In this document: positions 1-37,187 of the stretch, piece after piece
How the letters are laid out: the number at the start of each line of letters is the position of its first letter
Numbering within the stretch: the stretch's first letter is position 1
Origin: Acidobacteriota bacterium
Lineage (GTDB): Bacteria; Acidobacteriota; UBA6911; RPQK01; JAJDTT01
NCBI GenBank assembly: GCA_022827025.1
Contig: JAJDTT010000301.1
Location: forward strand, 1-37,187
DNA length: 37,187 nucleotides
Direction: 5' to 3'
Position numbers and translations under genes: made by a program
Notes under the pieces: generated by a model
Seen by the model: the letters and a program-made list of their open reading frames with translations, nothing else
Told to the model about the DNA's origin: nothing
Database searches by the model: none

Positions 1-1814
<1,814 letters not shown>

Positions 1815-1847
1815 TCCTGCAGTACTCGAGAACTTGGTCCACGGAAT

Positions 1848-2936
1848 TCAATCTGTCCGGCAGCTTCGCATCAGGTCGAGGAAATCGTCGAACAGGTACC
1901 TGGAATCATGGGGTCCCGGTGAAGCCTCGGGATGATACTGCACGGAAAAGGCCGGCAGGGACCGGTGCCGCATGCCTTCCAGAGTCTGGTCGTTGAGGTT
2001 GATATGGGTCAACTGGACCTTGCTTTGGTCCAAGGACTCGGGGTCCACGGCGAACCCATGGTTTTGAGACGTGATCTCGATTTTGCGGGTCTCCAGATTC
2101 TGGACCGGCTGATTGCCGCCTCGATGACCGAACTTCAATTTGTAGGTCCGCCCGCCGAAGGCCAATCCCATGAGCTGGTGCCCCAGGCAGATTCCGAAGA
2201 CGGGTTTCTTTCCCAACAGCTTCCTGACGTTGGCGACAATGTAGTCAAGCGGTTCCGGGTCACCCGGACCATTCGACAGAAAGACGCCGTCCGGGTTCAT
2301 CGCCAGCACGTCTTCCGCAGCCGTGGTCGCCGGAACGACGGTGACGTTGCAACCGCGCGAGGCGAGGCAGCGAAGGATATTGTGTTTGATTCCGAAGTCG
2401 TAGGCCACTACCCGGAACCTGGAATCCTCCACCGGCCACGAATAGGACTCCGGGGTGGTGACGAACTTCACGCAGTCCTGTCCCGCCATCGTGGGATGAG
2501 CCAGAACTTTCCGCCGGATGGACTCGACGGAGGAGGTGGAGATTCCCCCCCGCATGGCCCCCCGCTCCCGGATGCGGCGAACCAGGGCCCGGGTGTCGAC
2601 TTCGGAGATGCCGCCGATGCCATGCTGTTTCAGATAGGCGTCCAGCGTCTGCTCTCCCCGCCAGTTGCTGTAGATGCGACTGCACTCGCGGAGGACGAAC
2701 CCTTCCACGTGGGGCTTGAGGGACTCTCCATCTTCGGAGTTGGTTCCGTAGTTTCCGATCTGGGGCTGGGTCATGACCACGATCTGACCGGCGTAGGAGG
2801 GGTCGGTCAGAATCTCCTGGTATCCCGTCATGGAGGTGTTGAAGACCACCTCGCCCAATGATTCCGTGTCTGCGCCGAAGGCGACGCCTTCATACACAGT
2901 CCCATCTTCCAGATATAGAATCGCCCGCTTGTCCAC
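1848..2936 (-). CDS. carA: Carbamoyl-phosphate synthase small (glutaminase) subunit
   Basis: Glutaminase subunit that hydrolyses glutamine and passes ammonia to CarB. The 362-residue length is normal. The N-terminal half holds the small-subunit domain (residues about 4-135, with the [17 protein letters not shown] block). The class I glutamine amidotransferase domain follows: [11 protein letters not shown] places the nucleophile at Cys250, and HPEASPG gives the His335/Glu337 pair. The start is GTG at 2936. The gene sits between lepB and carB on the minus strand, with 54 bp to lepB and 33 bp to carB, so the three are probably co-transcribed. Nothing is missing from the active site. Confidence 0.97.
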
Positions 2937-2990
2937 GTCTCTTGGATCCTCGAATCAGGGAGGTCTGGCCGCGCCGGGTCCGTCTCCCGG

Positions 2991-3611
2991 CTATTCGATC
3001 ATGCCCGCCCTGGAGACGGGCCAGTATCGGAACACGGCCTTCCCGAAAATGTTCCGGCGCGGCACGCATCCCCAGTTTCGACTGTCGTTGCTGGAGTTTC
3101 TCCGATCTCCCAGAACAAAGAACTCGTCCTCCGGAACCTTGGTCGTATGATAATCGTGGTCCAGGTACTCGGGCCGCAAATAAGGTTCCTCCAAGCGCCG
3201 GCCATCGACGAATACGACGCCTCCTTTGATCTCCACGGTTTCACCGGGAATCCCGATGACCCGTTTGATGAAAGACTTGGCCGGATTTCTAGGGTACCAG
3301 AAGACCACGATATCGCCGCGTTCGATATTCGAGAAACGATAGGAAAGCTTGCTGACAAAAATCCGTTCCTGATCAGCCAAGCGGGGGGCCATGCTGGTCC
3401 CCTCCACCTTGACCGGCTGGACCACGAAGACGACGATGAGGACGGCGGCGACTGCGGCGACGAGGATGTCTCGAGCCCAACCGCGCAACTCATTGAAAAC
3501 GCCGGCCAGAGACCCCTGGTTCTCGCTGTCCTCGGCCTCTGTCCGTTCCTGTCGGACCGCGGTTTCCGGCGGTTGCTCTTCAGGCATCTCCTCCTGGACC
3601 GCTCCCTCCAA
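2991..3611 (-). CDS. lepB: Signal peptidase I
   Basis: Membrane-anchored serine protease (family S26) that removes signal peptides from Sec and Tat substrates on the outer face of the inner membrane. The protein has an acidic N-terminal tail (residues 1-45) and one transmembrane helix (about 48-64). The catalytic Ser73 lies in EGTSMAPRL, and Lys116 lies in SFIKRVIGIPGE. The C-terminal box contains GDRRNSSNDSRNWG. Two starts are possible: TTG at 3611, or ATG at 3587 with AGGAGG only 2-3 nt upstream, which would give 198 residues. The difference affects only the disordered tail. It heads the lepB-carA-carB run. Confidence 0.95.
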   Translation of the reverse strand: MEGAVQEEMPEEQPPETAVRQERTEAEDSENQGSLAGVFNELRGWARDILVAAVAAVLIVVFVVQPVKVEGTSMAPRLADQERIFVSKLSYRFSNIERGDIVVFWYPRNPAKSFIKRVIGIPGETVEIKGGVVFVDGRRLEEPYLRPEYLDHDYHTTKVPEDEFFVLGDRRNSSNDSRNWGCVPRRNIFGKAVFRYWPVSRAGMIE

Positions 3612-3707
3612 CGGGGCTCATAGATACCACAGTTCAGAAAACGAACTCAACCGGGCCGGCGAGCACCACACCCGCAGTTTCCTTGGTGGACGAGGCGTGA
3701 TAAATCG

Positions 3708-3716
3708 AGTATAGCA
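3708..3716 (-). promoter_or_regulatory. Candidate extended -10 promoter for lepB
   Basis: On the minus strand the sequence TGCTATACT forms an extended -10 element (TGn plus TATACT, five of six matches to TATAAT) about 95 bp upstream of the lepB start. No convincing -35 hexamer lies at 16-18 bp, as expected for an extended -10 promoter. The site is in the divergent intergenic region shared with the arginine decarboxylase gene. Confidence 0.4.
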
Positions 3717-3797
3717 CCTCGTTGACAACACCCGGAGTCGCGGCGTGGAAACCGCCGGATGCCGGCGGGTTGCGGACCGGAAACAGGAGTACGCTGC

Positions 3798-4331
3798 ATG
3801 CTGGTGCCCGGCCGACTGTTCTTGACGCGTGGTTCCGGACGCCACCGCGAGAAACTGATCAGTTGGGAATCGGCGCTCCACGACGCCAGGATCTCCTCCT
3901 TCAATCTGGTTCGCGTCTCCAGCATCTTTCCTCCGGGGTGCAAGCTGGTCAGCAGGGAGGAGGGACTGAAGGCGTTGGTCCCCGGTCAAGTGGTATTCGC
4001 CGTGATCAGCAACAATGCGACCTCCGAGCCCGGCCGTTTGATTGCCGCGTCCATCGGATTGGCCACGCCCCGGGATTCGAACCGGCATGGCTACCTGAGC
4101 GAGCACCACAGTTTCGGAGAAACCGCGTCGACGGCGGGTAACCACGCCGAAAACGTGGCAGCTCAGATGCTGTCCGCGAGCCTGGGACTGCCGTCGCGCG
4201 AGGATACCGCCGGCAACGACCGGAAACGGTGCGGCGAGTTCGCCGCAACCACCAGTATCGCCCGGTGCGCCACCGGTGACCGGGACGGCCTGTGGACGAC
4301 CGTCGTGGCGGCGGCCGTCCTGCTGCCGTGA
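3798..4331 (+). CDS. Pyruvoyl-dependent arginine decarboxylase (PvlArgDC)
   Basis: Converts arginine to agmatine plus CO2, the entry to polyamine synthesis in organisms using this family. It uses a pyruvoyl group made by self-cleavage rather than PLP. The 177-residue protein matches the family throughout: FLTRGSGRHREKLISWESAL near the N-terminus, the self-cleavage site VSSIFPPGC (Ser41-Ser42), GYLSEHHSFGET with the conserved Glu, and the C-terminal GLWTTVVAAAV. ATG 3798 is chosen because AGGAG lies 8 nt upstream and homologues begin at this point; an earlier in-frame ATG at 3759 would add 13 unconserved residues. It is divergent from lepB and convergent with frr, so it is probably a single-gene unit. 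No agmatinase or agmatine deiminase is nearby. Confidence 0.93.
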   Translation: MLVPGRLFLTRGSGRHREKLISWESALHDARISSFNLVRVSSIFPPGCKLVSREEGLKALVPGQVVFAVISNNATSEPGRLIAASIGLATPRDSNRHGYLSEHHSFGETASTAGNHAENVAAQMLSASLGLPSREDTAGNDRKRCGEFAATTSIARCATGDRDGLWTTVVAAAVLLP

Positions 4332-4398
4332 TGCGCCAGGGACGAGGGTCACGACCTGGTTGCCGAACCGGGCGCGCCGGGAGGCATCGGCGCTCGGC

Positions 4399-4968
4399 TC
4401 AGACCTCCAGGATCTCACTCTCCTTCTGCCGGCCCAGATCATCCGCCTGGGCGATGAAGCCGTCGGTGATCTTCTGGACCTGATCGTACCCGCGGTGTTC
4501 CTCATCCTCGGAGATGACCTTGCTTCTGGAGAGTTTCTTCAACCGGTCATTGGAACTCCGGCGGATGTTCCTGACCGCGGTCCGGTGCTGCTCGGTCACC
4601 TTGCGGACATGCTTGGCCAACTGCTTGCGGCGCTCCTCGGTCAGGGGAGGGATGGGCACCCGGATGAGCCGCCCGTCGCTGGAAGGATTCAGGCCCAGAT
4701 TGGAGGCCAGAATCGCCCGGGTGATGCTCTCGATCTGGGTCGGGTCCCAAGGCTGGATGGTCACCATGGCCGCTTCCGCCACGTGCAAGGTGGCGAGCTG
4801 GTTGAGGGGCGTCAGCGTACCGTAGTAATCCACCTTGATGGGATCGAACAGATGGAGCGAGGCGCGGCCCGTGCGGACCGTCGCCAGCTCCCGGCTCAGA
4901 TCCTCCACGGACTTTCGCATTCGGGTTCGGGTTTCAGTCATCACCTGCTCGATGGAGTTCCCGTTCAT
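4399..4968 (-). CDS. frr: Ribosome recycling factor
   Basis: With EF-G, splits the post-termination ribosome into subunits. The 189-residue length is typical. Recognisable family blocks are LATVRTGRAS and DYYGTLTPLNQLA near the N-terminus, QPWDPTQIESITRAI and LRV-type IRVPIPPLTEERRKQL in the middle, and the long C-terminal helix containing VRNIRRSSNDRLKKL. It is the last gene of the rplM-rpsI-rpsB-tsf-pyrH-frr cluster, 54 bp after pyrH, which is the usual bacterial order. No T-rich terminator hairpin is visible before the convergent arginine decarboxylase gene. Confidence 0.97.
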   Translation of the reverse strand: MNGNSIEQVMTETRTRMRKSVEDLSRELATVRTGRASLHLFDPIKVDYYGTLTPLNQLATLHVAEAAMVTIQPWDPTQIESITRAILASNLGLNPSSDGRLIRVPIPPLTEERRKQLAKHVRKVTEQHRTAVRNIRRSSNDRLKKLSRSKVISEDEEHRGYDQVQKITDGFIAQADDLGRQKESEILEV

Positions 4969-5022
4969 GCTGTTTCCCCCTTGAGCCGCTCGACGTCCCC
5001 GGTCGACCGGGCACGGATCGTT

Positions 5023-5781
5023 TCAGTGGCCGATGATGGATCCCACCTTCTTGCCCAGGACCGCGTTGGTGATGTTCCCCTTCTGCCGGAGACTGAACAC
5101 GATGATGGGCAGGCCGTGATCCATGCACAACGAAATGGCCGTTGCGTCCATCACCTTGAGACCTTTTTCCAGAACCTGAAGATAGGTCAGCCGGTCGTAG
5201 CGTTCGGCATCGGCATTGACTTGCGGGTCCGAATCGTAAACACCGTCGACTTTGGTCCCCTTCAAGATCGCTTCGGCGTGGATTTCCATCGCTCGCAGGG
5301 CCGCCGCCGTGTCGGTGGAGAAGTAGGGACTCCCGGTACCGGCCGCGAAGATGACGACGCGTTTCTTTTCCAGGTGCCGGATGGCTCGCCGCCGAATGAA
5401 GGGCTCCGCAAGTTCCGAGACATGGATGGCGCTCAGGACCCGGGTGTCGACGTCGTTTTTCTCGAGGGCATTCTGCAAAGCCAGAGAGTTGATGATGGTG
5501 GCCAGCATGCCCATGTAGTCGCCCGTGGCCCGGTCGAACCCGGCCTCGCTGACGTTCACCCCGCGGATGATGTTGCCCCCGCCGACAACGACGGCAGTCT
5601 CCACACCCAGGGCGTGAACTTCTTTGACCTGGAGGGCGACCCCCTCCATCATGGCGGGATCGACGCCGAAGTGGCCCTCGCCCATGAGCATCTCGCCGCT
5701 GAGCTTGACGAGAAGCCGCCGGTAGACGGGTCGTTCCAGTTTGACCGGGTCTCCCAACGGCGCCTGACTCTCCTGGGGCAA
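5023..5781 (-). CDS. pyrH: UMP kinase
   Basis: Phosphorylates UMP to UDP with ATP; an amino-acid-kinase fold enzyme, usually hexameric. Signatures are [12 protein letters not shown] (phosphate-binding lysine and glycine), [50 protein letters not shown] and the C-terminal GSIIG. The frame is open far upstream. The start is placed at TTG 5781, because AGGAGG lies 5 nt upstream of it on the coding strand and the resulting 252 residues agree with the family (about 240). It follows tsf by 35 bp and precedes frr. Confidence 0.95.
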
Positions 5782-5816
5782 AACCGCCTCCTGTGAATGC
5801 GAGAAACTCCCCGGCG

Positions 5817-6422
5817 TCAGTGCTGAAGCTCTTCTCCCACCTTGAACCGGCAAAAGCGGCGGGCCGTGATGTTTTCCTTCAAAGTGGCGATCTTGGACTT
5901 GATGAGTTGTTCGACCGTGATCGACGGGTCCTTGACAAAAGGCTGCTCGTAAAGGCACACGGCGGAGTAGAACTTTTCCATGCGGCCCTCGACGATTCTC
6001 TCGACGATAAATTCAGGTTTGCCCGTTGCCAGCGCCTGGTTTCGGTAGATCTCCTTCTCCCGATCGACCTCTTCGGAACCCACCTCTTCCCGCCGCACGT
6101 AAAGAGGGTTGGAAGCAGCCACCTGCATGGCCAGGTCCCGGACGAGCTCCTGGAATTCATCGGTGCGGGCGACGAAATCGGTCTCGCAGTTCACTTCCAT
6201 GAGAACACCCAGCTTGCCACCCGCATGGATGTACTGACCCACCGTCCCCTCGCTGGTGGCGCGGCCGGACCTCTTGGCGGCTGCGGCCAGACCCCGTTCG
6301 CGCAGGATGACCACGCCTCGATCCAAGTCTCCGCCAGCCTCGACCAGCGCCCTCTTGCACTCCATCATTCCGGCGCCGGTCCGGTCCCGGAGCGCCTTGA
6401 CCTGTGCCGCGGTTACACTCAT
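5817..6422 (-). CDS. tsf: Elongation factor Ts
   Basis: Guanine-nucleotide exchange factor for EF-Tu. At 201 residues it is the short form with a single core subdomain, as in Thermus-like EF-Ts, rather than the roughly 280-residue E. coli form. The N-terminal UBA-like domain shows [19 protein letters not shown]. The core shows [20 protein letters not shown] and the CETDFVART block, which contacts the EF-Tu nucleotide site. The C-terminal part contains LYEQPFVKD and [12 protein letters not shown] 6422 is the start. The 99-bp gap to rpsB holds part of a dispersed repeat (see 6460-6486). Confidence 0.97.
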
Positions 6423-6459
6423 TTTCGATCGACCTTCCTTGAAAATTCCGACATCCGAT

Positions 6460-6486
6460 GAACGTGGGGGCGCCCCTTGCGGGTGC
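6460..6486 (-). repeat. Half-copy of the GTAGGGGC-type palindromic repeat
   Basis: On the minus strand this 27-nt segment differs at three positions from 28231-28257 (GCACCC-CAAGGGG-GCCCC-ACGTTC core). It lies in the tsf-rpsB spacer inside the translation operon, where it could fold only as part of a longer hairpin. It represents one arm of the inverted repeat that is complete at 28176-28253. Confidence 0.6.
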
Positions 6487-6521
6487 TCTCCGGCGCCGCT
6501 TCCTGTCGGACGCCCTGGCTG

Positions 6522-7433
6522 TTAATCGGAGGTGGGGGCAGTCGCGGCCGGCACCGGGGAAGCGGTACTGGCCGCCACGGCGGCATCGAGCGGTGTCGAG
6601 GTCTCCTGCGCCGCCTGCTCTTGAGCGGCCTTCTCTTGGAGCGCCTTCTCTCGCAGAGCCCTCTCCCGAGCCGCCTTTTCCCGGGCGGCTTTCTCGCGAG
6701 CCGCCTTTTCCCGGGCCGCCTTTTCCCGGGCCTCTGCCAAACGAGCTTCCCGGATCGCCTTTCCGGCCAGGATCGCATCCGCGATGGTGGACGTGAACAG
6801 CCTCACCGATCGCAACGCGTCGTCGTTCCCCGGAATCACGAAGTCGACATCGTCCGGATCGCTGTTGGTGTCCACCACGGCGATCACCGGAATACCCAGC
6901 TTGGCGGCTTCCTTGACGGCGATGACCTCCCGGTTCGTGTCGACCACGAAGAGGATGTCGGGGAGCCGCTCCATGTCCCTGATGCCGCGCAGATTCTTGT
7001 CCAGCTTCTTGCGTTCCCGCTCCAACCGGGCCACTTCCTTCTTGGAGAGCTTGTCGTAGAAGCCGTTGACCCGTTTTTCTTCCAGGTCCTTGTAACGCTT
7101 GATGCTGTTCCGGACAGTCGCGAAATTGGTAAGCAGACCACCGAGCCAACGGTTGTTGACATAGTGGGCCTCGCATCTCTCGGCTTCCCGCTCAATGGTG
7201 TCCTGGGCCTGTCTCTTGGTGCCGACGAACAGCACCGAACTCCCCCGGATGCTCCGCTCGACGATGAAATCGATGGCCCGTTTGAAATATCGCAGCGTGG
7301 TACGGAGATCGACGATGTGGATGCCGTTTCGCTGGCCGAAGATGAAGGGCTTCATCTTCGGATTCCAGCGCCTTGTCTGATGCCCGAAATGGACCCCGGC
7401 GTCCAGCAGTTGCTTGATGGGAATGGAACTCAC
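6522..7433 (-). CDS. rpsB: 30S ribosomal protein S2 with a long repetitive C-terminal extension
   Basis: Small-subunit protein needed to bind S1. Residues 1-230 are a normal S2: LLDAGVHFGHQTRRWNPKM at the N-terminus, NRWLGGLLTNFATV, and PDDVDFVIPGNDDALRSV near the end of the fold. The start is GTG 7433. Beyond the core, residues about 236-276 form eight imperfect five-residue units (REKAA, then RERAL, REKAL, QEKAA, QEQAA), encoded by a 15-nt tandem repeat. An Ala/Thr/Pro/Ser-rich tail of about 27 residues follows. Total length is 303, against about 240 for E. coli S2. The repeat should form a charged, solvent-exposed single alpha-helix; that is inference. It lies between rpsI (14 bp upstream) and tsf. 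Confidence 0.97.
   Translation of the reverse strand: MSSIPIKQLLDAGVHFGHQTRRWNPKMKPFIFGQRNGIHIVDLRTTLRYFKRAIDFIVERSIRGSSVLFVGTKRQAQDTIEREAERCEAHYVNNRWLGGLLTNFATVRNSIKRYKDLEEKRVNGFYDKLSKKEVARLERERKKLDKNLRGIRDMERLPDILFVVDTNREVIAVKEAAKLGIPVIAVVDTNSDPDDVDFVIPGNDDALRSVRLFTSTIADAILAGKAIREARLAEAREKAAREKAAREKAAREKAARERALREKALQEKAAQEQAAQETSTPLDAAVAASTASPVPAATAPTSD
6609..6728 (-). repeat. 15-nt tandem repeat in the rpsB 3' region
   Basis: Eight imperfect 15-nt units, each coding for a pentapeptide of the form [RQ]E[KRQ]A[AL]. The first four units are nearly identical at DNA level (GCCGCCTTTTCCCGG-type on the plus strand), and later ones diverge. This suggests recent slippage-driven expansion at one end. 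Confidence 0.85.
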
Positions 7434-7447
7434 CGATTTCTCCCTGG

Positions 7448-7840
7448 CTACCTCTTGGAAAATTGGAACCGCTTGCGCGCTCCGGGCTGCCCGTATTTTT
7501 TCCGTTCCTTCACCCGTTGATCGCGCCTGAGAAGGCCGGCCTTCTTGAGCGTCGCGCGGAGGTCGGGATCGAACTGGAGCAGGGCTCGGGCTATTCCCAG
7601 CCGGACGGCGCCGGCCTGTCCGGAATATCCCCCGCCCTTGACGTTGACGTACACGTCGAACTTGTCGTTGTTCTCCGTCTGCATCAAAGGCTGCAGAACC
7701 ACAACCTGTTGGGTCCGGTTGCGGAAGTACTCCTGGAAATCGACGTGGTTGACGACGATCTGCCCTTCCCCGGCCATCAGAAACACGCGCGCAGTGGCGG
7801 ATTTCCTCTTACCCGTGCCGTAATGTTGAACCTCGTTCAA
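7448..7840 (-). CDS. rpsI: 30S ribosomal protein S9
   Basis: Small-subunit head protein whose C-terminal tail reaches the P-site tRNA. All hallmarks are present in 130 residues: [14 protein letters not shown] at the N-terminus, [19 protein letters not shown] in the middle, and the basic end [17 protein letters not shown], with the terminal Lys-Arg typical of S9. The start codon is TTG 7840, supported by AGGAG 7 nt upstream. It is 30 bp after rplM and 14 bp before rpsB. Confidence 0.97.
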
Positions 7841-7870
7841 GAAAAATCTCCTGTGGCCGGCGGGGACGAG

Positions 7871-8311
7871 TTAAAGGGCCAGCGGCTCCGGCTTCTGAGC
7901 TTGATGCGGATGGTCGGCGCCAGCATAGATCTTGAGTTTCCGGATCATCCTCTTGCCCAACTTGTTCTTCGGCAGCATACCTCGAACCGCCAAGCGTACG
8001 AGACGATCCGGATACCGGCGCAGCAGATTCTCGGCCGTTATCTCCTTGAGCCCCCCCGGGTAACGGCTGTGGGAATAGTAGACCTTCTGGGACCACTTCT
8101 TTCCGGTCAGACGCACCTTGTCGGCGTTGACGACGATCACGAATGCGCCAGTATCGAGAAAATCGGTGTAGTTCGGCCGGTCCTTACCCATGAGGAGGGT
8201 CGCCAGACGAGTCGCCAAACGACCCAGAACCTGATCGCTGGCATCCACGACGAACCACTTCCTCTCGATTTCGTCAAGACCTGGAAGAATCGTCTTATTC
8301 GAATTCTTCAT
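7871..8311 (-). CDS. rplM: 50S ribosomal protein L13
   Basis: Early-assembling large-subunit protein and first gene of the rplM-rpsI-rpsB-tsf-pyrH-frr run. The 146-residue protein carries the L13 blocks [39 protein letters not shown], the [12 protein letters not shown] stretch and [23 protein letters not shown] 8311 is the start. A sigma70-type promoter lies 38-67 bp upstream. In E. coli the rplM-rpsI pair is regulated by its own product; no leader structure supporting that could be recognised here. Confidence 0.98.
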
Positions 8312-8348
8312 CTCGCTACACTACGCCCCATGGGTTCAAGAGTCTGGA

Positions 8349-8378
8349 AATCTACCGAACGGACCCGTTCCTTGTCAA
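8349..8378 (-). promoter_or_regulatory. Promoter of the rplM operon (TTGACA-N18-TAGATT)
   Basis: On the minus strand a perfect -35 hexamer TTGACA (8373-8378) is followed after exactly 18 bp by TAGATT (8349-8354; four of six matches to TATAAT). This gives a 5' leader of about 30 nt before rplM. The same hexamers and spacing recur upstream of yceD at 26927-26956. Confidence 0.7.
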
Positions 8379-8403
8379 GGCTGCGCCCTGTCGGCTTGCC
8401 CTA

Positions 8404-8575
8404 ACAGCCCGTGGCAAAAGTCATCACGGCATTCGACCGTCCCTGCATCCCGGCGGACTGCGTTGCGATTCGGGAGGGCGACCACAAGGGTCGCCCCTAC
8501 ATGCTCCCGAATCGCGCCTTGTCCGGCGGGCGCAGGAACGGTCTCGATGCTCGCGGGACTTTCGCCACGGACTGT
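8404..8575 (-). mobile_element. MITE-like repeat, copy A (inverse orientation)
   Basis: A non-coding element with terminal inverted repeats. The left end ACAGCCCGTGGCAAAAGTC and right end GACTTTCGCCACGGACTGT are near-perfect reverse complements. It is flanked by TA on each side (8402-8403 and 8576-8577), consistent with a TA target duplication. It is reverse-oriented relative to copies B (11419-11581) and D (22583-22744). Its central part differs from those copies and contains a nested perfect hairpin (8465-8515). It lies in the divergent region between rplM and pilN. Confidence 0.75.
8465..8515. repeat. Nested perfect hairpin within copy A
   Basis: GCGATTCGGGAG (8465-8476) is exactly complementary to CTCCCGAATCGC (8504-8515). 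Inside it GGGCGACC (8476-8483) pairs with GGTCGCCC (8489-8496). The inner segment GGGCGACC-ACAAG-GGTCGCCCCTAC matches the second repeat family seen at 28176-28253. Confidence 0.8.
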
Positions 8576-8618
8576 TAGGTTCGCGTTCCGGGCGGTTGGG
8601 ACGTTCAGGACATTGAAG

Positions 8619-9137
8619 ATGAACGGAATCCGCATACCATCGTCGATTCTGGCGGCGCCGAGACGCGACCTGCTGCTCCTGGCGGCCGCATGTGCCGCCC
8701 TCGTGGGAACCGCCGTCTGGCACCGGTCGCTGGACTCCCGGACGGACGCGGGCCGAGCCAGACTGGCGGCGTTGGCCGACGGCGGAGGGAACCTGGAAGC
8801 GGTTCTGAAGAGGGTTCGACGCTGGGAAGAGGGGGTCGAAAACCTGGTTCGGTGCCGCGACCGCGTCCGGGAACTCAAGATCCGTCAGGCATCCCCTCTT
8901 TCGCTCTGGAACCGGCTCATGGACCGCTTCCCGTCCCGGGAGGAAGTATCCCTGCACCGTCTGGACTGGGAGGACGAAACCCTGACCCTCGAGGGAACCG
9001 CAGCGACTCCCACCGCTGCGGGGATTCTGCTGGACCGTCTGGGACGGGACGGGGGATTTTCCAAAGTGGAACTGCGAGCCCTGGAACAAATTGAGAATAC
9101 CGTCCGATTCACCGTCACTGCCGGCACCGGGCATTGA
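8619..9137 (+). CDS. pilN: Type IV pilus inner-membrane alignment protein PilN
   Basis: Bitopic inner-membrane protein of the pilus alignment subcomplex; in known systems it binds PilM in the cytoplasm and PilO in the periplasm. The 172-residue protein has a short basic N-terminus, one transmembrane helix (about residues 18-35), a periplasmic coiled coil, and a C-terminal PilN domain (LWNRLMDRFPSREEVSLHRL, then LTLEGTAATPTAAGILLDRL). The call rests on this pattern and on pilO-pilP-pilQ following; the sequence itself is divergent. ATG 8619 is preferred over an upstream in-frame ATG at 8463, because the longer reading would begin inside repeat copy A. No pilM lies upstream, where it is normally found. 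Confidence 0.8.
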   Translation: MNGIRIPSSILAAPRRDLLLLAAACAALVGTAVWHRSLDSRTDAGRARLAALADGGGNLEAVLKRVRRWEEGVENLVRCRDRVRELKIRQASPLSLWNRLMDRFPSREEVSLHRLDWEDETLTLEGTAATPTAAGILLDRLGRDGGFSKVELRALEQIENTVRFTVTAGTGH

Positions 9138-9153
9138 CCGGGAGACGCGCGTC

Positions 9154-9753
9154 ATGGAGAAGCTTCGTCGAAGAGTTCGAGAAAAACCGGCCCTCTCCCT
9201 GGCCGTCATGGGAGTTCTCCTGGCAGGTTCCGTCTATGCCTCGACCATTCGTCCACTTCAGTTCCGGATCGAGGAACTGGAGAAGGAATTCCTGCAGGCG
9301 CAGTCCCGCCAGAAACAGATTGCCTCGGCCGAGGCTCAACTCTCGAGGGTCAAGAAAGAATTCGCCGGGCACCGCAAGCGCCTCCTGGACAAGGGAGGTC
9401 TGCTCACGGAGGGGAATTCCGGTTCCGAGGCCATCAGCCGGATCGTACGACTGGCTCTCCAGCGGGACTTGCGTCCCACACGAGTCTCCCCCTCGACCCC
9501 CGTCGTGGAGGAACTCCTCACCCATTGGCCATTGGAACTGGTCGTGGCAGGAGGGTTTCACGGCTTGGGCCGGTTCTTTCAGGATCTTGCGGAACTGGAG
9601 GAGATCGTCAACGTTCGGAGCGTTTCCATCAGCCGCCGGGAACCGTCCCGTCCGGCGATGACTCTGGACGCTTCCATCTCCCTGACCTTCTTCCGGATCA
9701 ACCTTCAAGAACTCGATCCGGACCAGGAGCAGGAAGAGGAGGAGGCGCCATGA
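9154..9753 (+). CDS. pilO: Type IV pilus alignment protein PilO
   Basis: Inner-membrane partner of PilN in the periplasmic part of the alignment complex. The 199-residue protein shows a basic N-terminus (MEKLRRRVREKP), one transmembrane helix (about 14-30), a coiled coil (about 34-80), and a C-terminal ferredoxin-like domain (THWPLELVVAGGFHGLGRFF, then VNVRSVSISRRE), typical of PilO. ATG 9154 has GGGAG about 10 nt upstream; the frame is open to 9091 but that part overlaps pilN. Its stop overlaps the pilP start by 4 bp (ATGA), implying translational coupling. The acidic tail (DPDQEQEEEE) is unusual but harmless. Confidence 0.82.
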   Translation: MEKLRRRVREKPALSLAVMGVLLAGSVYASTIRPLQFRIEELEKEFLQAQSRQKQIASAEAQLSRVKKEFAGHRKRLLDKGGLLTEGNSGSEAISRIVRLALQRDLRPTRVSPSTPVVEELLTHWPLELVVAGGFHGLGRFFQDLAELEEIVNVRSVSISRREPSRPAMTLDASISLTFFRINLQELDPDQEQEEEEAP

Positions 9754-10142
9754 TCCTGGTCCCGCTACTCCAGCTCGGCGTGCTCTTCAGCCTGGCGGTC
9801 TCCAGCCAGGAAGGCCCGGCCGTCTACTCGCCCCAAGGAAAGAACGACCCGTTCGAGCCTCGAAGGCCGGAGCAACACGACACGGTGGAGACTCCATTGA
9901 CGGCGCCTTTGCGGCAACTCGCGATTTCGGAATTGGTGATTGTGGGGACCGCCGCGGGGAGACTCGGCGGTTTCGCCCTGGTCCAGGGAGCCGACGGACT
10001 GACCCACCTGGCTCCCATGAAGGCCCGATTCGCCGATGGACAGCTGGTGAGGATTTCGGAAGACTGGGTGATTTTCCGGGTCGACGGGAGTGGCACGGGC
10101 CGGTCCTGGGTCACGAAGCGAATTCGGTCCGCCGGGGAGTGA
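9750..10142 (+). CDS. pilP: Type IV pilus assembly protein PilP
   Basis: Periplasmic protein, lipidated in proteobacteria, that links the PilNO complex to the PilQ secretin. The product is 130 residues. A hydrophobic N-terminus (about residues 1-18) acts as export signal but lacks a clear lipobox cysteine. The conserved PilP motif follows as SPQGKNDPFEP. A small beta domain then begins at LRQLAISELVIVGTA and ends with RISEDWVIFRVDG. The start at 9750 overlaps pilO by 4 bp, and its stop overlaps the pilQ GTG start by 4 bp. Confidence 0.8.
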   Translation: MILVPLLQLGVLFSLAVSSQEGPAVYSPQGKNDPFEPRRPEQHDTVETPLTAPLRQLAISELVIVGTAAGRLGGFALVQGADGLTHLAPMKARFADGQLVRISEDWVIFRVDGSGTGRSWVTKRIRSAGE

Positions 10143-11419
10143 GCAAGAACATGCCGATGGGTCCGCGACTCCGCCGCAGATGGGTTTCACTGTTCTGGAT
10201 CTTGGCCGCAGCCACCACAACGAGAGGTTGGGGACAAGAAGTCCCGGAGGTCCCCGACCTGCTGCGGCAGACGGTATCCATGAGACTGGTCGACGCCTCC
10301 CTGGTCGATTTCTTTCGCACCGTCGCGGAGTTGAGCGATCTCAATCTGGTGATCGATTCCGACGTGTCGGGAAGCGTGACACTGCGCGTGGAGCGGCTGG
10401 CCCTGGACCGGGTGGTGGAGATGGTCCTCAAGAGCCATTCCCTGGAACGGACGGTACAGGACGACCTGATCCGTATTTCCCGTCAAGAGACTCTCCGGGC
10501 GGAGAAGGAGCGGGAGCAGAAGCTGCTGGAACTGGAACATGAGAGTCAGGCGCCGGCGACCGTGGCCCGGTCCCTGAACTACGCCTCCGCCGAGGAGGCG
10601 GCCAAGAGCCTGAAGAACCAACTGGGTGAGAAGGGACGCCTGGACGTGGACGCCAGGAGCAATACCGTGCTGATGACCGACATCCCGCCTCGAGTCGCGG
10701 AGATGAATCGCCTTCTCGACCGCCTGGACGTTGCGGAGCGTCAAGTCGAGATCGAGGCCAGAATTATCGAGGCCACCACCACCTTTGCCCGGAACCTGGG
10801 CCTCCAGCTCGACCTGCTGGCCGGGGGAACCGGCCGGCGAGCCGCGGGCTCCGTGCGCATGAGCACCCCGCTGGGGCCGGCATCGCGTTCTTCCGGTATC
10901 GCGGCCGCGCCGGTGCTGGACACGGTGCGCCTGGATGCTCTTCTCACGGCGGCCGAATCGGACGGGGAGGTTCGCATCCTTTCCAAGCCCCGGGTGACCG
11001 CCCTGAACAACGTCGAGGCCATCATCACCCAGGGAGCCCGGATTCCGATTCCAGTCGAGCACGACTTCACGACCACGGTCCGCTTCGAGACCGCCGCCCT
11101 CCGGCTGCTGGTGACACCGCAGATCACGCGCGAGAAGACGGTTCTTTTGAAGATCAAGGTGGAAAACAACGTCCCCGATTTCAGCCGGACCGTTCAAGGC
11201 ATCCCCACCATCCTCACCAGCGAATCCCAGACCGTGGTTCTGATCCCGCATGAAGGCACGGCCGTGATCGGAGGGATCCTGCTGGACATCGACCGCACGT
11301 TGGAGCAAAGGGTCCCGGGCCTGAGCCGAATCCCGGTCCTGGGCCGGCTCTTCCGGAGGGACTCCCAGAGCCGGGAAACCCGGGAGATTATCTTCTTCAT
11401 CACGCCCCGGATCAGGTAA
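10139..11419 (+). CDS. pilQ: Type IV pilus secretin PilQ (short form)
   Basis: Forms the outer-membrane channel through which the pilus fibre passes. The 426-residue protein has a signal sequence (about 1-32), an STN domain (about 47-118, with SMRLVDASLVDFFRTVAEL), one NolW/N-type domain (about 143-205), and the secretin core. The core carries VEARIIEATTTFARNLGLQL-type and LSKPRVTALNN motifs and ends with the hallmark VPGLSRIPVLGRLFRR. It lacks the AMIN domains and is much shorter than the 700-residue proteobacterial PilQ. The start is GTG 10139, overlapping pilP; ATG 10151 is an alternative. Its TAA stop (11417-11419) coincides with the edge of repeat copy B: TA is the flanking dinucleotide and the last A is the element's terminal base. 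Confidence 0.92.
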   Translation: MSKNMPMGPRLRRRWVSLFWILAAATTTRGWGQEVPEVPDLLRQTVSMRLVDASLVDFFRTVAELSDLNLVIDSDVSGSVTLRVERLALDRVVEMVLKSHSLERTVQDDLIRISRQETLRAEKEREQKLLELEHESQAPATVARSLNYASAEEAAKSLKNQLGEKGRLDVDARSNTVLMTDIPPRVAEMNRLLDRLDVAERQVEIEARIIEATTTFARNLGLQLDLLAGGTGRRAAGSVRMSTPLGPASRSSGIAAAPVLDTVRLDALLTAAESDGEVRILSKPRVTALNNVEAIITQGARIPIPVEHDFTTTVRFETAALRLLVTPQITREKTVLLKIKVENNVPDFSRTVQGIPTILTSESQTVVLIPHEGTAVIGGILLDIDRTLEQRVPGLSRIPVLGRLFRRDSQSRETREIIFFITPRIR

Positions 11420-11581
11420 CCGTCCGTGGTGAAAGTCGCACGCAGCACCGAGACCGGGGCTGCGCCCGCCGGACAAGGCGCTCTGAGGGAGCATACGGGG
11501 AGTATTTGACCGAGGAGCAACGCGTCTCCGCGCCCGATGCAGACCCGGTCGAATGCCGTGACGACTTTTGCCACGGGCTGG
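11419..11581 (+). mobile_element. MITE-like repeat, copy B
   Basis: Full-length copy of the terminal-inverted-repeat family. The left end (11420-11437) carries CGTCCGTGGTGAAAGTC, the right end (11563-11580) GACTTTTGCCACGGGCTG. TA flanks both sides (11417-11418, 11582-11583). A 46-nt stretch (11527-11572) is identical to 22690-22735 in copy D. It has no coding capacity of its own. It separates pilQ from the aminopeptidase gene, and its outer bases contribute to the pilQ stop codon. Confidence 0.78.
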
Positions 11582-11593
11582 TACAGTTCGGGG

Positions 11594-12664
11594 ATGCACG
11601 ACTTCCGGGGCCGCTATGGCCGCTTTCTGACCGAGCTCGAGACCCGCGGCCTGGACGGATTTCTGGTCCAGCACAGATCCAATCTCACCTACCTCTACAA
11701 CTTCACCGGCTCGGCGGGATTGGCCTGCTGCCTGGGACGCGAGACCATTCTCCTGGTGGACTCCCGATATCATGAACAAGCCCGGGCCACAGCCGCGAAC
11801 TGCACCCCCCGGTTGATTCGCGGTTCATTCGAACAGGCCCTGGAAGAGCTGTTGAACGACCGTTTTCCCGGCGGCGGCCCTCGGAAACGGCTGGGGTTGG
11901 AGGCCGCTCACACCAGTTGCGATCTCTGGCTGCGCATGCAGACCTGGACGGCAGCCGTCGAGTGGATACCGGAACACGACCTGATCGAAACCCTGCGAAT
12001 CATCAAGGAACCCAGCGAAATCGACGCATTGACCCGCGCCTTCGAGCTGGCGCAGAGGGCCTATGCCCGGTTTCTCGGCCAGATCTCTCCCGGCATGGCG
12101 GAGGTCCGGATGGCGGGCATCCTGGAAATGGAGATGCGCAATGCCGGAGGCGAGGGCGCCGCCTTCAGCACGATCGTGGCCAGCGGGCCTCGATCGTCCC
12201 TGCCCCACGGCGTGGCGACCGGCCGGATCTGGGGAGAGGAGGAACTCCTCTTGATCGACTTCGGGATCCGTTCGGGAGGGTATTCGAGCGATCTCACCCG
12301 CATCCAACTGCCTCCCGGAGTCGGCAAGCCGGAGATCTTCGACATCGTCTCGGAAGCGCAGCATGCGGCACTGGACTCTATCCGTCCCGGCGTCCAGTCC
12401 AGCGACGTGGACCGGGCGGCTCGACGGGTCATCGAAGAAGCCGGACATGGGGACCACTTCCAACACAGCACCGGACACGGACTGGGTCTGGAAGTCCACG
12501 AACTGCCCCGAATCTCGCCGATCCGGCCCCAAATCCTCGAGCCCGGCATGGTCTTCACCGTGGAACCGGGGATCTATCTTCCCGGACGCATGGGCGTCCG
12601 GATCGAGGACGTGGTTGCCGTAACCGAGACCGGGTACCGGCTGCTGTCCGATCCGGACCGGTGA
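11594..12664 (+). CDS. Xaa-Pro aminopeptidase-like M24 metallopeptidase
   Basis: Predicted cytoplasmic dinuclear-metal peptidase that removes N-terminal residues preceding proline (PepP/PepQ type). The N-terminal creatinase-like domain spans about residues 1-130 (LDGFLVQHRSNLTYLYNFTG). The pita-bread catalytic domain follows with all expected ligands: LLIDFGIRSGGYSSDLTR (two Asp), HSTGHGLGLEVHE (His), FTVEPGIYLPG (Glu) and GVRIEDVVAVTE (Glu). ATG 11594 gives 356 residues; the frame is open to 11537, but that part lies within repeat copy B and lacks homology. The gene is bracketed by copy B upstream and the partial copy C downstream. Whether it is an aminopeptidase or a prolidase cannot be decided from sequence. 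Confidence 0.9.
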   Translation: MHDFRGRYGRFLTELETRGLDGFLVQHRSNLTYLYNFTGSAGLACCLGRETILLVDSRYHEQARATAANCTPRLIRGSFEQALEELLNDRFPGGGPRKRLGLEAAHTSCDLWLRMQTWTAAVEWIPEHDLIETLRIIKEPSEIDALTRAFELAQRAYARFLGQISPGMAEVRMAGILEMEMRNAGGEGAAFSTIVASGPRSSLPHGVATGRIWGEEELLLIDFGIRSGGYSSDLTRIQLPPGVGKPEIFDIVSEAQHAALDSIRPGVQSSDVDRAARRVIEEAGHGDHFQHSTGHGLGLEVHELPRISPIRPQILEPGMVFTVEPGIYLPGRMGVRIEDVVAVTETGYRLLSDPDR

Positions 12665-12681
12665 AGAGTGAGGAAGGGGAA

Positions 12682-12757
12682 GTGTTCCCTCTGAGCACCT
12701 TGTCCGGCGGGCGCAGCCCCGGTCTCGGTGCTGCGTGAGACTTTCACCACGGACTGC
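12682..12757 (-). mobile_element. MITE-like repeat, partial copy C
   Basis: About 75 bp corresponding to one half of the element, in inverse orientation relative to copy B. It contains CCTTGTCCGGCGGGCGCAG and ends with GACTTTCACCACGGACTG (12739-12756), followed by C and then TA. The other half is absent. It lies between the aminopeptidase stop and accB. Confidence 0.7.
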
Positions 12758-12799
12758 TAAACTTACACGGCGCCGTGAGAAGCCGGCCCAGGAAGAACG

Positions 12800-13237
12800 A
12801 TGAACACCAGGGAGATCCGATCTTTACTGAAACTCATCGACGAGTTCGATGTGGCGGAGTTCGAGTTGGAGCGGGACGGAGTCCGGCTCCGGATCCTTCG
12901 CGGCGGTGTCGACTCGCCGCCCGAACCGGCGGCTCCGGCAGTGCAGGAGGCGCCTCCCGTCGAAACGGCTCCGGCCGAACCCGTGCCCACCCCGGAGAAC
13001 CTTCACGTCTTCACCGCGCCCATGGTGGGGACCTACTACTCTTCACCCAAGCCCGACGCAGACACCTTCGTCCAAGTCGGATCCACCATCCGCGAAGGGG
13101 ACACTCTCTGCATCATCGAGGCCATGAAGATCTTCAACCAGATCGAGAGCGACGTGGATGGCCAGATCGTTCGCATCCTGGTTGAGAACGGCCAGCCCGT
13201 CGAGTACGGTGAGCCCCTGTTCGAGATCCGCACCTAG
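12800..13237 (+). CDS. accB: Biotin carboxyl carrier protein of acetyl-CoA carboxylase
   Basis: Carries the biotin that shuttles CO2 from AccC to the carboxyltransferase, the first committed step of fatty acid synthesis. In 145 residues it shows the AccB N-terminal helix region ([20 protein letters not shown]), a Pro/Ala/Glu-rich linker (about 39-67), and a biotinyl domain ending the protein, with the biotin acceptor Lys110 in [14 protein letters not shown] precedes ATG 12800. Only 1 bp separates it from accC. The carboxyltransferase genes accA/accD are not in this window. Confidence 0.97.
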
Positions 13238-13238
13238 C

Positions 13239-14585
13239 ATGTTCAAAAAAGTCCTCATCGCCAACCGGGGTGAGATCGCGCTCCGTGTCGTGGCCGCCTG
13301 CAAGGAATTGGGCATTCGCACGGTCGCAGTCTACTCGGAAGCCGATCGGGACCTGCTCCACGTCCGCTTCTCCGACGAGGCCGTCTGCATCGGCCCGCCC
13401 CGAAGCTACGACAGCTATCTGAACATCCCCAGCATCATCAGCGCGGCCGAAATCACCAATGTCGACGCCATCCATCCGGGTTACGGCTACCTGGCCGAGA
13501 GTGCCCACTTCGCGGAGGTCTGCGACAACTGCGGCATCCGGTTCATCGGTCCCTCGGCGTCCGCCATCAGCCTCATGGGAGACAAGTCCCGGGCCCGGGA
13601 GACGATTCAGGACCTGGAGATTCCCACCATTCCCGGCACCGGAGTCATCGACCGGGAAACCCCCGATCCCTCGGCGTTGGCGAGGCAGGTCGGCTTCCCC
13701 CTCATCATCAAGGCGGCAGCCGGCGGCGGCGGGAAGGGGATGCGCATCATCCGCCGGGAACAGGATTTCCTGGATTCTCTGGCACTGGTCCAGTCCGAGG
13801 CGGAAAGCGCATTCGGCAACTCCCAGGTCTATCTGGAGCGGTATCTCGAGAACCCCCGCCATATCGAGTTCCAGGTCCTGGCCGACGAGCGGGGGAACAT
13901 CGTCCACCTGGGCGAGCGGGACTGCTCCATCCAGCGGCGGCACCAGAAACTGGTGGAGGAGTCGCCCAGCCCGTTTCTCAGCCCCGGCAGGCGAAAGGAG
14001 CTGGGAAGCCAAGTGGTGCGCGCCCTGCAGCAGATCGGCTATCAGAACGCCGGGACCGTGGAGTTTCTGTTCGACCAGGAGGGCAACCACTACTTCATCG
14101 AGATGAACACCAGGATCCAGGTCGAGCATCCGGTGACCGAGATGATCACGGGAGTCGACATCGTGAAACAGCAGATCCTGATCGCGGCAGGCTTTCCCCT
14201 GGACTTTTCCCAGGAGGACGTGGTCTTCCGGGGAAGCAGCATCGAATGCCGGCTCAACGCCGAATCGTCCGAGACCTTCACTCCCTCACCGGGCCGAATC
14301 CATGCTTACCATGCCCCGGGAGGACCGGGTATCCGGGTCGATTCCGCAGCCTATACGGATTGCGTCATTTCACCTCACTATGATTCCCTCATCGCCAAAC
14401 TCATCGCCCACGGCAACGACCGGGAAGAGGCCATCTCGCGGCTGAACCGGGCCTTGGACACCTTCGTCGTGGAAGGGATCGAGACCACCCTGCCCTTCCA
14501 CCGAAAGGTGATCCGACATCCCGACTTCCTGAAAGGGAACTACGGGACCTCGTTCCTGGACGAATTCTCGGGAAACACGGCATGA
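13239..14585 (+). CDS. accC: Acetyl-CoA carboxylase, biotin carboxylase subunit
   Basis: ATP-grasp enzyme that carboxylates the biotin on AccB. The 448-residue length is standard. It begins [20 protein letters not shown], followed by [10 protein letters not shown], the glycine-rich ATP loop [11 protein letters not shown], the [19 protein letters not shown] block and [20 protein letters not shown]. The frame is open upstream to 13158, but ATG 13239 matches the family start and avoids overlapping accB. Its stop overlaps the start of the downstream transporter by 4 bp. Confidence 0.97.
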
Positions 14586-15928
14586 GCGCTCCCGCCGAGG
14601 CCAATCAGAGAGGCTACTGGGGATCGGGGCTCGGTTTCGTCCTGGCTGTGGTCGGTTCCGCCATCGGGCTCGGCAATATCTGGCGGTTCCCCACCGAGGT
14701 GGGAGAGAACGGAGGAGGCGCTTTCGTTCTGGTCTACGTGATCGCCACCTTTCTGATCGGCGTGCCCGTCATGCTGGCCGAGCTGGCGTTGGGACGGAAG
14801 ACGCAGCGAAATCCGGTCGGGGCCTTCCGTAGCCTGGCTCCGAAAAGCGGCTGGGGACTGGCCGGAGGGCTCGGCGTCCTCACCGGCCTGATCATCCTGA
14901 GCTTCTACAGCGTGGTCGCGGGCTGGACGCTCAAGTACACCTGGATCGCCGTCACCGGCTCCCTCCACGGCGCGACGCCGGAAACCATCAGCGCGACTTT
15001 CACGAATTTCATCCGCGACCCGTGGGCGGTCCTCACCTGCCACCTCCTTTTCATGGTCATCACCATCCGGATTGTCCTGGGGGGCGTTCAGCGTGGGATC
15101 GAAAGGGCCGCCAAGATCCTCATGCCCGTGCTGTTCGGTCTGCTCCTCCTGCTGGTGGTCCGTTCATTGACGCTTCCGGGAGCCTCCGAGGGCCTCAGCT
15201 TCTACCTCAAGCCCGATTTCGGAAAGCTGGACAGCGTGGTGGTCCTCAAGGCCGTGAGTCAGGCCTTCTTCTCGCTGAGCCTGGGAATAGGAGCGATCAT
15301 CACCTACGGAAGCTACCTCTCCCCGAAGCATGACCTCGTGTCCAGTGCTTTGACCGTGAGCTTCTTCGACTTTTTCATCGCGTTCCTGGCCGGCCTGGCC
15401 ATCTTTCCGGCACTCTTTTCCGTGCCGGGACTGACCCCCGACGCGGGACCGGGATTGATCTTCGTCGTGCTCCCCAACATCTTCAATGCCATCCCCCTGG
15501 GGAATTTGTTCGGAGCAGCCTTTTTCATCCTGCTGGCCATCGCAGCGCTCACCTCCGCCATCTCCATGTTGGAGGTGGTCGTGGCGTTCGCCATCGATGA
15601 ACTCGGGTGGAACCGCCGCCGGGCGGCAATCGCTGCCGGCAGCGTGATCTTCCTCTTGGGAATCCCGAGTGCGTTGGGAAACGGCGCCGTTCCGTTCTTT
15701 TCCGGAACCCTCGAGTTCGCCAACCAGATTTTCGGAGGCATGGCGTTGGTCGTGGGCGCTCTGCTGGTGAGCCTGTTCGTAGGCTGGAAGTGGGGTGTCG
15801 GGAACGCCGTCGAAGAGCTGGAACGGGGCCGCGGGACGTTCCGCTTGAGAACGGTCTGGGGCTTCCTGATCCGGTTCGTCTGTCCCCTGGCCATCCTCAC
15901 GATCCTCTTGCAACTCCTCAGGGGATGA
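14582..15928 (+). CDS. Sodium-dependent transporter, NSS (SNF) family
   Basis: LeuT-fold Na+-coupled symporter of the inner membrane, likely importing an amino acid or related amine; the substrate cannot be read from sequence. The 448-residue protein has about 11 hydrophobic helices. TM1 carries the sodium- and substrate-binding signature [20 protein letters not shown] followed by [10 protein letters not shown], which closely matches prokaryotic NSS members. TM6 and TM8 regions appear as [20 protein letters not shown] and [20 protein letters not shown] overlap with accC implies translational coupling to acetyl-CoA carboxylase, an unusual pairing. thiE follows after 6 bp. Confidence 0.93.
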
Positions 15929-15934
15929 GGCTCC

Positions 15935-16579
15935 ATGCCCAAGCCTCTGCCCGGACCCCTCTACCCCATCACTCACTGCCCCAACCCGCAGGGCTGGGAT
16001 CACGTGGACGTTGCCCGCTGCCTGATCCGTTGCGGGATCCGGTTTTTCCAGGTTCGGGACAAGACCCTTCCGGACGGCCGTCTCTACCGGCAGCTCCTGA
16101 AGATCCGGCTCCTGTGCCGGGAGGCGGGAGCCTGCTTCGTGGTCAATGACCGGGTGGACCTGGCTCTGGCGGTCGAGGCCGATGGCGTCCATCTGGGTCA
16201 GGACGACCTTCCGCCGGCGGCAGCCCGGCGACTCCTGGGAGAGGGAGCGCTCATCGGACTTTCCACCCACGATTGGGACCAGTTCAGGAGGGGACTGGAG
16301 GAACCGGTCGACTACCTCGCGCTGGGCCCCATTTTCCCCACCCATACCAAGGAGGATGCGGCTCCCGTCGTGGGCCTGGAGCTGGTCCGCAAGGCCTCCG
16401 GCAGCACCGATCTCCCCTTGGTCGCCATCGGCGGGATCTCGGTGGAGAAGGCGTCCGGCGTATGGCAGTCCGGGGCCCGTTCGGTGGCCGTGGTCTCCGA
16501 CATTGCGGGCGCCGAGAGCCCGGAGCGCCGGATTCGAGCCTACCTGGAACGGTCGCGGATACGGATCGGTACGACATGA
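15935..16579 (+). CDS. thiE: Thiamine-phosphate synthase
   Basis: Joins the thiazole and pyrimidine moieties to make thiamine phosphate; a TIM-barrel enzyme. The 214-residue protein retains the family signatures in order: FFQVRDK, VNDRVDLALAVEADGVHLGQ, IGLSTHDWDQ, DYLALGPIFPTHTK, LVAIGGIS and AVVSDI. It may equally be called a TenI-like paralogue, but the intact HLGQDDLP and GPIF-T-TK motifs favour ThiE. No TPP riboswitch is visible upstream and no other thiamine gene is in the window. Its stop overlaps the next start by 4 bp. Confidence 0.88.
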   Translation: MPKPLPGPLYPITHCPNPQGWDHVDVARCLIRCGIRFFQVRDKTLPDGRLYRQLLKIRLLCREAGACFVVNDRVDLALAVEADGVHLGQDDLPPAAARRLLGEGALIGLSTHDWDQFRRGLEEPVDYLALGPIFPTHTKEDAAPVVGLELVRKASGSTDLPLVAIGGISVEKASGVWQSGARSVAVVSDIAGAESPERRIRAYLERSRIRIGTT

Positions 16580-17190
16580 ACCTCCTGTTGTTCGAATCGC
16601 GGCGGGGCCATGCCCTGCCGGTGCTGGAGCCCCTTCCGAAAGAAGCCTTTCGCCAGCGACGGAAGGCGACCTCGCGGTGGTCGCGCCTGCAGGGCCGGGT
16701 CCGTTCGACGTACCGCCGATTGGAAGAGCGTTTCGACTACGACGAGAGACTCTGCTCGGCGCTTCACCATGTTCCCGAACTGACGGTGCGCCACTCCACC
16801 CGCCTGGGTGGAGAGGGGGCGCGGAACCTGTTGCACCGCTTTTTCAAGCGGCAGCGCCTGAAGCATTCCGCCTGGCTCAAGGTGGATCTGGTCCTCGCCG
16901 GTCTGGGCAGCATCCTCACCCCCATTCCGGGACCCAACGTCTTTTTCTTCTACCCGGCCATCCGGGCATTCGGCCACTACACGGCGCTCCGGGGAGTGCG
17001 GGATCCCGGCAAGCTGGATCGGTCGTCGTTTGCGCCGGAGCCCCTGATCGATCTGGTTCAGATGAACCTGGAAATCCAGATGAACCTGGATCGAATCGAT
17101 GACATCCGCCCGTTACTGGTCCAACTGGAGCGGCAGTACAACCTGACAGACTTGGAACGGCGCCTTTTTCCCGGTTGGGCCCGGCGCTGA
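16576..17190 (+). CDS. Mit_KHE1-like (K+-H+ exchange-related) family protein
   Basis: A 204-residue protein resembling the Mit_KHE1 family (mitochondrial K+-H+ exchange-related), whose bacterial members are uncharacterised. The part behind the call is a hydrophobic segment at about residues 100-135, KVDLVLAGLGSILTPIPGPN continuing into VFFFYPAIRAFGHYTALRG; the proline-rich PGPN and the aromatic run are the family pattern as I recall it. The N-terminal half is basic and helical, with many Arg residues. There is no obvious signal peptide. ATG 16576 overlaps the thiE stop. A role in cation exchange is by family name only. Confidence 0.6.
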   Translation: MNLLLFESRRGHALPVLEPLPKEAFRQRRKATSRWSRLQGRVRSTYRRLEERFDYDERLCSALHHVPELTVRHSTRLGGEGARNLLHRFFKRQRLKHSAWLKVDLVLAGLGSILTPIPGPNVFFFYPAIRAFGHYTALRGVRDPGKLDRSSFAPEPLIDLVQMNLEIQMNLDRIDDIRPLLVQLERQYNLTDLERRLFPGWARR

Positions 17191-17210
17191 CGTCCGGCGG
17201 CGAGACGGGC

Positions 17211-18299
17211 TCAGGACGAAGCCAGATACCCGTCCAACAGGAAATCCCGGCCCAGCCTCCTGACCTGGAGACTCGACACGGCGAGGGCGTCGGCCAGCCG
17301 GTTGACCTGGAGCTCTCCCACCCCCGGGATGCCTGCGCTGCCGAGAATCTTGGGCCCGTAGTAGAAGTGGACTCGCTGGATGACTCCCGCCTGCAGGGAC
17401 GATCCGGCGACCTGGCCGCCCCCCTCCACGATGAGGCTGTTGATGGAATCCCCGCCCAGGGACTCCAGCACCGCCGGCCAGGAAAGGAACCGTCCTTCCT
17501 GCGGGACTCGCACCAGGCGGGCCCGGCCCGCGAGGGGACTGTCGGGCGGACGCGGACAACTGTGAAAGATCCAGACCGGATCGCCTGACTGGAAGAGCCT
17601 GGAGTTCGCCGGGGTCCGAAGCCGGGAGTCCAGAACGATCTTCCGGATCCGCTTCCTCATCCTCCACCGCACGTCCAGCGACGGATCGTCCGCCAGGACC
17701 GTCTCTATTCCCACCAGGACGGCATCGTAGAGAAACCGGTGACGGTGCACGTGCCGCCTCGCCTTCTCGCCCGTGATCCACTTGGAATCGCCTCCCGGCG
17801 CGGCGATCCGGCCATCCAGGGTGAGCGCCAGCTTGAGCAGGCAGAAGGGTCTCCGGTGCCTGACGAAGAAGAAGAAGGCTTCGTTGAGCCGTCGAGCCTC
17901 CTCGCCGCACAGCCCCTCGTGGATTCGAATCCCGCGGGAACGAAGGTATTGCATCCCCTGGCCCGCCACCTGGGGCGAAGGGTCCGTCACGGCCACGTAG
18001 ACCTCCCGGATCCCGGCCTCGGCGACTCTCTGCATGCAGGGAGGCGTCCGGCCCCAATGAGCGCAGGGCTCCAGGGTGACGTACAGGGTGGCTCCCCGGG
18101 CCCGGCTTCCGGCCCGGTCCAGGGCGACCACCTCGGCGTGATGCCGTTTCTGATAGAGATGATAGCCTTCGCCCACGATCCGGCCGTCCCGCACGACCAC
18201 GGCTCCCACCATGGGGTTGGGACTGACCCGGCCGGCACCTCGCCGGGCAAGCTGGAGTGCGCGGCGCATGAAACGGACGTCAGCATCGGAGGCAGACAT
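17211..18299 (-). CDS. ribD: Bifunctional riboflavin biosynthesis deaminase/reductase
   Basis: Catalyses two successive riboflavin steps, deamination and side-chain reduction of the pyrimidine intermediate. The N-terminal cytidine-deaminase-like domain (about 1-145) has the zinc ligands His54-Ala-Glu56 (HHAEVVAL) and Cys79/Cys88 (EPCAHWGRTPPC). The C-terminal reductase domain (about 150-362) shows LKLALTLDGRIAAPGGDSKW, GIETVLADDPSLDVR and IVEGGGQVAGSSL. Length of 362 is normal and both domains appear intact. It is convergent with the Mit_KHE1-like gene, 20 bp away. No rib genes are adjacent, and no FMN riboswitch is visible. Confidence 0.96.
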   Translation of the reverse strand: MSASDADVRFMRRALQLARRGAGRVSPNPMVGAVVVRDGRIVGEGYHLYQKRHHAEVVALDRAGSRARGATLYVTLEPCAHWGRTPPCMQRVAEAGIREVYVAVTDPSPQVAGQGMQYLRSRGIRIHEGLCGEEARRLNEAFFFFVRHRRPFCLLKLALTLDGRIAAPGGDSKWITGEKARRHVHRHRFLYDAVLVGIETVLADDPSLDVRWRMRKRIRKIVLDSRLRTPANSRLFQSGDPVWIFHSCPRPPDSPLAGRARLVRVPQEGRFLSWPAVLESLGGDSINSLIVEGGGQVAGSSLQAGVIQRVHFYYGPKILGSAGIPGVGELQVNRLADALAVSSLQVRRLGRDFLLDGYLASS

Positions 18300-18445
18300 G
18301 GGATTTTGTCACCAGTCCTTCATCGTTCGAGCCGACCTGTGGCCTGCACGGCAGGTTGGTCCGGAATCCTCACCAAGTCGCCGAGTGTATGACCAACCGG
18401 ATCCGATCCGCAGGCATGGCCGCGTCAGAAATCGGAAGGTCCCGG

Positions 18446-19723
18446 TCACGCCCCGGGATGGGCATGAGTCTCCGCCAGCGCCAGTCGGATCCGCAGGGTG
18501 TTGATCCTTCTCTGGTCGGCGGCGAGAACCTCGACGCGGATGCCGTTGATATCGGTCGTCTCGCCCGGATGCGGAACCCGGCCCATCTGGGAGACGACGA
18601 CGCCGGAAACCGTCGTTAAGTGGGTGACCCCCAAGTTCAGACCCAGAGCCTTCTCCAGGTTCTCGATTTCGGCCGCGCCACGGACGATGTAGCTCCCGTC
18701 CCCCTCGGAAATCAGGTCCACCAACTGCATCTCGTCCTCATCTCGAATCTCGCCCACAATCTCCTCGATCAGGTCCTCGATGCTGACCAGTCCGCTGACC
18801 GCTCCATGCTCGTTGATGACGATGGCAACGTGCTCGGCGCTCCTTTGCATCTCCCGGAAGAGGTCCGCCACCTTCTTGGTCTCGGGAACGAACAGCGGCG
18901 GGGTCATCAGCCGCGTCACGGGTGCATCACCACTTTCCGCATTGAGATAGGAGAGCAGGTTACGCACGTAGACGATGCCCACGATTTCGTCCAGACCCTT
19001 CCGATAGACCGGAATGCGGGAATGCTTCCGGGAGACGATGAGATCCCGCATCTCGGAGACGGTCGTGGTCTGGGGAGTCGCCACGACCTGGGTCCGGGGG
19101 GTCATGATCTCCTTGACCCGCGTGTTCCCGAACTCCAGCGCCGAAAGGATCAGGTCACCCTCCCGGCCCTCGATGATCCCCTCCTCCTCACCGACGTCCA
19201 CGTAGGCTTCAAACTCACCTTCCGTCGTTTCTTCCTCCTGGCCTCCCGGTTCGTCGCCGTTGGCGGATACGCGATCGAAGGGCTTGAGCAGGGACGCCAT
19301 GGGACGACTGATCCAGGCCATGAAGGGGTAACACCGGGACAGCACCGGCACCAGCCGCAGAAGGGCCTGTTCCGGGTACCGGGTCGCCATGATGGGAAGC
19401 ACCAGCAGCACCAGCACAAAGGTCGACGGAAGCACCAGCAGCGCCCACCACGCGCCCTGAATCGGCCACAGCTCAAGGAAGAACCCGGTCGCGAAAACGA
19501 CCAGCGCGATCTGAATGCACAGGAGCACGAGGCGAACCGGAAGCAGGAATCGGCTCCGGTCCGAGGTGATGGTCCCCACGAGACCCGGTGCCTGAGACGA
19601 CCCCCGCATCGAAAGTATCCTGAGAGTCAGGCGGGAGATTCGAATAACGGCAGTCTCAACCACCGAGAGAAAGAGGAGAATCAGAAGAGAGAGCGCCAAC
19701 AACAGGGCGACCGCCCAACTCAA
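18446..19723 (-). CDS. CNNM/CorC-type transporter with CBS pair
   Basis: Inner-membrane protein of the DUF21-CBS-CorC_HlyC architecture (HlyC/CorC, CNNM-like), implicated in Mg2+/Co2+ efflux or homeostasis. The 425-residue product has a DUF21 transmembrane region (about 1-135, VVETAVIRISRLTLRILS), two CBS motifs (VKEIMTPRTQVVATPQTTTV and GAVSGLVSIEDLIEEIVGEI), and a C-terminal CorC/HlyC domain (YIVRGAAEIENLEKALGLNL). The start appears to be TTG 19723, overlapping the ybeY stop by 4 bp (TTGA). Proximity to ybeY is a widespread arrangement. Confidence 0.92.
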   Translation of the reverse strand: MSWAVALLLALSLLILLFLSVVETAVIRISRLTLRILSMRGSSQAPGLVGTITSDRSRFLLPVRLVLLCIQIALVVFATGFFLELWPIQGAWWALLVLPSTFVLVLLVLPIMATRYPEQALLRLVPVLSRCYPFMAWISRPMASLLKPFDRVSANGDEPGGQEEETTEGEFEAYVDVGEEEGIIEGREGDLILSALEFGNTRVKEIMTPRTQVVATPQTTTVSEMRDLIVSRKHSRIPVYRKGLDEIVGIVYVRNLLSYLNAESGDAPVTRLMTPPLFVPETKKVADLFREMQRSAEHVAIVINEHGAVSGLVSIEDLIEEIVGEIRDEDEMQLVDLISEGDGSYIVRGAAEIENLEKALGLNLGVTHLTTVSGVVVSQMGRVPHPGETTDINGIRVEVLAADQRRINTLRIRLALAETHAHPGA

Positions 19724-20133
19724 AGAAGTTGAAACTCCCTTCTCAACTGCACTTCCATTGATTCCATTTCACCCGAGTCGACGTCATGGTCATACCCCAT
19801 GAGATGGAGAAGGCCATGAAGAGCCAACACCTTCAGTTCCGTCTGCAGAACTCCTCGGCGCTGCCGGTCGGCTGTTTCCACTGAAATCAGGATATCACCC
19901 AGGTAGGACTCCTCGCCCATGGGGAATGCGAGCACATCCGTCGGCTCGGGCACTCCCCGGTAGCGGCGGTTGTAGTGCCGGATTCCGCGGTCGCTGACGA
20001 GGACGGTCGAGAATTCCGCCGTGACCCCCAGCCTGTGAGCGAGGCGGACCAGGAACTCCTCGAGACGCCGCGTCTCGACCAGGACCTTTTTCTGCCTATT
20101 GAATACGTGGATGTGGGAGCTGCTCTTCCTCAA
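19720..20133 (-). CDS. ybeY: Endoribonuclease / 16S rRNA maturation factor YbeY
   Basis: Zinc-dependent single-strand endoribonuclease involved in 16S rRNA 3'-end processing and ribosome quality control. The metal site HGLLHLMGYDH (three His) is intact, and the preceding core reads TDVLAFPMGEE with LGDILISVETA. The frame continues upstream into pgpH, so the start was set at TTG 20133. This gives MRKSSSHIHVFNRQKKV, the usual YbeY N-terminus, with 138 residues. This start lies 38 bp inside the 3' end of pgpH in another frame, so translation is probably coupled. No phoH gene is present, although it often neighbours pgpH and ybeY. Confidence 0.93.
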   Translation of the reverse strand: MRKSSSHIHVFNRQKKVLVETRRLEEFLVRLAHRLGVTAEFSTVLVSDRGIRHYNRRYRGVPEPTDVLAFPMGEESYLGDILISVETADRQRRGVLQTELKVLALHGLLHLMGYDHDVDSGEMESMEVQLRREFQLL

Positions 20134-22465
20134 TACGCTTGTTGAACCCGAATCCGGGGTACTCCACGCGATGGTGATACATGCCCCTGAGGACCCGTTC
20201 GAAGGCGCTGCCGATCCGGCCCAGTTCCTTGATGGTGACGTCACAATCGTTGAACTGTCCGTCCTCGACGGTGGCCTGGATCAAACGGTGGATCATGCTC
20301 CGGATCTGTCCCGGCCCCGGATCTTCCAGGGTGCGGGAGGCCGCCTCCACCTGGTCGGCCAACATGAGGATCGCCGCCTCCCGGCTCTGCGGTTTGGGGC
20401 CGGGATAGCGGAACTCGCTCTCGCTGACCTCCATGCCCTTGCCCCGGGCGTCCTCCTTGGCCTTCTCGTAGAAATACTTCATGATCCGGGTCCCATGGTG
20501 CTGCGGAATGAGGTCCCGGACCTTGGGAAGCAGCTTGATCTCGTCGGCGATGGCGAGCCCGTCCTTCACGTGACTGCCCAGGATGAGACTGGACATGCTC
20601 GGAGTCAGGTTGTCGTGCTTGTTGCCGGTGTAGATCTGGTTCTCGACGTAGTATTCCGGCGCCTTGAGCTTGCCGATGTCGTGGTAGTAGGCACCCACTC
20701 GAACCAGGAGATTGCTGGCTCCGATGGCTTCGGCTCCCGCCTCGGCCAGGGTTCCGACGGTGATGCTGTGGTGATACGTTCCCGGAGCTTCCAGGGCCAG
20801 ACGCCGCAGGACGGGGTTGTTCAGATTCGAGAGCTCGAGCAGGCGAACGTCGGTGGTGATCCGGAAGAAGGACTCCAGGATCGGAAGCAGCAGCGAAGCC
20901 AGCATGGCGGCCAGGACTCCACTCACGAGTCCGCTGGCCGAACGCAGGGCAAAGAGCAACCAATCGAACCCCGCCTCCATGGAGAAAAGCTGGTACCCCA
21001 AGGCGGTCGCCACGTTCACCAGGCCGATGATCAGACCGGCCCGGATGACGACCGAACGCTCCCGATACTGGTCCAGGGCATAGATGGCCGCCAGCGAACC
21101 GGCCAGGGTGTAGATGACCATGAGGCCTTCGCCCGTCATGAGTCCGACGAAGACGGCAAAGGTCAGGGCGTAGAAGACGGCCAGTGGGACGTTGGTCAGT
21201 AGAACGGCGATGATGGCGCCGGCCGCCGTGGGCACCACCAGGTAGAAATCCACGGGGTTCTGAAATCTCTCGAATCCGATCCCCTCCACGACGAAGTCCG
21301 CCACTACCACGAAGACCTTGCAGACCACCAGCGTGCTGAGGAGCACCAGCGACAACAGGACGTGGTACCTGGGCGCCTCCGCCTTCCCCTCTCTCGCCAC
21401 GACGGCATAGTGGCCCAGAGCGAACAGGAAGAACCCGACCATGATCAGGACTCCGAAGAACTTGCCCGCAAGCCGGCGCGGCTGCCTTATGCTCTTGAGA
21501 CCGTTGAGCAACAGGATCTCCCGGGCTCCGATCTCGTCACCTCGCCGGACGAGGATACGGCCCTTGCGGACCTGGACCAGGAACTGATCCACTTCTTCGG
21601 ACGCCAACTCCTCCAAGTCCCGGGTGGCCCTCTCGTTGAAGCTGACGTTGGGAACCACCCACGTGTCCAGGAAGCTGATGACCCGCTTCTTGGCCACGCG
21701 GCCCACCGCCGTCAGCTCGTATTCGTTCTGCCGCAGCACGTCCCGGGCCTGCCCCAGGTCCCGAATCGCGATCCAATCGTCCAAAGGTTCCTGCCGGCCG
21801 GTGATGGCATTCTGGAGAATGATTCCCCGGTCCCGATAGCGAAGGAGAATCTGGCGATTGAGAATGACCCCGGGAGATTTCATCGATTCCCGGAGCACGG
21901 CCAGCATCTGGTTCTCCAGTTCGGAAGAGAAGGACTGCGCAAGGCAGATCTCCAGCACCTTTCCCTGGGCAAACCGCGGGAGGGCGTGGCTCAACTCGGA
22001 AAGCAGCTCGGCTTTCGCCCTGCTGGGAAACGACTGACTGTCCCCCAGTTGGTACCGGGTCCGGACTGCCGAGATAATCCGCCGGGCATCGGCAAAGGCG
22101 CTTTTCAACTCCGATTCCAGGCGATGGTTGACGGAGAGGTCCAGATCGAAGACACCGGGGACACCCTGGATGATCTCCCACTTCTTCTCATCGGTCGCCT
22201 CAAGGTCCACCACCTGGTAGTCGCGGGGCGCTTCGATGGTCCGATCGGCAACGTCGCCCTCTTCGTAGTCGGGAATGGATTGAAACTGATAGCCGGCCAG
22301 AACACCGGCGACCACGACCGAGAGGACCAGGCCGGCCGACAACTGCGGTATCGTCAGTTGGCCCAATATGTTCTGGCGCCAATGCTTGAGGCCGAGAAAA
22401 CGCCTCACCAGCAGGTTTCTCCGGCTGGACCCGCCGACCTTCTTCGGACTGTTTCTATATTCCAT
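20096..22465 (-). CDS. pgpH: PgpH-like 7TM-HD phosphohydrolase
   Basis: Multidomain membrane HD hydrolase of the 7TMR-HDED type; characterised Firmicute relatives degrade c-di-AMP. The order is one N-terminal membrane anchor (about 45-60), an extracytoplasmic domain (about 65-315), a seven-helix membrane region (about 325-535), and a cytoplasmic HD domain. The HD domain begins GTYHHSITVGTLAEAGAEAI, with the metal-binding YYHDIGKLKAPEYYVENQ and a later IIPQHHGT-type HH pair (DLIPQHHGTRIMKYF). Length of 789 is typical. ATG 22465 is taken as start; TTG 22495 would add ten residues, and neither has a clear ribosome site. ybeY starts within its 3' end. Substrate specificity is inferred from family only. 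Confidence 0.9.
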   Translation of the reverse strand: MEYRNSPKKVGGSSRRNLLVRRFLGLKHWRQNILGQLTIPQLSAGLVLSVVVAGVLAGYQFQSIPDYEEGDVADRTIEAPRDYQVVDLEATDEKKWEIIQGVPGVFDLDLSVNHRLESELKSAFADARRIISAVRTRYQLGDSQSFPSRAKAELLSELSHALPRFAQGKVLEICLAQSFSSELENQMLAVLRESMKSPGVILNRQILLRYRDRGIILQNAITGRQEPLDDWIAIRDLGQARDVLRQNEYELTAVGRVAKKRVISFLDTWVVPNVSFNERATRDLEELASEEVDQFLVQVRKGRILVRRGDEIGAREILLLNGLKSIRQPRRLAGKFFGVLIMVGFFLFALGHYAVVAREGKAEAPRYHVLLSLVLLSTLVVCKVFVVVADFVVEGIGFERFQNPVDFYLVVPTAAGAIIAVLLTNVPLAVFYALTFAVFVGLMTGEGLMVIYTLAGSLAAIYALDQYRERSVVIRAGLIIGLVNVATALGYQLFSMEAGFDWLLFALRSASGLVSGVLAAMLASLLLPILESFFRITTDVRLLELSNLNNPVLRRLALEAPGTYHHSITVGTLAEAGAEAIGASNLLVRVGAYYHDIGKLKAPEYYVENQIYTGNKHDNLTPSMSSLILGSHVKDGLAIADEIKLLPKVRDLIPQHHGTRIMKYFYEKAKEDARGKGMEVSESEFRYPGPKPQSREAAILMLADQVEAASRTLEDPGPGQIRSMIHRLIQATVEDGQFNDCDVTIKELGRIGSAFERVLRGMYHHRVEYPGFGFNKRIEEEQLPHPRIQ

Positions 22466-22582
22466 GGAAGAGTCCGGAACCGGTTCGGTCCCCAAGCGGA
22501 AGGAAATGGAGTCGACTCACGGCCCCATTTCCCCAAGCCGGCCGATTCATCCGACGATTCTCCTCAAGAGCAGGCCTGTTCA

Positions 22583-22744
22583 ACAGTCCGTGGTGAAAGT
22601 CCCGCGGGCATCAAAACCGGGGTTGCGCCCACCGGCCAAGGCATTTTGAGAGTGTATACCGAGATCATGTGACCAAGGAGCAACGCGTTTCCGCGCCCGA
22701 TGCAGACCCGGTCGAATGCCGTGACGACTTTTGCCGCGGGCTGT
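22583..22744 (+). mobile_element. MITE-like repeat, copy D
   Basis: Full-length copy in the same orientation as copy B. Ends are CAGTCCGTGGTGAAAGTC (22584-22601) and GACTTTTGCCGCGGGCTG (22726-22743), flanked directly by CA on both sides (22581-22582 and 22745-22746). It lies between the start of pgpH and the stop of fabF. The fabF stop codon TGA (22746 to 22744 on the minus strand) uses the element's terminal base as its last nucleotide. Confidence 0.78.
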
Positions 22745-23985
22745 CAAGAATCGTATCGCTTGAACAGCAGGCAGGCATTGGTTCCCCCAAAACCGAAAGA
22801 ATTGGACATAGCATAACGAATATCCGCCTTCCGTGCGTGGTGAGGAACATAATCCAGATCGCAGTCCGGGTCGGGAGTCTCCAGGTTTATGGTGGGAGGA
22901 ATGACCTGGTCGTTCAGGGTCTGCACCGCGACTCCCCCTTCCAATCCGCCGGCCGCGCCCAGCAGATGGCCGGTCATGGATTTGGTGGCGCTGACCGCCA
23001 GCTTGCGGGCATGATCTCCAAAGGCCGTCTTGATCGCCAGAGTCTCGATCCGATCGTTGGGAGGCGTACTGGTTCCGTGGGCATTGATGTAGTCCACCTG
23101 GTCGGGAGAAACCCGGGCATCTTCCAGGGTCTTCCTCATGGCTCGGACGGCGCCCGACCCATCTTCCGGAGGAGCCGTGATGTGATGAGCGTCGCCGCTC
23201 ATGCCGTAGCCCACGATTTCGGCCAGAATTTCGGCTCCCCGCTTGCGGGCCTGTTCCAATTCCTCCAGAACCAGGATTCCCGCCCCTTCGCCCATGACGA
23301 ATCCGTCACGGTTCCGATCAAAGGGACGGCTGGCCTTCTCGGGCGCGTCATTGCGCTTCGAGAGGGCTCTCATGGCTGAGAAACCGCCCATGCCCATGGG
23401 GGTGATTGCGGCCTCGGTGCCTCCGGCAATCATGACGTCGGTTTCGCCGCGCTGGATCATGCGAAAGGAGTCCCCAATCGCGTGGGAGCCGGCCGAACAG
23501 GCGGTGCAAGTGGCGGAATTGGGTCCCATGGCGCCAATCCGAATGGAGACTTGCCCCGCCGCCAGATTCACGATGGTCGAGGGAATGAAGAAGGGGGAGA
23601 TCCGGCGCGGCCCCCGGGCCAGGAAATTGTTGTGCTCGCGTTCGATGATGCCGAAGCCGCCGATCCCCGACCCGATGAAGACCCCCACCCGCTCGCCGTT
23701 TTCCGGCGTGATTTCGAGGCCGGAGGCATCCACGGCATAGTCACTGGCCGAGATGGCGTATTGAATGAAGAGGTCCATCTTCCGGACCTCTTTGGGGATC
23801 AGGTAAAGGAGGGGATCGAAACCCTTGACCTCGGCGGCGATCTTGGTGGGGAATTTGGAGGTGTCGAATCGGGTCACGTATCCGACACCACTCCGTCCCT
23901 GAAGCAGCGCCTTCCAGGTTTCGCGCGTGTCCAGACCGACCGGCGAAACCATGCCCACGCCCGTTACCGCGACCCTTCTCCTCAA
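22744..23985 (-). CDS. fabF: 3-oxoacyl-[acyl-carrier-protein] synthase II
   Basis: Condensing enzyme that elongates acyl-ACP with malonyl-ACP. The 413 residues show the KAS II thiolase fold. The nucleophile Cys163 is in TACSAGSHAIG, at the same number as in E. coli FabF. The two active-site histidines lie in NAHGTSTPPNDRIET and MTGHLLGAAGGLEG, with Lys in ATKSMTGH. TTG 23985 is the start (MRRRVAVTGVGMVSP); GGGAG lies about 10 nt upstream. It follows acpP by 49 bp and ends directly at repeat copy D, so it is the last gene of the fab operon. Confidence 0.97.
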   Translation of the reverse strand: MRRRVAVTGVGMVSPVGLDTRETWKALLQGRSGVGYVTRFDTSKFPTKIAAEVKGFDPLLYLIPKEVRKMDLFIQYAISASDYAVDASGLEITPENGERVGVFIGSGIGGFGIIEREHNNFLARGPRRISPFFIPSTIVNLAAGQVSIRIGAMGPNSATCTACSAGSHAIGDSFRMIQRGETDVMIAGGTEAAITPMGMGGFSAMRALSKRNDAPEKASRPFDRNRDGFVMGEGAGILVLEELEQARKRGAEILAEIVGYGMSGDAHHITAPPEDGSGAVRAMRKTLEDARVSPDQVDYINAHGTSTPPNDRIETLAIKTAFGDHARKLAVSATKSMTGHLLGAAGGLEGGVAVQTLNDQVIPPTINLETPDPDCDLDYVPHHARKADIRYAMSNSFGFGGTNACLLFKRYDS

Positions 23986-24034
23986 GATGCCGTCGCTCCC
24001 GAAGTCCCCGGTGGAATTTCGCGTTAAATTGAAG

Positions 24035-24271
24035 TCACTTCTGCTGAGCGTCGATGTAGTCTATGGCGTCGCGGACGGTTCGGATCCTTTCCGCGTCTTC
24101 GTCGGGTATTTCCAGTTCGAAGTCCTCTTCGAACTTCATGACCAACTCGACCGTGTCCAGCGAGTCGGCGCCCAGATCCTCGATAAAGCGGGCGTCGGCA
24201 CTGACATCCGAATCGCTGACTCCAAGCTGGTCCACAATGATCGATTTCACTTGCTCCTCGACCGATGACAT
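24035..24271 (-). CDS. acpP: Acyl carrier protein
   Basis: Carries growing acyl chains on a 4'-phosphopantetheine arm. The 78-residue acidic protein has the phosphopantetheine attachment site Ser37 in [12 protein letters not shown], followed by the acidic helix [22 protein letters not shown] 24271 is chosen over ATG 24286 because GGAGG lies just upstream and ACPs start at this point. The translation-initiation region is partly duplicated 60 bp upstream (24316-24341). It lies between fabG and fabF, the usual place. Confidence 0.97.
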
Positions 24272-24341
24272 GGCTCCTCCAATCATGTTTCCGATATTGA
24301 TCGATACCCCGTTATCCTCGACCGATGACCTGGTTCCTCCA
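24256..24341 (-). repeat. Direct duplication of the acpP translation start region
   Basis: A 26-nt segment (24256-24281) covering the acpP ribosome-binding site and first codons is repeated at 24316-24341 with two mismatches. In the upstream copy the ATG is replaced by AGG, so it keeps GGAGG but lost the start codon. The offset is exactly 60 bp, which keeps both copies in the same frame. Confidence 0.8.
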
Positions 24342-24407
24342 CCGAGTTTTTAATGGGGCCGGTGGCACCGGGCCCGCACCGCATCAGGCTCGCGAGCGCG
24401 GAGTGAA

Positions 24408-25151
24408 CTACATATACATACCGCCGTTTACGTTTAGCACATGCCCCGTCACATATCCAGCCTCCCTTGAAGCCAGAAACCGCACTCCGTAAGCCACTTC
24501 CCCGACGGTTCCGGGCCGCCGCAGGGGGATGGTGGCTTCCAGTCCGGAGCGGGCTCGAGAAGGCAGACTGCGAGTCATATCGGTGTCGATGAACCCCGGG
24601 GCAACTGCGTTCACGGTGATGTTGCGCGCGGCGACCTCCCTGGCCAGCGCCTTGGTGAAGCCGATGATCCCCGCTTTGCTGGAGACGTAGTTGATCTGTC
24701 CCGGGTTTCCGGTCTGGCCGACCACGGAGGTCAGGTTCACGATTCTGCCGTAACGCTGCCTGACCATGCTCCGAATCACCGCCCGGGTGACCCGGAAGAC
24801 GCCGTCCAGGTTGGTGTTGAGAACCTGGCGCCAATCCTCATCCGTCATCCGGAGCAGAAGCTTGTCCCGGACGATCGCGGCGTTGTTCACCAGAATATCG
24901 ATCCTGCCGAACTCATCCAGTACTTGCTTCACCCCTTCCTGAACGGAAGGGGACGATGAGATATCCATGGCGACACCCAGTGTAGGGTGGCCCGATTCCC
25001 CGACGGTTGCCGCCGCACTCTCGATTTCCGCCTGCGTCCGAGAAACGAGGGCGACACTCGCCCCGTGGTTCGAAAGGTCCTCCGCGACACGGCGGCCGAT
25101 GCCCCGCGAGGCTCCTGTCACCAGTGCGACCTGCCCGGAAAAATCAAACAT
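24408..25151 (-). CDS. fabG: 3-oxoacyl-[acyl-carrier-protein] reductase
   Basis: NADPH-dependent short-chain dehydrogenase that reduces 3-oxoacyl-ACP. The 247 residues contain the nucleotide-binding GASRGIGRRVAEDL, the NNAA motif (ILVNNAAIVRD), the catalytic Ser in IVNLTSVVGQTGNPGQ, and the Tyr-Lys pair in YVSSKAG. The C-terminal GHVLNVNGGMYM end is typical of FabG. Its start overlaps the 3' end of fabD by 8 bp. The 136-bp gap to acpP holds the duplicated acpP leader. Confidence 0.96.
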   Translation of the reverse strand: MFDFSGQVALVTGASRGIGRRVAEDLSNHGASVALVSRTQAEIESAAATVGESGHPTLGVAMDISSSPSVQEGVKQVLDEFGRIDILVNNAAIVRDKLLLRMTDEDWRQVLNTNLDGVFRVTRAVIRSMVRQRYGRIVNLTSVVGQTGNPGQINYVSSKAGIIGFTKALAREVAARNITVNAVAPGFIDTDMTRSLPSRARSGLEATIPLRRPGTVGEVAYGVRFLASREAGYVTGHVLNVNGGMYM

Positions 25152-26058
25152 AGACCTCCACCTCGGCGCGGTTCCCGATCCACATCACCTCGGCATCGGG
25201 CACAGTCTGCCGGATCAGACGGCTCAGCACGCGGCCCGGCCCCACCTCCACGAACGTCCGGGCGCCCATTTTCCAAAGCGCCTCCACCGAGCGGCGCCAT
25301 TGGACGGGGGCGGTCACCTGACGAATCAGGCCTTCCCGGGCCTCGGCGCCAGTGCTGACGGCCCGGCCGTCCACGTTATTGATCAGGGGACAGGCCGGAT
25401 CTGCAAACCGGGTCTCCTCAAGCAACGGCTTCAAGCGCTGGCGGGCCGGCTCCATGAGAGAACAATGAAACGGAGCGCTCACCGGCAACCGAAGCGCCCG
25501 CCGAGCGCCCCGCGACCGAGCCAGCCGGCAGGCGCGGTCCACGGCGGCGCGGTGCCCCGCAATGACGACCTGCTGAGGAGAGTTGAGGTTCGCGGAAGAG
25601 ACCACCTGACCCTCCGCGGCTTCCCGGCAAACTTCCTCCAGCGGAGCGGCATCGAGACCCAGGATCGCAGCCATGCTCCCCTCTCCCACCGGGACCGCCT
25701 CCTGCATGAACCGGCCGCGCCGGCGCACCAGCCGAACGGCATCGGTGAACTCCACGGCCCCGGCCGCAACCAGCGCGGAATACTCTCCCAAACTGTGACC
25801 CGCGACAAAATCGGGCCGGCGTCCCCGCTCGCCCAACGCCCGCAGGAGAGCGACCGACGTGGTCAGAACCGCCGGCTGGGTATTGGCGGTCAGCGCCAGT
25901 TCCTGGCGGCTGCCCCGGTGGCAGATCCCGCTCAGACCGAATCCCAACGCGGCGTCGGCCTGAGCGAAGGCCTCCCGGGCCGCCGGATACGCGTCAGCCA
26001 CGTCCAGGCCCATTCCAGGAGCCTGGGACCCCTGACCCGGAAACACGAAGGCGATCAT
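25144..26058 (-). CDS. fabD: Malonyl-CoA:ACP transacylase
   Basis: Moves malonyl from CoA to ACP to supply extender units. The 304 residues begin IAFVFPGQGSQAPGMG. The nucleophile Ser89 lies in VAGHSLGEYSALVAAG, the catalytic His in PVSAPFHCSLM, and the substrate-binding Arg in RLVRRRGRFMQEA. It starts at ATG 26058, 35 bp after rpmF, and overlaps fabG by 8 bp. The plsX and fabH genes usually found between rpmF and fabD are missing here. Confidence 0.96.
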   Translation of the reverse strand: MIAFVFPGQGSQAPGMGLDVADAYPAAREAFAQADAALGFGLSGICHRGSRQELALTANTQPAVLTTSVALLRALGERGRRPDFVAGHSLGEYSALVAAGAVEFTDAVRLVRRRGRFMQEAVPVGEGSMAAILGLDAAPLEEVCREAAEGQVVSSANLNSPQQVVIAGHRAAVDRACRLARSRGARRALRLPVSAPFHCSLMEPARQRLKPLLEETRFADPACPLINNVDGRAVSTGAEAREGLIRQVTAPVQWRRSVEALWKMGARTFVEVGPGRVLSRLIRQTVPDAEVMWIGNRAEVEVYV

Positions 26059-26093
26059 GGAACGTCAGGACGGCAACGCGGCGCCACGGCCGG

Positions 26094-26276
26094 CTACGCC
26101 TCCCCCGCCTTCATGACCTGCCGTCCCTTGTAATATCCGCACTCGGGACAGACGCGGTGGGGAAGCACGGTGCTGCCGCATTGGCTGCAGGTGGCCAGGC
26201 TCGGGGCCGTCAGGAAATCGTGAGATCTCCTTCGTCCCCTGCGGGCCCTGGAATGTCGTCTCTTGGGATTGGCCAA
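26094..26276 (-). CDS. rpmF: 50S ribosomal protein L32
   Basis: Small zinc-ribbon protein of the large subunit, 60 residues. The N-terminus ANPKRRHSRARRGRRRSHDF is the L32 pattern, and two CxxC pairs (CSQC and CPEC, in the segment ending CPECGYYKGRQVM) form the zinc site. TTG 26276 is used as start because homologues begin with this A-x-PKRR stretch; a GTG at 26309 would add eleven residues without similarity. It lies between yceD and fabD, an association with lipid genes that is widespread in bacteria. Confidence 0.94.
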   Translation of the reverse strand: MANPKRRHSRARRGRRRSHDFLTAPSLATCSQCGSTVLPHRVCPECGYYKGRQVMKAGEA

Positions 26277-26345
26277 AGTCTCGTCCTCTGGCGGGCCCGG
26301 GCACTCCACCCGCGATCGACGCGGCAGAGGTCCCGAACCGGCCGT

Positions 26346-26888
26346 TCACTGTTTGCGGTTCATCTTGAGCTTGAGGTCGGCCAGCATGGCCAGCCTGGGA
26401 TCCAGGGGTCGCCCGGAACAGGAGCAGGACCCTTCGTTCAGATCCTGCCCGCACTGGTCGCACAGGCCCTCGCAGCTCTCCTTGCATACGGGCTTCATGG
26501 GTAGTTCCAGGACGATCTGCTCGCCCACCGAAGCACCCACGTCCAATTGCTCGTTCCGGTAGAAACCCACCGTCAGATCTCCAAACTCGAGCTCGATCTC
26601 CTCCCCTTCCCGGCTGACCTCCGGGACGGGGTGGTACTCCAGGTCGAACTCCTTGTTCAGGGACCAGTCGACGGGCTTGAGGCAGCGGCTGCAGGAGACC
26701 TGCAGATCGGCCTTCACGGCGCCCGCGACCCGAACGGCGTCGCCGGCGACCGCCAGCCTGACTTGGGCCCGGGCCGGGCGGTTCATGTTGCAGACCGATT
26801 GACCCAGCGCCAGATCCCGGTTGGTGATCGCCAAGTCCAGCGAGCGGGGCTCTCCCGTCCTTTTCAGCCGCCCGATGTCCACGACCAT
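26346..26888 (-). CDS. yceD: YceD family protein (DUF177)
   Basis: Member of the DUF177/YceD family usually encoded directly upstream of rpmF; it is linked to 23S rRNA or large-subunit maturation in some organisms. The 180-residue protein has the conserved CSRCLKPVDW pair and a C-terminal metal-ribbon-like cluster (CKESCEGLCDQCGQDLN, then CSCSGRPLDPRLAML) and ends in a basic helix. ATG 26888 is preceded by GAGAAGGA. It is the first gene of the yceD-rpmF-fabD-fabG-acpP-fabF run, with a promoter 39-68 bp upstream. Confidence 0.92.
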   Translation of the reverse strand: MVVDIGRLKRTGEPRSLDLAITNRDLALGQSVCNMNRPARAQVRLAVAGDAVRVAGAVKADLQVSCSRCLKPVDWSLNKEFDLEYHPVPEVSREGEEIELEFGDLTVGFYRNEQLDVGASVGEQIVLELPMKPVCKESCEGLCDQCGQDLNEGSCSCSGRPLDPRLAMLADLKLKMNRKQ

Positions 26889-26926
26889 TCCTTCTCCCCG
26901 GAACGAAGAATCGAATGAAGTATTGG

Positions 26927-26956
26927 AATCTACTTCAAGAACCGGCGGCTTGTCAA
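26927..26956 (-). promoter_or_regulatory. Promoter of the yceD-rpmF-fab operon (TTGACA-N18-TAGATT)
   Basis: On the minus strand TTGACA (26951-26956) and TAGATT (26927-26932) are separated by 18 bp, the same hexamers and spacing as upstream of rplM (8349-8378). The predicted leader before yceD is about 30 nt. Confidence 0.7.
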
Positions 26957-27009
26957 GGAGGACTGATCCCGAGGAAAGGGCTCAACCTCTTTCTTTTCAG
27001 TATGTTCCG

Positions 27010-28143
27010 CTATCCGGAGTGACTGGAGATCCGGCCCCGGATCTTGCGGGCGAAGGAATCCGTCATGCCCGCGATGTAGTCGCAGACGACTCGCTGAACT
27101 CCGCGCTCCCCGATCCGGCCGAAATGCGACGCCGGCAGTCTTGCCGGATCTTCCCCATAGTAGCGGAAGAGATCGACGATCAGCGCCTTGGCGCGCCGCC
27201 GGGGACGCTCCAAGTCGGGATGGTGGTAAAGATTGTCGCGCAGAAAGCCCTTCAGTTGCCGGCTGAGAACACCGATTTCCGGACCGAATCCAACCACCCG
27301 GCTCGGAAATTTCCGGACGGCTTCCACCGAATCGAGCGACTCGGTGCGGATCCGGTCGCGAGTGGCTCGAACCAGATCCGTCACCAGCACGTCGATCAGG
27401 CGGCGAATGGTCTCGCTGACCAGAATCCCCTCGGAAGAACCGGGGAAATCCTCCTCGATCCGCAGGTACAGGCGCCGAAAGAGAGCCGATCCCTCCATGA
27501 TCTGGTCCAAGGTGATCAGCCCGGACCCGTAGCCGTCGTCCAGGTCCGCCGTGTTGTAGGCCACCTCGTCGGCCAGATCGATCAATTGGGCCTCCAGCGG
27601 CGGGCGCTCCCCTTTTCGGTAACCATCGATGTCCACGTAGGGTCGGTCCCCGGGAGCATAGTCGCGGCTGTGCTTCACGATCCCCTCGCGAACCTCGAAC
27701 GTCAGGTTCAGCCCCGGGAAGCGAGCGTAGCGCTCCTCGAAATCCTCGATGATCCGCAACGCATGGAGGTTGTGCTCGAACCCCGAACCGCACGAACTCA
27801 TGATGCGGTCCAGAACCTCCTCTCCGGCGTGGCTGAACGGGGGATGCCCGATGTCGTGGCTCAGGGCCAGGACTTCGCAAAGATCGTTGTTCAGGCAGAG
27901 AGCGGAGCCGATGGTGCGCGCGATCTGGCTGACCTCGAGGGTGTGGGTCAGCCGGTTCCGGAAGTGATCCGAATAGTTGGGGTTGAAGACCTGCGTCTTC
28001 TTCTCCAGGCGGCGAAACGCCTTGGCGTGAATGATGCGGTCCCGATCCCGCTGGAACGGGTTGCGATAGGGATGTTCCGGCTCGGGATAGCGCCGCCCCT
28101 CGCTGTCTTCGACTTTCATGGCGCAAGGTGCCAGGGAAGACAT
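27010..28143 (-). CDS. dgt: dGTPase-like HD-domain triphosphohydrolase
   Basis: Predicted deoxynucleotide triphosphohydrolase releasing tripolyphosphate from dGTP or other dNTPs. The N-terminus (SSLAPCAMKVEDSEGRRYPE followed by YRNPFQRDRDRIIHAKAFRR) is characteristic. The HD residues lie in RLTHTLEVSQIAR and ALSHDIGHPPFSHAGEE, and the second pair in LIDLADEVAYNTADLDD. ATG 28143 (377 residues) is preferred because related proteins carry the LAPYAM-like lead-in; ATG 28119 is an alternative. The frame extends to 28485 but crosses the palindromic repeat. A TATAAT hexamer (28151-28156, minus) stands directly before ATG 28143, without a clear -35. Confidence 0.92.
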   Translation of the reverse strand: MSSLAPCAMKVEDSEGRRYPEPEHPYRNPFQRDRDRIIHAKAFRRLEKKTQVFNPNYSDHFRNRLTHTLEVSQIARTIGSALCLNNDLCEVLALSHDIGHPPFSHAGEEVLDRIMSSCGSGFEHNLHALRIIEDFEERYARFPGLNLTFEVREGIVKHSRDYAPGDRPYVDIDGYRKGERPPLEAQLIDLADEVAYNTADLDDGYGSGLITLDQIMEGSALFRRLYLRIEEDFPGSSEGILVSETIRRLIDVLVTDLVRATRDRIRTESLDSVEAVRKFPSRVVGFGPEIGVLSRQLKGFLRDNLYHHPDLERPRRRAKALIVDLFRYYGEDPARLPASHFGRIGERGVQRVVCDYIAGMTDSFARKIRGRISSHSG

Positions 28144-28175
28144 GCCGGGGATTATAGTCTTTGGGCGCAGCCCTC

Positions 28176-28253
28176 GTAGGGGCGACCCTTGTGCGCCCTT
28201 CCCCGGCCGATCGGTCAGGGGCGACGGCGGGCACCCACAAGGGGTGCCCCTAC
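28176..28253. repeat. GTAGGGGC-type palindromic repeat, complete copy
   Basis: An inverted repeat with arms GTAGGGGCGACCCTTGTG (28176-28193) and CACAAGGGGTGCCCCTAC (28236-28253), four mismatches, and a 42-nt central loop. Related half-copies occur at 6460-6486 and inside repeat copy A (8477-8500). It lies between the divergent dgt and GWxTD genes. Open frames through it (NVGAPLVGA-like peptides) are artefacts. Confidence 0.75.
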
Positions 28254-28391
28254 GTTCCTGCTTCCCCGGTTCTCCCGAATCCGCAGAAAACAGGGAAGGT
28301 CCTGCCGGACCCATTCTTGACACGCAAAAGGGCGTCCATGGAAAATTGTGCAGGCCCGCATGAAGCAAGACGCCCACCCCCGGAGTGACCC

Positions 28392-30008
28392 ATGACCAAC
28401 CGGCGAGGGTTCTTCGCGCTGCTGCCCGTAATCCTCCTCCTGGCTTCCGCAGACGCTTTCGCACTCCCCGTTCCACAGGACGCACTCCGTCAGGAGGAGC
28501 GGGAGGATTACTACAAGCGTTGGCTGGACAGAGACGTCATCTACATCATCACGCCTGAAGAAAAGAGCGTTTTCTCCAGTCTCACCACTCCCGAGGAAAA
28601 AGAACAGTTCATAGAACAGTTCTGGCGGCGCCGGGACCCGGACCCGCGAACGGGCCACAACGAGTACAAGGAAAAACACTACCGCCGAATTGCCTACGCC
28701 AACGATCATTTCCATTCGGGGGTGGAAGGCTGGTACACGGATCGAGGCAAGATCTACATCAAGTTCGGCCCCCCCACCAGCATCGAAAAGAACCCCACCG
28801 GGACCGTCTACGAACGCCGCATCACCGAGGGCGGCGGGACGACCATGACCTATCCGTTCGAGGTCTGGTACTACCAGTACCTGGAGGGAGTGGGCAACGG
28901 CATCGAGATCGAGTTCGTCGATTCGACCAACACGGGCCGATATGAAATGGCCATGAGGCCGGACGAAAAAGACGCGCTCTTCTACACCACGAACGCCGGC
29001 AACACGCTGTTCGAGAGCTTGGGCCTGGACACCCGGGCCCTGCGCCTCCGCCGATCCGACGCGATGCGGCCGCTCGGCTTGGGAGACGACCTGGTGGACC
29101 CCGGCGGCAGTCCCTTCACCAAGCTGGATCGGCTCTACCGGCTCGAGCGCCCCATCGCCAACAAGTTCAACGACCTTCGCACGCTCGTCGACACGAGGGT
29201 CCGTTACGACAGCCTCCCCTTCACCTTCCGGGGCGACTGGTTTCGAGCGTCCGCCGACCGGGCCATCGTCAACCTCACCCTCCGCCTGGACCCCAGGCAG
29301 CTCTCCTTTTTCGCGATTCCCGGAACGGAGACGAAGCGGGCCGAGGTCAAACTCTTCGCCAGGACCCAGACTCTGAACCGGGTCGTCTACGAGTTCGAGG
29401 ACGTACTCTCGGTTGACGTCGCTCCGGACGAGGTGAACGGCCTGGAGGTTTTTCTGTATCAGTACACGATCCCGCTGAAGACCGGGCGGTACAAGCTCTC
29501 GCTGATTCTCCAGGAGGAGAAGAGCGGGAAGATCGGCAGCGCGGAATCGATGGTGCTGGTTCCCAGGGCCGGGAAAGAGGAAGTCAACATCAGCTCCATT
29601 CTTCTCGCCGACCATATCGGTCCGGCGATGACCGAGGAGTTTCCGGCCCCCTTTGTGACGGCGGGGGGATTGAAGATCTACCCCAACATGGGAAATGTCT
29701 TCTCCCCGAAATCGGCCATGGGCCTTTACGCCGAGATCTACAACCTCGGGATCGACCAATCGACCCGGCGTCCTTCCATCGACGTCCTGGCCGAGGTGAT
29801 CGGGCCCCAGGGGAAGGTCGTCCATAAGGAGAATCTCACCTCCATCGCAACCGTCTTCTACGGCGACCGGGTTTCAGTGGCCCGTTTCTGGCCGCAGCCG
29901 GATCTGCCGGCAGGAAACTACACCTTCCGCCTCAGTGTCGACGATCGAATCGGGAACCAGAAGATACGCCAGGAAACCGGGCTGACCGTGGCCGCCGCCG
30001 GCCGCTGA
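28392..30008 (+). CDS. GWxTD domain-containing exported protein
   Basis: A 538-residue secreted protein of unknown function. It has a signal sequence (residues 1-25, ending DAFAL-P). A GWxTD domain (about 40-200) follows, whose signature appears as GVEGWYTDRGKIYIKFGPP and which is preceded by FWRRRDPDPRTGHNEYKEKH. The C-terminal half (about 290-538) is beta-rich, with repeated strands and an immunoglobulin-like look. GWxTD proteins are abundant in Acidobacteriota and related groups, which supports the taxonomic guess. GGAG lies 7-8 nt before ATG 28392. It is a lone gene, divergent from dgt and convergent with the symporter gene. Confidence 0.88.
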   Translation: MTNRRGFFALLPVILLLASADAFALPVPQDALRQEEREDYYKRWLDRDVIYIITPEEKSVFSSLTTPEEKEQFIEQFWRRRDPDPRTGHNEYKEKHYRRIAYANDHFHSGVEGWYTDRGKIYIKFGPPTSIEKNPTGTVYERRITEGGGTTMTYPFEVWYYQYLEGVGNGIEIEFVDSTNTGRYEMAMRPDEKDALFYTTNAGNTLFESLGLDTRALRLRRSDAMRPLGLGDDLVDPGGSPFTKLDRLYRLERPIANKFNDLRTLVDTRVRYDSLPFTFRGDWFRASADRAIVNLTLRLDPRQLSFFAIPGTETKRAEVKLFARTQTLNRVVYEFEDVLSVDVAPDEVNGLEVFLYQYTIPLKTGRYKLSLILQEEKSGKIGSAESMVLVPRAGKEEVNISSILLADHIGPAMTEEFPAPFVTAGGLKIYPNMGNVFSPKSAMGLYAEIYNLGIDQSTRRPSIDVLAEVIGPQGKVVHKENLTSIATVFYGDRVSVARFWPQPDLPAGNYTFRLSVDDRIGNQKIRQETGLTVAAAGR

Positions 30009-30066
30009 GCGCCAATCCCCGGCAATTGAAGTTCGCCAACTCCATGTCTCAGAGCCTGGAACCGGC

Positions 30067-31707
30067 TCACCCCGCTGAATCGGCCCCGAAATAGCGCGCC
30101 AATTGATCCCTGTCCTGGGGCATGGTCAGGATGCTGCCCAGATAGACCGTCAAGGCCGAGCCGAAGAAACCATAGACGAACGGATGCATGGGGAAGATCT
30201 CCGCGAACGGCGGGCGGACCACACAGAACAGGTACACCAGCGGTCCGGCGGCGAGCCCCCCGATCACCCCTTCCCGGGTGGCGCGCTTCCAGAAGAGAGT
30301 GGCGATGCCCGGCCAGAACAGGGCGGCGGTCACGGCGCCGCCATAATGAATGACCAGAGGCTGCAGAAAGACCGGCTCGATCAGAAGGGTGAGGACGAAA
30401 ACCAGCACCCCGGCGCCTCCGGTGACGGCGTAGATCAGGGTCTTGACACTCTTTTCGCTCAACCGTGGATACCAGGTCTTCTGGACGACGTCTCGCACCA
30501 CCGAGGCGCTGATGACCAGCAGGGCCGAGTCGACCGTCGACATGACGGCGGCGAAGGGAGCGGCAATCAGCAGTCCGGCCAGGAGAGGAGGCGCGACCCG
30601 CTTCGCCAACTCGGGAACCACCTGGTCCGATTCCAGAGGGGACAGGCCCAGGTCCAGGCTGTAGGCGCAATTCATGGCGATCAAACTGCCCCCGTACATG
30701 AGCAGGAAATACGGAGCGATCAGGATCAACGCCCTTCGAAGGGCCGCCGTATCCCGGAACGCGAGCATCCGGGGGACGGTGGTCGGCGCCAGGACCGAAC
30801 TGAGCGGCCGCAACAAGAAGAGAGAGATCCCCATGCTGAAGGGGAGCCAGGGATCGGGTCTCGGAGTCTCCTCCGGCAAGGCCCCCGGGTCGGCGGCAAC
30901 GACCTTTTCCGGCCCGGGTCCATAGAGATAGGAGTGACGGGCGGCTTCCAGTCCCCGTTCCACGGCCATGGGATCGTCGCGCGTGGCCAGTTGGCGGGTG
31001 GCCGATTCGAGTCCCCCCGCGGCGGAGACCGCCAGCGGAACCAGCACCAGAATCCCCGCAATCATGACGATTCCCTGCAGGGTATCGGTCCAGGCGACGG
31101 CTCGAAAACCGCCATAGGTGGTGTAGGCCACGACGGAGAGGGTGAAGAGGACCAAGCCGGTCGGGTAAGTCGTCCCCAGCATGGCCTGGAGGACTCGCGT
31201 TCCGGCGGCGAACTGGGCGATGAGGTAGACCAGAGTGGGAGGGATGATCACCAGAATGCAGAGGATGCCGATGGCATTGCTCCGGAACCGGTCGCGCAGC
31301 AGATCCACCAGCGTCAGCGCGCCCGTCTGGCGGGCCAGCCGATTGATCCTCTTGCCGGCGATTCCGAGGCCCACCAGGGCGGTGACGATCGATCCGCTCA
31401 CCCAGAACGCCACCGTCCATCCATAGGAATAGATCAGGGAGGGATAGCCGATGAACGCCCCCCCACTGAACATGGTGGCGACCCAAGACAAGGCGAGCAC
31501 CCAGGCGCCCAGGCCCCGTCCCGCGACGTAGTACTCGGATTCGAAGCTCGCCGTCCTGCGATGGCGGTGGGCGAGAATGGCGATGACCAGGACCGCCACC
31601 AGGTATCCGGCGAAGGGCACGAGAACGTGGGGATCGGTCTGCGTGAAGTCGTACCAGTGGACGGCTCGGCCGGTCTCTTCGAACCAGGATTCAGAGGCGC
31701 CGCTCAT
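30067..31707 (-). CDS. Sodium:solute symporter (SSS family, PanF-like)
   Basis: Na+-coupled importer of the LeuT fold with about 13 hydrophobic segments in 546 residues. SSS marks are the N-terminal YYVAGRGLGAWVLALSWVAT followed by MFSGGAFIGYPSLIYSYG, the AYTTYGGFRAVAWTDTLQG block (TM5-6 region), and APFAAVMSTVDSALLVISAS (TM8, sodium site). The overall pattern and the small YhdT-like partner upstream recall pantothenate permease PanF, but the linked sulfatase allows another substrate such as a desulfated organic compound. Its ATG overlaps the partner's stop by 4 bp. Confidence 0.92.
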   Translation of the reverse strand: MSGASESWFEETGRAVHWYDFTQTDPHVLVPFAGYLVAVLVIAILAHRHRRTASFESEYYVAGRGLGAWVLALSWVATMFSGGAFIGYPSLIYSYGWTVAFWVSGSIVTALVGLGIAGKRINRLARQTGALTLVDLLRDRFRSNAIGILCILVIIPPTLVYLIAQFAAGTRVLQAMLGTTYPTGLVLFTLSVVAYTTYGGFRAVAWTDTLQGIVMIAGILVLVPLAVSAAGGLESATRQLATRDDPMAVERGLEAARHSYLYGPGPEKVVAADPGALPEETPRPDPWLPFSMGISLFLLRPLSSVLAPTTVPRMLAFRDTAALRRALILIAPYFLLMYGGSLIAMNCAYSLDLGLSPLESDQVVPELAKRVAPPLLAGLLIAAPFAAVMSTVDSALLVISASVVRDVVQKTWYPRLSEKSVKTLIYAVTGGAGVLVFVLTLLIEPVFLQPLVIHYGGAVTAALFWPGIATLFWKRATREGVIGGLAAGPLVYLFCVVRPPFAEIFPMHPFVYGFFGSALTVYLGSILTMPQDRDQLARYFGADSAG

Positions 31708-32039
31708 AGGTCGGCCTCGGAGTCGTCCGCCCGGCGATCGGGCATCGGCAGGTGAGGTTCATCGTCCCGGAGAACAAATAGCGCAAACCACCAAGTGACT
31801 CCCATCATCGCCAACCAGGGAACCAACAATCCCCAGAAAACCCACTCGGGAATTCCCCAAACCAGAACGGGTTCCGGGGGACGTTCGCCGGGACCGGGAT
31901 ATCCCCACGCCGCAATAACGGCGATGCAGAAGAGAAAAGCGAGGAGGAAAATGGCCGCCGCCACTTTCGCCTCCTTCAAACACCGGCGGTAGTGCCTGGC
32001 TTGGACCCGGGCAAAGGATTCCTCTCCGCGGTCTTTCAT
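31704..32039 (-). CDS. YhdT/DUF997-like small membrane subunit
   Basis: A 111-residue membrane protein with two predicted helices (about 28-46 and 68-90), a basic N-terminus (RHYRRCLKEAKVAAAIFLLA) and a hydrophilic acidic C-terminal tail. Size, two-helix layout, position and 4-bp overlap with an SSS symporter match the YhdT (DUF997) family, predicted small subunits of PanF-type transporters. The IPEWVFWGLLVPWLAMMGVT stretch is the most family-like. Function as a symporter partner is inferred from context. Confidence 0.75.
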   Translation of the reverse strand: MKDRGEESFARVQARHYRRCLKEAKVAAAIFLLAFLFCIAVIAAWGYPGPGERPPEPVLVWGIPEWVFWGLLVPWLAMMGVTWWFALFVLRDDEPHLPMPDRRADDSEADL

Positions 32040-32097
32040 GACTGATGTGAAATCCGGTGTCCCGCCCTTTCGTTATTCCAAAAACCTGGCAACCGGC

Positions 32098-33588
32098 TCA
32101 TCCCGCTCCGGCATGGAAATCGGGATTCTGTCCGGGGACAGGGGTATTTCCAAATGTTCCCTTTTGAAATATCAATTCCCGGCCCCCATGACGTTCGATC
32201 AGGGCTTGTTGATCGGCCTTGGCCGCGGCGTCCACTCCTTCCGGGTCGACCAGGGAGCGGAGATGTCGCTCATACACCGCGACCAACTCCCGAGAGCCGG
32301 GATCTTCCGCCAGGTCATTCAACTCTTGGGGATCGGACTTCAGATCGAAGAGTTGGGGCCGTTCGCCGACGTGGTGGATGTACTTGTGGCGCCTGTCCCG
32401 CAGCATGTAGCTGGCGCTGGTCGACCCCACCGCGTGATATTCGCTGAAGGCCACACCCGGACCCGGGCCGCCCCGGGCGATCGGCCACAGAGACCGGCCG
32501 GGCAATTCCCGCTCCGCATCGGACAGTTCGTGGCCGAGGGCTTCGACGATGGTGGGGTAGCAGTCCACCAACGACACGATCTCCGATGAGACTTCGCCTC
32601 GGGGAACTCCCGGCCCCGCTACGATCATGGGAACCGCCACCGACTCCTCGTAGAGAGTGAACTTGCCCCAGAGACCCCGCCGTCCCATGCTCTCGCCGTG
32701 GTCGCTGGTGTAGATGACACGGGTTCCGTCCTCCAGCCCCAGGTTCTCCAAGGTGTCCAGGACTCGTCCCGCCTGTCGATCGACCCAGGTGCACATCGCA
32801 AAATAGGTCGCGGTAGCTCTGCGGTTCTCGTCGTCCGCGAAGGGCTCCTCCATGTCGAGGGTATGCCGCAAGACCTCCAGCGACGGATGCCGCGGCTGTT
32901 CGCCGTGTCGAAATTGAACCGGTAACGAAATCTCGTCCAGAGGATACTTTTCATACAACTCCGGCGGGGCCACGAACGGAGGATGTGGGGAAACGAAAGA
33001 GACGAACAGCACCCAGGGATGCCGGTTGGAACTCCGCGCCCGCCGCTTGAGCCAATCACAGGCGAGACCGGCGACGTCGGCATCGTAGTCCAGGGAAGCG
33101 GAAACGCCCGGACCGGCGTTTTCGACATCCTCCCGTTCCATTTCGTATACGGGCGCGCCGTCGCGAATCGATCCCATGACGTCGCCGATTCCGTCCACCA
33201 CGTTCATGGGCAACAGGGTCCGGCTGAAACCGACCGGGTCCTCCACGTTGCGGTAGTGCAGCTTTCCGACGGCGTCCACCCGGTGTCCGGCCTCCATCAA
33301 GCGATGCCCCCAGCCCGGAATTCGTCCGTCGTAGGGGCTTGCATTGTCCCAATAGCCGGTCTGGTGCACGTACCGGCCCGTCGCCAGGCTGGCGCGCGAG
33401 GGGACACAGAGCGGGCTGTTGCAATAGGCGGAGCTGAATCGAACTCCCCTCGCGGCCAGGGCGTCGAGATGAGGCGTCTCGACCAATGGATGACCGTAGC
33501 AGCCGAGGGTATCCCGATTGTGCTGGTCCGAGAGGATGAACAGGAGATTTCCGGGTTGTTCCAAGCTTTCGGAGTCTCTGTGAAACAT
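32098..33588 (-). CDS. Sulfatase (type I, formylglycine-dependent)
   Basis: Alkaline-phosphatase-superfamily hydrolase of sulfate esters. The signature CVPSRASLATGR contains Cys61, the residue oxidised to formylglycine. Metal ligands appear in LLFILSDQHNRDTLGCYG and in the later YTSDHGESMGRRGLWGK. Other landmarks are AVGKLHYR and FVSPHPPFVAPPELY. At 496 residues without a clear signal peptide, it resembles choline-sulfatase-like cytoplasmic members, but the substrate is not decided by sequence. ATG 33588 is preferred over ATG 33675, because sulfatases start shortly before the NLLFILSDQ strand. It lies 58 bp upstream of the YhdT-like and symporter genes, suggesting an uptake-and-desulfation unit. 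Confidence 0.92.
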   Translation of the reverse strand: MFHRDSESLEQPGNLLFILSDQHNRDTLGCYGHPLVETPHLDALAARGVRFSSAYCNSPLCVPSRASLATGRYVHQTGYWDNASPYDGRIPGWGHRLMEAGHRVDAVGKLHYRNVEDPVGFSRTLLPMNVVDGIGDVMGSIRDGAPVYEMEREDVENAGPGVSASLDYDADVAGLACDWLKRRARSSNRHPWVLFVSFVSPHPPFVAPPELYEKYPLDEISLPVQFRHGEQPRHPSLEVLRHTLDMEEPFADDENRRATATYFAMCTWVDRQAGRVLDTLENLGLEDGTRVIYTSDHGESMGRRGLWGKFTLYEESVAVPMIVAGPGVPRGEVSSEIVSLVDCYPTIVEALGHELSDAERELPGRSLWPIARGGPGPGVAFSEYHAVGSTSASYMLRDRRHKYIHHVGERPQLFDLKSDPQELNDLAEDPGSRELVAVYERHLRSLVDPEGVDAAAKADQQALIERHGGRELIFQKGTFGNTPVPGQNPDFHAGAG

Positions 33589-33910
33589 TGACAGGTGGCC
33601 TGTGCGGCAACGGGCAATCCCGTCGAGTCGGGGCCGCAGTCTACTCGCCGATTTCCTCCACGTGCAAGCGGGCATGCTCTGATCACAGCACCTCGGTCCT
33701 GGCGCAGTGTGCGCCCGATTTCAGTACAGGTGAATAACAATCAACGACACTGCCTCACGAATTCCAACCGAAGATCTGATACCGCTCGTTTTAAGATCGG
33801 GTTTCCTCGACGTGCCTGCTTGGAGCCCACAACCGGGTTTGTTACCCTTCCCCCATGTCCAAGGGCTTCAACGGGATGGTGTCTAGACCTCTCCGCCGAA
33901 GGAACTTAAA
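33589..33910. other. Intergenic region without recognised gene
   Basis: About 320 bp between the divergent sulfatase and the cassette beginning at 33911. No credible ORF, RNA gene or strong promoter was recognised. Base composition shifts here from GC-rich to AT-richer, so this is the likely left border of an acquired segment. Confidence 0.6.
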
Positions 33911-34228
33911 TTGACTAGTACACGCCTATGGCAAGCGAAGCAATTGGGTCAAATCGGAGAGTACTATTTTCCCGAGGCTTTGTTGGAAGTCCTGGCCGAT
34001 TACGGGAGGTCGGCGGCGTATGGATTGGGACCGGCGGAAATTGTCAAGGAAGCGAGCTTGTACCACCGATTACTCGGTCCTGAGTATCGCGGTAAGGTTG
34101 TTCGGTTGGTCATGCATTACATGGAATTCCAGGGCCGAGTTGAGAATATTGGACAAGCACGAACGCCCGGTGGAAAGAGGCTCAACGGGTGGAAACTATC
34201 CGAGACAGAATACGAACGTCGCAATTGA
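33911..34228 (+). CDS. Hypothetical protein, possible winged-helix
   Basis: A 105-residue soluble protein that I do not recognise. It is helix-rich up to about residue 75, with GLGPAEIVKEASLYHRL resembling a recognition-helix segment. A glycine-containing turn follows (GQARTPGGKRLNGWKL), which could be a beta wing, so a winged-helix DNA-binding role is possible but unproven. The start is TTG 33911, supported by AAGGA about 7 nt upstream. It ends 6 bp before the next gene, so it should belong to the same transcript. Base composition is lower in GC than flanking genes. It might be the regulator of the cassette. Confidence 0.6.
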   Translation: MTSTRLWQAKQLGQIGEYYFPEALLEVLADYGRSAAYGLGPAEIVKEASLYHRLLGPEYRGKVVRLVMHYMEFQGRVENIGQARTPGGKRLNGWKLSETEYERRN

Positions 34229-34234
34229 CGATTA

Positions 34235-34888
34235 GTGACCCTCACTGTCAGCATGGAGTACTTCAAGGACTACGCAGTGGACATTTGGAATTGGATCAAG
34301 ATTATTGCCCAAGCCTTGATTATTCGAACCGCAGTGGAGATAGTGATTAGAATTCTGAGTCGCTTTCCTAGAACCTGGCCTGAGAGTTGGCCAACAAGGA
34401 GGACAATTCTAATCACTCTCGGTTTGTGTCTGTTTATGGTTTTACTTTCCTTCGTGTCGCTCAGTATTCGCATTTACTTTTTCGGTTCGCCAGATCCTAC
34501 TATTCCCTCGGTTCTAGAATTCACGATTGCCATAGCTTTGTTAGTTGTGGGTGTTTATCTTTATGACGTCGTGGTCCGTGGGATCAGGATGGTGAAGAAG
34601 TGGAAGTGGAGAAGGCGACAGGTTTCGGTAGCAGAAGATCTAAAAGATGCCAATGCGGCGAAGCCACTGGTAAGGCAATTAGGGGTTAGACTCGGTCCTC
34701 TAAATTCGACAATACGTGTGTTGGGATATGTATTATTTTCTGTCCTGATCGCAATGGAGAAAGAGCGGAAAGCATATGTCTTATCTCTGCTCGGCATGTT
34801 ACTAGAGTCCGACAGCTTGGACTCGAACGAGGAGGAACTTTTGCATTTGATAATAGATTTCTGCGCCGAGGGAAAACCGGATGAATGA
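34235..34888 (+). CDS. Hypothetical membrane protein with cytoplasmic helical tail
   Basis: A 217-residue protein with no family I can name. Hydrophobic segments lie at about residues 22-41, 58-82 (ILITLGLCLFMVLLSFVSLS) and 92-115 (LEFTIAIALLVVGVYLYDVV). They are followed by a very basic patch (KKWKWRRRQ) and a mostly helical C-terminal half of about 95 residues ending acidic (DSLDSNEEELLHLIIDFCAE). By the positive-inside rule the tail should be cytoplasmic. The start is GTG 34235, or ATG 34253 six codons later. It overlaps the next gene by 8 bp. One 60-nt line within it (34681-34740) has 24 G+C, far below the flanking genome. Confidence 0.75.
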   Translation: MTLTVSMEYFKDYAVDIWNWIKIIAQALIIRTAVEIVIRILSRFPRTWPESWPTRRTILITLGLCLFMVLLSFVSLSIRIYFFGSPDPTIPSVLEFTIAIALLVVGVYLYDVVVRGIRMVKKWKWRRRQVSVAEDLKDANAAKPLVRQLGVRLGPLNSTIRVLGYVLFSVLIAMEKERKAYVLSLLGMLLESDSLDSNEEELLHLIIDFCAEGKPDE

Positions 34889-35585
34889 GATAGATCGGGC
34901 ACACGAGATTAGGAAGTTTGAGATTGACCTCTACTGGAGGCGGACGACGTACTTCTGGACCCTCATTGCAGCAGCATTTGTGGCTTTTTTTGCCATTCAG
35001 TCCGCTAAGGATCTACCTGCGCCCACCCGATCCGTTTTGTCATTTGTTGTAGCGAACCTTGGCTTAGTGTTCTCCATAGGGTGGTTCTTTATTAATCGAG
35101 GTAGCAAATTCTGGCAGCAGAATTGGGAGATGCAAGTAGACAGGCTAGAAAAACATCGAGGTGAGAATCTGTACAGATTGGTTTTGTACAGACCCCACGA
35201 AGATTGCTGGCTGGTCGACCCTGCTCCTTTTTCTGTATCTAAAATTAATCAGATTACAAGTTTCTATGTGGTTGTTGTGTGGGCAGGACTCATAGGATTG
35301 TCGATGGGACAATGGTTCGGTCTATTGTGGCCTTCGGTGGAGCTCCCCTTTGTCCGCCATGGTGCTGTTATCGTGTTTTTCTTACTGATGCTCTTATCTA
35401 CCTGCTTTGTGTGTTTATTGTTCTATTGCAAGGCGAGGACGCATCTGAAGGACAAAGGGTCTGAATACAAGTATTGCGTGGCACTGCGCACTCCTACACG
35501 AGTGAAGTCACGAGGGGGAGGACAACGAACAACTTGGGTAGACAAGTTGGGTTGTAAGATTATCTGTAGAAAGAAAAAACAATGA
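34881..35585 (+). CDS. Multipass membrane protein, possibly RipA-like
   Basis: A 234-residue inner-membrane protein with four predicted helices: about 23-42, 50-72, 128-150 and 157-183. The N-terminus, EIRKFEIDLYWRRTTYFWTL, is reminiscent of a group of small bacterial membrane proteins annotated as RipA family; this is from memory and not checked. A cytoplasmic loop between helices 2 and 3 contains the aromatic, charged stretch FWQQNWEMQVDRLEKHRGEN. The C-terminus is strongly basic (KIICRKKKQ). It starts inside the preceding gene (8-bp overlap) and ends overlapping the following small ORF by 4 bp, so all three are probably translated together. Confidence 0.75.
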   Translation: MNEIDRAHEIRKFEIDLYWRRTTYFWTLIAAAFVAFFAIQSAKDLPAPTRSVLSFVVANLGLVFSIGWFFINRGSKFWQQNWEMQVDRLEKHRGENLYRLVLYRPHEDCWLVDPAPFSVSKINQITSFYVVVVWAGLIGLSMGQWFGLLWPSVELPFVRHGAVIVFFLLMLLSTCFVCLLFYCKARTHLKDKGSEYKYCVALRTPTRVKSRGGGQRTTWVDKLGCKIICRKKKQ

Positions 35586-35758
35586 CAGAAAAGAAAGGGC
35601 TGAAGAAGTACGTGATCTGTTGGGGGAAGAACGAGAGAGTCGTCAGGAAGGCTGATCGTCACGAGATAAAAGGCAAGCGACTCACCCTTTTCGTAGGTGA
35701 GCGTAAAGTAGCTCAGTTCCCAGAAGCCACGGCGTGGTGGATCAAATGTGATGACTAG
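35582..35758 (+). CDS. Small 58-residue basic protein, unknown function
   Basis: ATG 35582 overlaps the stop of the preceding membrane-protein gene in the ATGA manner, and the frame ends at TAG 35756-35758. The product begins MTEKKGLKKYVICWGKNERV and ends AQFPEATAWWIKCDD. It looks like a compact all-beta domain: alternating hydrophobic residues, a GKRLTLFVGERKVAQFP hairpin and a terminal Trp-Trp. No family can be named. The overlap and the tidy beta pattern argue for a real gene despite its size. Confidence 0.6.
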   Translation: MTEKKGLKKYVICWGKNERVVRKADRHEIKGKRLTLFVGERKVAQFPEATAWWIKCDD

Positions 35759-36070
35759 AGATCCCGCAATGGAGGCGTCTCGTAGGCGTCGGATGGGTCA
35801 AAGATACTTTAGGGTCTTTCATTGCCTTGCCTCGTGTTCCTCGAGTAAGTGGAATGGGAGAAGGCGGAGAGGAAGATCCTGCGCCGCGAACTAACTGTCT
35901 CCGGTCAGGGCGGACCATCTCGATCAAATGTGGCGGCAATTTTAGTCTGGCTAAAACGTCTGATTGTCACCCAGGAGACGCTCGGTTTGAGACCGGCACG
36001 CCCTACCTTCACTTCCCTGCGCCATGTAATAATATGAAGGGGTCAAGAATTCCTAATTGTCCCCATACTT
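35759..36070. other. Intergenic region with an imperfect palindrome
   Basis: About 310 bp with no convincing gene; open frames crossing it lack domain-like sequence. The only structure noticed is a 26-nt imperfect palindrome at 36039-36064, with GGGGTCAAG and TTGTCCCC arms. It could be a REP-like remnant. It marks the probable right border of the AT-richer cassette. Confidence 0.5.
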
Positions 36071-37187
36071 TTGTTGAGCCTGTCCTTCCTCCTCTTGATA
36101 AGTACAGATAGCCCCGTTTTTCTTGGACCCTCCGCCGAATCCGGCCCCGGCACGGCGATCCCTGTGGGCCACGAGTCCCGCCAGGACGACATGCCCTCCA
36201 TCGCGGCAGCGCCGGACGGCACCGTCTGGGTGGCCTGGCTCAGTTTCGACGGACGCAGGGACGATGTCGCCATCCGCCACTACAAGGACGGGACTTGGCA
36301 GAACCTGCATTGGGTCCCGGGAACCAGCGGCGACAGTTGGCTTCCCCAGATCGGGGTGGACGGCGCCAATCGGGTCTGGGCCGTCTGGTCGCAGCAGCTC
36401 GATTCCAACTGGGATGTCTTCGCCCGGCGCTTCGATCCTGCCGAGTCGATCTGGGGACCGCTGCTCAGACTGAGCTCCGATCCGCTCCCCGACATCAATC
36501 CCAGGATGTCATCGGACCGCCGGGGCCGGCTGGCCGTTGCCTGGCAGGGTTTTCACCGTCAACCGGACGCACGGACCCAGGCCAAGAGCCATATCTTCTT
36601 GCGCCTCCTCGATGGCGATCAATGGACGGAGACGATCCGGATCACCGGCGGCGCTCACAATGACTGGGCGCCCAGCCCGGCCATCGACAGGACAGGTGTG
36701 GTCTGGGTCGCCTACGACACCTACCGGGACGGCAGCTTCGACGTTTATCTGGCGCAGGTTTCGGGAAACAGGGTGGTTGAGCCGAACATGCCGGTGTCCA
36801 TGACCCCTGCCTTCGAGGCCCGGGCCACAACGGTAGTCGATGCCGAAGACCGGGTCTGGGTAGCCTGGGTGTTCGGACCCCGCCATTGGGGAAAGGACAA
36901 CGGAAGGGCCCTGGCCGATCCTGGAATCGGCTCGCCGCTGGGTGGATTTCGGGAGCCGCGGATTGCCTGCCTGACCCAGGGCAGTTGGCTTGAGCCCGTG
37001 TCCCCCTTGGAAGCTGTATTCCGGCCATACAACACGTATCAACCCCACGTGTATTCCGACGGATCGGGTTCGATCCGGGTGGTGGCCATGGAGCGGCGAA
37101 CCGGTGGGCCGACCAGGGACTCCGTCCTCTTTCGCAAGCGGGCTTATCCCGAATATTGGAGGGGACGTCCGGACGGCTATTGGAGCT
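36071..37187 (+). CDS. Secreted beta-propeller-like protein, 3' end outside window
   Basis: An open frame runs from a TGA at 36035 to the window edge without stop. TTG 36071 starts a plausible signal peptide (LLSLSFLLLISTDSPVF); TTG 36074 and later TTG codons are alternatives, and no ribosome site is evident, so the start is uncertain. The mature part repeats a beta-propeller-blade pattern at roughly 50-residue intervals: PSIAAAPDGTVWVAWLSFDG, IGVDGANRVWAVWSQ, MSSDRRGRLAVAWQG, PAIDRTGVVWVAYDTYRDG and VVDAEDRVWVAWVFG. Such repeats occur in BNR/sialidase-like and other secreted propellers. About 370 codons are visible. Function is unknown; carbohydrate or polymer binding is only a guess. Confidence 0.75.
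   Translation, partial: MLSLSFLLLISTDSPVFLGPSAESGPGTAIPVGHESRQDDMPSIAAAPDGTVWVAWLSFDGRRDDVAIRHYKDGTWQNLHWVPGTSGDSWLPQIGVDGANRVWAVWSQQLDSNWDVFARRFDPAESIWGPLLRLSSDPLPDINPRMSSDRRGRLAVAWQGFHRQPDARTQAKSHIFLRLLDGDQWTETIRITGGAHNDWAPSPAIDRTGVVWVAYDTYRDGSFDVYLAQVSGNRVVEPNMPVSMTPAFEARATTVVDAEDRVWVAWVFGPRHWGKDNGRALADPGIGSPLGGFREPRIACLTQGSWLEPVSPLEAVFRPYNTYQPHVYSDGSGSIRVVAMERRTGGPTRDSVLFRKRAYPEYWRGRPDGYWS

Follow-up and report, generated by a model that had tools for sequence, protein, structure and literature searches.

Organization and composition of the locus

The window analyzed here, a 37,187-nucleotide stretch of Acidobacteriota DNA, contains four genes packed head to tail on the plus strand. Re-calling the open reading frames (ORFs) confirmed the lengths of 105, 217, 234 and 58 residues and the spacings of +6, -8 and -4 bp given in the initial annotation.

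Gene 1: 33911-34228, plus strand, 105 residues, TTG start
Gene 2: 34235-34888, plus strand, 217 residues (211 if the ATG at 34253 is the start)
Gene 3: 34881-35585, plus strand, 234 residues, RipA-family / 8xMP protein with a PF24838 match
Gene 4: 35582-35758, plus strand, 58 residues

The frames are longer than base composition alone would produce: shuffling the bases of this segment 2000 times never produced an ORF of 217 residues or longer, whereas the real sequence contains two, and the longest antisense ORF within it is 114 residues. A good ribosome site for gene 3 (GAGGG) lies inside the end of gene 2. Inspection of the sequence revealed no obvious ribosome site for gene 2, and neither of its candidate starts, GTG at 34235 and ATG at 34253, is preceded by a good one. 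Since the start of gene 2 is uncertain, the spacing between genes 1 and 2 may be +24 rather than +6 bp.

The low GC content ascribed to these genes was borne out, with values of 0.45-0.52 per gene against 0.63 in 16 reference genes of the window; the count of 24 G+C in the 60 nt from 34681 was likewise correct. The contrast is also seen at third codon positions (0.50-0.61 in the cassette genes versus 0.74-0.85 in the reference genes, n = 16), and a sliding profile falls from ~0.62 to 0.45-0.48 exactly at the cassette. No RNA family matched anywhere in the window.

Insertion relative to a sibling species

Alignment of the window with G001, a sibling species in the same genus, places the four genes in a longer segment that the sibling lacks. 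The features of this segment and its junctions are as follows.

Whole insertion: 33901-36062, plus strand, 2162 bp, GC 0.48, absent from sibling species G001
Leader ORF across the left junction: 33876-33914, plus strand, the host start codon with 8 host codons, followed by 4 codons of insert DNA and a stop
Non-coding tail of the insert: 35759-36062, plus strand, from the sibling alignment
Palindrome GGGGTCAAGAATTCCTAATTGTCCCC (GGGG...CCCC): 36039-36064, plus strand, at the right junction of the insertion
Host gene separated from its own start codon and signal-peptide n-region: 36063-37187, plus strand, from sibling comparison and reading frames

In a blastn alignment, the window up to 33900 and from 36063 onward matches adjacent bases of the sibling (4106 and 4107) with ~83% identity on each side. 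Relative to the sibling species, 33901-36062 is a clean insertion with a single-base junction on either side, and the flanks are contiguous in G001. The flanking genes adjoin there as well, the sulfatase being 85% identical and the downstream secreted-protein gene, which keeps a long open frame in the sibling, 81% identical. This exact insertion and the foreign composition strongly support the accessory status proposed for the unit, and the block is a horizontally acquired accessory module. It is probably a newly acquired module of the defense type. The gene-free borders described earlier were reinterpreted in part: the downstream ~304 bp is insert DNA, whereas the upstream stretch is the host's own divergent promoter region, found in the sibling too.

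Target duplications, terminal or inverted repeats, and a recombinase or transposase were all looked for in 33901-36062 and none was found, nor was a second copy of the insertion found in the genome. A transposon or integron-type element was rejected on these grounds (no recombinase, terminal repeats, target duplication or repeat copies). The palindrome at the right junction is present in a single copy in this genome, is absent from 395 other genomes of the phylum, and could have been left by the mechanism of insertion. Single-strand folding of the two junctions was no better than that of shuffles. A comparison of the non-coding tail with plasmids recovered no relatives. A 20-nt near-repeat (90%) occurs in gene 2 (34598-34617) and again in the tail (35847-35866).

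The insertion point lies at about the ninth codon of the secreted-protein gene, parting the start codon and charged n-region from the rest. In the sibling, the frame runs across the junction as ...VFKHLRR|TILLLGLPLLLLA... and encodes a signal peptide. Loss of the start and the n-region has probably impaired the downstream host gene; several similar genes are present in the same genome.

The same arrangement bears on expression of the cassette. The host ATG at 33876 now yields MVSRPLRR-RNLN-stop, and the stop overlaps the start of gene 1 as TTGA. Because the TTG start of gene 1 comes after just 10 bp of insert DNA, the cassette is probably transcribed from the host promoter, and because the leader stop overlaps the gene 1 start, it is probably coupled translationally to the host start codon, as judged from these frames.

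Gene 3 belongs to the RipA family

None of the four genes had been assigned a function in the initial annotation, a statement that is wrong for gene 3 at the family level. Its product scores 118.7 bits on the Pfam profile PF24838 (8xMP), for which the cut-off is 30 (E = 2.1e-34), and the match covers profile positions 4-134 of 136. By sequence it is a clear member of this family, described as 'RipA family octameric membrane protein', the name that RefSeq/NCBI also gives to its E. coli relatives. A pattern search recovered 25 relatives in Pseudomonadota, Bacteroidota, Chlorobiota, Spirochaetota, Fibrobacterota and other groups. In a 16-sequence alignment the motifs RKFEIDLYW, GSKxWQxxWE and SVxKxN form invariant columns, gene 3 included. 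Identity between gene 3 and its close relatives is low, at only 30-44%. By path, gammaproteobacterial proteins lie nearer to gene 3 than the copy in its own genus does, a placement with weak support.

The predicted structure of gene 3 (pLDDT 74) consists of two helix pairs (residues 3-41 and 47-93, and 119-149 and 157-185), with which the hydropathy peaks agree. Two features set it apart from the PF24838 family: an additional basic tail at the C-terminus (about residues 188-234; disordered in the prediction), and its setting in an operon of otherwise orphan genes. No solved structure of a relative was found. A search with the model returned no significant structural neighbor; the best, the designed TMH4C4 nanopore (E = 0.8, probability 0.84), is not counted as evidence. 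Like its family, the gene 3 protein may form a homo-octamer.

Genes 1, 2 and 4 are orphans in the searched collections

Searches of Pfam, NCBIfam, PADLOC and PHROGs gave no above-threshold match for the remaining three proteins, and no credible relatives of them were found in 100 to 398 whole genomes. Gene 1 had no relative among 100 related genomes, in plasmids or in viral contigs, and gene 2 had no credible one in viral contigs, plasmids or phages. Judged by eye, gene 1 plausibly encodes a small winged-helix protein. Matches of gene 1 to AlphaRep-type sequences were rejected, as they comprise many tiny designed-protein repeats and reflect low-complexity helix similarity. Gene 4 probably encodes a small basic protein with β-structure.

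Gene 2 shows 3-4 hydrophobic helices in its N-terminal two thirds by hydropathy, followed by a helical C-terminal domain, and its model is all-helical (pLDDT 61). A fold search with this low-confidence model found no significant structural neighbor. The C-terminus gives a weak match to PG_1108 (2H5N; phmmer E = 0.0023 over 43 residues) and has no Pfam TerB match. 2H5N is classed as TerB-like, and a TerB-like C-terminus for gene 2 is a lead offered by this similarity. Other weak matches of gene 2, at around E = 1e-4 with 24-31% identity, were rejected as membrane-helix similarity.

Because genes 1, 2 and 4 lack credible relatives, the four-gene cassette was found nowhere else. The genes are not seen together in any other genome searched, an outcome that the initial annotation had named as counting against its proposal, and the idea of a conserved four-gene cassette is not supported; what we call the cassette is one observed case of this combination. 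On the available sequences, the family of gene 3 was already known and the combination appears to be new.

RipA-family genes sit among defense genes

PF24838 is patchily distributed, with matches above the cut-off in 19 of 396 genomes of the phylum. The longer RipA subfamily, to which gene 3 belongs, adjoins an OLD-like AAA_15 ATPase (locus L007). Members of this subfamily also lie beside a SIR2 protein of the PADLOC candidate system PDC-S65 (L011) and beside a type I restriction operon that includes PDC-S14 (L031). At two further loci the neighbors are a PHP/SMC-like ATPase (L004) and a PLD protein (L033). In Treponema, a gene for TPR-CHAT, a caspase-like protease, lies directly downstream of a RipA-family gene (L023, 5632-8916); genes of about 1100 residues at two more Treponema loci (L025:5610-8900 and L026:5611-8994) are likened to it by position and size only. 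E. coli offers three settings: beside kwaAB (Kiwa) with HsdM also near (602354), in an integrase/mutS island with a restriction system, and as the lone plus-strand cargo gene of a P2-like prophage.

Searching the neighbors all against all, we found that only one pair of RipA-family gene and partner recurs. One and the same convergent pair, consisting of a RipA-family gene and a gene of 358 residues, is present on a Klebsiella plasmid (L032:4914-6976) and in an E. coli P2-like prophage (L086:12001-14059). The RipA-family genes of the two copies share 89% DNA identity, and the pair moves as a unit. In another genome of the genus (G003), at a different locus (L002:518-1497), a RipA-family gene overlaps an OLD-like ATPase gene that is truncated after about 90 residues.

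The surroundings of the family were also compared with those of random loci. ORFs were scanned with PADLOC (E <= 1e-20) in two sets: 131 lying no more than 5 kb from one of 18 relatives, and 136 taken from 18 random loci of 10 kb. The neighbors of the relatives matched 89 models, which overlap one another and so do not amount to 89 independent genes, whereas the random loci, drawn from other taxa, matched 6, all generic or repeat-type. Models matched near the relatives include MTase_II, REase_II, PtuA/PtuB (Septu), PD-Lambda-5, Old, DrmMII, PDC-S18 and PDC-S68; no convincing defense family appeared at the 18 control loci. Because the control lacks taxonomic matching and the models overlap, the contrast is a strong hint, not a statistic, that RipA-family genes sit among defense genes.

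A second RipA-family gene between two TIR genes

The same genome carries a second copy of the family, a 173-residue 8xMP gene located between two ThsB_TIR genes and overlapping both (G000:C317, L090:3045-4388). The TIR genes match PF08937 (E = 3e-13 and 1e-14) as well as PADLOC ThsB. No canonical ThsA (SIR2-SLOG or TM-macro) was found at this locus, where the middle gene matches PF24838 and has no PADLOC ThsA match. The sibling G001 lacks 853 bp here, a stretch that takes in the end of the 8xMP gene and the second TIR gene. Two further loci join these families: ThsB_TIR adjoins a DUF7701-8xMP fusion at L039:1447-2670, and at L038:1006-2718 it adjoins a fusion with a C-terminal 8xMP and an unnamed N-terminus, a SEFIR gene also being present.

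The Thoeris system of E. coli CFT073 comprises one ThsA TM-macro protein and two ThsB TIR proteins (PMC11204291). ThsB TIR proteins are the sensors that make a nucleotide signal, and the ThsA TM-macro protein is proposed to oligomerize on binding it and perturb the membrane (PMC11204291). The two loci are alike in having one membrane protein and two ThsB proteins, with 8xMP in the ThsA position at L090. The ThsB_TIR - 8xMP - ThsB_TIR operon thus appears, from its domains, to be Thoeris-like with a RipA-family protein replacing ThsA. In principle, a small oligomerizing membrane protein as effector in Thoeris resembles gene 3. The cassette itself is different, as Pfam and PADLOC detect neither TIR nor macro, SIR2 or SLOG domains in its four proteins.

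Proposed function of the cassette and alternatives

We give about an even chance to the cassette being an anti-phage system of the abortive-infection type, with an oligomer of the RipA-family protein as membrane effector and the orphan genes sensing or regulating. By analogy we infer the effector role, the roles of genes 1, 2 and 4, and any phage trigger. Gene 1, DNA-binding-like, and gene 2, a membrane protein with a cytoplasmic helical domain, would sense or transmit a signal of infection or stress, and gene 4 would perhaps be part of sensing or control. The gene 3 protein would assemble as a homo-oligomer in the inner membrane and, once triggered, perturb it, as other membrane effectors do. 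Gene 3 is proposed as the effector by analogy with the L090 operon, in which 8xMP occupies the position of ThsA. Kiwa, with its membrane protein KwaA and KwaB, likewise places a small multi-helix inner-membrane protein in a compact defense operon, although neither KwaA nor KwaB is matched by any cassette protein in PADLOC.

The earlier suggestion that a membrane protein of this unit is a defense effector gains ground for the 234-residue protein, given its second copy between ThsB genes and the defense-rich neighborhoods elsewhere, and loses it for a conserved cassette. PADLOC 2.0 gave zero matches for all four proteins, and no recognizable sensor or signaling enzyme (TIR, CD-NTase or STAND) was found among them. 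Since genes 1, 2 and 4 are orphans, their co-conservation with gene 3 could not be demonstrated. In the literature searched, no report was found of RipA-family proteins in phage defense.

Among proteins named RipA, only that of Francisella has been studied, and it points in another direction. Francisella RipA is encoded by a chromosomal gene conserved in the genus and functions in intracellular growth and LpxA stability, not in phage defense (PMC4322802). It is a homo-oligomeric protein of the cytoplasmic membrane with two essential cytoplasmic domains that co-precipitates with LpxA, and its loss is suppressed by mutations in lpxA or glmU (PMC4322802). RefSeq files the family of gene 3 relatives under the RipA name, and the likeness considered here is that of the name and the published description. 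By this route the cassette could be an envelope-homeostasis or stress-adaptation module whose RipA-family protein stabilizes or organizes inner-membrane enzymes, as Francisella RipA is proposed to do with LpxA. We consider this unlikely, though the foremost of the alternatives, because relatives of gene 3 are found on prophages, plasmids and defense islands, beside TIR, OLD, SIR2, restriction-modification and Kiwa genes, unlike an envelope gene. The best reading of this genomic company is that it favors defense over envelope adaptation.

Somewhat less likely again is that gene 3 acts alone, genes 1, 2 and 4 being remnants or passengers brought in alongside it. A consistent partner gene is missing from many relatives, and the cargo gene of the E. 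coli P2-like prophage stands by itself; the 8 and 4 bp overlaps, the gene 3 ribosome site within gene 2 and the four intact frames nevertheless suggest that the genes have been selected together. Two membrane proteins lie between the small, regulator-like gene 1 and the tiny, basic gene 4 in an accessory, mobile-looking location, as might be expected of a toxin-antitoxin-like addiction unit in which gene 1 or gene 4 restrains a membrane-active protein. That reading is improbable, as no toxin or antitoxin family is matched in Pfam, PADLOC or NCBIfam and four genes would be unusual for such a unit. The pair of multi-helix membrane proteins (genes 2 and 3) might also suggest an ordinary physiological operon for a small transporter or channel, but this can be set aside as very improbable, since a search of both for known transporter families, whose presence would have counted against the original proposal, gave no match at any reportable level and gene 3 belongs to a non-transporter family.

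Returning to the anti-phage reading, we tentatively extend it to the whole family. RipA-family (8xMP) proteins may be general, previously unrecognized immune membrane effectors operating with many sensors (TIR pairs, OLD-type ATPases, SIR2 and TPR-CHAT). The cassette would then represent a new combination of sensors, with the oligomer under the control of an orphan winged-helix protein and a second membrane protein, and Francisella RipA would be a domesticated member. The family is named and predicted to oligomerize, but there is no agreement on its function. Should its members prove to be immune effectors, a single family would link Thoeris-like TIR signaling, restriction islands and prophage cargo, and the puzzling Francisella RipA would gain a testable ancestry. 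The cassette is also a clean example of accessory genes taken up as an operon behind the start codon of a host gene, the empty site being kept in a sibling species.
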